Shown here piece by piece: positions 1 to 64,000 of a DNA stretch of 64,000 nucleotides. Positions within the stretch are counted from its first letter, which is position 1. Every line of letters starts with the position of its first letter. The translations under genes were made by a program, and so were the position numbers. The notes beneath the pieces were generated by a model, which saw nothing but the letters and a program-made list of their open reading frames with translations, did no database searches and was not told the origin of the DNA. The DNA lies in the NCBI RefSeq assembly GCF_001548115.1, contig NZ_AP014821.1:2855262-2919261 (forward strand), in the 5' to 3' direction. This stretch comes from Geminocystis sp. NIES-3709 (GTDB taxonomy: Bacteria; Cyanobacteriota; Cyanobacteriia; Cyanobacteriales; Cyanobacteriaceae).

Positions 1-994
1 GACCTTTAATTATTCTATTTCCTCTAATCAATAATTGATTATTCAATAACTCGATCGATTCAATGCTAGTTTTGCCAGTATTCGCTGTAGAATTATTTGG
101 TAAATATCTTGTATTGTTGTTGCGAAGAGTATTTGGTTGTAAAGACTGATTATTACTAGAATTAGAACTTCCAGAAGGTAAATCAACAACTCGACTAATT
201 CCACCTTGAGGCCATAAAACTAACCCCCCCATACGACTAAAACTGGCTTGCCAATCAGGACTATCAGGATTTACATTTAATGTTAATAAAGCTACAGATT
301 TTTTTTGATCAATTTCTACATCTCCAATACCATACTTATTAACGTTCCAAAACTTGGGTAAATTATCTGGAATCGTAATGCCTTCTATCTCAAAATCAAT
401 TTTACGACGATCCCGACTACGATTAACAACTATTTTGTTGCTATTACCCCCATCAATGCCGACAATAATACCACTAGATGTCACTTGCAATCCAGAAGAA
501 GAAGAATTGTTACGATTATTATTAGTAGAAACAGGATTTCTATTAATATTATTGTTAGATTGATTTTCTACGTTATTCGGATTAGAAGGAGTGGGAAAGT
601 TCGATCGTTGGGGTTGAGGTAATTCCACAGACCACTGAGTTGGAGAAATTCCTTTAATCTTAATACCTTGAGGATCAAGAACATATCCGGGAGATAATTC
701 CACCACCACTCTAGTAGTACGAGCATCAAATTGACCAATTCTTAAATTAGTAATAATACCCCCCAAATTTTCATTAACAGTTGGTCTTCCTAATGTCGTA
801 CCGGGCAAATCAATCACTAAACGAGTAGGATTAGCAATAAGTTGAGCCGTTGGTTGTATCCCTTGATCAGTAGTAAAAATTAAACGATTTTGATTGGGTT
901 CAAAACGCCAAAATAAAAGTCTTCCCCCATAAGCCGGAGTTGCTAAAATGAGAAAGGTTAGACAACTTAAAATTAAAGAATAAAATTTCACCAT
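1..994 (-). CDS. N-acetylmuramoyl-L-alanine amidase N-terminal part (AMIN domain), cut by window edge
   Basis: The frame opens at ATG 994 on the minus strand behind an AGAGGAGT ribosome site (1002-1009) and stays open for 331 codons to the window edge, so the C-terminus is missing. A signal peptide ending near ATPAYG is followed by an AMIN domain (about residues 25-130, with LVIDLPGT and TRVVVEL). Next come an Asn/Ser-rich linker (about 145-190) and a second AMIN-like segment ending in SRVVDLPSG. In cyanobacteria this arrangement precedes an Amidase_3 catalytic domain that cuts septal peptidoglycan in the periplasm. The catalytic domain lies outside the window, so the amidase call is inferred from the N-terminus. 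Confidence 0.8.
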   Translation of the reverse strand, partial: MVKFYSLILSCLTFLILATPAYGGRLLFWRFEPNQNRLIFTTDQGIQPTAQLIANPTRLVIDLPGTTLGRPTVNENLGGIITNLRIGQFDARTTRVVVELSPGYVLDPQGIKIKGISPTQWSVELPQPQRSNFPTPSNPNNVENQSNNNINRNPVSTNNNRNNSSSSGLQVTSSGIIVGIDGGNSNKIVVNRSRDRRKIDFEIEGITIPDNLPKFWNVNKYGIGDVEIDQKKSVALLTLNVNPDSPDWQASFSRMGGLVLWPQGGISRVVDLPSGSSNSSNNQSLQPNTLRNNNTRYLPNNSTANTGKTSIESIELLNNQLLIRGNRIIKG

Positions 995-1255
995 AGTAAT
1001 TACTCCTCTAAATAATCGGGATTAGGTTCACTTCAGTATAAATAAGAAAATATTTTAGTAAACATAATATAATTTAATGACAGATAGAAAAAAGTTTTTG
1101 TTTCCCCTAATTTATCTGATATTCACTAAGTTTAAACTATTAGCTCGTTTAAGTATAAAAAATAGTAAGTCCTGTTCCTATTTAACCTCAGTTTGATTTA
1201 AAAATTATTCATTAAGACAAGACTGAGAAAAGAAAGATATTGAAAAAATAAATTG

Positions 1256-1276
1256 TTAATTGTTAATTATTAATTA
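1256..1276. repeat. Heptamer tandem repeat (TTAATTG/TTAATTA)
   Basis: Three consecutive seven-base units (TTAATTG, TTAATTA, TTAATTA) end four bases before the stop codon of the glutathione S-transferase gene. This is one of about a dozen heptamer blocks in the window, most of them at gene 3' ends. Confidence 0.7.
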
Positions 1277-1280
1277 TTCT

Positions 1281-1835
1281 TTATCTTTTGCCAATAGTAT
1301 TCATAAAAGCTGGTCTTTGGATAATTTTCTGGATATAGTTACTTATGGCAGGATAATTACTTAAATCAAGTTTTAATAAAATTTGAGTATAAGCTAACAT
1401 TGATCCTACTGCTACATCAGCAACGCTAAATTCTGAACCCAACAGGAAAGAATTATTTTGGAAAATATGTTCTAATGGAGGCAATAATTTATTTATTTCT
1501 TTTTCTCTATTTGCCTCGATAAATAATCCGGTAGCCAAAGTCGAATTAGCAAATAAAATCCATTGATTAATAATACTTTTTTGTTCTAAAGAATCAATTT
1601 TTTGACTATATTTTTCCGCTAGGTATAATAAAATTGCGCCAGATTCCCAAAGTTTAAAATCCTCATCAACAATCACTGGAACTTTTCCCATGGGATTCAA
1701 TTCTAAAAAAGCGGGTTGTAAATGTTCTTTTTCCGCCATATCAATCAAAATATATTCATACTCAAGATTGATTTCTTCTAAATACCATTGAACGATCGAT
1801 GCACGACTACGAGAACCACCGTATAATTTTAACAT
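1281..1835 (-). CDS. Glutathione S-transferase family protein
   Basis: 184 residues. The thioredoxin-fold N-terminal half (1-76) starts MLKLYGGSRSR, has the conserved cis-proline in KVPVIV (Pro53) and the glutathione-binding Glu-Ser pair in LWESGAILLYLAEKY (64-65). The all-helical C-terminal half contains the N-capping box region FSVADVAVGSML. GSTs conjugate glutathione to electrophiles or reduce peroxides in the cytoplasm; the substrate cannot be read from the sequence. It is slightly short for the family (about 200) but looks complete. It lies 22 bp downstream of the small unknown gene on the same strand, so co-transcription is possible. Confidence 0.85.
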   Translation of the reverse strand: MLKLYGGSRSRASIVQWYLEEINLEYEYILIDMAEKEHLQPAFLELNPMGKVPVIVDEDFKLWESGAILLYLAEKYSQKIDSLEQKSIINQWILFANSTLATGLFIEANREKEINKLLPPLEHIFQNNSFLLGSEFSVADVAVGSMLAYTQILLKLDLSNYPAISNYIQKIIQRPAFMNTIGKR

Positions 1836-1857
1836 TTAAACCTCTTTGACAATATTG

Positions 1858-2328
1858 TTACAAAATTTTATGGGTGTTAGGATGTTGTTTCACATTATCA
1901 TCATCAGAAACTTTATGAACACTATTTAAAACTCTTTTTCTTTCTAATGAATAGTTAAAATCGCTTTTTGATGCTCCTAGTTTAATATACTCTTGAGCAC
2001 TCGGTTTGCTTTTGTAAGTACGTGTAGCGGCTAAAGTTCGATCGATAAAATCATCACAAAATTGACTATCCATAGGAAATTCTGAAGGTTTTTGTAGAGT
2101 CTCTCCTAGAATAATTTGTCCAATGGTTTTAGCTACTGCTAACTCATAAGAAGTGGGAATTTCTTTAAATAATGCTTCTAATGCCGCCGATGGTATAGGT
2201 TCAATAACTTTGATTTCCTTGATTTCTCCTTCGTCTCGAATAAAACAAGTCGCTAACCCAAAAACGCAATAATCCTCTTGAGATATACCTGATTCTGTCA
2301 ATCTATTACTCATACAATCTAATTTCAT
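1858..2328 (-). CDS. Conserved-looking hypothetical protein, about 156 residues
   Basis: I do not recognise this protein. The longest frame begins at a TTG (2343). I chose the ATG at 2328; another ATG at 2313 (MSNRLTESG) is also possible. It is soluble, with no signal peptide or membrane segment. The N-terminal half (CVFGLATCFIRDEGEIKEIKVIEPIPSAAL, two Cys) looks like a compact folded domain. The middle contains an Arg-Thr-Leu-Ala-Ala-Thr-Arg-Thr-Tyr stretch and the C-terminus is charged. It lies just upstream of the GST gene on the same strand. Codon use resembles its neighbours, so I take it to be a real gene of unknown role. Confidence 0.65.
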   Translation of the reverse strand: MKLDCMSNRLTESGISQEDYCVFGLATCFIRDEGEIKEIKVIEPIPSAALEALFKEIPTSYELAVAKTIGQIILGETLQKPSEFPMDSQFCDDFIDRTLAATRTYKSKPSAQEYIKLGASKSDFNYSLERKRVLNSVHKVSDDDNVKQHPNTHKIL

Positions 2329-2486
2329 TGATTTGTTGTCCAAATTATAACCAAGTTTAACAGTTCGGGGTTCAGAGTTCGGAAACTGGAAGAAAAGGGA
2401 AGTAAAGTAATAGGTAATTTAGTAGTTAAGAAAATCTTTTGTTATTGGTTTATTGGTAATTAATTTATAACAAAGTGAGTAAGTTT

Positions 2487-2507
2487 CTAACACCTAACAT
2501 CTAATTT
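2487..2507. repeat. Heptamer tandem repeat overlapping a stop codon
   Basis: Three units, CTAACAC CTAACAT CTAATTT. The second unit starts with the reverse complement of the methyltransferase stop codon (2494-2496), so the repeat supplies the last codons of that gene. Confidence 0.6.
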
Positions 2508-3276
2508 GTCTCTGATATTCCCCTAATAAAACAGCTGTTGCGATCGCCACATTAAGAGATTCAACATCATTAGCTAATGGAATTTTAACAGTTTCTGTCG
2601 CTAAATTGGCCAATTCCGGGGATAAACCTTGAGCTTCGTTACCTAATAATAGAATAGTTGGTTTAGTAAAATCAATTTCCCAATGAGTTTTGTTTCCATC
2701 TAAAGACGTGGCGATAATTTGATAACCTTGAGATTGATATTTTTTTACTAAAGAAGCTAGATCATTTTCTACTTTTGCCTGTATTTTAAACCATTCCCCC
2801 ACAGACGATCGCATTACCTTAGGATTATCTAAATCCACACTATCACTACTCAACCAGAGAAAATCCACATCCATCGCAACGCCAGTACGAATAATTGTAC
2901 CTAAGTTTCCCGGATCTTGAATACGATCGCAAACTAAGCCTAAATGTAGATTTTGTGGTGGTTGTGGTTGGCGACTATCACGATAAGCCGTAGCTATAAC
3001 CCCATCAGGATTAATCGTAGTTGCCAAATTTTTGATTAACTCAGGGGAAATAGTTTCCACCTTTTGTGCCTGAGTTTGTAAAGTTTGCCAAAGAGAGTAA
3101 TTTTTTTTTTGCCATATTTCTGTGGCTAATATTGTTACGAGAGGATAATTAATTTTACTCGCAACTTCTAATAAATTTGTGCCTTCTAAAAGATGTAAAT
3201 TCTCTCGATGTCTTTCTTGAGTTTTATGTAACTTACGAATTTGTTTTGCTAAAGGATTTTGAACACTGGTTAGCAT
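2494..3276 (-). CDS. TrmH/SpoU family RNA 2'-O-methyltransferase
   Basis: 260 residues. The N-terminal substrate-binding domain starts with LTSVQNPLAKQIRKL and includes HLLEGTNLL. A C-terminal knotted SPOUT domain follows, with motif 1 RIQDPGNLGTIIRT, motif 2 LLLGNEAQGLS and motif 3 IPLANDVESLNVAIATAVLL. These are the S-adenosylmethionine-binding and knot motifs of TrmH-type ribose methyltransferases. The two-domain form usually modifies 23S rRNA, but the target nucleotide cannot be told from sequence. The stop codon and last residues lie in a heptamer repeat. It precedes sigA on the same strand order but is separated from it by an intergenic repeat. Confidence 0.9.
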   Translation of the reverse strand: MLTSVQNPLAKQIRKLHKTQERHRENLHLLEGTNLLEVASKINYPLVTILATEIWQKKNYSLWQTLQTQAQKVETISPELIKNLATTINPDGVIATAYRDSRQPQPPQNLHLGLVCDRIQDPGNLGTIIRTGVAMDVDFLWLSSDSVDLDNPKVMRSSVGEWFKIQAKVENDLASLVKKYQSQGYQIIATSLDGNKTHWEIDFTKPTILLLGNEAQGLSPELANLATETVKIPLANDVESLNVAIATAVLLGEYQRQIRC

Positions 3277-3322
3277 ACTGTAATTAACTCAAATCTAACC
3301 ATCATAATGACTGCTATATTAT

Positions 3323-3350
3323 TAATTGTTAATTGTTAATTGTTAATTCA
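3323..3350. repeat. Heptamer tandem repeat (TTAATTG)3 TTAATTC
   Basis: Four seven-base units, three of them identical, lie between the methyltransferase start and the sigma factor stop codon (3358). It is another member of the window-wide heptamer family. Confidence 0.75.
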
Positions 3351-3357
3351 TAATTAA

Positions 3358-4533
3358 CTAACGGATATATTCTTTTAAAATGCTATTCCGATTGGGATGA
3401 CGCAATTTTCGCAATGCTTTAGCTTCAATTTGGCGAATTCTTTCACGAGTAACATTGAATATTTGACCAATTTCCTCTAAAGTTTTCATTCGTCCATCAT
3501 CCAAACCATACCGTAATCGCAATACATCTCGTTCACGAGGACTTAAAGAATCTAAAACATTTTCTAAATCTTCTCGTAGTAAATTTTTTGATACTTCATC
3601 TTCAGGAGTTTCCCCATCAGCCTCAATAAAATCCCCCAAACGAGAATCTTCTTCTTTCCCGATGGGGGTTTCTAAGGATATGGGTAGTTGAGCAGATTTG
3701 GCAATAAAACGCAATTTCTCAATCGTCATCTCCATATCTTCTGCAATTTCTTCCTCGGTGGGTTTGCGTCCCATTTTTTGGGATAACATCTTAGTGGTTT
3801 TTTTAATGCGAGAAATAGTTTCGTAAAGATGAACAGGAAGACGAATAGTTCGAGATTGATCAGCGATGGCACGAGTAATGGCTTGACGAATCCACCATGT
3901 AGCGTAAGTGGAAAACTTATAGCCTTTTTCGTGGTCAAATTTTTCGGCGGCACGAATTAAACCCAGAGATCCTTCTTGAATCAAATCTTGGAAGGATAAA
4001 CCACGATTCATGTACTTTTTGGCAATAGAGACCACTAAACGAAGGTTAGACTGTACCATCTTATCCTTTGCTCGTCGTCCGATGTGTAAACGGCGGTTAA
4101 ACTGACGCAGGTTTGGAATATCACAAGCGATCGCCCATTCTTGATCCGTCGGGATACGCCCCAAATGTTCCATTAAAGTCGCCCTGATATATTCTAAATC
4201 TAATAAATCAGCAATTTGTCGGGCTAGTTCAATTTCTTCCTCCGCTCGGAGTAGTCTGATTCTACCAATTTCTTGAAGATAGATACGAATAGAATCTTCT
4301 GTGAAAGGTTTTTTCTTCGTTTGGGTGCGACGACGGGTAGCTGGTAATTTACGAGCTTTTTTCCCATTTAGATCACTAACACCAATAGAATCAGCTTCAG
4401 CGATCATCTCTGGAAACTCTGGGTCAATAGTTCCGATCGAACCACTCAAATTATTACCAGAATTAAAGTCGAACATTTCCTCGAAATCATTAGCGGGTGA
4501 GATAGTTGCGAAAATTTCTTGTGCCTGGGTCAT
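3358..4533 (-). CDS. sigA: RNA polymerase principal sigma factor (RpoD/SigA)
   Basis: 391 residues, the size of a cyanobacterial group 1 sigma factor. An acidic N-terminus and a basic stretch ([16 protein letters not shown]) precede region 1.2 ([16 protein letters not shown]). Region 2 spans about 158-235, with the promoter -10 reading helices ([34 protein letters not shown]). Region 3 follows, then region 4 ([14 protein letters not shown] and the helix-turn-helix [19 protein letters not shown]). It directs core RNA polymerase to housekeeping promoters. A purine-rich site (AGAAGGAG and AGAGGAAAA) precedes the ATG. The 0.9 kb upstream of the gene has no other gene and probably holds its promoters. 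Confidence 0.96.
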
Positions 4534-5474
4534 GCCGTTTTCCTCTTACTCCTTCTGAAAATTTAGCTAGAAGATGAATTTTTCAAATCACTTTACAATA
4601 CATTCTTAGCACAAAAAACACAAAAAACTCGATCGTTGATCATTCCACGCATTAAATTAATTAATTCGATACATCTTAGCTGATGAATAGAAAAAATAGG
4701 ATAAGTAGAATTCAATAAAATCATCGGTATCGAGTAAAAGTGCTACTGTGCTAGATATTCTTCAGGAAAACCCTGAACTCTGGATAAAATGACCAATCTA
4801 ATCAACGGTCAAAATATTTGACTGCTTTCCATGAAGCCAACAGTCTGATATACTCACTAATTGTCAAGACAAAAATCCGTATAACTAGCAAATTTTATGG
4901 ATTGACAGGAAAATATATCGTTTTCTAAAAAAACAGTGGTTACGGTGAGTAACAATTACTGTTTTCTCTAGTAATGTGAGTTTTAAGCTCCAAAATACAA
5001 ATTGAACTATAAAACTTTCCTGATAGATAATTAGTTAGGAGGTTTTATTAGTAAAATCTTTCAGATATTGTAATGAATTTCACAGAAAATGGCATTAAGA
5101 AGATATATTTTTTTATCATAATTATTTGCTCAAGTCTGCGATAGTACATAGGTTTTTGTGAAATCTATTCTTAATCTTCCCTGACCACTAGGTTAACAAA
5201 CCTTTTGGGTTTTGGGGGGAATATCTGTAAATTTACGCACAATTTGTCATCAAACTTTGAACAATTAACAAATCTATCTGTTTTTTTCTGTAACAGAGGG
5301 CGAAAAAGAAAAGATAACCCACAAAAGATAAATTTTTACCGTTAGTCATTTTTATTTAATAATTAAGCATTATGTTCAAAAAATAAATGGTGTAAGACTA
5401 TTGTTGGGCAAATTTATTTATTTTTTAGCTCATAATACTATTTTCTATTCCTTACTCTTAAAAAGAATTTAAGT
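4534..5474. other. Long intergenic region upstream of sigA (941 bp)
   Basis: No convincing open reading frame on either strand. The region is AT-rich and lies between the sigA start and the MscS stop, so it must hold the sigA promoter(s). Near 5193-5211 a short hairpin (AAACC-loop-GGTTT) adjoins a G-run. I could not place a confident -35/-10 pair. Its length would allow a small RNA. Confidence 0.5.
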
Positions 5475-6527
5475 CTAATTATCGATGATTAATTGCCCAT
5501 TGTTATAATTCACCACAATAGGAAATGCCATTACAATATTTTCTTGTTTATAAACCCTGTGAATTTCTTTAATAAACTCATGGGTGATGATAAATCGATC
5601 GAAATACTCATTAATTTTAAGATAAACTATCAGATTAATTGAATAATAGTCAAATTTATCATACCTTAAAAAAGGTTCAAAATTTTTTACCCCACCATTA
5701 ACATTTGCTAAAACTTTTTTCGCAATAACTAAAGTTATTAATTCAACTTTTTCTAAATCACTATCATAACTAATACCTATTTTGATCGGTAATAAAAAAG
5801 AAGAATTAGATAAAGTATAATTTTTGAAACTAGAATCAATAATTTGTCGATTAGGAATAACAATTATATTCTCATAAATATCTTTAATTAATGTATATTT
5901 TAATTCTACATCCATTACATAACCTTCTTCTCCATTTTTAAATTTAATATAATCTCCCGGACGAATTTTCCGAGAAATAATAATATTTATTCCAGAAATT
6001 AGATTACTTAAAGTATTTTGAAATGCCAAACCGATCGATAAACTACCTACACCAAAAGCAGTAATTAAAGCAGTAATTTGAATCCCGATCGACTGTATAA
6101 TAATTAAAAACCCAATACTAAAAATTAGAACTTTAGTTAAATATTCAAATAGAGAAGTAATAGAAAGACTCGTCTCATTTTTTTTCCCATATAATTGAAT
6201 GCTACTTACCGCTAAACGAGAAGCTAAAATCGTTCCGCCAGTTAAAGCAATGACTATTAATATTTTTTGAATTAAAATATTTAATGCTGAAGGTAAACTA
6301 ATAGTAGGTAAAATAAGTCCGATCGAGCCTACAATAGACCAAAGAAAAATAATGCCATCAAAACATTCAAAAATAAAGCTATATTTTCTTAATAAACTAT
6401 TAGTATTAATATTTTCTCTTAATTTTTTAAGCCGATTTTCGACTAAAACTCCCATTAAAACTATGATTAACACCACAAAAATAGGAGCTAAACTTTTAAC
6501 TATAAAATTCCAATTAAATAACAACAT
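5475..6527 (-). CDS. MscS-type small-conductance mechanosensitive channel
   Basis: About 350 residues from ATG 6527 (the frame extends four codons further to a TTG at 6539). Hydrophobic segments lie at roughly 10-30, 60-80, 90-110 and 135-160. The pore helix region is Gly/Ala-rich (ITALITAFGVGSLSIGLAFQ), followed by the MscS beta-domain signature (LSNLISGINIIISRKIRPGDYIKF and VMDVELKYTLIKD, IVIPNRQI). The soluble C-terminal domain looks complete. Such channels open under membrane tension to release solutes on hypo-osmotic shock. It is monocistronic, divergent from the ribosomal operon. Confidence 0.9.
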   Translation of the reverse strand: MLLFNWNFIVKSLAPIFVVLIIVLMGVLVENRLKKLRENINTNSLLRKYSFIFECFDGIIFLWSIVGSIGLILPTISLPSALNILIQKILIVIALTGGTILASRLAVSSIQLYGKKNETSLSITSLFEYLTKVLIFSIGFLIIIQSIGIQITALITAFGVGSLSIGLAFQNTLSNLISGINIIISRKIRPGDYIKFKNGEEGYVMDVELKYTLIKDIYENIIVIPNRQIIDSSFKNYTLSNSSFLLPIKIGISYDSDLEKVELITLVIAKKVLANVNGGVKNFEPFLRYDKFDYYSINLIVYLKINEYFDRFIITHEFIKEIHRVYKQENIVMAFPIVVNYNNGQLIIDN

Positions 6528-6623
6528 TAAAAAACTCAATAATAAATATCCTATGTATTGCTTTCAAACTAAAGAAAAAATTTTTTCTCCTCTAACCTAA
6601 ATAAATAATTTCAATAAAGTTGT

Positions 6624-6639
6624 TTTTGTATATACAAAA
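6624..6639. promoter_or_regulatory. Perfect 16-bp palindrome between divergent mscS and rplC
   Basis: TTTTGTATATACAAAA reads identically on both strands. It sits 97 bp from the MscS start and about 40 bp upstream of the putative rplC -35. Such a site could be an operator for a dimeric repressor, but no factor is identified and AT-rich chance palindromes are possible. Confidence 0.35.
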
Positions 6640-6676
6640 TAGCCTTTCAACTTGAAAAATAATTGTCAACAACCTA

Positions 6677-6706
6677 TTGCGTTATTGTTCTTTTATCGTA
6701 TATAAT
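6677..6706 (+). promoter_or_regulatory. Putative promoter of the ribosomal protein superoperon
   Basis: A perfect -10 hexamer TATAAT (6701-6706) has a weak -35 TTGCGT (6677-6682) 18 bp upstream. Transcription from here would give a leader of nearly 300 nt before the GTG start of rplC at 7001. It is assigned by eye only. Confidence 0.5.
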
Positions 6707-6807
6707 GATTGTTTGTGACTAAAAGTACAAAAATTAGCCACTCAAAGATACTGAGATAAAAAGATTATAGATCAATATCTTAAGTCTGTTGAGGTTTTTA
6801 GGGCTGT

Positions 6808-6928
6808 TACTAATCTTTAAGTTGAGATTAGTAGTTATTAAAATGTCTGCTGAAAAACATAAGATATCAAGGGAGTTAGTGAGTAAGGCTAACTTATATT
6901 ACTTGCTCCTTTAATTATTGTGCAGACA
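6808..6928 (+). ncRNA. Structured leader of the L3 operon (candidate cis-regulatory RNA)
   Basis: Two nested sets of pairing are visible. First, a perfect 9-bp stem TACTAATCT (6808-6816) / AGATTAGTA (6825-6833) with an 8-nt loop. Second, a long-range 7-bp stem TGTCTGC (6844-6850) / GCAGACA (6922-6928) closes a region that holds a GGAG/CTCC pairing and a competing AGTTAG/CTAACT hairpin. The element lies between the putative promoter and rplC. Autoregulatory leaders are common for ribosomal protein operons; that this is one is inference. Confidence 0.4.
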
Positions 6929-7000
6929 AATCTCAGTCAGAAAGAAAACTCTTTCCCTGAAACCAATCGTGTTGTTTAGCAATTTAGAGGGACAGATCCC

Positions 7001-7684
7001 GTGAGCTTAGGCGTACTCGGTACAAAACTAGGCATGACCACCATCTTTGATCCTGAAACAGGTAATGCAATTCCTGTAACTGTAGTTCAAGCAGGTCCAT
7101 GTCTAGTAACTCAAATAAAAACCAAAGAAACTGACGGTTATACAGCCGTTCAACTCGGATACAGTGATCTACCCGATCGTAAGCGTACCTTAAACACCAA
7201 AGAGCCTAAAGAAGTTAATAAATACTTAACCAGTCCCGAAGACGGACATTTAAGTAATAAAGGACTTCCTGCTTTACGTCATCTCAAAGAATATCGTTTA
7301 GACGATGTAAGTTCATTTGAAATTGGGCAAACCATCGGAGCAAACTTGTTTGAAGAAGGTGCATTAGTAGATGTAGGTGGAAAAACCATCGGAAGAGGGT
7401 TTTCTGGTTATCAAAAACGTCATAACTTCAAAAGAGGTAATATGACTCATGGTTCTAAAAACCATCGTTTACCCGGTTCAACAGGTGCGGGGACAACTCC
7501 CGGTCGTGTTTACCCCGGCAAAAGAATGGCAGGACGTTATGGTAACACCAACGTTAAAATCCGTAAGTTAGTTGTCGTAAAAATTGACTCCGATCGTAAC
7601 TTGTTACTTATCAAAGGAGCAATTCCGGGCAAAACAGGCAACTTAGTTAGTATTACTCCCGCCTTAATCGTCGGTCAAAAGTAA
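7001..7684 (+). CDS. rplC: 50S ribosomal protein L3
   Basis: 227 residues; it starts at GTG with [17 protein letters not shown], the normal L3 N-terminus, so the GTG is trusted. The long central loop that reaches the peptidyl transferase centre is present ([18 protein letters not shown], then [21 protein letters not shown]). L3 binds 23S rRNA and helps start large-subunit assembly. It is the first gene of this superoperon. S10, which precedes L3 in many bacteria, is absent, as in other cyanobacteria where it sits with the str genes. Confidence 0.97.
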
Positions 7685-7728
7685 TTTAACTCACAGTTAA
7701 GATAAACGAAATTTCATTTTTAAAAATT

Positions 7729-8367
7729 ATGGTTAATTGTGTAGTAAAAAATTGGCAAGGAGAACATAGTGGCGAAACTACTTTAGAGATGCCGATCGCT
7801 AAAGTAGAAAACGCAGAACACATTGTCCATCGTGCCTTAGTTCGTCAACTACATAATCAGCGTCAGGGAACAGCATCCACAAAAACTAGAGCAGAAGTGC
7901 GTGGTGGTGGTCGTAAACCTTGGCGGCAGAAAGGTACTGGTAGAGCTAGAGCCGGTTCTATTCGTTCTCCCCTATGGCGTGGCGGTGGTGTCATTTTTGG
8001 ACCAAAACCCAAAGATTACAACCTCAAAATGAACCGTAAGGAAAGAAGATTAGCTTTAAGAACCGCTTTTATCAGTCGTGTGGAAGATCTTATTGTTGTA
8101 GAAAATTTTGCAGATCAGTTGAGTGCGCCTAAAACTAAAGAAGTAGTAGCCGCTTTAACTCGTTGGGGTGTCACTTCTGAGCAAAAAGTACTCTTAATTG
8201 TCACGGATATTTCTTCTGATAATCTTTACCTATCTGTTCGTAACTTACCCAATGTCAAACTTCTTAAACATGATTGTTTAAATATTTATGACATTTTATA
8301 CGCTGATAAAATTGTAGCTACCTCTGAAGCTATTACCAAAATACAGGAGGTTTATTGTGGCGAATAG
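7729..8367 (+). CDS. rplD: 50S ribosomal protein L4
   Basis: 212 residues. The rRNA-binding loop that lines the peptide exit tunnel is visible ([21 protein letters not shown] and [14 protein letters not shown]), with the globular alpha/beta domain around it. It starts 44 bp after L3 and its 3' end overlaps the GTG start of L23 by 11 bp, so the two are translationally coupled. In E. coli L4 also represses its own operon; whether it does so here is unknown, but the structured leader upstream makes it a candidate. Confidence 0.97.
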
Positions 8368-8695
8368 TAGATACGGAAAAACAACTAAAGTCAGAAAAAG
8401 CATTGCTGAATTAGCAGATATTGTTATCCGTCCCATCGTTACCGAAAAGGCAACTTATATGATGGAAGATAACAAATTTGTCTTTGAAGTAGTTAAGCCT
8501 GCAACTAAGCCCGAAATTCGTGCGGCGATCGAAAGTTTATTTGATGTAAAGGTAGTTAAAGTCAATACGATGAATCAACCCCGTAAAAAACGTCGTGTTG
8601 GTCAAAGTATTGGTTATAAACCTCAATACAAAAAAGCGATCGTAACCCTCGCCGAAGGAGATTCTCTCCAAAGTACATTTTTCCCTGAATTATAA
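8357..8695 (+). CDS. rplW: 50S ribosomal protein L23
   Basis: 112 residues from GTG 8357, with a strong AGGAGG ribosome site inside the end of rplD. Family features are [19 protein letters not shown] and the basic loop [25 protein letters not shown]23 lies at the exit-tunnel mouth and is a docking site for trigger factor and SRP. The 11-bp overlap with rplD indicates coupling. Confidence 0.96.
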
Positions 8696-8749
8696 TCTCC
8701 TAAATTTTGGGGAAATTGCTCACAGAAACTGATAATTATTAATTAAATT

Positions 8750-9592
8750 ATGGGTGTTCGTACATATAGACCATATACACCAGGCAGAAGACAAGCGGTA
8801 AGCTCAGATTTCGCAGAAATCACAAAAAGCACTCCGGAAAAGTCTCTGACAAAATATGTCCACCGTAAAAAGGGACGTAATAACAGAGGTGTAATTACCA
8901 GTCGTCACCGTGGCGGCGGACACAAAAAACTTTATCGTATTATCGACTTCAAAAGAGATAAAAGAGATATTAACGCTGAAGTAATTGCGATCGAATATGA
9001 TCCTAACCGTAATGCTCGTATTGCTCTTGTGCAGTATGAAGACGGCGAAAAAAGATATATTCTCGCTCCAGCAGGTATCCAAGTAGGAGCTACTATTATC
9101 GCTAGTGCGGAAGCACCTTACGAAATCGGTAATGCTTTACCTTTGGAAAAAATTCCCCTCGGTACAGAGATTCATAACATTGAACTCACCGAAGGAAAAG
9201 GCGGTCAAATCGTTCGTGCCGCTGGTGGTTTTGCTCAATTAATGGCAAAAGACGGAAATTATGTAACTCTGAAACTACCTTCCAAAGAGGTACGGATGAT
9301 TCGTAAAGAATGTTATGCCACTATCGGACGGGTAGGAAATATCGAAGCCAGAAACCTCAAACTCGGAAAAGCTGGTAAGACTCGTCATTTAGGTATCAGA
9401 CCCCATGTAAGAGGAAGTGCCATGAACCCTGTAGATCACCCTCATGGTGGTGGTGAAGGTCGTGCTCCTATCGGTCGTTCTGGACCTGTTTCTCCTTGGG
9501 GACAACCTGCTTTAGGTAAGAAAACTCGTAAGAAGAAAAAACTCAGTAGTAAATATATCGTTCGTCGTCGTAACGCCAACAAAGGCAAATAA
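8750..9592 (+). CDS. rplB: 50S ribosomal protein L2
   Basis: 280 residues, full length. The signature near the peptidyl transferase centre ([19 protein letters not shown]) carries the histidine important for activity, and the C-terminus is basic ([18 protein letters not shown]). The N-terminus [13 protein letters not shown] is typical. It is required for subunit association and binds domain IV of 23S rRNA. Fifth S10-cluster position is conserved (L3-L4-L23-L2-S19). Confidence 0.97.
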
Positions 9593-9633
9593 GACAACTT
9601 TCGAGATTTTAACCGCATTAATAAGGAAAATTC

Positions 9634-9912
9634 ATGAGTCGTTCACTGAAAAAAGGACCATTTATAGCGGATAGCCTTCTCACCAAAATTGAGAAATTAA
9701 ACACCAAAGGTGAGAAACAAGTGGTTAAAACTTGGTCTCGTGCTTCCACTATCATCCCCCAAATGATCGGTCATACTATCGCCGTTCATAATGGTCGTCA
9801 ACACGTTCCTATCTTTGTTACCGAACAAATGGTAGGTCATAAATTAGGGGAATTTGCTCCTACTCGTACCTTCCGAGGTCACGCTAAAAGTGACAAAAAA
9901 GCAAGACGCTAA
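9634..9912 (+). CDS. rpsS: 30S ribosomal protein S19
   Basis: 92 residues, starting [16 protein letters not shown], with the family signature [31 protein letters not shown]19 forms a complex with S13 in the 30S head near the A site. An AAGGAAAA site precedes the ATG. The next gene (L22) is 141 bp away across a repeat-rich spacer, unusually long for this cluster. Confidence 0.97.
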
Positions 9913-10053
9913 GAGATTAATTAGGAGAACAGGAGAGGAGAAGAACAGGAAAAGAGAAGAACAGGAGAAATACTATTTTCATTCCCTAATTCTTAAATTT
10001 CTAATTCCTAATTCCTAATTCCTAATTCCTAATTCACACTTCACCTAACAATC
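9913..10053. repeat. Repeat-filled spacer with five perfect CTAATTC heptamers
   Basis: The spacer between S19 and L22 has two parts. The first (about 9923-9970) is a purine-only stretch built of AGGAGA/GAAGAACAGGA units. The second holds five perfect tandem heptamers CTAATTC at 10001-10035, with a sixth single copy at 9986-9992. This is a heptanucleotide short tandem repeat of the type known from cyanobacteria, here inside an essential operon. The next gene begins 18 bp after it. Confidence 0.8.
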
Positions 10054-10428
10054 ATGGCTAAAACAAAAGAAAAACCAGAGGTTGATACCTCCCAAGAAGT
10101 AAAAGCGATCGCCCGTTATATTAGAATGTCACCTTCAAAAGTGAGACGGGTTTTAGATCAAATTCGGGGGCGTAGTTACAGAGAAGCATTAATTATTCTC
10201 GAGTTTATGCCCTATCGTGCTTGTGAACCCATTATCAAGGTTCTTCGTTCTGCTGTAGCAAATGCTGAACACAACGGAGGTTTAGATCCCTCTACTTTAG
10301 TGATCAGTACTGCCTTTGCCGATGGTGGACCTACTTTAAAACGTTTTCGTCCTAGAGCGCAAGGTCGTGCTTATCAAATCCGTAAACGCACTTGTCATAT
10401 TACTGTGGCAGTCGCCCCCACGGTCTAG
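10054..10428 (+). CDS. rplV: 50S ribosomal protein L22
   Basis: 124 residues. The N-terminal extension [18 protein letters not shown] precedes the core [23 protein letters not shown]. The beta hairpin that lines the exit tunnel is visible ([19 protein letters not shown]) and the end is [12 protein letters not shown]. It contacts all domains of 23S rRNA. The stop codon lies 31 bp before rpsC, and an AAAGGAAC site serves the next gene. Confidence 0.96.
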
Positions 10429-10459
10429 TTAACCATGAAAAAGGAACAACAAAAATAAC

Positions 10460-11179
10460 ATGGGACAAAAAGTACATCCAATTGGTTTTCGCCTTGGCTA
10501 TACAAAGGAACACTCTTCCTGTTGGTATGCTGATCCGAAATTTTACCCTCAACTTCTTCAAGAAGATCACAAAATTCGTCAATACATTGATAAAAATCTC
10601 GGTAATGCTAGTATTGCTGAAATTAAAATCGATCGTAAAGCAGATCAAATAGATCTCTCTATCCATACAGCTAGACCGGGTGTAGTAGTGGGAAAAGGTG
10701 GACAGGGCATCGAAAAATTACGGACTGATTTACAAGCATTGCTCAAAAATCAACGTCAATTTCGTGTCAATGTCATTGAAGTAGCTAATGTTGATGCTAG
10801 TGCTCCACTCATGGCTGAATTTATCACCTCTCAACTTGAAAGACGGGTTTCCTTCCGTAGAGTTGTTAGACAAGCCATCCAAAGAGCTCAAAAAGCTGAA
10901 GTACTCGGTATCAAAATTCAAGTCAGTGGTCGTCTCAATGGTGCTGAAATTGCTCGTACTGAGTGGATTCGTGAAGGTCGTGTGCCTCTCCATACCCTTA
11001 GAGCCGATATTGATTATTCCTACAAAACCGCTAGTACTATCTACGGAATTTTAGGTATTAAAGTTTGGATCTTCAAGGGTGAAATTATCCCCGGTGAAGA
11101 AGATTTAAGAGCCAATACCAAGGCTAAACAGGGACGTAAAAAGCCCCGTCGTCAAAAATTTGAAGATCGCTCTGAGTAG
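10460..11179 (+). CDS. rpsC: 30S ribosomal protein S3
   Basis: 239 residues. The N-terminus [12 protein letters not shown] is followed by the KH domain with its GxxG loop ([14 protein letters not shown]). The C-terminal domain carries [22 protein letters not shown] and a basic tail ([15 protein letters not shown]). S3 lines the mRNA entry channel and has helicase activity together with S4 and S5. It is followed by a 117-bp spacer packed with heptamer repeats. Confidence 0.97.
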
Positions 11180-11185
11180 TTGACA

Positions 11186-11278
11186 GGCAAAAGGCAAAAG
11201 GCAAGAGGCAAAAGGTAATAGAACAAACTCTAAAGCCTAACACCTAGCACCTAAAGCCTAACACCTAATACCTAATAC
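11186..11278. repeat. Two heptamer repeat blocks between S3 and L16
   Basis: Block one (11186-11220) is GGCAAAA GGCAAAA GGCAAGA GGCAAAA GGTAATA. Block two (11230-11278) is seven units of the CTAANNC type: CTAAAGC, CTAACAC, CTAGCAC, CTAAAGC, CTAACAC, CTAATAC, CTAATAC. Together they fill nearly the whole S3-L16 spacer. Unit length is kept at seven although the bases have drifted, which suggests slipped-strand or recombinational growth of the array. Confidence 0.8.
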
Positions 11279-11296
11279 AACCATTAACTAGAAACT

Positions 11297-11713
11297 ATGT
11301 TAAGTCCAAGAAGAACGAAATTCCGTAAACAACATCGGGGTAGAATGACTGGTAATGCCTATAGAGGTAATACCATTAGTTTTGGAGATTTTGGTCTTCA
11401 AGCCATCGAACCTTGTTGGATTACCTCCCGTCAAATTGAAGCGGCAAGACGGGCAATTACTCGTTATGTTCGTAGAGGCGGTAAAATCTGGATTCGTATT
11501 TTTCCAGATAAACCCGTTACTATGCGTCCTGCTGAAACTCGTATGGGATCTGGAAAAGGTAATCCTGAGTTTTGGGTAGCGGTAGTTAAACCAGGCAGAA
11601 TCATGTTTGAGATTGCTGGAATTCCTGAAGCTACCGCCAGAGAGGCTATGCGTTTAGCGGCTCAAAAACTCCCCATCAAAACCAAATTTATTACTCGATC
11701 GGAGGAATATTAA
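11297..11713 (+). CDS. rplP: 50S ribosomal protein L16
   Basis: 138 residues. It starts [19 protein letters not shown] and carries the signature [22 protein letters not shown] near the C-terminus. L16 helps position tRNA in the A and P sites and is added late in 50S assembly. An AGGAG-type site for the next gene is contained in its last codons, and L29 starts 6 bp after the stop. Confidence 0.97.
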
Positions 11714-11719
11714 GTCCCT

Positions 11720-11938
11720 ATGGCACTTCCTAAAGTTGCAGACGCAAGAAAATTAAATGATGAAGAACTAGCCGCAGAAATTATCACTGCGAAACAAAAG
11801 CTATTTCAACTCAGACTCCAACAAACCACAGGGCAATTAAAAAAACCCCATGAGTTTAAACACACTAAACATTGGGTCGCTCAACTCCTAACAGTACAAG
11901 GTGAAAGAGCAAGATCCGCTACCACTACTCAAGCATAA
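11720..11938 (+). CDS. rpmC: 50S ribosomal protein L29
   Basis: 72 residues, two long helices as expected: [26 protein letters not shown], then [21 protein letters not shown]29 sits beside L23 at the tunnel exit. It lies tightly between L16 and S17, 6 and 14 bp away. Confidence 0.95.
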
Positions 11939-11952
11939 GGAGTAATCAGTAT

Positions 11953-12201
11953 ATGGCAGTTAAAGAAAGAGTAGGCGTAGTCGTAAGTAACAAAATGGAT
12001 AAAACCGCCGTTGTTGCCATCGAAAATCGCTCTCCTCACCCCAAATACGGCAAAATTGTCGTTAAAACCAAAAAATATAAAGCTCACGACCCTGAAAATC
12101 AATGTAAAGAAGGCGATCGTGTGAGAATCAGAGAAACTCGTCCTCTCAGCAAAACTAAACGTTGGGAATTAGCTGAAATCCTTATTTCTAAAGCTCTTTA
12201 G
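11953..12201 (+). CDS. rpsQ: 30S ribosomal protein S17
   Basis: 82 residues with an OB fold: [42 protein letters not shown] and the signature [19 protein letters not shown]17 binds the 5' domain of 16S rRNA early in 30S assembly. An AAGGAGTAA site precedes the ATG. Confidence 0.96.
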
Positions 12202-12252
12202 GGTCGATTTATAGTTTCCTTCATTCCCCAATCAACTAATTAATTAACTAGA

Positions 12253-12621
12253 ATGATTCAACAACAAAGTTACCTAAATGTAGCCGATAACAGTGGTGCG
12301 CGTAAGATTATGTGCTTACGGGTGTTATCTACTGGTAATTGTACCTATGGTGGCATCGGAGACGTAATTATTGCTGTAGTGAAAGATGCAATTCCTAACA
12401 TGGCAGTGAAAAAGTCCGACATCGTAAGGGCAGTAATCGTACGCACGAAGCAATCTTTACGTCGTGATAGTGGCATGAGTATTCGTTTTGACGATAACGC
12501 CGCCGTCATTATCAATAAAGATAACAATCCCAGAGGCACTCGTGTTTTTGGTCCTGTGGCTCGTGAATTACGGGATAAAAACTTTACTAAAATTATCTCT
12601 CTCGCTCCGGAGGTACTCTAA
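12253..12621 (+). CDS. rplN: 50S ribosomal protein L14
   Basis: 122 residues, a full-length five-stranded barrel with termini [21 protein letters not shown] and [21 protein letters not shown]; the signature region is [15 protein letters not shown]14 forms an intersubunit bridge with 16S helix 44. It starts 51 bp after S17, and an AGGTAC site at its end serves L24. Confidence 0.97.
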
Positions 12622-12624
12622 ACA

Positions 12625-12981
12625 ATGAGATCAGCAAATAAGAAAAAACAAGGACCTGATAGATATAAAATGCACGTCAAAAAAGGTGACACAGTGCAAA
12701 TTATCTCAGGTAAAGATAAAGGCAAAGTAGGAGAAATCCTCAAAGCAATCCCCAAAGATAGTCGAGTTATCGTTAAGGGTGTCAACATCAGAACTAAACA
12801 CGTTAAACCCAGACAAGAGGGTGAAAGTGGTCAAATTAGTACTTATGAAGCTCCAATTCATAGTTCTAAAGTAATGCTGTACTCAGAAAAAGAAAAAGTG
12901 GCTAGTCGTATTAGCTATGTCTTGACTGAAGAAGGCAAAAAAGTCAGAAAACTGAAAAAAACTGGCGAGATTATTGATTAA
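12625..12981 (+). CDS. rplX: 50S ribosomal protein L24
   Basis: 118 residues. A KOW motif is visible ([21 protein letters not shown]), followed by [23 protein letters not shown]24 initiates 50S assembly by binding the 5' end of 23S rRNA. It begins 3 bp after L14, a spacing that implies translational coupling. Confidence 0.96.
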
Positions 12982-13040
12982 TTTTCCAATTTCTTTTCAG
13001 AATTAACGGGATATTTCATAACTATTAGTAAACACTCCCT

Positions 13041-13583
13041 ATGTCAAGATTAAAAACTTATTACCAAGAAACTATCACCCCTAAACTTAAAGAACAATTT
13101 GGATATACGAATATTCACCAAGTTCCTAGGGTATCCAAAATCGTTATTAACCGAGGATTAGGGGAGGCATCACAGAATGCTAAAGCACTGGAGTCGTCTC
13201 TGAGTGAACTAGCTGTGATTACCGGACAAAAACCTGTTGTTACCCGCGCGAAAAAAGCGATCGCTGGTTTTAAAGTTCGCCAAGGAATGCCCGTTGGTGC
13301 GATGGTGACTCTAAGATCAGACAAAATGTATTCTTTCTTAGAACGTCTCATTAGCCTTGCATTACCTCGAATTCGTGACTTCCGAGGCGTTAGCCCCAAA
13401 AGTTTTGATGGCAGAGGCAATTATAGCTTAGGGGTAAAAGAACAATTGATCTTCCCTGAAATCAGTTACGACACCATCGAGCAAATTCGTGGCTTTGATA
13501 TTTCTATTATCACCACCGCTAACACCGATGAAGAAGGACGGGCTTTACTCAAAGAGATGGGAATGCCCTTTCGTGACAAATAA
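13041..13583 (+). CDS. rplE: 50S ribosomal protein L5
   Basis: 180 residues, full length. It starts [22 protein letters not shown] and has the 5S rRNA-binding region [15 protein letters not shown] and the signature [22 protein letters not shown]5 joins L18 and 5S rRNA in the central protuberance. S14, which follows L5 in many bacteria, is missing here, and S8 follows at 29 bp, the known cyanobacterial order. Confidence 0.97.
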
Positions 13584-13612
13584 ATTAAGGTAACAGAGGA
13601 ACAGAACAAAGA

Positions 13613-14014
13613 ATGCCAGCACACGACACTATTTCAGATATGCTGACTCGTATTCGCAACGCCTGTGCAGTACGCCATTCCACCGTTAACATCCCTAGCA
13701 CTCGCATGACTCGCAGTATTGCAGAAGTGTTAAAAAGTGAAGGGTTTATTACTGGTTACGAGGAAATGGGTGAAGGAGTCAACAAAAATATCGTAGTTTC
13801 CCTTAAATATAAGGGGCGTAATCGTCAGCCGATTATTCAAAATATCCGTAGAGTAAGTACTCCCGGTTTAAGAGTCTATAGTAAGAAGAAAGACTTACCC
13901 AGAGTTTTAGGTGGTATAGGAGTTGCTATTGTTTCTACTTCTCACGGTATTATGACCGATCGAGAAGCCAGAAAACAAAACATTGGTGGCGAAGTACTTT
14001 GCTATATCTGGTAA
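13613..14014 (+). CDS. rpsH: 30S ribosomal protein S8
   Basis: 133 residues, starting [17 protein letters not shown], with the RNA-binding C-terminal signature [28 protein letters not shown]8 binds helix 21 of 16S rRNA and in E. coli represses the spc operon. An AACAGAGGAAC site lies upstream. A 130-bp spacer containing TTGTC-rich repeat-like sequence separates it from L6. Confidence 0.97.
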
Positions 14015-14144
14015 CAATTGAAGGTAAAAGACAAACAGCAAAAGATAATAGAAATATTCATTCTTAAATTGTCCAAATGTCAAATCTTAACCTTAAATTG
14101 TCAATTGTCAAACCATCCAACAATTTATAACTTATAAATAAATC

Positions 14145-14684
14145 ATGTCTCGTATTGGAAAACGTCCTATCACAATACCTGCAAAGGTAGAAATCAAAAT
14201 TGACGGACAACAAGTAAATGTTACTGGTCCAAAAGGTAACTTATCCAGAGACTTGCCTTCTTTAATTACCATATTACAAGAAGGACAAGAACTTCTCGTC
14301 GCCCGGGAGAACGATTCTCGTAAAGCCAGAGAAAGACACGGCTTGTGTCGTACTTTAGTAGCTAACATGGTTGATGGTGTTAGTCAAGGTTTTGAGAAAA
14401 AATTAGAAATCCAAGGGGTTGGTTATCGAGCTCAAGCTCAAGGATCAAAACTAACTCTTAACGTTGGTTACAGTAAACCTGTAGAAATGGAAATGCCCCA
14501 AGGTATTAATGTTGCTGTTAATACCAATACCGAAGTTGTAATTTCTGGTATAGATAAAGAATTAGTAGGTAACGTTGCTGCCAAAATCCGTGCAGTTCGT
14601 CCTCCAGAAGTCTATAAAGGAAAAGGTATTCGTTACGCTGGGGAATATGTAAGACGTAAAGTAGGTAAATCAGGTAAGAAATAA
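14145..14684 (+). CDS. rplF: 50S ribosomal protein L6
   Basis: 179 residues, two tandem domains of the same fold, starting [17 protein letters not shown] and ending with the signature [21 protein letters not shown]6 sits near the factor-binding site of 50S. It begins at ATG 14145 and ends 2 bp before L18, so the two are probably coupled. Confidence 0.97.
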
Positions 14685-14686
14685 TT

Positions 14687-15055
14687 ATGACCATTAATCG
14701 TAAAGATCTGGTACAACGTCGTCATTTACGCATTCGTAAAAAAGTAACTGGAACTCCTGAGCGTCCTCGGTTAGCAGTATTCCGTTCTAACCTTCATATT
14801 TATGCTCAAGTTATTGATGATGTATCGCAAAACACTTTAGTCTCGGCATCTACTATTGATAAAGAACTAAAAGAAAAATTCGCTAATAAATCTACCTCTA
14901 ACAGTGATGCGTCTGCGGAAGTAGGCAAATTGGTCGCTCAAAGAGCATTAGCTAAGGGTATTGATAAAGTTGTATTCGATCGTGGTGGAAATCTCTATCA
15001 TGGACGAGTAAAGGCTTTAGCCGATGCCGCTCGTGAATCTGGTCTTAACTTCTAA
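14687..15055 (+). CDS. rplR: 50S ribosomal protein L18
   Basis: 122 residues. The basic N-terminus ([24 protein letters not shown]) binds 5S rRNA, and the C-terminal half [27 protein letters not shown] is canonical. It lies 2 bp after L6 and 12 bp before S5. AGAGGAA in that gap serves rpsE. Confidence 0.97.
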
Positions 15056-15067
15056 GAGGAATATATC

Positions 15068-15622
15068 ATGGCAAAAGAACGAGAACAAGAACAACAACGC
15101 AAAGGCGGGAAACAAAGAAAACAACGCAAAGAGAAAAAAGATAACGCTTGGCAAGAAAGAGTTGTCCAGATTCGCCGTGTTAGCAAAGTTGTTAAGGGTG
15201 GTAAAAAACTCAGTTTCCGTGCGATCGTTGTTGTTGGTAACGAAAAAGGACAAGTCGGTGTAGGAGTTGGTAAGGCAGGAGATGTTATTAATGCAGTACG
15301 TAAAGCCGTATCTGACGGGAAAAAACACCTCATCACTATCAATCTCAACAAAGCTGATTCTATTACCCACGTTAGCAATGGTGTAGCTGGTGGAGCAAAA
15401 GTATTTATGCGTCCTGCTGCTCCCGGTACTGGGGTAATCGCAGGGGGTGCTGTGCGTACCGTCTTGGAATTAGCAGGAATCAAGAATATTTTAGCAAAAC
15501 AACAAGGATCTAATAATCCTTTGAATAATGCCAGAGCTGCTGTTAATGCTTTACAACAGATTCGCAGTTTCTCTCAAGTGGCTAAAGAAAGAGAAATTCC
15601 TATAGAACAAATTTATTCATAA
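15068..15622 (+). CDS. rpsE: 30S ribosomal protein S5
   Basis: 184 residues with a longer charged N-terminus ([21 protein letters not shown]), as in cyanobacteria. The double-stranded RNA-binding-like domain reads [29 protein letters not shown], followed by the C-terminal domain with [23 protein letters not shown]5 contributes to decoding fidelity and the mRNA entry helicase. L30 (rpmD), normally between S5 and L15, is absent, as expected for cyanobacteria. Confidence 0.97.
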
Positions 15623-15647
15623 GCGATCTTATTATCCCATAATCATT

Positions 15648-16121
15648 ATGAGACTTCATCAATTATCTCCTAAGCCTACATCTAAAAAACGTCGTCGCCG
15701 TATCGGTAGAGGTATTTCTGCTGGACAGGGTGCTAGTGGCGGTTTTGGGATGAGAGGACAAAAATCTCGATCGGGTACAGGTACAAAACCAGGTTTTGAA
15801 GGGGGACAAATGCCCCTTTACAGACGGGTACCCAAGTTAAAACACTTTACCGTCATTAACCGTAAATATTTCACCATTATCAATGTGGAGAAATTAGCTG
15901 ATTTAGCACCTAATACTGAGGTTACGATGGAATCTTTGATGGCTGTTGGTATTGTTACCACTAATGATGGCCCTCTCAAAATTCTTGGTAACGGTGAGCT
16001 AGGAGTAGCTCTTAATGTCAAAGCAGCCGCATGGAGTAAATCCGCTCAAGCCAAAATTGAAGCAGCAGGAGGCACTATTACCTCTACTCAACCTCAAAAT
16101 GATCAAAGCAATGATGGTTAA
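15648..16121 (+). CDS. rplO: 50S ribosomal protein L15
   Basis: 157 residues. The extended Gly/Arg-rich N-terminus ([31 protein letters not shown]) precedes the globular C-terminal domain with [30 protein letters not shown]. It is a late 50S assembly protein. A 119-bp spacer with heptamer repeats follows before secY. Confidence 0.96.
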
Positions 16122-16146
16122 TTAATGTCAAGATATTAAGAATGAA

Positions 16147-16209
16147 GAATTGAGAATGGATAATGCAGAATTGATAATTCCTAATTTCTAATTCCTCATT
16201 CCCCATTAT
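16147..16209. repeat. Nine-unit degenerate heptamer repeat between L15 and secY
   Basis: The segment can be read as nine consecutive heptamers: GAATTGA, GAATGGA, TAATGCA, GAATTGA, TAATTCC, TAATTTC, TAATTCC, TCATTCC, CCATTAT. The units drift gradually from a GAATTGA type to a TAATTCC type while the period of seven is kept. Confidence 0.7.
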
Positions 16210-16240
16210 TTATTCACCATTTATACAAGTAAATTAGATC

Positions 16241-17554
16241 ATGGTTGTTAGTAAAGAAAAAACTCCAACCGCCCAAGAGACTTTTATGCAAATGGCGCAA
16301 GCCGCAGGGTTACGCAGTCGTTTGCTAATTACTTTAGGATTATTAATCCTCATTCGCTTGGGCATTTATATTCCTGTACCCGGAATCGATCGAGTCGCAT
16401 TTGAAGCGGCAGTCAAAAATCTTCCTTTTTTAGGATTTTTAAATATCTTTACTGGAGGGGGTTTAGCAACTGTTGGTATTTTTGCCCTAGGAATTTTACC
16501 TTATATTAACGCTTCCATTATTATGCAGTTATTAGCTTCTGCTATTCCTGCCTTGGAAGACTTACAGAAAAATGAGGGAGAAATTGGACGGCGCAAAATT
16601 GCTCAAATTACTCGTTATGTTGCCCTTGGTTGGGCAATTATTCAAAGTACTGGGATTACTGTTGGTCTTCTGCGTCCTTATGCCCTCGATAATAGCCCCC
16701 TATTTGTTGTGGAAACTGTATTAGCCATTACCGCAGGATCAATGTTTGTGATGTGGGTATCGGAATTAATCACTGAACGAGGTTTAGGTAATGGTGCATC
16801 CTTGTTAATTTTCGTTAACATTGTTGCTGTTTTGCCTCAAACTCTGGCTAATACTATCGACTATGCTCAAACTGGAGGCAGACAAGCGATCGCCCAAGTA
16901 GCTATTTTAATCTTAGTATTTTTAGTGATGATTGTGGGTATCGTTTTTGTCCAAGAAGGCACTCGCAGAATTCCCATTATTTCTGCCCGTCGTCAAGTCG
17001 GACGCAGATTATACAGAGAAAGAACCAGTTACTTACCCTTGAGACTTAATCAAGGTGGTGTAATGCCCATTATTTTTGCTTCAGCAGTGTTGGTTTTGCC
17101 TTCTTCTGTAGCTGGGTTTGCCGAAAAAAGCCCTTTTAATGCAGTGTTAAATCAAATAGCTATTGCTTTACGTCCTGGATCAATCTGGTATGTAGTTACC
17201 TACTCGGTACTAATTATCTTTTTCAGTTATTTCTATGCCTCTTTGATTTCTAATCCTGAAGATATAGCTCAAAACTTGAAGAAAATGGGTACAAGTATTC
17301 CTGGTATTCGTCCGGGTAAAGCAACGATCGCTTATTTAGAAGGGGTTTTAAATCGTTTAACCTTACTGGGGGCAATATTTTTAACTATTGTAGCGACAGT
17401 TCCGACCTTTGTGGAGAGTGCAACAGGAGTAACTACTTTTCAAGGTTTCGGTGCCACATCCCTCTTAATTCTTGTGGGGGTTGCCATTGATACCGCAAAA
17501 CAAGTACAAACTTACGTCATATCCCAACGTTACGAAGGCATGGTTAAACAATAA
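16241..17554 (+). CDS. secY: Protein translocase subunit SecY
   Basis: 437 residues with ten hydrophobic segments. Family features are GIYIPVPGID near the plug, FNIFTGGGLATVGIFALGILPYINASIIMQLL, and LVVSELITERGLGNGASLLIF-like TM4-5. The cytoplasmic C5 region reads NLKKMGTSIPGIRPG. SecY is the protein-conducting channel of the plasma membrane and, in cyanobacteria, of the thylakoid. It is followed by adk, the classical secY-adk-infA-rpmJ order. Confidence 0.97.
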   Translation: MVVSKEKTPTAQETFMQMAQAAGLRSRLLITLGLLILIRLGIYIPVPGIDRVAFEAAVKNLPFLGFLNIFTGGGLATVGIFALGILPYINASIIMQLLASAIPALEDLQKNEGEIGRRKIAQITRYVALGWAIIQSTGITVGLLRPYALDNSPLFVVETVLAITAGSMFVMWVSELITERGLGNGASLLIFVNIVAVLPQTLANTIDYAQTGGRQAIAQVAILILVFLVMIVGIVFVQEGTRRIPIISARRQVGRRLYRERTSYLPLRLNQGGVMPIIFASAVLVLPSSVAGFAEKSPFNAVLNQIAIALRPGSIWYVVTYSVLIIFFSYFYASLISNPEDIAQNLKKMGTSIPGIRPGKATIAYLEGVLNRLTLLGAIFLTIVATVPTFVESATGVTTFQGFGATSLLILVGVAIDTAKQVQTYVISQRYEGMVKQ

Positions 17555-17634
17555 TAGATCAATTAACAGTTAACAATTTTCTCATCAACTTTAAACACAT
17601 TTATTGCCAATTATCAATTGTCAATTAAAAACCC

Positions 17635-18189
17635 ATGACCAAACTAATCTTTTTAGGCGCACCGGGAGCAGGAAAAGGTACTCAAGCCCAAATCCTAGCT
17701 GAAACTCTGGGTATTCCTCATATTTCAACGGGGGAAATTCTCAGGGGTGCGATCGCTGATGAAACTCCTCTGGGGTTGAAAGCGAAAAGTTATGTTGATA
17801 ATGGGGATTTAGTACCTGATGACCTTATTTTAGATTTGATCAAACAAAGATTAGGAGAAGAAGATGCACAAAAAGGATGGATTCTTGATGGTTTTCCTCG
17901 GAATGTTTCTCAAGCAGATTTTTTAACTAATTTACTCCAACAATTAAATCAAAATTGTGATGGTGTAATTAATTTTGATGTCCCTGATCAAGTTTTAATT
18001 GACCGTTTGTTAGGTCGAGGTAGAAAAGATGATAATCAAGAAACCATTAGCAATCGCTTAGTGGTATATCGTCAAAAAACTGCTCCCTTAATTGAATATT
18101 ATCAGCAACATAACCTATTGAAAAACGTTAACGGCGATCGAGAACTTTCCCAAATCAGTCAGGAACTTGAAACCATAGTTAAATCCTAG
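17635..18189 (+). CDS. adk: Adenylate kinase
   Basis: 184 residues, the short form. The P-loop GAPGAGKGTQAQ is at 8-19, the AMP-binding region STGEILRGAI follows, and DGFPRNVSQADF is the family signature. The LID is short (RLLGRGRKDDNQETISNRL) and has no zinc-binding cysteines. It interconverts ATP + AMP and 2 ADP in the cytoplasm. Confidence 0.96.
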   Translation: MTKLIFLGAPGAGKGTQAQILAETLGIPHISTGEILRGAIADETPLGLKAKSYVDNGDLVPDDLILDLIKQRLGEEDAQKGWILDGFPRNVSQADFLTNLLQQLNQNCDGVINFDVPDQVLIDRLLGRGRKDDNQETISNRLVVYRQKTAPLIEYYQQHNLLKNVNGDRELSQISQELETIVKS

Positions 18190-18254
18190 AATCAAACTAG
18201 CAATGGATTTGATAGAATCAACAAGGATTACAAAATATCTTATAAATAAATACT

Positions 18255-18485
18255 ATGTCGAAAAAAGATCTGATTGAAATGGAAGGAACTGTAACTGAAT
18301 CTCTCCCTAACGCAATGTTTCGGGTGGATTTGGACAACGGTTTTAATGTTTTAGCCCATATTGCAGGGAAAATTAGAAGAAATTATATCAAAATTCTCCC
18401 CGGCGATCGAGTCAAAGTAGAATTAACTCCCTATGATTTAAGCAAAGGAAGAATTACCTACAGACTTAAAGGCAAAAAAGGTTAA
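18255..18485 (+). CDS. infA: Translation initiation factor IF-1
   Basis: 76 residues with one OB-fold domain: [51 protein letters not shown] and the ending [13 protein letters not shown]. It binds the 30S A site during initiation with IF-2 and IF-3. It lies 65 bp after adk in the conserved order. Confidence 0.97.
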
Positions 18486-18605
18486 AAACAAATAAAACAG
18501 TAAAAATATAAGACAAAAATTAATTGTCAATAGTCCGTCATTCACAATTTGACAGTGATGTCAATATCCTGTTATAATTAATAGCTTGCAGTGTAAACTA
18601 CTACC

Positions 18606-18719
18606 ATGAAAGTAAGAGCATCAGTCAAAAAAATTTGCGACAAATGTCGTGTTATCCGCCGTAAAGGTCGGGTAATGGTGATCTGTTCCAACCCCAAACA
18701 TAAACAACGTCAGGGATAA
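18606..18719 (+). CDS. rpmJ: 50S ribosomal protein L36
   Basis: A 37-codon frame starting [19 protein letters not shown] and ending NPKHKQRQG. The zinc site is present: CxxC (residues 11 and 14), Cys27 and His32. This length and sequence match bacterial L36 of the zinc-binding type. It lies between infA and rpsM, its usual place. Confidence 0.96.
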
Positions 18720-18805
18720 AATCTTAAACACAAGTCTAACTCATTAATAGTGAGTTTGGGCTAATTTTTGGTAAAAATAACGAGACTAACAAAGGAAACG
18801 AAAAC

Positions 18806-19186
18806 ATGGCAAGGATTTCTGGTATTGACTTACCTCGTGATAAACGAGTAGAAATAGGACTTACCTACTTGTATGGCATTGGTTTAACTTCTTCTCAAAA
18901 AATTCTGGCGGCTACCGGGGTTAACCCAGACACCAGAGTTAGAGATTTAAGTGACGAAGATGTCAGTAAACTAAGAGCCTACATTGACGAAAATTTCCAA
19001 ATAGAAGGAGATTTGCGTCGTTTAGAAGCGATGAACATTAAGCGACTAGGAGACATCGGTACTTATAGAGGTCGTCGTCATCGTCAAGGACTTCCCTTGA
19101 GAGGACAAAGAACTCGTACTAATGCCAGAACTCGTCGTGGTCGTAGAGTTGCGATCGCTGGCAAGAAAAAGGCTCCTAAGAAATAG
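18806..19186 (+). CDS. rpsM: 30S ribosomal protein S13
   Basis: 126 residues, starting [27 protein letters not shown] helix-two turns-helix region follows, and the basic tail [25 protein letters not shown] contacts P-site tRNA. An AAAGGAAACG site precedes the ATG. The 5' flank has a 6-bp hairpin AACTCA (18738-18743) / TGAGTT (18751-18756). Confidence 0.97.
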
Positions 19187-19210
19187 ATAACTAAGGATCG
19201 CATTTTAGCA

Positions 19211-19274
19211 TGGGCATCCTGAATACCGTTCAGTTCGGGTTGCAAAAACCTAAGATCACCTTAAATCATGCCTA
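19211..19274 (+). ncRNA. Three-way-junction-like RNA element between rpsM and rpsK
   Basis: The 174-bp spacer holds three compatible stems. The outer stem is TGGGCAT (19211-19217) with ATGCCTA (19268-19274), including one G-U pair. Hairpin 1 is CTGAA-TACCG-TTCAG (19219-19233). Hairpin 2 is GGTT-GCAAA-AACC (19238-19250). The element ends 86 nt before the rpsK start. It is seen by eye, not by folding software. Ribosomal protein feedback (S4, S11 or S13) is a plausible role but is inferred. Confidence 0.45.
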
Positions 19275-19360
19275 GTGAGACAAATCACAGCTTAAACAAA
19301 CTAACTAAATCTAATCAAAAACTTAAGTTAAACAAATTCAGTTAAAGAGGTATATCTGGC

Positions 19361-19753
19361 ATGGCAAGACCCACCAAAAGGGGAGGACCGAAAAAGCAGA
19401 AGAAAAACATTCCCACTGGCGTTGCTTATATTAAATCCACATTCAATAATACTATTGTAACTATTACTGATGCCACGGGTAACGTTATTTCATGGGCAAC
19501 GGCGGGATCGAGCGGTTTTAAGGGAGCAAAAAAAGGTACTCCCTTTGCCGCTCAAACGGCAGCAGATAGTGCCGCAAGAACTGCTATGGACAACGGAATG
19601 AGACAGGTTGACGTGATGGTTAGCGGGCCGGGTGCAGGTAGAGAAACCGCTATCAGAGCTTTACAAGGAGCAGGATTAGAAATTACATTAATTCGGGATA
19701 TTACCCCTATTCCTCACAACGGCTGTCGCCCTCCCAAAAGACGCAGAGTCTAA
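19361..19753 (+). CDS. rpsK: 30S ribosomal protein S11
   Basis: 130 residues. The basic N-terminus precedes [22 protein letters not shown], and the signature region is [24 protein letters not shown], with [19 protein letters not shown] at the end. S11 forms part of the platform at the E site. S4, found between S11 and rpoA in many bacteria, is absent here; rpoA follows at 92 bp. Confidence 0.97.
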
Positions 19754-19845
19754 AACTTTATGATAGTCATAAACTTCCTCAGGGAAAAGTTGATTATCAA
19801 AATTTGTATCTAAACCTGACTTCATAAATCGAGGAAATAACCACT

Positions 19846-20835
19846 GTGGCTGTGTTTAAAATAGACTGCTTAGTAAATAAAACTCAAAAAAATCAAGGAC
19901 AATATGGTAAATTTGTACTAGAGCCTTTGGGAAGGGGACAAGGTATAACTTTGGGTAATTCCTTGAGGCGGGTGCTGTTGTCCAACTTAGAAGGGGCGGC
20001 GGTAACTGCCGTTAGAATCGCAGGGGTAAATCACGAATTTGCTGTTGTAGAAGGGGTAAGAGAAGATGTTTTAGAAATCATGCTAAACATGAAAGGGATT
20101 ACATTTAAAAGCTACACAAACACACCTCAAATTGGTCGTTTAGTAGCCATTGGCCCTTGTACTGTTACAGCCGCTAAGTTTGATTTACCATCAGAAATAG
20201 ATGTCGTTGAACCAAGTCAGTATATTTGTACTTTAGGTAAAGGTGCAAAATTAGAGATGGAGTTTAAAGTCGAGAAGGGTAAAGGTTATCGAGCCATTGA
20301 AAAAGGTAAAGATGAACATAGCTCCCTCGATTTTTTGCAAATCGATTCTGTGTTCATGCCCGTTACTAGAGTTAACTTCGCAGTAGAAGAAATTCGCTAT
20401 GAAGGAGAAATGTCCGATCGTCTAATTTTAGAAATTTGGACAAATGGAAGCATAAAACCAGAAGAAGCTCTATCTGATGCGTCAACAATTTTAGTGGATT
20501 TATTTACTCCTTTAATGGACGCTACGAGCATTTCTGGTCAACCCGAAGAACTGGAAGAACCAGAAGATCCAGCAAGTCAAATACCCATTGAAGAATTGAA
20601 TCTTTCTGTTCGTGCTTACAACTGTTTGAAACGAGCGCAAATCAATACGGTAGCTGATTTATTGGAATATTCTCAAGATGACCTCTTAGAAATTAAAAAT
20701 TTCGGACAAAAATCTGCGGAAGAAGTTATTGAGGCTTTGCAACAGCGTTTAGGAATTACTTTAGCTGAGGGAAAAATGAAAGAAACTCCCGGTGGTGATT
20801 TAATTCAAAGTGCTGAACCCGTTGCTACCCCATAA
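19846..20835 (+). CDS. rpoA: DNA-directed RNA polymerase subunit alpha
   Basis: 329 residues from GTG 19846. The N-terminal assembly domain (about 1-230) contains LEPLGRGQGITLGNSLRRVLLSNLEGAAVTAV. A linker (EELEEPEDPASQIPIEE) leads to the C-terminal domain (about 250-320), with LNLSVRAYNCLKRAQINTVADLL and NFGQKSAEEVIEAL, which contacts UP-element DNA and activators. The alpha dimer nucleates polymerase assembly. It is placed between S11 and L17 as usual. Confidence 0.97.
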   Translation: MAVFKIDCLVNKTQKNQGQYGKFVLEPLGRGQGITLGNSLRRVLLSNLEGAAVTAVRIAGVNHEFAVVEGVREDVLEIMLNMKGITFKSYTNTPQIGRLVAIGPCTVTAAKFDLPSEIDVVEPSQYICTLGKGAKLEMEFKVEKGKGYRAIEKGKDEHSSLDFLQIDSVFMPVTRVNFAVEEIRYEGEMSDRLILEIWTNGSIKPEEALSDASTILVDLFTPLMDATSISGQPEELEEPEDPASQIPIEELNLSVRAYNCLKRAQINTVADLLEYSQDDLLEIKNFGQKSAEEVIEALQQRLGITLAEGKMKETPGGDLIQSAEPVATP

Positions 20836-20917
20836 TCAGGTTAATTACTTCTTTCAGCAAGAGAGGAAAACGGTTAGGGTATTGTAAAACAAAATAAATA
20901 ATTTAAGGAGGAAATTA

Positions 20918-21268
20918 ATGCGTCACCGTTGTAAAGTGCCTTTATTGGGCTTACCAGCAGACCAAAGAAAAGCTCTTCTCCGTGCTTTAACTACTCAGTT
21001 ATTACGAGAAGGTGAAATTACCACAACTAAAGCCCGTGCTAAGGCAGTTCGTACTACTGCGGATAAAATGATTACCTTAGCGAAGGATGGTTCTCTGTCC
21101 GCAAGACGTAGAGCCTTGGGTTATGTGTATGACAAAGATTTAGTAAATGATATTTTTGCTAAAGCTCAAGAACGCTATGCCGATCGTAATGGTGGCTATA
21201 CCAGAGTTGTCCGTACGAAAAGTCGTCGGGGTGATAATGCTGAAATGGCAATCATTCAGTTAGTATAA
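20918..21268 (+). CDS. rplQ: 50S ribosomal protein L17
   Basis: 116 residues, starting [29 protein letters not shown], with [27 protein letters not shown]. The C-terminus [24 protein letters not shown] is the family end. A strong AAGGAGGAAA site lies ahead of the ATG. L17 lies near the tunnel exit. Confidence 0.97.
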
Positions 21269-21293
21269 CTTTATTTTTTAGTTTCCGTGCCTC

Positions 21294-22112
21294 ATGAACC
21301 ATTGCTCTCAAGACTCCCAAAGAATTGCTTTAGTAATTCAGTATTTAGGGTCTAATTATCATGGTTGGCAACGACAGCCTAAATACATAAGTGTCCAAGA
21401 AAAAATCGAAATGGCGATCGCTTCAGTGGTTGGTCATCCTGTTACCATTCATGGTGCTGGTAGGACTGATAGTGGAGTTCATGGAGCGGCACAAGTAGCC
21501 CATTTTGATGTAAAATCCCCCGTTCCCCCTGATCGTTGGACAAAAGTCCTCAATGGATGTTTACCAGATGATATTTTAATTAGGGCATCGGCACAGGTAG
21601 CAAATGATTGGCACGCTTGTTTTTCAGCGTTATGGAGACGTTATCGTTATACTATATATACTGGTAAAATTCCCAACCTATTTTTACAACCGTTTAGTTG
21701 GCACTACTATCATCAGCCTTTAGATGAATCTTTGATTCAACAAGCGCTCAACCCTTTACTAGGAGTTCACGATTTAAGTGCTTTTCGCAGAGCTGGATCT
21801 AAACGTTTACACTCCATTTTAGAAGTGCAAGAAGTTAGTTGCGATCGAAAAGAAGACTTGATACATATTGAGATACAAGCTAGTGGCTTTTTATATGGGA
21901 TGGTCAGATTACTGGTGGGGATGTTAGTAGAGGTGGGAGCAGGAACAAGATCTTTGTCAGAGTTTCAATATATTTGGAGCGATCGACGGCGAGACTTAGT
22001 TAAATATTCTGCCCCGGCAAAAGGATTATGTTTGTTAAGAGTAGGTTATCAGGATTTTCCGATACCTGAACCAATATGGTTTAATACTCAACCTATTTTT
22101 ACTTTTAGTTAA
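21294..22112 (+). CDS. truA: tRNA pseudouridine(38-40) synthase TruA
   Basis: 272 residues. The catalytic aspartate lies in [11 protein letters not shown] (Asp59), and the N-terminal strand [18 protein letters not shown] is canonical. The second half carries SAFRRAG and [23 protein letters not shown]. It isomerises U38-40 in the anticodon arm. It sits between rplQ and rplM, as in many bacteria, 25 bp after L17 and 16 bp before L13, inside the operon. Confidence 0.95.
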
Positions 22113-22128
22113 AAAGTCTCAATTTAAA

Positions 22129-22584
22129 ATGAATAAAACACCAGTTCCTAAACTAGAAGATATAGAAAAAAAATGGTTTATTGTTGATGCTCAAGATCAA
22201 CGCCTCGGCAGATTAGCTACAGAAATTGCTAACGTTTTAAGAGGTAAAAATAAACCCACCTTTACCCCTCACTTAGATACAGGGGATTTTGTCATTGTTG
22301 TAAATGCGGAAAAAGTTGTTGTTACTGGCAAAAAAGGCGAACAAAAACTTTATCGTCGTCATTCCGGGCGTCCTGGTGGAATGAAAACAGAAACCTTTGA
22401 TAAATTACAAAAACGTATTCCAGAAAGAATTATCGAAACTGCCGTTAAAGGTATGTTACCCAAAAATAGCTTAGGCAGAACTTTATTTACTAAGCTCAAA
22501 GTTTATACAGGATCTAACCATCCTCACACAGCACAAAAACCCGAAGTTTTAACCATTAATACTATTCCTGGAGGCGATAAATAA
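22129..22584 (+). CDS. rplM: 50S ribosomal protein L13
   Basis: 151 residues with [35 protein letters not shown] and the signature [23 protein letters not shown]. It binds 23S rRNA early in assembly. The stop TAA overlaps the ATG of rpsI by one base (TAATG), so L13 and S9 are coupled. Confidence 0.97.
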
Positions 22585-22982
22585 TGTCGAATAAAGTAGT
22601 TTATCTTGGTACTGGTCGTCGTAAGTCTTCCGTTGCCAGAGTCCGTCTCGTACCCGGTACAGGTGCTGTTAAAGTTAACGATCGTGAAGGTTCAGAATAT
22701 TTCCAACAAATTCAAGATTATATTCAAGCCTTAAAAGCACCCCTTGAAACTTTGGGATTAGAAAATGAGTATGATATTTTAGTAAATTCTCATGGTGGTG
22801 GTTTAACAGGGCAATCTGATGCCGTTAAATTAGGCGTTGCTCGTGCGTTATGTCAACTTGATCCTGAAAATCGTCAACCTCTTAAAGCGGAAGGTTATTT
22901 AACGAGAGATCCTCGTGCGAAAGAGCGTAAGAAATATGGTTTACATAAAGCCCGTAAAGCTCCTCAGTACTCCAAACGTTAA
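22584..22982 (+). CDS. rpsI: 30S ribosomal protein S9
   Basis: 132 residues. It has [19 protein letters not shown], the signature [19 protein letters not shown] and the C-terminal tail ending KAPQYSKR, whose last Arg contacts the P-site tRNA anticodon loop. It overlaps the rplM stop by one base. Confidence 0.97.
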
Positions 22983-23105
22983 TATTTGCCCCCTTGTTTT
23001 GAGAAGAGGGGGAAACAAATAAAGTGGTGAATTTATAGCGGAAAGCTAATTGCTCAAAGCTAAAGACTATTTTAAATTATCGATATAAATAAGGAAATTA
23101 AAATT

Positions 23106-23348
23106 ATGCCAAAAGAAGGAATACACCCCCAATGGTATCCCGATGCAAAAGTGATTTGTAACGGAGAGGAAGTTATGCGTGTTGGTTCAACCCAACCAGA
23201 AATTCATGTAGAGGTTTGGTCTGGTAATCATCCTTTCTACACCGGTACTCAAAAAATTATTGACACGGAAGGTAGAGTCGATCGATTCTTGCGTAAATAC
23301 GGTATGCTTAGTGGTAAGCAAGAAGGTTCTAACACTGAGACAAAGTAG
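23106..23348 (+). CDS. rpmE: 50S ribosomal protein L31
   Basis: 80 residues, with KEGIHPQWYPDAKVICNGEEVMRVGSTQPEIHVEVWSGNHPFYTG and RVDRFLRKYGM. Only one cysteine (residue 18) is present, so the four-Cys zinc site of the zinc-binding type is absent, consistent with the zinc-independent form. L31 bridges the subunits. It is the last gene before a terminator. Confidence 0.95.
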   Translation: MPKEGIHPQWYPDAKVICNGEEVMRVGSTQPEIHVEVWSGNHPFYTGTQKIIDTEGRVDRFLRKYGMLSGKQEGSNTETK

Positions 23349-23382
23349 AAATCTTTTTTCAAAAAATAAAGAAATATTTAAA

Positions 23383-23415
23383 CTCTAGCAAATATGTTAT
23401 TTGTTAGGGTTTTTT
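23383..23415 (+). terminator. Intrinsic terminator at the end of the ribosomal operon
   Basis: A 10-bp stem with two G-U pairs, CTCTAGCAAA (23383-23392) / TTTGTTAGGG (23400-23409), with a 7-nt loop, followed by six T (23410-23415). It lies 35 bp after the rpmE stop and marks the end of the 16-kb superoperon. Confidence 0.75.
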
Positions 23416-23885
23416 AGTAAGTGGGATTTGCTGAACTCTGATTACTGTCATACCAAGCGTGAATCATAAAATTATCGATAAAGAGAGAGGAAAGGGAAAA
23501 GTAAGAAAAATTGACTTAAAAGTTAGTCAAATTGATTTAAAACGATTATTTGCTCAATTTAATTCTTTTTTCAAACTAAAATTTGGTCAGTTACTAGCCT
23601 TAAACCCTTATTTTTAATATTTTTAAAGGTTTATAACAGCCCACTCAGGTTATCTATCATCGTTACAAGAATTTTTGACAAATCCTAGATAGTGATAGGA
23701 TAGTGTTTATTTGAACAATTTTTTAACCTATACCAATCCTAAATGATTTAGGATCATTTTAATTCATCGTAACTGCTCTTAAAAAGAGAAGAATTAAACC
23801 TTTATTTTGTTACAAATCAGATAGTAATGCTATTATTATACTATCTTAATTTACGTTATATTTTAAATTTAATAACATAAAATAA
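23416..23885. other. Intergenic region with a dyad (470 bp)
   Basis: No gene seen. A 7-bp hairpin TCCTAAA-TGA-TTTAGGA lies at 23737-23753, flanked by TACCAA and TCATTTT. Near 23690 there are repeated GATAGTGATAGGATAGTG units. The promoter of the response regulator gene is expected here but I could not place it with confidence. Confidence 0.4.
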
Positions 23886-24323
23886 ATGGTTTTAAAACCA
23901 CTAGAAATTTTATTAGTAGAAGATTCTTTGTCAGATGTAATTTTAATGAAAAAAATGCTTAAGCAAACTCTGACACCAAAAATTCTTCATGTAGCTAAAG
24001 ATGGAATTGAGGCGATGAATTTTTTGCATCAAAAAGGTGAATATGAAAAACAGCATCGTCCAGATCTTATATTATTGGATTTGAATTTACCTCGCAAAAA
24101 TGGGAAAGAAGTATTGAAAGAAATCAAATCTGATCTTGAATTAAAAGCTATTCCTGTTATTGTTTTAACTACATCAGAAGAAGACAAAGACATTATCGAA
24201 TGTTATCAAGATCATGCTAACTGTTATTTGACTAAACCGATCGATTTAAGAGATTTTTACAAATGTGTAACGGCGATTGATAATTTTTGGTTTCAATTTG
24301 TCCGTTATCCTGTTAATTATTAA
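23886..24323 (+). CDS. Response regulator, single receiver domain (Rcp1-like)
   Basis: 145 residues, a lone CheY-like REC domain with no output domain. The acidic pair is Glu12-Asp13 (LLVEDS), the phospho-acceptor is Asp65 in LILLDLNLPRKNG, the switch threonine is about 95-96 (VLTTSEED) and the conserved lysine is Lys117 (LTKPID). The insertion between strands (FLHQKGEYEKQHRPD) and the long C-terminal helix are those of cyanobacterial Rcp1-type partners of phytochromes. It accepts phosphate from a histidine kinase, likely the next gene, which starts just after it. Confidence 0.9.
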   Translation: MVLKPLEILLVEDSLSDVILMKKMLKQTLTPKILHVAKDGIEAMNFLHQKGEYEKQHRPDLILLDLNLPRKNGKEVLKEIKSDLELKAIPVIVLTTSEEDKDIIECYQDHANCYLTKPIDLRDFYKCVTAIDNFWFQFVRYPVNY

Positions 24324-24336
24324 TATTCATGGTCAT

Positions 24337-25470
24337 ATGGTTTCTTCCCTAATTTGTTTTAAAATTCTTTTAGTTGAGGATAATTTGCCTGATGTTATTA
24401 TTCTTAAAAAACAGTTTCAAAAATTACAGACTCTTTCCGTTAAATTAACTCATGTATCTACTTGTCGAGATGCTATTTTTTCCCTTCAAAGTCATGATTT
24501 TGATGTTATTTTATTAGATCTATCTTTACCTGATAGTCACAATTTAGATACAGTAAAAACTATTTATAGTCATAGTGGAGATATTCCTATTCTTATTTTA
24601 ACGGGTTTAGATGATCAGGTAACTGCGATCGCATCTGTAAGAGAAGGAGCACAAGATTATCTTGTAAAAGGACAAATTAATTTAGATAATTTACAAAGGT
24701 CAATACGCTATGCTATAGAGAGAAAACAGAGATTAAAAGAGATTAATATTTTAAATAAGAAACTATCTACATCTAATCAAGAATTAGAAAACTATGCTTA
24801 TATTGTATCTCATGACTTAAAACAACCTTTACAAACTATTTTAGCTAGTAGTCAATTAATTTTACATTTAGAAAAAAATTTAAAGGAACAATCTTATCAA
24901 TTATTAGAGTTTATTTTAGCTTCAACAAATCAAATGAATAAGCTGATTGATAATCTGCTTTCCTATGCTCAAATTAATAAAAAAAGTATTGAGAAAGAGA
25001 TAGTCTGTGTAGAAAATATTATTAAAAATGTCATGAAGTTTTTAAATAAACAAATTCAAGATTCTAAGGCTTCAATTAATATTCAAATGAATAATAATAA
25101 TAAACCAATTAAAGTTTTTTATAATAGTATTCAATTAAGTCAAATTTTACAAAATTTAATGAGTAATGCGATTAAATATATTCCCTACGATCGAACTCCA
25201 GAAATACAAATTACTATAGAAAAAAAAGAGGAAACATGGCTATTCATGGTTAAAGATAATGGTATTGGTGTTAAACCAGAAGATCAAGGTAGAATATTTG
25301 AAATGTTAGAAAGAGTGGACACCGATAGAAAATACTCAGGCAGTGGTATCGGTTTAGCTATCTGTCAAAAAATTGTTGAAATTAACGGTGGTAAAATTTG
25401 GGTAGAATCAATTTTAAATAAAGGATCAACATTTTTTTTTACCATCCCCATTTTAGCAATTGAGAATTGA
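24337..25470 (+). CDS. Receiver domain-histidine kinase hybrid (REC-HisKA-HATPase)
   Basis: About 377 residues from ATG 24337 (the frame extends upstream to 24277, overlapping the previous gene; the later start leaves 13 bp between them). The N-terminal REC domain has Asp14/15 and phospho-acceptor Asp61 (VILLDLSLP). A short coiled linker (about 125-150) leads to HisKA with His159 in YIVSHDLKQPLQT. The ATPase domain follows with the N box (NLMSNAIKY), G1 (DNGIGV), F box (IFEMLER) and G2 (GSGIGLAICQ). No sensor or membrane domain is present, so the input is probably phosphotransfer to the REC domain. Its stop codon lies next to an AATTGAG heptamer pair. Confidence 0.9.
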   Translation: MVSSLICFKILLVEDNLPDVIILKKQFQKLQTLSVKLTHVSTCRDAIFSLQSHDFDVILLDLSLPDSHNLDTVKTIYSHSGDIPILILTGLDDQVTAIASVREGAQDYLVKGQINLDNLQRSIRYAIERKQRLKEINILNKKLSTSNQELENYAYIVSHDLKQPLQTILASSQLILHLEKNLKEQSYQLLEFILASTNQMNKLIDNLLSYAQINKKSIEKEIVCVENIIKNVMKFLNKQIQDSKASINIQMNNNNKPIKVFYNSIQLSQILQNLMSNAIKYIPYDRTPEIQITIEKKEETWLFMVKDNGIGVKPEDQGRIFEMLERVDTDRKYSGSGIGLAICQKIVEINGGKIWVESILNKGSTFFFTIPILAIEN

Positions 25471-25508
25471 GAAGTAATGAATCGATATTCTCAGACTTTC
25501 GCCCGATG

Positions 25509-25528
25509 CTTTGAAATAAGTTTCAAAG
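25509..25528. repeat. Hairpin upstream of thiE
   Basis: Perfect 8-bp inverted repeat CTTTGAAA (25509-25516) / TTTCAAAG (25521-25528) with loop TAAG, between the kinase stop and thiE. No T-run follows, so it is not a standard terminator, and no TPP riboswitch core was seen. Confidence 0.4.
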
Positions 25529-25559
25529 TGAGTTATGTTAAAAATTCCTAATTATCAAG

Positions 25560-26573
25560 ATGGTTAATCAACAAACTGCTATATATCGTATATTAGATGC
25601 TAACCTCGATCGAGCCAGAGAAGGATTAAGAATTATCGAGGAATGGTGTCGTTTTGGCTTGAATGACAAAGAAACTGCGGCTACTTGTAAAGAAATGCGC
25701 CAAGAATTAGCTAGTTGGCATACCAATGAATTGCGTACAGCAAGAGATACCCCCAATGATCCGGGTACTGACTTAACCCATCCTCAAGAAGTTGAAAGAG
25801 AAAGTTTACAAGATTTATTACAAGCAAATTTATGCAGAATACAAGAAGCGCTAAGAGTTTTAGAAGAGTACGCTAAATTATACGAAGTTGAGTTTGCAGG
25901 TGCGATGAAACAAATGCGCTATCGAGTTTACACTTTGGAAAGTAAATTGTTAGGCCAATCTCGGTTTAAATTATTAGATCAATGTTCATTATATCTAGTG
26001 ACTTCCCCTGTAGATAATTTTTTCGCCGTAGTAGAATCAGCTTTAAAGGGAGGTTTAAAATTAGTACAGTATCGTCATAAAGATCAAGATGATTTAATCA
26101 AATTAAAAGAGGCTTATAAGTTAAGACAGTTATGCAATAACTATGGTGCTTTGTTTATTGTAAACGATCGAATCGATCTTGCCATGGCAGTTAACGCAGA
26201 TGGAGTACATTTAGGCCAAACAGATTGCCCTGTAGGTTTAGCTAGACAAATCTTAGGTTTTAGTAAAATTATCGGTAAATCCACCACTAACCCTCAAGAA
26301 ATGGCAAAAGCTATCAGTGATGGTGCTGATTATATCGGAGTAGGGCCAGTTTACGAAACACCGACAAAAGCAGGTAAAAAAGCTTCGGGATTAGAATATG
26401 TCCGTTATGCTCAAAATAATTCCACAATTCCTTGGTTTGCCATTGGTGGTGTAGATAGTAATAATATTCGAGATGTCATTAAAAGTGGAGCAAAGAAAGT
26501 CGCAGTAGTAAGGGCGATTATGGAAGCGGAAAATCCAACAGAAGCAACAAAAAATCTTCTCAAAAACTTTTAA
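25560..26573 (+). CDS. thiE: Thiamine-phosphate synthase, long cyanobacterial form
   Basis: 337 residues. The C-terminal TIM barrel (about 140-337) is ThiE: VQYRHKD, FIVNDRIDLAMAVNADGVHLGQTD and the phosphate-binding GVGPVYETPTKAG and WFAIGGVD. It joins HMP-pyrophosphate and thiazole phosphate to give thiamine phosphate. The extra N-terminal domain of about 130 residues (RILDANLDRAREGLRIIEEWCRFGL) is characteristic of cyanobacterial ThiE; its function is not established. It is transcribed alone, although it starts about 90 bp after the kinase gene. Confidence 0.95.
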   Translation: MVNQQTAIYRILDANLDRAREGLRIIEEWCRFGLNDKETAATCKEMRQELASWHTNELRTARDTPNDPGTDLTHPQEVERESLQDLLQANLCRIQEALRVLEEYAKLYEVEFAGAMKQMRYRVYTLESKLLGQSRFKLLDQCSLYLVTSPVDNFFAVVESALKGGLKLVQYRHKDQDDLIKLKEAYKLRQLCNNYGALFIVNDRIDLAMAVNADGVHLGQTDCPVGLARQILGFSKIIGKSTTNPQEMAKAISDGADYIGVGPVYETPTKAGKKASGLEYVRYAQNNSTIPWFAIGGVDSNNIRDVIKSGAKKVAVVRAIMEAENPTEATKNLLKNF

Positions 26574-26745
26574 TGTCCCCTTCTGTTTCTCCTCTTATCC
26601 TCTTTAAAAGCTCATACTGTAGATAGAATCTAAAAAATTATTCCCATTCAAAACACAGATAGTGTCAATCACACTTCAAAAGAGATAGAGATTGTAGTGA
26701 TATAATCGCTTTAGTTGAACCATTAATCAATACTAATTTAAGAAA

Positions 26746-27039
26746 ATGATTTTAAGCGAAACAGAAGTTAGAGAAAAACTATCAACCCTTCCCGATTGGA
26801 TTACTAGAGATGGAACTATTAATGTTACTTACAAATTTAAAGATTTCATTCAAGCGATCGAATTTGTAAATCGTCTAGTAGTCCCATCAGAAAAATCAGG
26901 ACATCATCCTGATATTTTTATTTCTTACAATAAGGTAACTATTAATCTCACATCCCACGATGAAGGTGGAATCACTCAAAAAGATTTTGATCTTGCTCAT
27001 GAAATTGTTGATATTGTTAATAGTTTAATGATTAAATAA
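26746..27039 (+). CDS. 4a-hydroxytetrahydrobiopterin dehydratase (pterin carbinolamine dehydratase)
   Basis: 97 residues, complete. The active-site motif reads SGHHPDIFISYNKVTINLTSHDEGG, with the two adjacent histidines and a third His that act in the dehydration. The N-terminus LSETEVREKLSTLPDWI is typical. The family recycles hydroxylated pterin cofactors. Many bacteria have it without an aromatic amino-acid hydroxylase, and the cyanobacterial role is unclear. Confidence 0.93.
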   Translation: MILSETEVREKLSTLPDWITRDGTINVTYKFKDFIQAIEFVNRLVVPSEKSGHHPDIFISYNKVTINLTSHDEGGITQKDFDLAHEIVDIVNSLMIK

Positions 27040-27070
27040 TCGGGAAGAATCCATAGGAGAAAGGAATTTA

Positions 27071-27098
27071 TTAATTTCCAATTCCCCATTCCTAATTT
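27071..27098. repeat. Heptamer repeat overlapping the thrC stop
   Basis: Four units TTAATTT CCAATTC CCCATTC CTAATTT; the last overlaps the thrC stop codon (27097-27099, minus strand). Confidence 0.55.
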
Positions 27099-28203
27099 AT
27101 TCAAAACCCATAATTCGAGCTACTTCTTGTAAATCTGCTTTAATACCCGATCGAATGCCACTTTCGCTAGTTTTCATGGCATTATCAGGATCTTTTAAGC
27201 CATTACCTGTTAAAACACAGACAACTGTACCATTATCAGGAATTTGCTCTTTTAATTTTAGTACTCCAGCAACAGAGGCAGCACTAGCTGGTTCACAAAA
27301 AACTCCTTCATCTCGTCCTAAAATACGATAGGCTTCCAAAATTTCGCTATCGGTAACGGCGTTAAATTGTCCGTTAGATGCTTCTCTGACTCCTAATGCT
27401 TTTTCCCAGTTTGCAGGATTTCCAATTCTAATAGCCGTGGCTACAGTTTCTGGTTTTAATACTTGATGTCCTTCCACAAAAGGAGCTGAACCGGCCGCTT
27501 GGAATCCCATCATTTGTGGCAGTCGATCGCAACGATTTTCACTATGATATTGACAGAAACCCATCCAATAGGCTGTGATATTTCCGGCGTTACCCACAGG
27601 AATAGCTAACCAATCAGGCGCATAACCCAAAGTATCTACCACTTCAAATGCTGCGGTTTTTTGTCCTTCTAAACGATAAGGATTGACAGAATTAACTAGG
27701 GTTACAGGGTAATTATCAGCAATTTGACGCACAATAGTTAACGCATGGTCAAAATTACCTTGAATAGCCAAAACTTCTGCACCGTAAATTAATGCTTGAG
27801 CTAGTTTTCCCAAGGCTACATAGCCATCAGGAATAATTACAAAGGCTTTCATTCCAGCTCTGGTAGCATAAGCCGCCGCCGCCGCCGAAGTATTGCCTGT
27901 ACTTGCACAAATTACAGCTTTTGCTCCTGCTTCTTTGGCTTTAGAGATTGCCATTGTCATACCCCGATCTTTAAATGATCCAGTAGGATTCAATCCATCA
28001 TACTTTACAAATACTTTCACGTTACGACCGATCATATTGGAAATAACGGGGACAGGAATTAAAGGGGTATTACCCTCTCTTAAGGTAATAATAGGAGTTT
28101 CTGGAGTGACGGGCAAATAGTGTTTATATTCCTCAATTAAGCCTCTCCAGCCTGTTCTTAAATGATGACTTGTGTTAGTTGGATGAAATTTCGTCGCTAC
28201 CAC
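27097..28203 (-). CDS. thrC: Threonine synthase
   Basis: 368 residues from GTG 28203. PLP attachment lysine is Lys78 in [11 protein letters not shown]; the phosphate loop is [15 protein letters not shown] and [13 protein letters not shown]. Start [15 protein letters not shown] matches the short plant/cyanobacterial-type enzyme. It converts O-phosphohomoserine to threonine and phosphate. No hom or thrB gene is nearby. A heptamer repeat touches its stop codon. Confidence 0.95.
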
Positions 28204-28369
28204 GGGTATTAAATATAAATAGACAATACTTTCAATTATGCCATAAATGGGAATTATAAAAATTCACAGTCATTATTTTTCAATTTGACACTATTTCTAC
28301 ATTGTCAGTTATTACGATATGAACCATTTTGCTAGATAATAAATCAATTAGTTATTTCCCTCGATCGAT

Positions 28370-29965
28370 GTGAATAGTAGTAAGAAAAAATCCTTAGCCA
28401 GTATTGCCGGAATAGTCGCTATAGCGACTTTTATTAGTAAAATATTTGGGTTGGTGCGTGAACAAATCGTCGCCGCAGCTTTTGGGGTAGGTATTGTTGT
28501 TAATGCCTATGCTTATGCCTATGTTATTCCCGGATTTTTATTAATTTTGTTAGGAGGCATTAATGGACCATTTCATAGTTCTTTAGTCAGTGTTTTAGCA
28601 AAAAGAGAACAAAAAGAAGCAGCACCCCTGATTGAAACTATTACCACTCTTGTCAGCACGATTTTATTATTAGTCACAATAATTCTTGTTATATATGCTG
28701 ATAAATTCATTGATTTATTAGCTCCCGGATTAGATCCTAATGTGCGAGATATGGCCATTTTACAACTGCAAATTATGGCACCTTTAGCTATTTTTGCTGG
28801 GTTAATTGGGATCGGTTTTGGTAGTTTAAACGCTTCAGATCAATATTGGTTACCAAGTATTAGTCCTTTATTTTCTAGTTTAACTATTGTTATTGGTGTT
28901 GGCGGTTTATTTTGGTTTTTAGGAGATCAAATTAATGCTCCAGAATATATCCAATTTGGCAGTCTAATGTTAGCAGGAACAACTCTTGCTGGTGGTGTTT
29001 GGCAATGGTTAGCACAACAATTAACTCAGATTAAATTAGGCATTAGTACTTTAAAATTACGTTTTGATTGGGGTAGAGAGGGGGTTAATGATGTCATGAA
29101 AGTAATGGCACCGGCAACTCTTTCTTCTGGAATGTTACATATAAATGTTTACACTGATTTATATTTTGCTTCCTATATCGAAAATGCGGCAGCGGCGATG
29201 CGTTATGCTAATTTTATTGTTTTAACTCCTTTGGGCATTATTTCTAATATGATATTAGTGCCTTTTTTGCCAGTGTTTTCTCGTTTAACAAGTCCTGAAA
29301 ATTGGGAAGAATTAAAAGTAAGAATTAGACAAGGACTAATTTTGTCCGCTTTAACAATGCTTCCTCTCACTGCTATTTTTATGGCTTTATCTAATCCTAT
29401 TGTGAGAATTATTTATGAAAGAGGAGTGTTTAAATCTTCTGATTCAGGTATTGTTGCACCAGTATTATTTGCCTATGGTGTGGGAATGTTTTTTTACTTA
29501 GGTAGAGATGTTTTAGTTAGAGTTTTTTATGCTTTAGGTGATGGTCAAACTCCTTTTAAAATTAGTATTGTTAATATTTTTCTTAATGCTATTTTAGATT
29601 ATTTATTAGTTAAAGAATTTGAAACTCAAGGTTTAGTTTACGCTACGATCGGAGTAAATGTACTTTCTACGATCGCCATGATTTGGATTTTACATAAACG
29701 TTTAAATGGATTTCCTTTAAAACAGTGGATTTTTATTTTTACTATCTTAGTAATAGCAACTGTTATTTCTGGTTTTGCTTGTTGGGGAAGTAATGAATTT
29801 TTGTGTTTTTTATGGGGGGAAAAAGGTTTATTAATACAATTAATTAACTTATTTTTATCAAGTTTAATTGCTGTGGGAATTTTCCTCTTATTAATTATGC
29901 CTTTAAAATTACCTGAATTAGAAATTTTATTCTCTAAAGTAAGTGGCAAATTTTCCCGTAGATAA
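28370..29965 (+). CDS. murJ: Lipid II flippase MurJ
   Basis: 531 residues, start GTG 28370. About 14 hydrophobic segments; the family signature runs from SIAGIVAIATFISKIFGLVREQ to FGVGIVVNAYAYAYVIPGF near the N-terminus. Charged residues line the cavity (Arg in FGLVREQ; GRDVLVRVFYALGDGQTPFK). MurJ flips lipid II across the plasma membrane for peptidoglycan synthesis. It is divergent from thrC and convergent with larE. Confidence 0.94.
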   Translation: MNSSKKKSLASIAGIVAIATFISKIFGLVREQIVAAAFGVGIVVNAYAYAYVIPGFLLILLGGINGPFHSSLVSVLAKREQKEAAPLIETITTLVSTILLLVTIILVIYADKFIDLLAPGLDPNVRDMAILQLQIMAPLAIFAGLIGIGFGSLNASDQYWLPSISPLFSSLTIVIGVGGLFWFLGDQINAPEYIQFGSLMLAGTTLAGGVWQWLAQQLTQIKLGISTLKLRFDWGREGVNDVMKVMAPATLSSGMLHINVYTDLYFASYIENAAAAMRYANFIVLTPLGIISNMILVPFLPVFSRLTSPENWEELKVRIRQGLILSALTMLPLTAIFMALSNPIVRIIYERGVFKSSDSGIVAPVLFAYGVGMFFYLGRDVLVRVFYALGDGQTPFKISIVNIFLNAILDYLLVKEFETQGLVYATIGVNVLSTIAMIWILHKRLNGFPLKQWIFIFTILVIATVISGFACWGSNEFLCFLWGEKGLLIQLINLFLSSLIAVGIFLLLIMPLKLPELEILFSKVSGKFSRR

Positions 29966-30013
29966 TTTATATCTTTTCATTTTTAACAACTAAATATAAT
30001 TTTTTACTCGGTT

Positions 30014-30820
30014 TTATTGATTAATAATTTGGTTTAATTTTCCACTGCGATAACCTTCTAAATCAAGAGTAACGTAAGTAAAACCTAGAGATTGAAAATG
30101 ACTAACTATTTCAGGTAAATTTGCTTTCAAAACAAACTCTGTAATTTGTTGCGGTAGTAGTTCAATTCTTGCCGTGTCTCGATCGTACCTGACTCTTAAA
30201 TTACTATATCCTAATTTTCTGAGATAAATTTCTGCTCTGCCAACACGATGTAATTTCTCAAAAGTAATTTCTTCTCCATAGGGAAAACGAGAAGATAGAC
30301 AAGGTTGAGAAGGTTTATCCCACCATGGCAATTCCAAAATTTTCGTCATCTCTCTTACTTCCACTTTAGTTATACCAATTTCGGCTAAAGGCGATCGAAC
30401 TCCTCTTTCTTTTGCCGCTTGAATACCGGGGCGATAGTCTTGTAAATCGTCAGCATTTACTCCATCAATCACATAAGGATAATCTTTTTCTAGGGCAAGA
30501 GGTTTAAGTTTATCATGTAACTCACTCTTACAAAAATAACAACGATTGACAGGATTAGATGTATAGTTTGGATTCTTCATCTCCTCTGTTTCTATCAACT
30601 CATGGTTAATACCTATAATTTGTGCTTGTTGTTGTGCCTCGTCTAATTCTTCCGGTAATAAAGAAGGTGATACTGCTGTAACTGCGATACTTCGATCTCC
30701 CAGCACGTCATAAGCAATTTTTGCCACCAAAGTACTATCAATCCCTCCAGAATAAGCAATTAAAGCCTTATCCATTGACTGAAAAATACTACGCAAGTCT
30801 TTTAATTTTTCTTGAATCAT
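30014..30820 (-). CDS. larE: ATP-dependent sacrificial sulfur transferase LarE-like
   Basis: 268 residues. The ATP pyrophosphatase P-loop SGGIDSTLVAK is at 24-34. Cys94 and Cys97 lie in RCYFCKSELH, and Cys174 in QPCLSSRFPYG matches the position of the sulfur-donating cysteine of LarE. LarE thiolates a pyridinium precursor of the nickel-pincer nucleotide cofactor. No larB, larC or larA lies in the window, so the true substrate is uncertain; the call rests on family sequence. Confidence 0.85.
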   Translation of the reverse strand: MIQEKLKDLRSIFQSMDKALIAYSGGIDSTLVAKIAYDVLGDRSIAVTAVSPSLLPEELDEAQQQAQIIGINHELIETEEMKNPNYTSNPVNRCYFCKSELHDKLKPLALEKDYPYVIDGVNADDLQDYRPGIQAAKERGVRSPLAEIGITKVEVREMTKILELPWWDKPSQPCLSSRFPYGEEITFEKLHRVGRAEIYLRKLGYSNLRVRYDRDTARIELLPQQITEFVLKANLPEIVSHFQSLGFTYVTLDLEGYRSGKLNQIINQ

Positions 30821-31001
30821 AATACGAAAAATATCTATAGTAATTTACAAAAAGATAGTTTGAACCTTTACTCTACCGTACCAAAAAAATTCTCAGATTT
30901 TTCTTAATACTATCCTCTGGAACTTACAGAATATTGCAATGTTTATCCCTTTTTATGTAATAATTCTTAAAGAACTTTTAAGATTTGTTTTACATAACGT
31001 C

Positions 31002-31349
31002 ATGAGTGAAGCCGCCAAAGAAAAAACTTTAGCCGAACAAGCACCGCCGAGTTATGAATGTCGTTCCTGTGGTTATACTTATGTACCTTCTAAGGGTGAT
31101 AGTAAAACTAATATACCAGTAGGTACTTTATTTACAGATTTACCTAGTAACTGGCGTTGTCCTGTATGTGGTTCAAGTCGTACTGCTTTTACTAATATCG
31201 GAGCACAAGATGCACCCTCAGGATTTGCAGAAAATCTAAACTATGGTTTTGGTGTAAATCAATTAACCCCCGGACAAAAAAACCTTCTTATTTTCGGGGC
31301 TTTGGCTTTAGCTATCTTATTCTTTCTCAGTTTATACGGATTGAATTAA
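31002..31349 (+). CDS. rubA: Membrane-anchored rubredoxin RubA
   Basis: 115 residues from ATG 31002; the frame extends 21 codons upstream, but the ATG with MSEAAKEK matches the family N-terminus. A rubredoxin domain with two iron-binding knuckles is present: CRSCGYTY and CPVCGSS. A linker leads to one C-terminal membrane helix (NLLIFGALALAILFFLSLYGL). In oxygenic phototrophs it is needed for photosystem II assembly. It lies directly ahead of ycf48 and psbEFLJ, the conserved order. Confidence 0.94.
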   Translation: MSEAAKEKTLAEQAPPSYECRSCGYTYVPSKGDSKTNIPVGTLFTDLPSNWRCPVCGSSRTAFTNIGAQDAPSGFAENLNYGFGVNQLTPGQKNLLIFGALALAILFFLSLYGLN

Positions 31350-31376
31350 TTAGAAATTATATTTTTGGAAATAACA

Positions 31377-32378
31377 ATGAATTTTTTATTCGATCGACTC
31401 AAACAAATTTTACTATTAGTAATAGTCGGTTTTCTCTGTGTAAGTTGTTCTAATGTACCATCTATCAGTGAAAACCCATGGAAATATATCAACTTAGATA
31501 CCGATGCAATTTTAGCAGATCTAGCTTTTACCAGTGATTCTAATCACGGTTGGTTAGTCGGCACAAAAGCTACCTTGTTTGAAACTAATGACGGTGGCGA
31601 TACTTGGCAACCAAAAACCATTGATCTAGGGGAAGAAAAAGTTAGTTTTACTGGGATTAGCTTTAATGATAACGAGGGTTGGATTACAGGACAACCTAAC
31701 GTATTGTTACACACAGCTAACGGTGGTGAAACTTGGGAGCGTATTCCTTTAAGTGATAAACTTCCGGGTATTCCTTATGATATTATTGCCCTTGCTCCTG
31801 ATACCGCAGAAATGGTCACAAATTTAGGGGCTATTTATAAAACCACTGATGGTGGTAAAAGTTGGAAAGGCTTAGTTGAAGGTGCCGTGGGCGTTGCCAG
31901 AAGTATTAATCGTTCTGCTGATGGTAAGTATGTCGCAGTTAGTGCTAGAGGTAATTTCTATTCCACATGGCAACCCGGAGATACGGAATGGACTCCCCAT
32001 AACAGAACTTCTTCAAAAAGATTACAGAATATGGGCTTTTTTGATGATGATCGACTATGGTTGATAGCTAGAGGCGGACAAATTCAACTCAGTCAATCTC
32101 AAGATTTAGAAAATTGGGATGAACCGATTAACCCTGAATATTCTGCCAGTTGGGGATTCTTAGACTTAGCTACTAGACAAGGTGATGAGGTTTGGGTTGC
32201 TGGAGGAAGTGGTAATCTTCTCGTTAGTCGTGATGGTGGTTTAACATGGGAAAAAGATCGAGAAATTGAGTCTGTACCCTCTAACTTATATAAAATCGTT
32301 TTTCTTGATCCCGATCGAGGTTTTGTTTTAGGAGAGCGTGGTGTTCTGTTAAAATATAATACTCAGAATGCGGTCTAA
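31377..32378 (+). CDS. ycf48: Photosystem II assembly factor Ycf48 (HCF136 homologue)
   Basis: 333 residues from ATG 31377 (a TTG four codons earlier is less likely). The lipoprotein signal peptide ends in a lipobox LCVSC, so a lumenal lipoprotein is expected. The rest is a seven-bladed beta propeller; BNR/Asp-box motifs recur ([31 protein letters not shown]). The Arg-rich patch typical of cyanobacterial Ycf48 is in SSKRLQNMG. It helps insert D1 during PSII assembly and repair. It is followed by psbE at 62 bp. Confidence 0.95.
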
Positions 32379-32440
32379 GTTAAGTCGCAAATGTTGTACA
32401 TTAGTTAAATAGTAAAAAAAATTTAGGAGGCAATGCTTTT

Positions 32441-32686
32441 ATGGCTGGAGATACAGGTGAACGTCCATTTACTGATATTGTAACCAGTGTGCGTTATTGG
32501 GTTATCCATAGTATCACTATTCCCATGCTTTTTATCGCTGGTTGGTTATTTGTAAGTACTGGTTTAGCTTATGATGCTTTTGGTACTCCCCGCCCTAATG
32601 AATATTTCACTCAAACCCGTGAGGAATTACCAATTATCAGCGATCGTTATAAAGCAAGTCAACAAGTCGAACAATTTAGTAAATAG
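32441..32686 (+). CDS. psbE: Cytochrome b559 subunit alpha
   Basis: 81 residues. [23 protein letters not shown] carries the axial heme ligand His23, followed by a single membrane helix ([18 protein letters not shown]) and the lumenal tail [12 protein letters not shown]. It forms heterodimeric heme protein with PsbF at the PSII core. An AGGAGG site precedes the ATG. First gene of psbEFLJ. Confidence 0.98.
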
Positions 32687-32706
32687 ATAAAAAAGGTAAA
32701 TAAAAT

Positions 32707-32838
32707 ATGACTAATAGTCCTAATCAACCAATTTCATATCCTATTTTTACTGTCAGATGGTTAGCCGTACATACTTTAGCCGTACCTTCTGTATTTTTCA
32801 TCGGTGCGATTACCGCCATGCAATTTATTCAACGATAG
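32707..32838 (+). CDS. psbF: Cytochrome b559 subunit beta
   Basis: 43 residues: [20 protein letters not shown], then [13 protein letters not shown] with heme ligand His22 and one membrane helix, ending AMQFIQR. It pairs with PsbE to bind heme in photosystem II. It lies 20 bp after psbE and 9 bp before psbL. Confidence 0.97.
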
Positions 32839-32847
32839 GAGAGAACA

Positions 32848-32967
32848 ATGGACAGAAATCAAAATCCGAACAGACAAAGTGTAGAATTAAACCGTACTTC
32901 CCTTTATTTGGGTTTATTATTTATTGCGGTGCTTGGTGTTTTATTCTCTAGCTATTTCTTTAACTAA
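32848..32967 (+). CDS. psbL: Photosystem II reaction centre protein L
   Basis: 39 residues. The charged N-terminus [20 protein letters not shown] precedes one membrane helix ending VLFSSYFFN. It supports PSII dimerisation and QA function. The gene lies between psbF and psbJ with a GGAGAG ribosome site. Confidence 0.97.
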
Positions 32968-32999
32968 AAACTAATTTAACTAATATAGGAGGTTTGATC

Positions 33000-33116
33000 A
33001 TGGGAGAAGCAAGAATCCCTTTGTGGATTGTTGGCACAGTAGCCGGAATGGGTGTTTTAACTGTAGTGGCATTATTTTTCTATGGTGCTTATGCTGGTTT
33101 AGGTTCTTCATTATAA
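33000..33116 (+). CDS. psbJ: Photosystem II reaction centre protein J
   Basis: 38 residues: [20 protein letters not shown] and the rest of one membrane helix, ending [10 protein letters not shown]. It modulates electron transfer at QB and PSII assembly. An AGGAGG site lies ahead of the ATG. It is the last gene of the operon, followed by a terminator. Confidence 0.97.
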
Positions 33117-33153
33117 TTTAGTTTTTGAAAAATTAAATAATTGATCGGAAACT

Positions 33154-33184
33154 GCTCTGGAATTAAATTCTGGGGCGTTTTTTT
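33154..33184 (+). terminator. Intrinsic terminator of rubA-ycf48-psbEFLJ
   Basis: GCTCTGGAATT (33154-33164) pairs over up to 11 positions, three of them G-U, with AATTCTGGGGC (33166-33176); the central bases form the loop. It is followed by G and seven T (33178-33184). It lies 37 bp after the psbJ stop. Confidence 0.8.
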
Positions 33185-33821
33185 GTCCTAAAATTTAATA
33201 CTTTCAATAAACACTAAATTTTATTATTTCCAGATAACTTTGGTTCTAAAGGTGATAAACTTAAAACTTATAACAAAATGTAGCAGTGCACAGAACGTTA
33301 GTATTGAATTTGAATACCATAAAATAGCTTAATCACCGTGATTCAATTCATCGAAATCGGTGGTTTTCCCTAAAGGTAGAAACTATCTTATTCAAAATCA
33401 TAGTAAAAGTTTTCTGTCATAATTTAAAAATTCATTATATAACTAAGCTAAATTATTTATCCTATTGATAATTTATCTCTTTTCTCTCAGAAAAAGGATC
33501 ATAACAATTTGCATAATTAAATTGGCGTAGATTATGATTATTTATTATTGAATTGTATTTATAATTTATTTTATTTAGTTCTTGCAATTAAACATAAATA
33601 TAACAGTCTCTTTTGGATTTGTGCAAATCAAATATTAACAAAAATGCTAAACGTCTTATATCTATATAGAACAATTCCTATAGTATAAATAAGACTTTTA
33701 TACATTGTTTTAAGCAAATAATTGCATTAAATCGAATTTTTCATATAAGTAAATTTTAAATAAAATTATTAATTAACCCTTTAAGTAAAATTTTTCAATC
33801 ATTGATTTTAGTTTATTAAAT
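33185..33821. other. AT-rich intergenic region (637 bp)
   Basis: No open reading frame with coding character on either strand. One dyad is AATCACCG (33331-33338) / CGGTGGTT (33358-33365) with a 19-nt loop. The region carries the start signals of the SNF2 gene, but no clear promoter was placed. A small RNA is possible but not supported. Confidence 0.45.
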
Positions 33822-36800
33822 ATGTCAACTTTACATGGTAGTTTTTTAATAAAAAATAAAGAGAAATATTTTTTTATTTGGAGTGAGGCTTGGAAGCAAT
33901 TAGAAAAGGAAAAATATGATTTAGAAGCAGAATATTTATATGTTTACCCTTTTTTAATAGATAACCCAAATCAACTATATTCATTATTAAAAGAGAATAA
34001 CTATCATAATGTTTGTGAAGAAAATATAGATAAATTAGAATCAAAATGGCAATGGGAAATGGTATTATTTCCATCTCAAAAAAAACCTAAATCTAAAACT
34101 GTTATTCCTCTTTTATATGAACATTATGTAACTATTCCTAATAAATTAAGTACAGTTATTTTATATCCTTGGGAAGTAGGCGGATTTAAACTTAATGTAC
34201 AGGAATTATTAGGTTTTTTGGCAAAATTACCCTTAAGTAAAGTTGATCATGTTGGTTGCGATTTAAGATTTTGGAGTCATATTTATCGTTGGGGTTTAGA
34301 CTTAATTTGTCGTCGTAAATTTCTCCCCGGAATAGATGAAAAAAATCATAGTTTTTGGCAACCTCTATTAGATAGTAATATTGATCAAAGTAGATTAACC
34401 CATTTTATCCAATCAATGCCTTCAATGAGTCGTTGTTATGTGGAATCAGAAGATGATCCAATTATTCCTCAACAACAAATAATTTTAGATTTTCTTCGCA
34501 CAATTTTAGATGCTCAAATTCGTCAATTATTATCAAATATTTCTTTGAGTAATAATAGTGATATTACTATTCAATCATGGCTAGAATCATTAAATAATAA
34601 GGAAAAACAGAGTTTTAATTTATCTTCTCTTGATAGTAAAAGATTAAAAACTGCTTTCGATAATTGGACATTACCAATACAAGATAACTTAATTACTTCA
34701 GATTTTCAATTAATTAAAAAACAGTACCGAATTTGTTTTAAATTACAACCCCCTATTGCTACACATCAAACTGATAATTATGATAATTGGTGTTTAAATT
34801 ATTATTTACAAGCATTAGATAATCCTGATTTTTTAGTCGCAACAGAAAAAGTTTGGCAACACCCTAATCCTGATTTACAAATAGACGATCGAGTAATAGA
34901 AAATCCTCAAGAAATAGTGTTAAAAGGATTAGGATTAGCCAGTAGATTTTATGAACCGATCGCCGAAAGTTTATCAGAATCTATGCCTAATTTCTGTAAA
35001 TTAAACGCCATTTCGGCTTATCAATTTATTCGAGGTGTAGTGTGGCAGTTACAGGATAATGGTTTAGGCGTCATTTTACCACAAGGTTTAAATAGTGGCG
35101 TTGATGAACAACGTTTAGGAGTTAAAATTGAAGCGAAAGTTAACCTTAAAAAAGGTGAAAGATTAAACTTAAATACCCTTTTAAACTACAACTTAAAAGT
35201 TGCTGTAGGAGATAAGACTTTAACACAAAAAGAATTTCATAATTTATTAGCTCAAAAATCTCCTTTAGTGGAAATTGATGGGCAGTGGTTAGCTTTACAA
35301 CCGGCTGATGTTAAAGCCGCAGAAGACATCTTAAATCAAGCAGAAAATAATATTAATTTAACCGTAGAAGATGCTTTAAGATTAAGTAGTGGTAATGGAG
35401 AAACGATCGCCAAATTACCTGTTATTGCCTTTGAAAGTAGTGGAGCATTGGCTGATTTAATTAATAGTATTAATGATAATCAAAAAATTAATATCTTACC
35501 AACTCCGAAAGGTTTTGAAGGTAACTTAAGAGAATATCAAAAAGCTGGATTTAGTTGGTTATATTTTCTGGAAAAATGGAATTTAGGTGCTTGTTTAGCT
35601 GATGATATGGGATTAGGTAAAACGATTCAATTAATTGCTTTTTTACTGACTTTAAAAGAACAAGAATTATTAACAAAACCTAATCTTATTGTTTGTCCTA
35701 CGTCTGTATTGAATAATTGGGAAAGAGAGATCAAGAAATTTGCACCATCTTTAAAAGCAATTATTCATCATGGGGAACAAAGAAGTAAAGGAAAAGAGTT
35801 TCTTAAAGAAGCTGAAAAAATTGATATTATTATTACCAGTTATGCCCTAATTTATCGTGATTTTGACACTTTAAATATGGTAGAATGGCAAGGAGTTATT
35901 CTTGATGAAGCTCAAAATATTAAAAATCCTCAAGCGAAACAAACTCAAGCAGTACAAGACTTAAAATCAGAATTTAGAATTGCTTTAACAGGAACTCCTG
36001 TAGAAAATCGTCTCTCAGAATTATGGTCAATTTTACAATTTTTAAATCCAGGATATTTGGGAACACAACAATTTTTTCAACGACGTTTTACTATCCCCAT
36101 CGAAAAATATGGAGATCAACATTCTTTACAAATTTTACGATCGCTTGTGCAACCTTTCATCTTACGTCGTTTGAAAACAGACAAAAATATTATTCAAGAT
36201 TTACCAGAAAAACAGGAGATGAATGTTTATTGTGGTTTATCTAGTGAACAAGCCCAATTATATCAAAATTTAGTTGATGAATCTTTAGAAAAAATTAATG
36301 AAACCACGGGAATTAAACGTCATGGATTAGTGTTAACTTTATTGATGAGATTAAAACAAGTATGCAATCATCCTGCCCATTTATTAAAAGAAGAAAAACT
36401 CGATTTTTCTCCTAGATCTGGTAAATTATTAAGATTAGAAGAGATGTTAGAAGAAGTAGTTGCAGAAGGAGATCGAAGTTTAATATTTACTCAATTTACA
36501 GAGTGGGGAAATCTATTACAGCCCTATTTAAAGCAAAAGCTAGGGGTAGAAGTACTGTTTTTATCGGGGAGTACAAAAATTGAAAAACGTCAAGAAATGG
36601 TCGATCGTTTTCAAAATGATCCTCAAGGACCACCTATTTTTATCTTATCTTTAAAAGCTGGGGGAACGGGATTAAATTTAACAAAAGCAAATCATGTTTT
36701 TCATTACGATCGATGGTGGAATCCTGCGGTAGAAAATCAAGCAACCGATCGAGCTTTTCGTATAGGACAAAAACAAAATGTCCAAGTCCATAAATTCGTT

Positions 36801-36956
36801 TGTAGTGGAACATTAGAAGAAAAAATTAATGATATTTTAGAAAGTAAAAAACAACTCGCAGAACAAACAATTAATACAGGAGAAGACTGGTTAACAGATT
36901 TAGATACAGATCAATTAAGAAATTTATTAGTGTTAGAAAGAAATGCTATATTATAG
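33822..36956 (+). CDS. SNF2-family DEAD/DEAH helicase
   Basis: 1044 residues. The N-terminal half (about 1-480) holds the bacterial SNF2-associated region found in HepA/RapA-like proteins of cyanobacteria. The ATPase core starts near LREYQKAGFSWLYFLEKW. Motif I is DDMGLGKTIQ, motif II DEAQ (VILDEAQNIKN), motif III LTGTPVENRLSELW; the C-terminal RecA lobe has motif V LKAGGTGLNLT and motif VI DRAFRIGQ. Such proteins translocate on double-stranded DNA and remodel nucleoprotein complexes; the partner is unknown. It is a single gene between two long AT-rich spacers. Confidence 0.93.
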   Translation: MSTLHGSFLIKNKEKYFFIWSEAWKQLEKEKYDLEAEYLYVYPFLIDNPNQLYSLLKENNYHNVCEENIDKLESKWQWEMVLFPSQKKPKSKTVIPLLYEHYVTIPNKLSTVILYPWEVGGFKLNVQELLGFLAKLPLSKVDHVGCDLRFWSHIYRWGLDLICRRKFLPGIDEKNHSFWQPLLDSNIDQSRLTHFIQSMPSMSRCYVESEDDPIIPQQQIILDFLRTILDAQIRQLLSNISLSNNSDITIQSWLESLNNKEKQSFNLSSLDSKRLKTAFDNWTLPIQDNLITSDFQLIKKQYRICFKLQPPIATHQTDNYDNWCLNYYLQALDNPDFLVATEKVWQHPNPDLQIDDRVIENPQEIVLKGLGLASRFYEPIAESLSESMPNFCKLNAISAYQFIRGVVWQLQDNGLGVILPQGLNSGVDEQRLGVKIEAKVNLKKGERLNLNTLLNYNLKVAVGDKTLTQKEFHNLLAQKSPLVEIDGQWLALQPADVKAAEDILNQAENNINLTVEDALRLSSGNGETIAKLPVIAFESSGALADLINSINDNQKINILPTPKGFEGNLREYQKAGFSWLYFLEKWNLGACLADDMGLGKTIQLIAFLLTLKEQELLTKPNLIVCPTSVLNNWEREIKKFAPSLKAIIHHGEQRSKGKEFLKEAEKIDIIITSYALIYRDFDTLNMVEWQGVILDEAQNIKNPQAKQTQAVQDLKSEFRIALTGTPVENRLSELWSILQFLNPGYLGTQQFFQRRFTIPIEKYGDQHSLQILRSLVQPFILRRLKTDKNIIQDLPEKQEMNVYCGLSSEQAQLYQNLVDESLEKINETTGIKRHGLVLTLLMRLKQVCNHPAHLLKEEKLDFSPRSGKLLRLEEMLEEVVAEGDRSLIFTQFTEWGNLLQPYLKQKLGVEVLFLSGSTKIEKRQEMVDRFQNDPQGPPIFILSLKAGGTGLNLTKANHVFHYDRWWNPAVENQATDRAFRIGQKQNVQVHKFVCSGTLEEKINDILESKKQLAEQTINTGEDWLTDLDTDQLRNLLVLERNAIL

Positions 36957-36981
36957 CGTTATCACATATCTTAAAATATGC

Positions 36982-36987
36982 TATAAT
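36982..36987 (+). promoter_or_regulatory. -10 box of tRNA-Pro gene
   Basis: TATAAT (36982-36987) lies 13 bp before the first base of the tRNA, in the 45 bp between the SNF2 stop and the tRNA. No convincing -35 was seen. Confidence 0.5.
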
Positions 36988-37000
36988 ATTATGGCATTAA

Positions 37001-37074
<74 letters not shown>

Positions 37075-37426
37075 TTTCTCCAAAATCTTTATTTACTATA
37101 GATTTTAGATTTTTTGTATTTAAGCTCTAGTGACTAAATCATAAATCATTGAAAATTAAAAGTTAAACTATATTACAACATCAAAAACGAAAAGACTAGA
37201 TTATGTAATATAAAATTATTTGTGAAGATATGGAAAAGGAAAAAGTATTTATAATTGAGACAAACTGTTTCTAAATTGATTTTAGAAAATTTTTAACTAA
37301 ATTTAATTGTTTTGTAGCTACGATTTTGAGCACTTTATTTTTCAAGGTTTTGTACATCGAACTGAGGTAATAACCTATCTTCACCAAAACGTTTTTTCAG
37401 TAAACTTTATTTAATTTTGTATTTTT
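37075..37426. other. Intergenic region with a dispersed-repeat copy (352 bp)
   Basis: No gene. At 37355-37373 it contains CATCGAACTGAGGTAATAA, a copy of the ACCTSAGTTCGA repeat family (reverse orientation), preceded by TCAAGGTTTTGTA which also matches other copies. Confidence 0.5.
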
Positions 37427-38320
37427 ATGATACGCTCTCCATTTTTACAAAAAGGTGACAATTTATTAGCGATCGCACCTAGTGGAACATTAAGGCAAAA
37501 AGAAAAAGAGAAATTTGAGCAAGGGTTAGAAATTTGGCAAAAAAATGGTTATAACATCGTATTAGAAAAAAATTATTTTGAACAAGAAGGTTATTTGGCA
37601 GGAAAAGATCAAATTCGTCGATTAGCTTTAAAAGAAGCATGGCTTAATCCCAAATATAAAGGAATTATTTGTGTTAGAGGTGGTTATGGTGGTGCTAGAT
37701 TATTGGAAAATTGGCAGTGGGATTCTATTGCTAAGACAAAATGGTTAATCGGTTTTTCTGACATAACTAGCTTATTGTGGAGTTTATACAATCAAGGAAT
37801 TATCAGCGTTCATGGTGCAGTATTAACTACATTGGTGGAAGAATCTCCAGAATCACTACAACGATTATTTGACTATCTGGAAGGAAAATCTCTGAAACCT
37901 TTATACGGAAATGGTTGGGGTAATGGTAAAGCAAAAGGAAGACTTTTAGCTGGTAATTTGACGGTTGCAACCCATTTACTCGGTACAAATATTTGTCCAG
38001 ACCTTGATAATGTAATATTAGCTTTTGAAGATGTACAAGAAGCTCCTTATCGTCTCGATCGAATGTTAACCCAATGGCGATTAATGGGAATGTTTCAAAA
38101 AGTTAAAGGTATTCTTTTAGGTAGGTTTAGCGATTGTAATCCTCCTCCAAATCTTCCGAGTTGGAATGTCAATGAAGTTCTAGTCGATCGACTCCAAGAT
38201 CTTAATATTCCCATTATAAGTGACTTACCTTTCGGTCATGACGGCGTAAATAACTGTTTGCCAGTGGGAGAGTTGGTAGAAATAGATGGCGATCGTGGAG
38301 AAGTTCATTTTCATATATAA
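37427..38320 (+). CDS. ldcA: Murein tetrapeptide LD-carboxypeptidase (peptidase S66)
   Basis: 297 residues. S66 family features: the N-terminal nucleophile-elbow region CVRGGYGGARLL and GFSDITSLLWSL with the catalytic serine, the glutamate in LAFEDVQEAPYRLDRML and the histidine in LPFGHDGVNNCLPVG. It removes the terminal D-Ala from murein tetrapeptides during peptidoglycan recycling, in the cytoplasm. It is transcribed toward ftsH and the two share one intergenic terminator region. Confidence 0.92.
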   Translation: MIRSPFLQKGDNLLAIAPSGTLRQKEKEKFEQGLEIWQKNGYNIVLEKNYFEQEGYLAGKDQIRRLALKEAWLNPKYKGIICVRGGYGGARLLENWQWDSIAKTKWLIGFSDITSLLWSLYNQGIISVHGAVLTTLVEESPESLQRLFDYLEGKSLKPLYGNGWGNGKAKGRLLAGNLTVATHLLGTNICPDLDNVILAFEDVQEAPYRLDRMLTQWRLMGMFQKVKGILLGRFSDCNPPPNLPSWNVNEVLVDRLQDLNIPIISDLPFGHDGVNNCLPVGELVEIDGDRGEVHFHI

Positions 38321-38326
38321 GTCAAC

Positions 38327-38348
38327 AAAAAAAGGGGCTTAAGCCCCT
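38327..38348 (-). terminator. Intrinsic terminator of ftsH
   Basis: A perfect palindrome AGGGGCTT/AAGCCCCT (38333-38348); on the minus strand it is followed by a T-run (complement of 38327-38332). It terminates ftsH and could block read-through from ldcA as well, though the plus side has no T-run. Confidence 0.8.
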
Positions 38349-38401
38349 AACTCTAAGATTTATCTAATTTTTTCATTCATATTCAGTTGAAATCAAAGCA
38401 A

Positions 38402-40249
38402 CTATACAATAACAGCCATTTTAACTTCATTGGTGTTAAGGATGTCTTGTAACTCGTCAGCGTCAACAGTTTCTTTTTCAATTAACATATCAGCTAATTT
38501 ATCTAAAACAGAGCGATTTTCGAGTAAGACTTGTTTTGCTCTTTGATAGGCTTGATCTACTAATTTTTTCACTTCTTCATCAATGGCGGAAGCTGTACAA
38601 TCAGAGAAATCACGATCGGAAGCAATATCACGTCCCATGAAGACATTACCATTTTGACGACCTAATGCAACAGGCCCAAGACGATCGCTCATACCGAAAC
38701 GAGTAATCATTTGACGAGCTACCCGTGCAACTTGTTGTAAATCATTGGATGCTCCAGTAGTAACTTCTTCCTCACCGAAGATAATTTCTTCTGCTATACG
38801 ACCGCCTAAAGCTACGGCCATCTGATTTTGAAGGTACGAACGGGAATATAAGCCGGATTCCATACGATCTTCACTAGGTGTAAACCATGTTAAACCACCT
38901 GCTCGGCCACGGGGAATAATACTAATTTTTTGTACAGGATCATAGTCTGGCATTAATGCTCCTACTAAAGCGTGTCCCGCTTCATGATAAGCAACTAATT
39001 CCTTACGTTTTTGGCTCATTACTCGATTTTTCTTCTCAGGACCGGCTAAAACTCGATCGATAGCATCGTTAATTTCATCCATAGAAATTTCAGTCAAGTT
39101 ACGACGAGCGGCTAAAATAGCGGCTTCATTAAGAAGATTAGATAAATCTGCACCTGTAAATCCGGGAGTACGACGGGCGATTTTTTCTAAGTCCACATCA
39201 CTAGCGAGAGTTTTACCACGAGCATGAACGTTCAGAATCTCAGAACGACCGGCAAAATCAGGACGATCAACTACCACTTGGCGATCGAAACGACCGGGAC
39301 GTAATAACGCAGAATCAAGAACATCAGGGCGGTTCGTAGCCGCAACAATGATGATACCAGTGTTACCTTCAAAACCATCCATTTCCGTTAACAATTGGTT
39401 TAAGGTTTGTTCCCGTTCATCGTTACCACCACCTAAACCCGCACCTCTTTGACGACCAACTGCATCAATTTCATCAATGAATACAATACAAGGAGCGTTT
39501 TGTTTTGCTTGTTCAAATAAATCACGAACACGAGAAGCACCCACACCCACAAACATTTCCACAAATTCCGAACCAGAAATGCTGAAGAAAGGAACTCCTG
39601 CTTCTCCTGCAACGGCTTTAGCTAAAAGAGTTTTACCAGTTCCGGGAGGGCCTACTAATAAGACACCTTTAGGAATTTTTGCACCAATAGCGGTGAAACG
39701 TTCACCATTTTTTAAGAAGTCCACAACTTCGGTTAACTCTAATTTTGCTTGTTCAATTCCAGCAACATCACTAAAAGTAACTTGGGTTTGAGGCTCCATT
39801 TGTACTCTGGCTTTTGATTTCCCAAAGTTCATGGCTTGAGATCCGGGGCCACTGGATGCACGACGGAGTAAGAAAAATAACCCGACTAATAGTAAAATGG
39901 GGAAAAATAGACTACTTAAGGCTCTGAACCAGAAACTTTCGTCACTTTGAGGTAAAACAGAAATATCTACCTTATTTTCGGATAAAATGTCAATTAATTG
40001 GGGATCATTAGGTAAATTTACTAAAAATCTTTGTCCGTCTCTAGCAGTGGCTACCGCTTGAGTTCGATCGGCACTTAGGTTAACTCTTTCTACTTGATCA
40101 CTTTGAACTTCACTAATAAATTGACTATATTTCCAACTTAATTGATTTGTTTGAGGTCGATCGAGAAAAACTGTTCCTAGTGCCACCACTACAACGGCTA
40201 AAATGGCATACAGACCGATATTGCGCCATTTCTTGTTATTTTTGCTCAC
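38402..40249 (-). CDS. ftsH: ATP-dependent zinc metalloprotease FtsH
   Basis: 615 residues from GTG 40249. Two membrane helices (about 10-28 and 108-128) flank a lumenal/periplasmic domain. The AAA module has Walker A GPPGTGKT, Walker [13 protein letters not shown] and the second region of homology [17 protein letters not shown]; the pore loop is [10 protein letters not shown]. The protease domain has the zinc motif HEAGH. Length and N-terminus ([13 protein letters not shown]) resemble the FtsH3 paralogue, one of the four Synechocystis types, but I did not align them. It degrades damaged D1 and other membrane proteins. Confidence 0.95.
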
Positions 40250-40603
40250 AGGTTAATAGCCTCCTATACATTTATGTTTATTTTATCAATTACTCTTATT
40301 ATTGGGAGTTTTGAGCTTATTTTTAATATTCCTACAGTCTATGTTAACTTATGTTAAGAAATTTTAGGGTTTTTTCTCAGAAAACTGATCGGGAATGAAG
40401 AATTGGGTGTTAACCCTTAGATATTAGAGATTAGGCGTTGATCAATAGCCATCTCTAGAAAATATTTTATCCTTTTGTAGTAAGGGCTTCAGCCTTTATT
40501 TTCTGAATTGTTGAAGATGTCTAATAACCCACGTTGAAATAAATTTCAACACTAACAGCATAAGTCTGCTAAAGTGACTAAATAATTCATTCACTGTTTA
40601 CTA
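40250..40603. other. Intergenic region with hairpins (354 bp)
   Basis: No gene seen. A perfect dyad GTTGAAAT-AA-ATTTCAAC lies at 40533-40550, preceded by AAGGGCTTCAGCCTTT (about 40481-40498), a pattern of short dyads often dispersed in unicellular cyanobacterial genomes. Confidence 0.45.
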
Positions 40604-41941
40604 TCAAAGAATGTCTCTGCCAATCAGTATTTTTCTCACTTCTAACATGGCAGAATAGGTGGGAATAATATACAAAGTATCATTTTTTTGAGTTAATTCT
40701 AAGGCTTTATTAATAGCATTTTGTAGAGTTTCTTCTACTATTAAATTCATAGAAGATTGAAGAGTATCAATACTATATTTTAGTCGCAATGCCATGTCAT
40801 AAACTCGATCGCCACTAACTATAATATTTCCTCCCATTTCTACTAGCTTTTCTGTATCAACATCCCATATCCAAGAAACATCAGTACCATCGGGAATACG
40901 ATCATTTAATACCATTAAAATTGTACTGGATAAATTAACTTGCCTAATGTCATTTACTGCTCTAATAGTTTCATTCATGCCTACTGGATTTTTAGCTAAT
41001 AAAATACGAACTTTTTTATCTTTAATTGTCAATTCTTCCGCCCTGCCAAAAGCCGCTTTAAAATTAGTAATAGTATTATTTATAATATCTCTTTCTATAC
41101 CGATCGTTTCGGCTAATAATCCAGCCGCTAAAGTATTATATTTATTGTAAACTCCGATTAAAATTTGTGACCATTCACTACTATTTACTGCTAATTTACT
41201 CTTAGTAAAATCACAACTTGGACAATCATAATCTCCTAAGTGAGAAATATAAACCCCCTGATAATTAAGAGATGTACCACATTTTGGACAATAAATAGAA
41301 TCCACTGCGTGGGGTATTTCCTCTAAGTATAATGCAGGTTCATTTAAGCCAAAAAATAAAACTTTTTGAGAGAGATTTTGACCTAGATAACAAAGGGTTG
41401 GATCATCTCCATTTAAAATAATATAAGTATCTTCATTTAAAGGCTCGATCGCATTTTGCCAACGGTAACTAATACTGTCAACTTCTCCATATCGATCGAG
41501 TTGATCTCTAAATAAATTTAATCCTAAAATATGAGTAGGATTGCATTGTTTTAAAGCTAAAGGTAAAACATTTTCATCAACTTCTAAAATAGCATAATCT
41601 GCTGTTAATTTTCCCCATAAATTACTGTGCATAATTAAACAAGTAATTAAACCATTAATTAAATTTGCACCAGTAGAATTATGAATAACTTTATAACCGT
41701 TATTAACTAATATATCTTTTAATAATAATGAAGTTGTCGTTTTTCCATTTGTACCTACCACAAAAATTAAACCTTTACTTAATTGCTTTGATAAAAGACT
41801 TAATAATTTAGGATAAAAACGACTAGCAATTTCACCGGGCAAAACACTAGCAGAGCCCAACTTAAATAACTTAACAAAACCCGTAATTATTTTTGCCGTG
41901 GCAACAGCTAATCCTAAACGTAAATTTTCAATAATATTCAT
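40604..41941 (-). CDS. murT: Lipid II isoglutaminyl synthase subunit MurT-like Mur ligase
   Basis: 445 residues. Mur ligase ATP site GTNGKTTTSLLL (about 63-74), central domain with LEVDENVLP and GLNLFRDQLDRYGEVD. An insertion of a four-cysteine zinc ribbon (CPKCG and CPSC) is typical of MurT, and the C-terminal domain is the MurT-specific one (KNPVGMNETIRAV, LNDRIPDGTDVSWIWDVD). With GatD it amidates the alpha-carboxyl of the D-Glu in lipid II. No gatD gene is adjacent, although the two are an operon in Gram-positives. Confidence 0.9.
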   Translation of the reverse strand: MNIIENLRLGLAVATAKIITGFVKLFKLGSASVLPGEIASRFYPKLLSLLSKQLSKGLIFVVGTNGKTTTSLLLKDILVNNGYKVIHNSTGANLINGLITCLIMHSNLWGKLTADYAILEVDENVLPLALKQCNPTHILGLNLFRDQLDRYGEVDSISYRWQNAIEPLNEDTYIILNGDDPTLCYLGQNLSQKVLFFGLNEPALYLEEIPHAVDSIYCPKCGTSLNYQGVYISHLGDYDCPSCDFTKSKLAVNSSEWSQILIGVYNKYNTLAAGLLAETIGIERDIINNTITNFKAAFGRAEELTIKDKKVRILLAKNPVGMNETIRAVNDIRQVNLSSTILMVLNDRIPDGTDVSWIWDVDTEKLVEMGGNIIVSGDRVYDMALRLKYSIDTLQSSMNLIVEETLQNAINKALELTQKNDTLYIIPTYSAMLEVRKILIGRDIL

Positions 41942-42302
41942 TTTAATTATGTTTTATTGTTAGTTTTTTATAAATATAATAAAAAGTGAGTCTTTCTTAC
42001 TACAGAAAATACATCTTTATAATTTCACATTTAGCTCGGTTTTTTTGTAACTATTGGTATTTCTTGAGATTAAAGTTATTGCCCCTTGTTTTTTCTTATG
42101 TTATACATTTATACTTTATTCTCTATATATGCCACTCTACTTAAAAATAATCGATCGAGGATGAAAAATTTTTTAATCCTGTTGTTTCCATACCAAAAAA
42201 ATGTAAACTAAGAAACAGTCAAATAGTCTGTCTTGATTTTAGTTACTCATTTAAGTAAAAATAGCATACAGATTAATAATTAAAACTAATATTGAAAAAA
42301 AT
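41942..42302. other. Divergent intergenic region murT/acpP (361 bp)
   Basis: No gene seen. It carries divergent promoters for murT (minus) and acpP (plus). A hairpin AGGAT (42158-42162) / ATCCT (42176-42180) with A/T-rich inner pairing lies about 120 bp before acpP. Promoter hexamers are not clear. Confidence 0.4.
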
Positions 42303-42551
42303 ATGAACCAAGAAGTATTAAAAAAAGTGCAGGAAATTGTTGTTGAACAATTAGATGTTGATGCTGACAAAGTAACTCCAGAAGCTAATTTTGTTAATGA
42401 TTTAGATGCTGACTCCCTTGACGTAGTGGAATTAGTTATGGCTTTAGAGGAGGCTTTTGAAATTGAAATTTCTGATGAAGAAGCTGAAAAAATTACTACC
42501 GTAGCCGATGCAGTAACCCATATTGAAAGTAAAACTCAAGCGGCGGCTTAA
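42303..42551 (+). CDS. acpP: Acyl carrier protein
   Basis: 82 residues, acidic, with the 4'-phosphopantetheine site Ser38 in [18 protein letters not shown]. It carries acyl chains in fatty acid synthesis. fabF follows 350 bp downstream, the common acpP-fabF pair, although the spacer is long enough for a separate promoter. Confidence 0.97.
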
Positions 42552-42901
42552 AATTAATTGTACCTTAGATCCAAAGTACAAGATAAGAGGCAGGAGACAG
42601 TATATAAAGTTTTGGCGATAAATTTTTAGGTATTAGCAAAAGTGAATATTAAGAAAATAAATGTTAAATAAATAGAACTTTCGCAAAAATAGTTTTTTCG
42701 CCCCTAACCCTCAGAATTGTTGGAATCAAGGGGCTGATGCGTAAGTCGTGATAAATCCAATTTTCTTGTTTTTCTTAATCTAATACCTAATACCAAAAAC
42801 TTTAGTAACAATTCAAGTTCAGAATTTGTTCAGAATTTAACTTATAAAAAATTGGTGATGTCTGTTGTTAACAGCATATATATAATTATTTTTAGAAAAC
42901 T
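42552..42901. other. acpP-fabF spacer (350 bp)
   Basis: No gene seen. It contains a dyad GCCCCT (about 42701-42706) / AGGGGC (about 42728-42733) with a long loop, and an ATTCAAGTTCAGAATTTGTTCAGAATT repeat of the TTCAGAATTT unit just before the fabF promoter region. Confidence 0.4.
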
Positions 42902-44152
42902 ATGAGTAATGGACAACTAAAAAGAGTTGTAGTTACTGGGTTGGGCGCTATTACCCCGATCGGTAATACAGTAGAAGCCTACTGGCAAGGTTTAAAAGAA
43001 GGTCGTAACGGTATCGGTATGATTACTTGTTTTGACACATCGGATCATGCTTGTAAAATTGCAGGAGAAGTTAAAGACTTTGATCCTCTATCATACATGG
43101 ATCGTAAGGAAGCGAAACGCATGGCAAGATTTTCTCAATTTGCCGTTGCCGCCAGTATTGACGCGCTTAAGGATGCAAACTTAGTGATCAATGATGAAAA
43201 TGCCGATGATGTGGGTATCGTTATTGGTACTGGGGTTGGTGGGTTAAAAGTGATGGAAGAACAGAACGAAGTATTATTAACTAAAGGACCAGGGCGTGTA
43301 ACTCCTTTTTTAGTACCGACGATGATCTCGAATATGGCCGCTGGTTTGACGGCCATCCATGTAGGAGCAAAAGGGCCTAATTCTTGTTCTGTAACCGCTT
43401 GTGCGGCCGGCTCGAATGGGATTGGGGATGCTTTTCGTCTTATTCAAGGAGGCTATGCTAAAGCCATGATTTGTGGTGGTACAGAAGCGGCGATTACTCC
43501 TTTGGCGATGGCAGGCTTTGCTTCTGCTAAGGCTTTGTCCACCCGTAATGATAGTCCAGAAACCGCTAGTCGTCCTTTTGATGTCGATCGAGATGGTTTT
43601 GTTATGGGTGAAGGTGCTGGTATTCTTATCTTAGAAGAAAGAGAATATGCGATCGCACGAGGTGCAAAAATTTACGCTGAAATGGTGGGTTATGGTATGA
43701 CTTGTGATGCTTACCACATGACTTCTCCCGTGCCTGAAGGATTGGGGGCAACCAAAGCTATAGAATTAGCCTTAAAAGACGGTAACTTAACCCCTGATCA
43801 AATTAGCTATGTCAATGCTCATGGTACAAGTACTTCTGCAAATGATACTACAGAAACAAAAGCGATTAAACGGGCTTTGGGAGACAACGCCTATAAAATT
43901 GTCGTAAGTTCCACAAAATCGATGACAGGGCATCTTTTAGGCGGTTCTGGAGGTATTGAGGCAGTAGCTACGGTATTGGCTATTTATCACGATCGAGTGC
44001 CACCTACAATTAACTTACAAAATCCTGATCCTGACTGTGATTTGGACTATGTACCCAACGAAAGTCGTGAGGTTAATGTAGAGGTTGCCTTATCTAATTC
44101 CTTCGGTTTTGGTGGGCATAATGTTACTTTAGCATTCAGAAAACACCTTTAA
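42902..44152 (+). CDS. fabF: Beta-ketoacyl-ACP synthase II
   Basis: 416 residues. The thiolase-fold condensing enzyme has the catalytic cysteine in SVTACAAGSNGIGDA, the two histidines in NAHGTSTSANDTTE and MTGHLLGGSGG, and the C-terminal NSFGFGGHN. It elongates acyl-ACP with malonyl-ACP. It is the partner of acpP upstream. A heptamer repeat begins 8 bp after its stop. Confidence 0.97.
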   Translation: MSNGQLKRVVVTGLGAITPIGNTVEAYWQGLKEGRNGIGMITCFDTSDHACKIAGEVKDFDPLSYMDRKEAKRMARFSQFAVAASIDALKDANLVINDENADDVGIVIGTGVGGLKVMEEQNEVLLTKGPGRVTPFLVPTMISNMAAGLTAIHVGAKGPNSCSVTACAAGSNGIGDAFRLIQGGYAKAMICGGTEAAITPLAMAGFASAKALSTRNDSPETASRPFDVDRDGFVMGEGAGILILEEREYAIARGAKIYAEMVGYGMTCDAYHMTSPVPEGLGATKAIELALKDGNLTPDQISYVNAHGTSTSANDTTETKAIKRALGDNAYKIVVSSTKSMTGHLLGGSGGIEAVATVLAIYHDRVPPTINLQNPDPDCDLDYVPNESREVNVEVALSNSFGFGGHNVTLAFRKHL

Positions 44153-44159
44153 TAATTAG

Positions 44160-44187
44160 GTGTTAGGTGTTAGCTGTTAGGAATTAA
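44160..44187. repeat. Heptamer repeat after fabF
   Basis: GTGTTAG, GTGTTAG, CTGTTAG, GAATTAA in tandem immediately downstream of the fabF stop. Confidence 0.6.
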
Positions 44188-44249
44188 TGAATTAGGAATT
44201 AATATTATAAATCACTTTTAATTGTTAATTGTTCACTATAAATTATCTC

Positions 44250-45422
44250 TTGAATAACAATCGAAAAGAACTAAAAATTATCTTTATTTATGATTGTGTA
44301 TATCCTGAATCTTTGGGAGGTATAGAACAAAGAAACTATCAACTAGGCAAATTTTTAGGAGAAAAAGGTCATAAAATAACTTTTACTGGTTGGACAACAC
44401 AAAAAAATCATCCTCGTTTAAATGATGTAGAAATTATACCTTTACCTTGGGCAGAAAAATTATACAATAATGAGGGACAAAGGACTGGATTAACTTCCCT
44501 TAAGTTTTCTCTCGCAATATTAACATTACCTCTTCATAAATTCGATGTTATTTTAACTGATAATATACCTTATATTCATTTATTTTTTCTGACTATTTGG
44601 GCAAAAATTATTAGAAAAAAAGTTATTATTACTTGGCATGAATATTGGGGAAAATATTGGTCAATTTATATAAAAAATTGGTCTTGGTTTATATTTTATT
44701 TCATTGAATTTTTATCGGCGCAGTTAGGGCAAAAAGTTATATCTGTTAGTGAATTTACTGCACAAAAACTTAAAAAATCAAGGTTAAAATCTGACACGAT
44801 CGAGATAGTTTATAATGGTATTAATCTTAACTATATTTCTTCTTTAAATTTTGCTAAAAATTCTAATAAACCTCCTTTAATTTATGCGGGAAGATTAATG
44901 AAGGAGAAAAGAGTTGATTTATTATTAAAAGCCGTTGCTCTTTTTGTAGAAGACAATAATTATTCAGGGGTTATTTTACAAATTATTGGAGATGGAATAG
45001 TCAGACAAGAATTAGAAAATTTAGCACATAAATTAGGCATTTTAGATAAAGTTAAATTTACTGGAAAATTAGATACTATTGAACAAGTATGGCAGGAAAT
45101 AAGTCAAGCCAAGATAGCTATTCAACCATCTTTAAGGGAAGGTTTCGGTATTTTTCCACTGGAGGCGATCGCATTAGGAACACCTGTTATATATTGTCGT
45201 AGTAAAGAAAGTGCGGTGAGTGAGATTGTGAGAGATGGTATAGAAGGAATTGCCGTTGACGGGGAGATAAATGAATTAAGGAATGCGATCGAAAATTTAT
45301 TATATAATGAATCAGAATTAAAAAGGTTAAGTGACAATGGCAAATTAAGAGCAAAATCTTTTGATTGGGAAAAAATAGCCCATAAATTAGAGCAAATATG
45401 CTTTGATTTTTTAGAAAAATAA
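44250..45422 (+). CDS. Glycosyltransferase family 4 (GT-B)
   Basis: About 390 residues. The start is uncertain: there is no ATG near, and TTG codons at 44229 and 44250 are the choices; I use 44250 (then NNNRKELKIIFIY). The N-terminal Rossmann domain has the glycine-rich ESLGGIEQRNYQLGKFL loop; the C-terminal half holds IYAGRLMKEKRVDLLL, QIIGDGIVR and the nucleotide-sugar site PSLREGFGIFPLEAIALGTPVI (EX7E-like). It transfers a sugar from a nucleotide donor to an unknown acceptor, probably for cell-surface glycan. GtrA-like gene follows at 10 bp. Confidence 0.85.
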   Translation: MNNNRKELKIIFIYDCVYPESLGGIEQRNYQLGKFLGEKGHKITFTGWTTQKNHPRLNDVEIIPLPWAEKLYNNEGQRTGLTSLKFSLAILTLPLHKFDVILTDNIPYIHLFFLTIWAKIIRKKVIITWHEYWGKYWSIYIKNWSWFIFYFIEFLSAQLGQKVISVSEFTAQKLKKSRLKSDTIEIVYNGINLNYISSLNFAKNSNKPPLIYAGRLMKEKRVDLLLKAVALFVEDNNYSGVILQIIGDGIVRQELENLAHKLGILDKVKFTGKLDTIEQVWQEISQAKIAIQPSLREGFGIFPLEAIALGTPVIYCRSKESAVSEIVRDGIEGIAVDGEINELRNAIENLLYNESELKRLSDNGKLRAKSFDWEKIAHKLEQICFDFLEK

Positions 45423-45432
45423 AAAAGAGATA

Positions 45433-45849
45433 ATGAAAAAAAAGTCTTATTATGAGCAATTAATAGATAGAATATATAGAAAAAAACAAATTATAAAATT
45501 TAGTGCTGTTGGTGGTTTATGTTTAACTTTTAATCTGGCTATTTTGTGGATTTTAACAGATTATTTTAAGGTAGAAGATTTAACAGCTACAATCATCGGC
45601 TTTTTTCTTTCTAATTTACTTGGTTTTTTGCTTAATAAATACTTCACTTTTAAAGTTACTAACACTAATATTTTCAAAGAAATCTATAAATATTATGCCG
45701 TAATGACTTCGAGTTTTATTGCCAATTTAATGCTAATGTTTATTCTAGTAAAAATCTTGCATATATGGGTTATATATGCCAGTTTGATTGTCTCAGTTAT
45801 TTTTTACGTTTATAACTATTTAATGCACAAAAATTGGAGTTTTAAATAA
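45433..45849 (+). CDS. GtrA-like membrane protein
   Basis: 138 residues with four hydrophobic segments and basic ends. The family hallmarks are FSAVGGLCLTFNLAILWILTD near the N-terminus, NLLGFLLNKYFTF in the middle and NYLMHKNWSF at the end. GtrA proteins are thought to flip polyprenyl-linked sugars used by glycosyltransferases. Its 10-bp spacing to the GT4 gene suggests that the two act together. Confidence 0.85.
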   Translation: MKKKSYYEQLIDRIYRKKQIIKFSAVGGLCLTFNLAILWILTDYFKVEDLTATIIGFFLSNLLGFLLNKYFTFKVTNTNIFKEIYKYYAVMTSSFIANLMLMFILVKILHIWVIYASLIVSVIFYVYNYLMHKNWSFK

Positions 45850-45955
45850 TAGAAAAGTTTGTTGCAATCTCATTGACTTTCTATTTATAGTAAAGTAAGT
45901 TGTTAATTTTAGTGATAACATATTTAATGGACTTTTTGGGTGTACAAAATAAAAG

Positions 45956-47167
45956 ATGACAAGCGATAATTTTGCATGGCTACATAGAGGTATTAGTGAT
46001 ATTTTTCCTCATCAACCAGAATCAGATAATATTTGCGATAATTTAGAACAACTTTGCACGAAGATCGATCGACCTTTAAGGGTAAAATTAGGAATTGATC
46101 CTACTGGTACAGATTTACATTTAGGTCATAGTATTCCATTTCGTAAATTAAGAGCATTTCAAGATCAAGGACATACTGCTGTTGTTATTATAGGAGATTT
46201 TACCGCACAAATAGGTGATCCCACAGGCAAAGATAAGGTGAGAAAACAACTTACCCCTGAAGAAGTTAAACAAAATGCGGAAACTTATTTGAATCAATTA
46301 CGCCCAATTTTAGATTTTGATACGCCCGATCGACTGGAAATTAGATATAATTCCGAATGGTTATCAAGTCTTAATCTAGCTAAAATTCAAGAGTTGTTAG
46401 CCACCATGACAGTACAACAAATGTTAGCAAAAGAAGGTTTTAACAATCGCTACACTCAAGAAACCCCTATTTACCTTCATGAATTTTTGTACCCTCTCAT
46501 GCAAGGCTATGATTCTGTTGCCGTCAATGCAGATATAGAGTTAGGAGGTACAGATCAAAAATTTAATATTGCCGTTGGTAGAGATTTACAAAAATATTTC
46601 GGACAAAAACCCCAATTTGGAGTATTGTTACCTATTTTAATTGGTACAGATGGGGAACAAAAAATGTCTAAATCTCTTAATAATTATGTAGGTTTAAAAG
46701 AAGATGCTTTGTCTATGTATTCTAAATTAGAAAAAACTCCTGATGCTTTATTAAGTAATTATTTCGAGTTGTTGACAGATTTATCTTTAAGTGCAATTCC
46801 TGAAAATCCTAGAGATGCACAAAAATTATTGGGAGTAGAAGTCATATCACAATATCATGGTAGAGAGGCCGCATTAACAGCACAAAAAACAGCCTTAGAA
46901 ATTATTAGCAATCAAAATCTAGCGAATGCGGAAGCAGTACCAGAATTTTCTCTTGATAATGTGGAATTTCCCGCCAAATTATTCTATATTCTCAATGTTA
47001 GTGGTTTAGTTAATAGTAGTGGCGATGGTAGAAGACAAATTCAAGGTGGTAGTGTTCGATTAGATGGCGATCGAGTTACAGATCCTAATTATACTATTGA
47101 ATATTCATCGGAATTAACAAATAAAATTTTACAAGTAGGCAAGAAAAAATTTATCAGGCTAACTTGA
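45956..47167 (+). CDS. tyrS: Tyrosyl-tRNA synthetase
   Basis: 403 residues. Class I signatures: HLGH ([19 protein letters not shown]) and KMSKS ([13 protein letters not shown]). The tyrosine-binding region [12 protein letters not shown], and the GGTDQKFNI, are present. The C-terminal S4-like domain (about 340-403) has [19 protein letters not shown]. It charges tRNA-Tyr in the cytoplasm. No leader T-box was seen. Confidence 0.96.
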
Positions 47168-47298
47168 TTAATAATTGATAGTTGACAATTGATCCATTCA
47201 AGGTTTAAATCCTCCCCTTTTTAAGGGAAAAAGATCAAAGTTTTACCTTTGACAATTCAATCAAGAGCAAATTCTAGGTTCGAGAGTTTTGTCAACTG

Positions 47299-47326
47299 CA
47301 CATTGTACATTGTTTATTGTCCATTG
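47299..47326. repeat. Heptamer repeat overlapping the truB stop
   Basis: CACATTG TACATTG TTTATTG TCCATTG in tandem, overlapping the truB stop (47314-47316) and its last codons (Asn-Gly-Gln). Confidence 0.6.
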
Positions 47327-48207
47327 TTAAAAACAACTTTAGGCTTAATTAATTGTCCTTTTTCATCAATTGTTAATTCACTGATGCCGATAAACTCTGA
47401 AAGATGATTATAACTTCGATAAAATTGGTTTAAAGTTTCTTCTTCTAAGAGTATTTTTTGTCCTTGATTCCACCGTTTACTTTCTTCTTCTTCCAAATAA
47501 ATACAAGGTAAATTTTGTAAGGGATTATCGAGATTTATTAAAGTAAAACGATTAGCTTTTTTTGCTTCTATAATATGATCAAAACTATAGCTATTTTCTA
47601 AGCTCATACCACAGCTAAGAGTTCTATTTAGAAGGGCTAAAGTTCCACCTAAACCAATTTTTTCTCCTAAGTCTCGTGCGATCGATCTTATGTAAGTACC
47701 TCCACCACAAAAAATATGTAAATCTAATTCTGGAAACTCTCCATCCTGCCAATTTAAAACCTCAATATTACTGACTGTTACTTGTCTTTTAGGTACATCT
47801 ATTATTTCTCCTTTTCTAGCTAATTCATATAGCTTTTTACCATCTTTTTTAATAGCACTATAAGCAGGAGGAAATTGCTCTATTTCTCCGATAAAATCTT
47901 TTAAATAAGGTGTTATTTTTTCTAAAGTTAAGTCAAATGCAGAATTTTTACTAATTATATCCCCTTCTAAATCATCTGTTGTGGTAACAATACCAAACCT
48001 AATTTTTGCCTGATAAGCCTTGTCTGTGGGTAAAAACTGTAATAAACGGGTAGCTTTACCGATGGCGATCGGTAACACACCTGTAGCTAAAGGATCTAAA
48101 GTACCACCATGACCAATTTTTTTTGTATTTAGAATTTTTCTCAATTTGGCAACACAATCATGAGAAGTAAAATTTTGTGGTTTATTAAGGTTAAGAAAAC
48201 CATCCAT
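47314..48207 (-). CDS. truB: tRNA pseudouridine(55) synthase TruB
   Basis: 297 residues. The catalytic aspartate is Asp38 in GHGGTLDPLATGVLPI. Family features continue with FGIVTTTDDLEGD, QFPPAYSAIKKDGKKLYELARKGE and CGGGTYIRSIARDLG. It makes pseudouridine 55 in tRNA T loops. The stop codon lies within a heptamer repeat, so the last three residues are probably repeat-derived. Confidence 0.95.
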   Translation of the reverse strand: MDGFLNLNKPQNFTSHDCVAKLRKILNTKKIGHGGTLDPLATGVLPIAIGKATRLLQFLPTDKAYQAKIRFGIVTTTDDLEGDIISKNSAFDLTLEKITPYLKDFIGEIEQFPPAYSAIKKDGKKLYELARKGEIIDVPKRQVTVSNIEVLNWQDGEFPELDLHIFCGGGTYIRSIARDLGEKIGLGGTLALLNRTLSCGMSLENSYSFDHIIEAKKANRFTLINLDNPLQNLPCIYLEEEESKRWNQGQKILLEEETLNQFYRSYNHLSEFIGISELTIDEKGQLIKPKVVFNNGQ

Positions 48208-48389
48208 TTAATTAATAATTATTTATATTATAAAATACTGAAACTATGGAAATTTAACTATAAATTATTATGGCAAAATTTAATATATATTCTGCTTTAA
48301 AAATAATAACTTAGTCCTTTCTTTAGAGTTATATTTATGACTTTTTTTGTTATCTTATAAGTGAGTAATGAAAGACTAATAACAGGATG

Positions 48390-49166
48390 TTAAATATCAT
48401 TATCTCGTTTTTTTGAGTATATTTTGTACTCATCAAAATAAGCAATCCGAAGACTATAAAATAATAATAAAATCGTTGCTATAATAATCAGAATAGCCCA
48501 AAACCAATGGGGTAAGAATAATTGTTTTGCAATTTGTCCTGTATCCGAAGTCATGTATCGCCCATTAATTACTGCATTATTCATAAATAAATAACCAATT
48601 TGATGATAGCAACTAATAATCGCTTGAACTCCTAAAAATTGAATGGCAAAACCTTGTACTTCTTTATCTGTTTTATAACTTAGATAAATAATTCCTAATC
48701 CCCAAAGAGTTATCGCTATTATACCAAAGAAAGACCTTACCCATAAAAGTACTGAAATAAGTAAAAAACAACCTAAAAACATTAAAGTATAATGGGCAGT
48801 TTTATAGCGACGACTTGAAATAATAAATAGTGAACCTGCGATCGCAGGGCCTAAAAGTCCTCCGGCTGAAACTAATGCTCGTCCGATTCTTCCTAAAAAC
48901 AAATGTCCTGAATGATAAGCTACTCCAGATCCATTACTAAATAATACTAATTTCTGAAAATTACCTCCTAATAACATGGCAGTAAGTCCATGTCCCATCT
49001 CATGAAACCAAGTTGCTAAAATACTGAAAGGATATAGTATGTAATTTCCCCAAGAAAATTGCCATAAAACTATCGTGGTTACTGTTGCCGCTATCAACCA
49101 CGAAATCCCCATTTTTTCTTTTGAAAAAGTAGTTTGAGGGAGTGAAGAAAGATCTCTATTATTCAT
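48390..49166 (-). CDS. M50-family metallopeptidase, integral membrane
   Basis: 258 residues. The zinc motif HEMGH (FHEMGHGLTAMLLGG, about residue 54) lies after the first membrane segments; seven or so hydrophobic segments follow. The second metal motif is not obvious. It belongs to M50B-like proteins of cyanobacteria, which may cut membrane substrates. The 49167-49254 gap holds no gene, and the C-terminal half of the disrupted ACR3 exporter lies upstream on the same strand. Confidence 0.8.
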   Translation of the reverse strand: MNNRDLSSLPQTTFSKEKMGISWLIAATVTTIVLWQFSWGNYILYPFSILATWFHEMGHGLTAMLLGGNFQKLVLFSNGSGVAYHSGHLFLGRIGRALVSAGGLLGPAIAGSLFIISSRRYKTAHYTLMFLGCFLLISVLLWVRSFFGIIAITLWGLGIIYLSYKTDKEVQGFAIQFLGVQAIISCYHQIGYLFMNNAVINGRYMTSDTGQIAKQLFLPHWFWAILIIIATILLLFYSLRIAYFDEYKIYSKKRDNDI

Positions 49167-49254
49167 TTTCAGTATAAATAAAAATAATCTGAACCATTAT
49201 TTTCATTGTAACTATATTATTTTTGAGATACACTAACAATAAAAACAAAAAAAG

Positions 49255-50578
49255 CTAATGAATTAATCGAGGATCGAGTAAAGTGGCTTTATCTGGTTCT
49301 CTTTTAAACCAAGGGGCTGTTTTTTTACAAATCTCTACTAACATTAACATAACTGGCACTTCAATTAAAACTCCCACGACTGTAGCTAATGCAACCCCAG
49401 AATTTAACCCGAATAACATTACAGCAGTGGCGATCGCCACTTCAAAATGATTACTAGCCCCAATTAATGCCGCAGGTGCAGAATCTTCATAGGATAAATT
49501 AAGTTTTAAAGCGATAACATAGCTAATTAAAAAGATAAAATTAGTTTGAATAAATAGAGGAATTGCTATTAATAAAATATGCAAAGGATTATTAACAATT
49601 AGTTCTCCTTTAAAAGCAAATAAAAGGATTAAAGTTAATAATAAGGCGGAAATTGCAATGGGAGAAAGATATTGTAGAAATTTTGTGTCAAACCATTTTC
49701 TGCCCTTATATTTAAAAATCCAATAACGACTAAAAACAGCACAAATTAAAGGCAATCCCACATAAACTAACACCGACAATACGATCGTTTCCCAAGGTAC
49801 AATTAAATTATTTACTGATAATAACCATTTACCCAAAGGTGCATATAAAAACAACATAGCGGTACTTTGAAAAATTTTTAATCAAAAACTGCTTGAAATC
49901 CTCTCAGATTAAAGCATTTACGTCAACACTATAAAAATAGCTGAAACCCTGGTTATAAAAGGAAAGGCTATCAATCGAAGTAAAGTCTTTGATTAATAAA
50001 GGTTTGAAACTAATATTTTGATATTTTTTTGTTTAAGTACCGATAGCAAGAGAATTAACTGCTACCATCACTAAAGTATGTGCTTGATTGCCATAGGAAA
50101 GATAACCCCACATTAATACCATTGCCGTACAAGGAGCAATACCTAATAAAATACATCCGGCAATGTAAGAGTTTGCCAAAGTAACTTCAACTCCTCTGAT
50201 AACTTCTGTTTGAGTCAGTAAGGGAAAAAATAAACCACCTAGAAAAAATTGAGCAAAAATAACCATGGTAAAAGGTTTAATTAACCAATTTACGACTAAA
50301 GTTAATAAGACAGGTTTTGGAGTTTGTATCGCTTTCATTGCCTGAGAAAAGTCTATTTTTACCATGATAGGATACATCATAAAAAATAAACAAATTGCGA
50401 TGGGAATAGAAACGTTATATATACTCATTGCATCAAGAGTTTTGGCGACGGTTGGGAAAATTCGCCCTAAACCAATTCCCAAAATAATACAAGCAACAAC
50501 CCACAAAGTTAAATATTTTTCAAAGAAACTAAGATTATTACCTGCTTTTACCAAAGAGGGCTTTACTGAATTGTCCAT
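49255..50578 (-). pseudogene. acr3: ACR3-family arsenite exporter split by a MITE-like insertion
   Basis: Two consecutive frames on the minus strand are the halves of one ACR3 permease. The N-terminal half (50033-50578, 181 codons) ends VMVAVNSLA followed by IGT from the insert; the C-terminal half (49255-49857, 200 codons) starts [16 protein letters not shown]3 normally reads AVNSL...LFLYAPLGK continuously here. Removing 187 bp (element 49860-50042 plus one 4-bp duplication) restores a single 378-residue frame with about ten membrane segments and the conserved cysteine in GCILLGIAPCTAMVLMW. ACR3 exports arsenite. Both halves are otherwise intact, so the insertion looks recent. Confidence 0.9.
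49860..50042. mobile_element. 183-bp MITE-like element in acr3
   Basis: Ends CGGTACTT (49860-49867) and AAGTACCG (50035-50042) are perfect 8-bp terminal inverted repeats. Flanks ATAG (49856-49859) and ATAG (50043-50046) form a 4-bp target duplication. Subterminal inverted repeats TTAATCAAA (49878-49886) / TTTGATTAA (49988-49996) add to the fold. It carries stops in all relevant frames and no gene, so it would need a transposase in trans. The transposase family is not identified. Confidence 0.85.
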
Positions 50579-50650
50579 AAATACTAATCAAAAAAAATTG
50601 TTTTAATATCTGTCATAACTTAACACATATAATGTTATCACTTTTACTAA

Positions 50651-50666
50651 AACAATAAAACTTGAT
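50651..50666 (-). promoter_or_regulatory. ArsR-like operator upstream of acr3
   Basis: On the minus strand ATCAA-N6-TTGTT, one base from ATCAA-N6-TTGAT, which I recall as the ArsR box of the Synechocystis ars operon. It lies 73 bp before the acr3 ATG and overlaps a possible -35 (TTGTTT) with TTATAT 17 bp later. No arsR gene is next to it. Confidence 0.35.
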
Positions 50667-50720
50667 TTGAATATCTTACATAAAGTTAGTTGTTAGTTTT
50701 TTAAACTCATCTTTCACCTT

Positions 50721-51665
50721 TTAAGCAGGATATGTTATCTCTTTTTTTGTTAAATTAATGTTTAAATCTGCAAATTTATTCGATAAATTTTCGTTTCTGC
50801 GCACTCTAATTAAATAGTAACCTTTATTTTTTATAGCCATTGTATTCTGTTTTAATTCACATAGTTTAAAAAAACTAATAGGTAGGCTACATCGATCGTA
50901 AACTGTGATATAAATATCGTAAGTTTTGAGAGTAAATTCATCAACTTCAATGATTAATGATTCTCCTTTATCTAAATAATCATAAAAAAATTCAGTATCC
51001 GTTGCACCTACGGGCAAAAATTCATTTTTAACAAAAGATTCAGATAAATATTTTCTATATTTAAAAATTGTATAAATATAATAATGAATGGCTAAAAAGT
51101 AAAAATTTTTACGGTTAATTAAAGTTTCATAAAATCTATTACTATCTTTAGGTATTTCTTGTTCAAAAGTAATAGTTTCTCCATCAATTTTAACTGCTGG
51201 TAAAATTAGTCGATCGAAATAGTTATAATATCTTAAACCAATAGTATATTTACCTTTTTTGAGGTTAATAGAATGCCAATCTTCTTCTTTATTAACTTGA
51301 TTAGATTCAATAGTTGTTATAGTTTGATAATCAGGAAAATTATAAAAAATAGCAATCCATGATTCACAGGAATTATTTCCAGATTTTAAGTCGATACTTA
51401 AAGAATTATTAACAGAAAAAGGGCCTAATGTACCAATAATGGCATGAGTATTCCAACGGGGAGCTTTTGTCATTAATACTCCTAAATTAAGACTAGATGC
51501 GACTAAATCATTATCAATAACCCGCCATTGTTTTGATTTTTTCTTGTTAAAAATTAAATATAAAGTATATAAATTTCCTATAAAAAGTTTATTAATTTTA
51601 GCAAAAATAAAAGATAAAAAAGCTAAAAGAATATCTAAAGTGAAAAAAAGATTAGCAGTATTCAC
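50721..51665 (-). CDS. Hypothetical protein with N-terminal membrane segment
   Basis: 314 residues from GTG 51665. I do not recognise it with confidence; it resembles cyanobacterial proteins of unknown function of this length. The first 35 residues are hydrophobic (FFTLDILLAFLSFIFAKI), a probable membrane anchor. The rest is soluble and beta-rich, with TIGLRYYNYFDRLILPAVKIDG and FLPVGATDTEFFYDYLDKG. No catalytic motif is seen. It lies between acr3 and the Crp-type regulator on the same strand. Confidence 0.6.
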   Translation of the reverse strand: MNTANLFFTLDILLAFLSFIFAKINKLFIGNLYTLYLIFNKKKSKQWRVIDNDLVASSLNLGVLMTKAPRWNTHAIIGTLGPFSVNNSLSIDLKSGNNSCESWIAIFYNFPDYQTITTIESNQVNKEEDWHSINLKKGKYTIGLRYYNYFDRLILPAVKIDGETITFEQEIPKDSNRFYETLINRKNFYFLAIHYYIYTIFKYRKYLSESFVKNEFLPVGATDTEFFYDYLDKGESLIIEVDEFTLKTYDIYITVYDRCSLPISFFKLCELKQNTMAIKNKGYYLIRVRRNENLSNKFADLNINLTKKEITYPA

Positions 51666-51835
51666 AATTTTAAATTAATCTTAAAATAAGAGTGGATAAA
51701 TTTTGTTGTTATGTATCTCTAAATTTGATGAAAAACTATTTTTATTTCATAATACCTTTCTTTAATAATATTAGAAAGCTTTTAAATAGAATTTGGTGAA
51801 ATCATTTCAAGATTTTCAAGACTAACACTATTAAT

Positions 51836-52528
51836 TTATTCATTGCCTAATTTCCCTATAATATGATGAAGTTGTTTAAGATTTGAAATATAAAGACTTT
51901 CTGAATTCAAATCAATATTAATTAAATTCTTATGTTCTAATTTATATATTATTTGAGTACATTCTTCTAAGTTTAATTGAGCTAAATCTGCTAAATTTTG
52001 GATAGGAAAATTATAAAGTTTTACCCCTTTTTCTGTTATTTGTCCATATTTATCAGCTAAAGAAATTAAAATTGTAGCGAGTTTTACTTTTCCTGTTTGA
52101 CGATAAAACTGACAATATTTTTGATATTCTGTTACTCGACTTACCATTAATTTTAAAAAACGGTTTTGTATTTGAGAATCTCTAAATAATATTTGAATAA
52201 ATCTCTGGGCAGATACTTTTAAAACTTCCACATCAGAAATAGCAACAACTCTGCTATTATGATTTATACCATCTAAAACACCCGCTTCTCCTACACAGCC
52301 ACCTTTTCCGATAATTTCTACTGTAATAATTTCTTGAGAATAAATATTTTCTAATTTTATCCATCCCGACACAATGAAATAAACTGCTTTTCCCCAACTA
52401 TCTTCTGCAATAATGACTTCTTCCGAATCATAACTATCTCTTTCTGCCATAGACAAAAGCCATTCTATGGTTTCCGTATTCAAATTATGAAATAACGAAA
52501 AAAGTTCGCTAATTTCTTGTGTCTCCAT
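51836..52528 (-). CDS. Crp/Fnr-family transcriptional regulator
   Basis: 230 residues. The N-terminal cyclic-nucleotide-binding-like beta roll (about 15-125) has AVYFIVSGWIKL and GKGGCVGEAGVLDG. The long dimer helix and the C-terminal winged helix follow (about 150-225), with PIQNLADLAQLNLEECTQIIYKLEHKNLI as the recognition helix region. The phosphate-binding Arg-Ser of true cAMP receptors is not evident in SRVVAISD, so ligand specificity is open. The target genes are unknown. Confidence 0.85.
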   Translation of the reverse strand: METQEISELFSLFHNLNTETIEWLLSMAERDSYDSEEVIIAEDSWGKAVYFIVSGWIKLENIYSQEIITVEIIGKGGCVGEAGVLDGINHNSRVVAISDVEVLKVSAQRFIQILFRDSQIQNRFLKLMVSRVTEYQKYCQFYRQTGKVKLATILISLADKYGQITEKGVKLYNFPIQNLADLAQLNLEECTQIIYKLEHKNLINIDLNSESLYISNLKQLHHIIGKLGNE

Positions 52529-52865
52529 GAAAAGTTAATAATACCTAGTTTTTAAGATTTTCTGCATTCTACTAGATTTTTGCTATGAACATTCAACAAT
52601 TTATTATATGTTTCATTATTTTTTTAATAAGCAAACCAATCCCTTTAGAAGTTTCTAATTTTGATCTTCAATTAAAGGATTTTTTTGTAATTGTTAATTA
52701 ACCATAAGAATTATTAAAAATATTAAGTTTTCATTATAATCCCTTTACTTTAATCTTTAAAAATGTAAAAATGGATACAGAAAATAAAAAAATATTTATT
52801 CTAAAAGTGTCTTACTAAAAAAAGTGTCGTCGTATATAAACTTATTTTTTTTGGAAGTTAATAAT
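52529..52865. other. Divergent intergenic region (337 bp)
   Basis: It lies between the Crp-type regulator (minus) and the DUF4278 gene (plus). No gene seen. Near 52805-52830 an AAAAGTGTC unit is repeated. The frame starting at GTG 52824 is in phase with the DUF4278 gene but is probably not its start. Confidence 0.4.
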
Positions 52866-53267
52866 ATGAAAATGAAATATCGTAGCAATCAATATCAATC
52901 AGAAACATCTTTATTGGAGATGAAAGAGAGTGATATTATCGGTAAATATAGAGGTTGTCAATGGAATTATAAATTACCCAGACATATTCCTCAATTACGT
53001 CCAAAATTGGGTTTGAATTACCGTGGCGTTAGTTATAGTACTTGTCCCAATGCACTTCCTATTATGAGTGGTGAAAATTTAGTAACCACGATCGAGAACT
53101 ATTCCAATACTTCTTCAAAAGTGTATCACTATAAATTAGAAGACGTACATTTACAAAACTTGAGACGAAATTTAGAAAGAAGAATGAAAGTTGCAGAAGA
53201 AAATCATAATGATTATTTGCTACAGATGTTAAGAAAAGAGTCTCAGGAATTAGCCATGAGTAACTAA
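52866..53267 (+). CDS. DUF4278 domain-containing protein
   Basis: 133 residues from ATG 52866 (MKMKYRSNQYQ); a GTG 14 codons earlier is less likely. DUF4278 features are the short Tyr-Arg-Gly motifs, here KYRGCQWNY and NYRGVSYS. The C-terminal third is a charged helix (NLRRNLERRMKVAEENHND). The family is widespread in cyanobacteria and its role is unknown. It is divergent from the Crp-type regulator, which could control it. Confidence 0.8.
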   Translation: MKMKYRSNQYQSETSLLEMKESDIIGKYRGCQWNYKLPRHIPQLRPKLGLNYRGVSYSTCPNALPIMSGENLVTTIENYSNTSSKVYHYKLEDVHLQNLRRNLERRMKVAEENHNDYLLQMLRKESQELAMSN

Positions 53268-53346
53268 ATGATAAAATAAAAAGACAACCAGGAAAGAAAA
53301 ACTAAATTATCTTATAAATTCTTCCTCTGGTTGTTATAATTATTTT

Positions 53347-54645
<1,299 letters not shown>

Positions 54646-54664
54646 CTATATAATACGTAATCCA

Positions 54665-55414
54665 TTATTGAATAAAATCTACCCCAATGATACTCTTAGA
54701 ACTGTCAAAAATAATTAAGATTTGTTCTTTATTTTGACTAAATTCAACATCTAAAAATACTACGTCAGTATCGTCACTTTTTGAACCATTTCTAACACTC
54801 GTATTAGTAATTCGTTTAAATTCACCTTTACTTCGAGTAAAATTTTCCCATGCAGTTTGTAATTGCTCCGCAAAAATTCTTTCCTTTAAAAAAGGATGTA
54901 AGCGTATTCTTGCTTTGGCATAATCTCCACTACCTAAAGAATTGATGAAGTTTTGCGAAATCTCGTCGATCGTTAAAGAAGTTGGAATATCTACCCCAAT
55001 TACTTCTGCATCGTCATTGAAAATGATAATCCAATCTTGAGTAACTTTCTCGAAGTTAATGGTAAAAACAGCTAAATCACTACCGGGAGTGAAGACAATT
55101 TTAGTATCTTCTATGTTTTTAAAACTACCATTTCTTTTTTGTGTATTGTCCCACACTTGTTTAATAAAATCCGGAGAGATTTCTTTTTGTAATTGAGGAC
55201 TAAATAATTCTGAGAGACTATCAAATTTTTCACCAAAAAACAAATCAATAATTTTTTTGCCCTTTGCCTCAAGAGTTGCAGAGTTTTCTTGATTATTGGC
55301 TTGAGAAATTAATATTTGATTATCTGATTTCTCGGCATAACTCGAAGATTGATAGGCTATCCCTCCTAAAAAGAGAGATAAACAACTAACACTAATAAAT
55401 CTACTGATTTTCAT
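54665..55414 (-). CDS. Secreted protein with two DUF3887-type repeats
   Basis: 249 residues. A signal peptide (MKISRFISVSCLSLFLGGIA, cleavage near SSYA) is followed by two similar domains of about 100 residues each, roughly 45-150 and 150-249. Each has a helix with AKGKKIIDLFFGEKF or SQNFINSLGSGDY and ends in IIFNDDAEVIGVD or IIFDSSKSIIGVD. The DUF3887 fold is SnoaL/NTF2-like. The function is unknown. It lies 28 bp upstream of eno on the same strand. Confidence 0.75.
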   Translation of the reverse strand: MKISRFISVSCLSLFLGGIAYQSSSYAEKSDNQILISQANNQENSATLEAKGKKIIDLFFGEKFDSLSELFSPQLQKEISPDFIKQVWDNTQKRNGSFKNIEDTKIVFTPGSDLAVFTINFEKVTQDWIIIFNDDAEVIGVDIPTSLTIDEISQNFINSLGSGDYAKARIRLHPFLKERIFAEQLQTAWENFTRSKGEFKRITNTSVRNGSKSDDTDVVFLDVEFSQNKEQILIIFDSSKSIIGVDFIQ

Positions 55415-55652
55415 GAAAACAAGTTGTTAAATAAGTTAATTCGGGTTGTTTAAATAACATCCCACACTGAATTTTAACCCTTCTTTGTTCCCATTTACTA
55501 AAAATTATGATACCCTCACTTTCGATATAAATAGTAATTTATTTTGAATAAATAGTAATTTATTTTGACCCCATACCATCAAATCAAATATTGTGATAAG
55601 ATTCTTATTGTATCAACAATAAATATATAAAAACATAGCAATAACCATTAAA

Positions 55653-55726
<74 letters not shown>

Positions 55727-55931
55727 ATACTTTTACTATAATAACTATAATTTTTGTATTGTGCAACCTGGTTTTTGATGTAAATTAGTAATAAGTATAG
55801 TTTTCGCAGAATGGATACGAGCGATCGTGAAACTGCACTGCGTGATCGCATTTTGGCAAAAAGAAGACTTCCCAGATGATACTTCTATTTAGATGATTAA
55901 AACATATATCAAGAGTGAATACGTTATAACT

Positions 55932-56588
55932 TCATTGTACATAACCAGCTTGGAGTAGGGCTTGATCACGAATGCGACAAGAATCACAGATTCCACAAGG
56001 GATTTCGTCTCCTTGATAACATGACCATGTTTCATCGATCGGTACACCTAACTTGATCGCTTTTTTAACAATCTCGACTTTTGAGAGGGTTACAAGAGGT
56101 GCAATTAATTGAGGGGGATTTCCTTCAATACCAACTTTTGATGAGAGGTTAGCCAGTTGTTGAAAGGCTTGTAAATATTCGGGGCGACAATCAGGATAAC
56201 CAGAATAATCAACTGCATTAATGCCTAAATAAATGGCTTCAGCTTGAGTTGCTTCTGCTAGGGAAAGAGCGATCGCAATAAAAACAGTATTTCTACCGGG
56301 TACATAAGTTGAGGGAATTTCATCAGGTTTCAAGCCATCTTGAGGAATGGATAAATTATCATCAGTTAAAGAGGATCCGCCCCATAAAGAGAGGTTTACA
56401 TCAATGATATAATGTTTTTCGATACCTAGTTTTGGGGCTAATTTTTGGGCAATTTCTAATTCTTTTGCGTGTCTTTGTCCATAACGAAATGATAAGGCAA
56501 TTGTCTCATATCCTTCTTTTTTTGCGATCGCAGCACTGGTAGCAGAATCTAACCCTCCTGATAACAAAACAATAGCTTTTTTGGACAT
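55932..56588 (-). CDS. queC: 7-cyano-7-deazaguanine synthase QueC
   Basis: 218 residues. The ATP pyrophosphatase P-loop is [15 protein letters not shown], followed by [14 protein letters not shown]. The zinc-binding C-terminus has [18 protein letters not shown], with four cysteines. It converts carboxydeazaguanine to preQ0 for queuosine synthesis. Other queuosine genes are not in the window. Confidence 0.95.
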
Positions 56589-56633
56589 GATAAAACTCTT
56601 TAGGATTGATATGATATATTGACAATAATATTT

Positions 56634-56657
56634 TTTGCGTCTTTGCGTCTTTGCGAG
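56634..56657. repeat. Triplicated octamer TTTGCGTC
   Basis: TTTGCGTC TTTGCGTC TTTGCGAG in tandem in the queC/ziaR-like divergent spacer. An unrelated period of eight, different from the heptamer family. Confidence 0.7.
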
Positions 56658-56732
56658 AGATTTTTTCCCACAGTGATTTAGCTACAACGAAAAATAATTA
56701 TATCAATTCTTAATCAACCTAATTTGTCAAAT

Positions 56733-57134
56733 ATGAATGTTTCTCATTCCCAAAAATTCGTGAAAGAAAAAACTGACTTAATTCCTTGTACCCCTCATAT
56801 CATTGAAAAAGAACTAATTGATACTTGTAAAACTCAAATTTTGAGTAATGATAAAGCACAGAGAATGGCAGAATTTTTCAGCTTATTGGGAGATTCTAAC
56901 CGTTTGAGGATTCTTTCTATATTAGCTCAACAGGAATTATGTGTTTGTGATTTGGCGGCAAGTTTAGACATGAGTGAATCGGCTGTTTCTCATCAGTTAA
57001 GAACATTAAAAGTAATGCGTCTAGTAGCTTATCAAAAAATAGGAAGAAAAGTTTATTATCGTCTTTTAGATCATCATGTTTTAGAATTATATCGATCGGT
57101 TGCTGAACATTTAGACGAAAGTGAAGATAATTGA
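56733..57134 (+). CDS. ArsR/SmtB-family metal-sensing repressor, ZiaR-like
   Basis: 133 residues from ATG 56733 (an in-frame TTG lies three codons earlier). A winged-helix domain with the recognition helix SESAVSHQLRTLKVMRLV. Metal ligands of both SmtB-type sites are visible: the alpha3N ELCVCDLA pair of cysteines and the alpha5 site DHHVLELYRSVAEHLDE (Asp/His/His/Glu). An N-terminal Cys in LIPCTPH is also typical of ZiaR. Such proteins leave DNA on zinc binding. No zinc exporter is adjacent; cobD follows at 29 bp. Confidence 0.9.
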   Translation: MNVSHSQKFVKEKTDLIPCTPHIIEKELIDTCKTQILSNDKAQRMAEFFSLLGDSNRLRILSILAQQELCVCDLAASLDMSESAVSHQLRTLKVMRLVAYQKIGRKVYYRLLDHHVLELYRSVAEHLDESEDN

Positions 57135-57163
57135 AAATTAATTAGAAGTTGAATTCTAAACCG

Positions 57164-58117
57164 GTGAATATTATTTGGTTAGCTTGTATCTTAGACTACT
57201 TTATCGGTGATCCTTGGGGTTGGATTCATCCTGTACAAGTAATGGGATGGATTATTCAAGGTTATCATCAATTTATAGTCGATCGAGTGGAAAATAAACA
57301 GTGGCGAAAGATAGCAGGAGTTCTTTTAGGATTAGGATTAATAATTGGTAGCGGTGGAGTAACGTGGTTATTAATAGCAGTTGCTACCAAGATTAATTAT
57401 TATGGTGGAATTGTTGTACAAGTAATTTTATTAGCTAGTTGTTTTGCCGGAAAAAGTTTGCGTCAAGCGGCGGAAGATGTGCTGTTTTATGTAAAACAAG
57501 ATGATTTATCTCAAGCTCGTTATCGTCTTAGTTTTTATGTGGGTAGAGATACGCATAATTTATCTAAAGATGAAATTTTACGAGCAGTTTTAGAGACTGT
57601 GGCAGAAAATAGTGTTGACGGTGTTACAGCACCTTTATTTTATGCTTTGTTGGGGGTATTTTTTCCTGTTATTGGTTGTGTTCCTTTTGCAATCGGCTAT
57701 AAAGCAGTAAGCACATTGGATTCGATGATCGGCTATAAAAAAGAGCCATTTATTGATATAGGTTGGTTTAGTGCAAAATTAGAAGATATTTTGACATGGT
57801 TGCCGTGCCGTCTCACGGTATTAACTTTGGGAGTTTTATCCGGTAAACCAATTCAACATATTACAGAATGCAAAAAATATGCTTACAAGGATCCTAGTCC
57901 CAATTCAGGATGGAGTGAAGCTATTTATGCGGTGATTTTAAGAGTGCAACTAGGAGGAGAAAATACTTATAAAGGAGAAAAGAAATATAAACCCTTGTTA
58001 GGAAAATCTGAAAAACAAATTGATATAAACTCGATCGAAAAAGCCTTATCCTTAACAAGAAATTGTTTTTTCTTATGGTTATCTGTGATCACCCTGATTA
58101 AAAAATTTTTGGTTTAG
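57164..58117 (+). CDS. cobD: Adenosylcobinamide-phosphate synthase (CobD/CbiB)
   Basis: About 317 residues, five membrane segments. I choose GTG 57164 (then NIIWLACILDYFIGDP), with a TTG five codons earlier as alternative. Family motifs are GDPWGWIHPVQVMGW, KSLRQAAEDV, VGRDTHNLSKDEILRAVLETVAENSVDGVTAPLFYALL, and DPSPNSGWSEAIYA. It attaches aminopropanol to adenosylcobyric acid in cobalamin synthesis. It follows the metal-sensing repressor by 29 bp. No cobalamin riboswitch was seen. Confidence 0.9.
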   Translation: MNIIWLACILDYFIGDPWGWIHPVQVMGWIIQGYHQFIVDRVENKQWRKIAGVLLGLGLIIGSGGVTWLLIAVATKINYYGGIVVQVILLASCFAGKSLRQAAEDVLFYVKQDDLSQARYRLSFYVGRDTHNLSKDEILRAVLETVAENSVDGVTAPLFYALLGVFFPVIGCVPFAIGYKAVSTLDSMIGYKKEPFIDIGWFSAKLEDILTWLPCRLTVLTLGVLSGKPIQHITECKKYAYKDPSPNSGWSEAIYAVILRVQLGGENTYKGEKKYKPLLGKSEKQIDINSIEKALSLTRNCFFLWLSVITLIKKFLV

Positions 58118-58512
58118 GTAGGAAATATTTTATTAACGGCACTTTAAAAAATTTTAGTACAAAAATGGCTCGAAATACACCTGAGTTCGATGTTAGAAAC
58201 CTTATTATTAATAAACCTCAGTTCGATGCCAAATGTATGGGTAATAGCAAGGTATTAGTTGTTAGGTGTTACTTGTTAGGTATTAGGTAAATAATTGATG
58301 AAAAACTGTTAACAATTGATTTCACTTAGATTAATTTAATTAAATAATTCAATTGGATTTGGTATTTTTAGAACCTAAACCCTAAAGCCTAAAAACTACC
58401 TACTCTACATCAAGGATTTTTTCTCGAACTCAGGTAATAAGGATTTAACAGTGGTAGGTAAGGAGATTTTACCTTAATCAAAAATTTTATGTCGAACTGA
58501 GGTAAATTTAAG
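58118..58512. repeat. Repeat-dense spacer with interleaved inverted repeats (395 bp)
   Basis: Four copies of a 12-bp unit occur: ACCTGAGTTCGA (58179-58190), ACCTCAGTTCGA (58214-58225), TCGAACTCAGGT (58424-58435) and TCGAACTGAGGT (58492-58503). Copy 1 is the exact inverse of copy 3, and copy 2 of copy 4. Between them are two heptamer blocks (58255-58289 TTAGNTN type; 58375-58402 CTAAANN type). No gene is present. It looks like the relic of one or two MITE-like elements. Confidence 0.6.
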
Positions 58513-60564
58513 TTAGTGATGTTCACTAAAGCGAGGAGTCATGCAATAAGGACAATCTAACCACTGTTGCTCTAGTTCTGCATTACAATTACTACAAACC
58601 AAAGATGTTTTTCGTTTAGCTTTTAATTCAGATTCTAAACCGGAATCAGTAAATGTTACCCTTTCAACTTCTTCTAAAGTGGTATGCCCTTCACGAACTA
58701 AATTGAGACTATAAGCCAAAATAGTCGTCATACCTTCTTCTACAGCCGCTTCTTTAATCATGTCGGTGGTTGCCCCTTGGTTAATTAGTTTTTCTAGTCT
58801 TTCACTCATAACCATAAACTCATAAACTCCTACCCGTCCTTTATAACCACTACCGCCACATTTTATGCAAACGGTTCCATTATTTGTTGCTGTCTGTAAA
58901 GCCTCTCCATTTAATGCTTTAGCACGATAAAAAGTCACCGATTCTTCATTAGATGCAGATAGTCCAAAACGGGCTAATTCTTCTCTGGTAGGATTATAGG
59001 GTTCTCTACATTGGGTGCAAACTCGGCGCATCAGACGTTGTGCTAAGACTCCTAGTAATGCACCAGAAATCATAAAAGGTTCAACTCCCATTTCATCTAA
59101 ACGAGCGATCGCACCTGCGGCATCATTTGTATGTAAAGTGGTTAAGACTAAGTGGCCAGTTAAAGCGGCTTCGATAGCAGTTTTGGCAGTTTCAGCATCT
59201 CTGGTTTCTCCAACAAGAATAATATCAGGATCTTGACGCATGAATGCTCGTAAAATAGAAGCGAAGTTCATACCTTTTTCTCGAATTACCTGAACCTGAG
59301 TAATACCAGGTAAAGCATACTCGATCGGATCTTCTGCTGTACTAATATTAACCCCCGGATCATTTCTTTCTGCTAAAACCGAATATAAACTGGTAGATTT
59401 ACCAGATCCAGTAGGGCCTGTAACTAAAATCAAACCAAAAGGACGACTTGCAATATCTCTCACCTTAGTTAATGTCTCTTGATCACTGATCAAAAAATCC
59501 AAACCCAACTGAGTAGCAGAATTGTCAAGAATCCGCAGACAAACTTTTTCTCCATAACGACTGGGTAAAGTGTTCATCCGAAAATCAACTGTGCGTCCTT
59601 GAAATTTTCGACGAATTTTGCCATCTTGGGGTAAGCGACGTTCAGAAATATCTAATTCTCCCATAATTTTAAAACGAGCAGTTACGGCTGGGATAATATG
59701 CTTAGGAAGAGTAAAATATTGTCGCAAGACACCGTCTTTACGCAACCGCACCCGGAAATTTTCTTCTTGAGGTTCAACATGAATATCTGAAGCACCCTCT
59801 TGTATCGCTTTAATTAAAATTTTATTGACTAACTCAATTATTGGTGCTTGGTTGGCTTCACTAGATGAGGCTAAATCATCTCCCCCTTCTTGATCAGCAT
59901 CATCTAGGGCATGATCTCCCAAATCACCGACAATATCGCTAACATCGCCTAATCTATCTAACTCTTTTTTCTGTTTCTGAGCTTCCTGTATTTTTTGCCG
60001 TTCTTTTTCTTCTTCGTAATATTTCTGTAATAATTTATCATAATCTTCTTCAGTAATAACGATTCTTTGTAATCCTAATCCTTTAGACCTTAATAACTGT
60101 TTCACATCGTCTAAAGCCTGTAAATCATCAGGATTAACCATGGCAATGACTAACATGGGAGGTTCACCGTCAATACGTTGTAAAGGTAATAATTTATGAC
60201 GACGACATACTTGTATTGGTACAAGAGACTCGATTAACTCCGTCATATGCTCGGAAGCTATGTCCTCTGACTCAGGATCCACACAATCAACACCATAAAG
60301 AATTTTTAGTTCAAAAAGATGATGTTGCTTATACTGTCTGACTAATTCAGGGGATAATGCCCTTTGAGTTAATTGCTCTAAAACTTTGACAAGAGGTTTT
60401 TTCGTTTTTCTGACTTCCACAAGAGCATTTTTTAATTGTTCCTTATTAATGAATCCTGATTGTATTAATTTATTGCCGAAAGGATTAAAATAATCAGGAC
60501 TAACTAAAGCTGTTCTTAATTTTTCTTGTTTTTGAGTAGAAGAAGAAATAGGGGTCTGAGTCAT
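58513..60564 (-). CDS. pilB: Type IV pilus assembly ATPase PilB
   Basis: 683 residues. An N-terminal MshEN-type domain (about 25-190), a Lys/Glu-rich linker and the hexameric ATPase domain (about 230-580). Walker A is GPTGSGKSTSL, the Asp box LVGETRDAETAKTA and the His box LVLTTLHTNDAAGAI. The zinc knuckle is CTQC plus CIKC. A second zinc ribbon at the extreme C-terminus (CSNCNAEL and CPYC) is extra to the E. coli-type enzyme. It drives pilus extension for motility and competence. No pilT or pilC follows within the window. Confidence 0.92.
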   Translation of the reverse strand: MTQTPISSSTQKQEKLRTALVSPDYFNPFGNKLIQSGFINKEQLKNALVEVRKTKKPLVKVLEQLTQRALSPELVRQYKQHHLFELKILYGVDCVDPESEDIASEHMTELIESLVPIQVCRRHKLLPLQRIDGEPPMLVIAMVNPDDLQALDDVKQLLRSKGLGLQRIVITEEDYDKLLQKYYEEEKERQKIQEAQKQKKELDRLGDVSDIVGDLGDHALDDADQEGGDDLASSSEANQAPIIELVNKILIKAIQEGASDIHVEPQEENFRVRLRKDGVLRQYFTLPKHIIPAVTARFKIMGELDISERRLPQDGKIRRKFQGRTVDFRMNTLPSRYGEKVCLRILDNSATQLGLDFLISDQETLTKVRDIASRPFGLILVTGPTGSGKSTSLYSVLAERNDPGVNISTAEDPIEYALPGITQVQVIREKGMNFASILRAFMRQDPDIILVGETRDAETAKTAIEAALTGHLVLTTLHTNDAAGAIARLDEMGVEPFMISGALLGVLAQRLMRRVCTQCREPYNPTREELARFGLSASNEESVTFYRAKALNGEALQTATNNGTVCIKCGGSGYKGRVGVYEFMVMSERLEKLINQGATTDMIKEAAVEEGMTTILAYSLNLVREGHTTLEEVERVTFTDSGLESELKAKRKTSLVCSNCNAELEQQWLDCPYCMTPRFSEHH

Positions 60565-61159
60565 AGTTTTTTCCTTATATATAATTTTACAGATAACAGA
60601 AGAGAATAAATGATTAGGTATAGAAATAATTTTAAGTGAAAACGAAAGTCAGGATTCTAGTCTTAAAACTGATTATAGTTAAAAATTAGGTGACAAAACT
60701 GATATATAAAAAAAAAGATAAGATTTTGAAAAAATATTAAACAGGAGAGACTTTAAAGGCATATCTATCCTACATGATAGTATTGTTTTGCCGATTCATC
60801 CAAAGAAAGCATAACCTAAAATTCCTCTAATTCGTGCAATCTCTGAGACTTGTAAAATATGCAAAACTCAGTAGATCGAGCAGTAAATATTTGTTCTATT
60901 GCATCATGACATGACCTTGCTGTTCGGAATCCATAGCTATTTGGTTAAAATTGGGGTTCTATTGCTAATTTGACTAAGCCTTGTTTGATTCTATCTTCCA
61001 TACATAGTAGCGAAACAATTGTGGCATTGACGAAGATGTTGTTTCTCTCATTTTAACCTAAAAACGTTATGATACAGGAATTATAACCTAATTACTCTTC
61101 TCATTTTATTTAACTACCGATAATCTCTTTTCCCTTTTTTCTTACCTGATTTAAAGATA
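60565..61159. other. Intergenic region pilB/nadC (595 bp)
   Basis: It carries the reverse transcriptase relic (60864-61001) and is otherwise non-coding. The nadC promoter is expected in the last 100 bp; ACGTTATGATACAG near 61055-61075 has a TATGAT -10 candidate. Confidence 0.45.
60864..61001 (-). pseudogene. Group II intron reverse transcriptase/maturase fragment
   Basis: On the minus strand a 46-codon stretch reads MEDRIKQGLVKLAIEPQF, stop, PNSYGFRTARSCHDAIEQIF, then ARSTEF. This is the RT-1/RT-2 region of LtrA-type maturases, whose usual form is EDR-KQ-L-KLALEPEWEAKFEPNSYGFRPGRSCHDAI. About four codons are lost and a stop replaces a residue. Sequence on either side is not recognisably RT, and no intron domain V was seen. 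A decayed relic. Confidence 0.75.
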
Positions 61160-62020
61160 ATGCCAACTCCTATTCCTTCTCCTTTGATTTTAGATAAATT
61201 ATTACATGATTGGCTTTTAGAAGATATTGGACGAGGCGATCGAACTACCGATTGTCTTTTTCCTGTTGAATCTCCTGTTACTAAAGCCTATTGGATCATT
61301 AAAGAAGAAGGAGTTATTGCCGGATTACCTATTGCAGAAAAAGTTTTTCAATTATTAGAAACAAATATAAAATGGCAAAATTTAGCGTCTGAAGGAGAAA
61401 AACTGACACAAAATACCAAAATCATGGAAATAGAAGGGAAAATGAAAACTTTACTCACAGGAGAAAGACTTGCCCTTAATTTAGTCATGAGATTAAGTGG
61501 TATTGCCACAATGGCAAGAAAATATGTCGAGGCGATACAAGACTATCCAGCTAAATTAGTAGATACTCGCAAAACTACTCCCGGCTTAAGAATCCTCGAA
61601 AAATATGCTTCTGGGGTGGGAGGTGCTATAAATCATCGTATGGGATTAGATGACGGTATCATGATTAAAGATAACCATATTCAAGCGGTGGGAAGCATTA
61701 CCAAAGCAATCAAACTCATCAGAAAAACCATGCCTTATCCTTTAAGTATTGAGATAGAAACGACTAATTTACAGGAAGTGCAAGAAGCTATATTGAATCA
61801 AGCAGATATTATTATGTTAGATAATATGGCAGTAGAAGATATGAAAAAAGCAGTATCCTTAATTCGACAGGAAAACCCCCTTATCAAAATAGAAGCCTCT
61901 GGTAATGTCACCCTTGTTAATATTCAGAACATTGCAGAAACAGGAGTTGATTATATTTCAACCAGTGCGACTATAACTCGATCGAGTTGGTTAGATATTA
62001 GCATGAGATTCGATCGTTGA
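61160..62020 (+). CDS. nadC: Nicotinate-nucleotide pyrophosphorylase (carboxylating)
   Basis: 286 residues. The N-terminal domain has LLEDIGRGDRTTDCLFP and the core LTGERLALNLVMRLSGIATM. The catalytic barrel has VDTRKTTPGLRILEKYA, GGAINHRMGLDDGIMIKDNHI, IEIETTNLQEV, ADIIMLDNM and IKIEASGNVTL. It converts quinolinate and PRPP to nicotinate mononucleotide, the entry to NAD. No nadA or nadB is near. It is convergent with the next gene, 26 bp away. Confidence 0.95.
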   Translation: MPTPIPSPLILDKLLHDWLLEDIGRGDRTTDCLFPVESPVTKAYWIIKEEGVIAGLPIAEKVFQLLETNIKWQNLASEGEKLTQNTKIMEIEGKMKTLLTGERLALNLVMRLSGIATMARKYVEAIQDYPAKLVDTRKTTPGLRILEKYASGVGGAINHRMGLDDGIMIKDNHIQAVGSITKAIKLIRKTMPYPLSIEIETTNLQEVQEAILNQADIIMLDNMAVEDMKKAVSLIRQENPLIKIEASGNVTLVNIQNIAETGVDYISTSATITRSSWLDISMRFDR

Positions 62021-62046
62021 TAGTGATTAACCAAAGGCTAAAATCT

Positions 62047-62940
62047 TTAAAATTCAACAACTTGATACACGGTACTTCCATTTTGATAAAAAGTTTGATA
62101 ATAAATTCCACCACAATCATAATATTGAACATTATTTTCTTGAAAAACTGTACAGCCATCGGGTAAATAACTAACCACAACTCCCACAGGAGGAGAAATA
62201 ACCGTATAAGAATCATTAACAGGCTCTAAGTAAACTCCATCGGAATAGATATAAGAAGTTGATCCTACATAAACAGTATCGTAATAAGGAGGAAGTGAAT
62301 TAACTGTTGCACCCAGTATTACCCCTGTGGTAAATCCTACCGCCGCAGTCCAAGCACCCCATCCCGTTGGTGCGTAATAACCTCTACCATACCAACCGCC
62401 ACCATACCAATTATCATTAACGAAGTCTTGACGATTATTTTGACGATTATTTATATTTTCATTACGGTTATTTTGACGATCTCCTCTGTTATCTTGACGA
62501 TCGTTTTGAATTTGATTACGATTATCTTGACGATTACTTTGATTGTTGCTTCGGTTATCTTGACGATTACCTTGATTTTGAGTACGGTTAGCTTGACGAT
62601 CGCCTTGATTTTGACTGCGGTTGGTTTGATTTTGACTACGGTTAGCCTGACGATCGCCTTGATTTTGACTGCGGTTAACTTGACGACTTTGAGAAGAATT
62701 ACTAAAATTACCTCTATTTTGTACACTTGTACGACTATTGACTCTGGGAGAAGCACCCCCTCCTCTTGAACCACTTCTTGAACCGCTCGATCGATTTACA
62801 CTACCACTTCTTGAACCACTGACTCTTGAACCACCACCGCCTCCTCTTCTTCCTGCATAGACAGCATCGGAGAAAATAGTTACAGTTATCAAGACAATGG
62901 TGAAAATAAAAATAAAAGATTTTTTTGTCAAATTTTTCAT
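62047..62940 (-). CDS. Secreted repeat-rich protein with C-terminal conserved domain
   Basis: 297 residues. A signal peptide (to about residue 29, DAVYAG) is followed by a Gly/Ser/Arg-rich stretch (30-66, GSRSGS units). Residues 85-172 are low-complexity repeats of Asn, Gln, Arg and Asp (NQGDRQANRS). After a Gly/Tyr-rich segment and a hydrophobic stretch (AAVGFTTGVILGATVNSL), the C-terminal domain has PPVGVVVSYLPDGC and YYDCGGIYYQTFYQ, as in secreted DUF6515-like proteins. The function is unknown. The basic low-complexity region suggests binding to an acidic polymer or the envelope (inference). Confidence 0.75.
   Translation of the reverse strand: MKNLTKKSFIFIFTIVLITVTIFSDAVYAGRRGGGGGSRVSGSRSGSVNRSSGSRSGSRGGGASPRVNSRTSVQNRGNFSNSSQSRQVNRSQNQGDRQANRSQNQTNRSQNQGDRQANRTQNQGNRQDNRSNNQSNRQDNRNQIQNDRQDNRGDRQNNRNENINNRQNNRQDFVNDNWYGGGWYGRGYYAPTGWGAWTAAVGFTTGVILGATVNSLPPYYDTVYVGSTSYIYSDGVYLEPVNDSYTVISPPVGVVVSYLPDGCTVFQENNVQYYDCGGIYYQTFYQNGSTVYQVVEF
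62419..62720. repeat. In-gene tandem repeats coding for Asn/Gln/Arg
   Basis: On the plus strand units such as GCTTGACGATCGCCTTGATTT recur with spacing of mostly 21-36 bases, all in phase with the reading frame of the secreted protein. GACGATCGCC is shared by the best copies. These are expansion-prone coding repeats. Confidence 0.6.
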
Positions 62941-63037
62941 AAAATAAACTCCTTTTCTAACTAAGGATTAATTACAATGTAAATAATGTTTTTTCTATCT
63001 ATCTCTTTTGTAATTTTTATATTTTTTTATATATAAA

Positions 63038-63799
63038 TTATTCACTAGGAGGTAACATTTCAATTTGCGTAGTATCTTTATTTGGAGTAAATTTAAAAGT
63101 CTCATTAGTAATAGAAGGTTCAAAATTCCAATTAGAGAATAACACTGTATATTGAGGAGAATTAGGCAAGTTTTTATAGGTAATTATGGCTTTTAAAATT
63201 AAAGGTGGATCATCCTGACTAACCCATAATTGCCCGTCCCAATCATCAGTTACGATAAGTAAATGATCAGTTTCTTTTCGATTTACTAAATTACTACCAA
63301 TAAATAAGGGTTTTTCTGTTGCCTTAAGAAGAACACTACAAGGATTATTAATAAATAAATTTGACATAGGGACTGTAAAACCGTATTGTTCCTCAATATC
63401 ATTAACTAATTCATCAAGAGTGGAAGGAGCATTTTGAGTAGAAAATACGTTAAAATCTGGAGAAAATAAGGTAAAAGTTTTACCATCATAATAAAAATTT
63501 CTGTTGCCTTGATCTCCAATATAATTACTTTGCAAAAAACTTGGTTTTTTAACTACAACGCTTTGATAGCCACTATATTGAACTTTTGAACCTGAATTTA
63601 AGAGATTGTCATAGGTAATATCCATTTCCACCCCAAAAGATTCTTTACTTTTGAGAAAATCACAAACTTGATTTAATAATTCTTCGCTGGTTATTAATGA
63701 TTGAGAATTATCATCATTTTGAGCTTGTATTTTTTCTGTCAATATAAAAGTAGTGGTAATGGTAATTATTAACGCAAAAAAGATGCGAAAACGAATCAT
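63038..63799 (-). CDS. Periplasmic protein, DUF2092 family
   Basis: 253 residues. A signal peptide (MIRFRIFFALIITITTTFIL, cleavage near KIQAQ) precedes a soluble beta-rich domain with FGVEMDITYDNLL, SVVVKKPSFLQSNYIGD, FYYDGKTFTLFSPD and LNKYNLFKW-like C-terminal strands (WNFEPSITNETFKF). It matches DUF2092, which has a LolA/LolB-like fold and unknown role. It is adjacent to, and co-oriented with, the repeat-rich secreted protein. Confidence 0.75.
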   Translation of the reverse strand: MIRFRIFFALIITITTTFILTEKIQAQNDDNSQSLITSEELLNQVCDFLKSKESFGVEMDITYDNLLNSGSKVQYSGYQSVVVKKPSFLQSNYIGDQGNRNFYYDGKTFTLFSPDFNVFSTQNAPSTLDELVNDIEEQYGFTVPMSNLFINNPCSVLLKATEKPLFIGSNLVNRKETDHLLIVTDDWDGQLWVSQDDPPLILKAIITYKNLPNSPQYTVLFSNWNFEPSITNETFKFTPNKDTTQIEMLPPSE

Positions 63800-63899
63800 A
63801 AATAATAAATATAGTTAATGTGATTACTAATTCTATTATTAACCTCGATCGATGATTTTGATACTAAATTCTTTAGGAAATTTATTGAAACTTATTTAT

Positions 63900-64000
63900 T
63901 TACAAACATTGCAATTGTTGTTTTAAAAATAATTTGCCTGAATTAGTTCCATAAAAAAGTAAATCAGTCAATACTTTTAAAGGAATAATATTTTTTTCTT
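63900..64000 (-). CDS. C-terminal end of a gene cut by the window edge
   Basis: On the minus strand a frame enters from the window end and closes at TAA (63900-63902), giving about 32 residues: KNIIPLKVLTDLLFYGTNSG, then KLFLKQQLQCL. It has no stops and normal composition, but it is too short to recognise a family. Confidence 0.45.
   Translation of the reverse strand, partial: EKNIIPLKVLTDLLFYGTNSGKLFLKQQLQCL

Follow-up and report, generated by a model that had tools for sequence, protein, structure and literature searches.

A short non-coding element divides acr3

On the reverse strand of the window (the whole stretch of 64,000 nucleotides that we analysed), the gene for the arsenite exporter ACR3 is present as two open reading frames separated by a 183-bp element (Table 1). 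The initial annotation had described this element as MITE-like and non-coding, with 8-bp terminal inverted repeats and a flanking ATAG duplication, and all of these properties were confirmed in the sequence: the terminal repeats are perfect (8/8 bp), and the open-reading-frame listing contains no frame of 80 aa or more inside the element. Its G+C content is 28.4%. The target within acr3 is a TA-centred 4-bp sequence, CTAT on the coding strand, and the element plus one duplication amounts to 187 bases, which is not a multiple of three.

The proposed gene halves of 178 and 200 residues were likewise confirmed, both as open reading frames and by their coverage of the acr3 profile TIGR00832. Positions 1-143 of this profile fall on the first piece (185.2 bits) and 145-327 on the second (225.2 bits), each score lying below the cut-off of 282.8. 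The upstream frame encodes 181 aa, comprising 178 acr3 residues and three codons that run into the element. The second half starts with an ATG that shares bases with the duplication, and relatives also encode methionine at this codon.

Table 1. Features of the divided acr3 gene and its inserted element (positions in the window)
Feature	Position	Strand	Basis
acr3, last 200 codons and stop	49255..49857	-	ORF, profile, relatives
Target-site duplication ATAG, copy 1	49856..49859	.	sequence and family comparison
MITE copy, 183 bp	49860..50042	- (arbitrary family-alignment orientation)	ends and family alignment
Terminal inverted repeat, one end	49860..49867	+	sequence
Terminal inverted repeat, other end	50035..50042	-	sequence
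Target-site duplication ATAG, copy 2	50043..50046	.	sequence and family comparison
acr3, first 178 codons	50045..50578	-	ORF, profile, relatives; ORF 50033-50578 stops inside the MITE

The acr3 site is empty in relatives

The first acr3 half matched 28 of 40 genomes, including this one, which has a single match. Among the congeners, G001, G002 and G004 carry acr3 open frames of 380-382 codons, and G003 gave no match. At each of the 99 loci compared, those of the three congeners included, the two halves are contiguous, gapless and in one frame. Of these loci, 19 come from relatives and 80 were taken from the 563 confirmed named ones; at least two are from the same genome (L102 equals L120 in both halves). 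Eight further matching genomes lie outside the comparison; the acr3 open frame is shorter in G023 (297 codons) and G005 (243 codons). The closest named relative at acr3 is Cyanobacteria bacterium CG_2015-22_32_23, at 85%. The element is thus not a sequence that all relatives carry at this site, and with acr3 uninterrupted in relatives and lying in separate frames here, the view that the MITE caused the disruption is borne out.

Relative-rate counts of amino-acid changes revealed no significant excess in the acr3 halves of this lineage. Against G004, the counts are 6:7 and 6:6 for the first half and 7:5 and 6:4 for the second; against G002, the first half gives 14:8 and 14:7, a tilt towards acceleration (chi-square 1.64 and 2.33). 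Because two other identical copies of the element exist in the genome and the halves have not changed significantly in excess, the insertion looks recent from these sequence comparisons, as the initial annotation had proposed.

The element belongs to a MITE family

Searching the complete genome (4,426,059 bases in 12 contigs) with the element returned 34 matches at E ≤ 0.001, three of them at 100% including the acr3-site copy, so the sequence is not confined to this position. A looser limit gave 41 matches, and contigs C2, C5 and C12 also hold copies. We examined 32 of the 34 loci by script. Both ends are present in 28, but not in the other four (L007, L013, L024 and L025). Copies are 181-183 bp long, with one of 197 bp and six of 203 bp, and fall into 19 distinct sequences, including identical groups of seven, three and two. 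All 28 two-ended copies have TA at the centre of both flanking tetranucleotides, compared with a TA share of 0.10 among the dinucleotides of 30 fetched loci. An identical 4-bp duplication flanks 23 of these copies and is lacking in five (L008, L009, L012, L023 and L037). The terminal stem is kept across 22 aligned copies, with four mismatched or gapped cells. These elements form a MITE family.

Not every feature of the acr3-site copy is a family feature. The 9-bp subterminal inverted repeats noted earlier are present in this copy, but in the 22-copy alignment their right-hand arm is retained only in L001 and L004. As DNA, the acr3-site copy folds better than its shuffles (z = -3.08; 0/200). 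We considered a conserved RNA fold and dropped it: the 22-copy consensus retains essentially the terminal stem, accompanied by two weak ones, and any double change is confined to 2 of 19 pairs. Rfam matches in the 64-kb window are limited to two tRNAs.

An ATG frame running in and a frame running out on the same strand are found at three of the 28 copies (the acr3 site, L015 and L017), with no joining of the frames. A frame borders the element on just one side in four copies (L002, L008, L012 and L021), and the remaining 21 lack any. L015 (frames of 197 codons entering and 390 leaving) and L017 (360 and 173, respectively) are copies of the identical subfamily, each splitting another long frame; by eye, the L015 host is PAS-repeat sensor-like and that of L017 carries glycine-aspartate-rich repeats.

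Two further arrangements were seen among the copies. Six (L027-L030, L037 and L038) share a 21-bp interior insert, whose exact sequence occurs in those six MITE copies only, with four other places matching at 3 mismatches. Very small mobile repeats have been described for cyanobacteria, and the insert recalls these. At L045 (870-1280), a MITE copy directly adjoins an IS701 remnant (IS bases 1123-1351) without a matching duplication, which suggests MITE insertion into the IS followed by deletion.

Matches to the MITE occur in five genomes among the 40 relatives, own included, and in 6 of 15 genomes of the family; near-full-length copies outside our genome are found in G008 only, the other genomes having fragments or end matches. 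The two-ended pattern had no match in genome_contigs, a weak piece of evidence on wider distribution, as the pattern would miss the G008 copies, whose end differs. The plasmid collection contained no match to the MITE.

Resident IS701 elements share the MITE ends

The initial annotation contained no autonomous insertion sequence with the same ends, and our scans of the genome found a set of them belonging to the IS701 family. Matches to the two MITE-end patterns form pairs about 1352 bp apart. With up to two mismatches there are 61 and 62 matches (19 and 8 for reversed-pattern controls), and with up to one mismatch 48 and 56 (0 and 0 for the controls). A search with one such IS produced 46 matches, 28 of which span the whole query or fall at most one base short of it. 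These full-length elements measure 1351-1352 bp; 12 are 99-100% identical (type A) and 16 are at 90%. The transposase of L063, a type-B element, scores 281.4 bits against NF033540 (IS701; cut-off 150), and Pfam DDE_5 matches the type-A frames. Relative to elements on cyanobacterial plasmids, one of which is annotated as encoding an IS701 family transposase, the partner IS shows 67-70% DNA identity.

Among 29 IS loci examined by script, 26 have both exact ends. All 26 have NTAN flanks; the 4-bp duplication is identical in 21 and not in the other five. Type-B elements (L063-L079) keep an intact 421-codon transposase frame in 15 of 17 loci, the exceptions being L078, which lacks the left-end string, and L079, which is disturbed. 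Type A (L051-L062) is nearly identical and widespread, with one common frame break after codon 140 in 12 of 12 copies. That these copies are broken yet amplified fits transposase action in trans and suggests that they moved in this way, though the break may alternatively reflect recoding of the frame.

The MITE and the resident IS701 elements have their eight terminal bases in common at both ends and follow the same 4-bp NTAN target rule. One MITE end agrees with the IS end of its own genome at 16 of 17 bases (94%) and is identical over 21/21 bases to the end of L091, a 1351-bp IS701 element from the family relative G014 (63% complete) whose frame encodes 421 aa (301.2 bits against NF033540). 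The other MITE end has its first 8 bases in common with the resident IS ends and no more, which would leave room for a transposase of another family, with CGGTACTT-like ends by coincidence, as the mover. We consider such a mover quite unlikely, given the common NTAN duplication rule, the 21-base identity at the first end and, among the matches listed in our own-genome scans, the absence of any further full-length element bearing such ends. From these sequence comparisons, the IS701 transposase probably moves the MITE.

Whether the MITE descended directly from the resident IS is another matter. Comparison of the two interiors gave short, chance-level matches only, which does not support an origin of the MITE by internal deletion of that IS; this mismatch, together with the 8-base agreement at one end, leaves such descent unsupported. 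In G014, the 257-bp element L088 is built of blocks 1-47, 206-254 and 1190-1351 of the L091 IS, which indicates that short derivatives of this IS701 line do arise and that the MITE uses such ends. L088 (1265-1521) is flanked by TTAA and GTAA. This internal-deletion derivative, a different element from the MITE at acr3, is possibly a MITE in the making.

Insertion into acr3 and its predicted effect

Together, we hold with high confidence that a non-autonomous, IS701-type MITE inserted at a TA-centred 4-bp target in acr3 and duplicated that target. In the mechanism that we propose, IS701 transposase from intact resident copies would act on the MITE in trans, the MITE would enter acr3 at CTAT of the coding strand with duplication of these 4 bp, and the permease would be divided into separate frames with loss of ACR3 function. 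A broader proposal is more tentative, and we put it at somewhat less than an even chance: the type-B IS701 transposase may drive in trans the 12 type-A copies and the MITE subfamilies of ~180-200 bp, and thereby host-gene losses such as that of acr3. If true, a transposase poor in cis preference would here be sustaining its own parasites in nature.

The effect on the protein was judged from a structure model of an intact relative's ACR3 (mean pLDDT 74, 28 aligned sequences). The break follows residue 178 and lies within the predicted helix 165-192, where local confidence is ~60. Residues C150 and E344, invariant in 28/28 sequences, are located on different halves; residues like these we take to be needed for transport. 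A PDB search with the first half gave no match. With a predicted helix interrupted and the permease divided between two reading frames, the ACR3 of this genome would no longer be functional.

Each half does have a start codon and an open frame, and neither is significantly accelerated, as would be expected if the halves still formed a working split ACR3, or if the gene were now a truncated and regulated one. We regard either arrangement as very unlikely. Equal rates are expected for a recent loss too, the predicted helix is interrupted (at moderate confidence), and the promoter scan found no site within the element, with 1 in the 1 kb scanned against 4.7 expected from shuffles. An assembly error or chimeric repeat joined at this site is hardly credible: such repeats are classic assembly traps and the site is known from the assembly alone, but a misjoin would not create the perfect duplication, typical of the family, on either side of this copy.

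Loss of ACR3 by MITE insertion would leave the genome with no other recognisable copy. Searches with the first acr3 half and with PF01758 found no second acr3; a third PF01758 match was rejected as a candidate, being a BASS-like frame of 199 aa that scores far below its cut-offs. The initial annotation had also suggested looking for another arsB gene. Two proteins match PF02040 above the Pfam cut-off, but with the ArsB models they reach 34.9-104.5 bits, far below the cut-offs of 415-760; the second was scanned against the ArsB models by its 270-aa frame only. At L201, a single TAG stop interrupts the matching part of a PF02040-like transporter frame, possibly another broken transporter. SuoT is a relative of ChrA, and a ChrA-type transporter frame of 380 aa is present in this genome as a possible substitute exporter. 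In Synechocystis, SuoT has a role in transporting arsenite, according to the accessible part of one report (PMC4307280). Because the PF02040 proteins and the ChrA-type frame are present, arsenite sensitivity is not to be assumed.

Comparison with known systems

The family resembles prokaryotic, including cyanobacterial, type I MITEs: its members are short and non-coding, with terminal inverted repeats, a target duplication, many copies and ends shared with an IS, and they lie mostly outside long ORFs while splitting some genes. Nezha of cyanobacteria is a further element to which this comparison extends by name alone. In Anabaena sp. 90, disrupted ORFs harbour 15 of 147 MITEs, and the available text of that study (PMC3542288) assigns the MITEs of that strain to type II, lacking a matching IS; here, in contrast, a matching IS701 is resident. 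The available part of a second study describes mcy genes inactivated by MITEs (PMC10969869). MITE-made pseudogenes of cyanobacteria are thus already known from what these sources contain (PMC3542288, PMC10969869), and acr3 adds one example, leaving general understanding unchanged. What the locus offers is a clean, datable case in which a MITE has presumably cost a cyanobacterium the one ACR3 exporter that can be recognised in it. Furthermore, one genome unites intact IS701 copies, others that amplified despite a broken frame, and MITEs with ends in common with them, making trans-mobilisation directly testable.

Our literature search, with subscription papers mostly outside its scope, found no description of an IS701 MITE of cyanobacteria. 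The partner IS is like the IS701 family in scoring above the NF033540 cut-off and in its 4-bp duplication, the family duplication being given as 4 or 5 bp in the portion of the source available (PMC8024623); the MITE lacks a transposase and resembles the family at its ends only. For ACR3, the comparison system in Synechocystis is arsB of the arsBHC operon, whose product is described as Acr3-like in the accessible text (PMC4307280). As in ACR3-type exporters of cyanobacteria, both halves here match TIGR00832; unlike in those exporters, the gene is split by an insertion and each half falls under the family cut-off.
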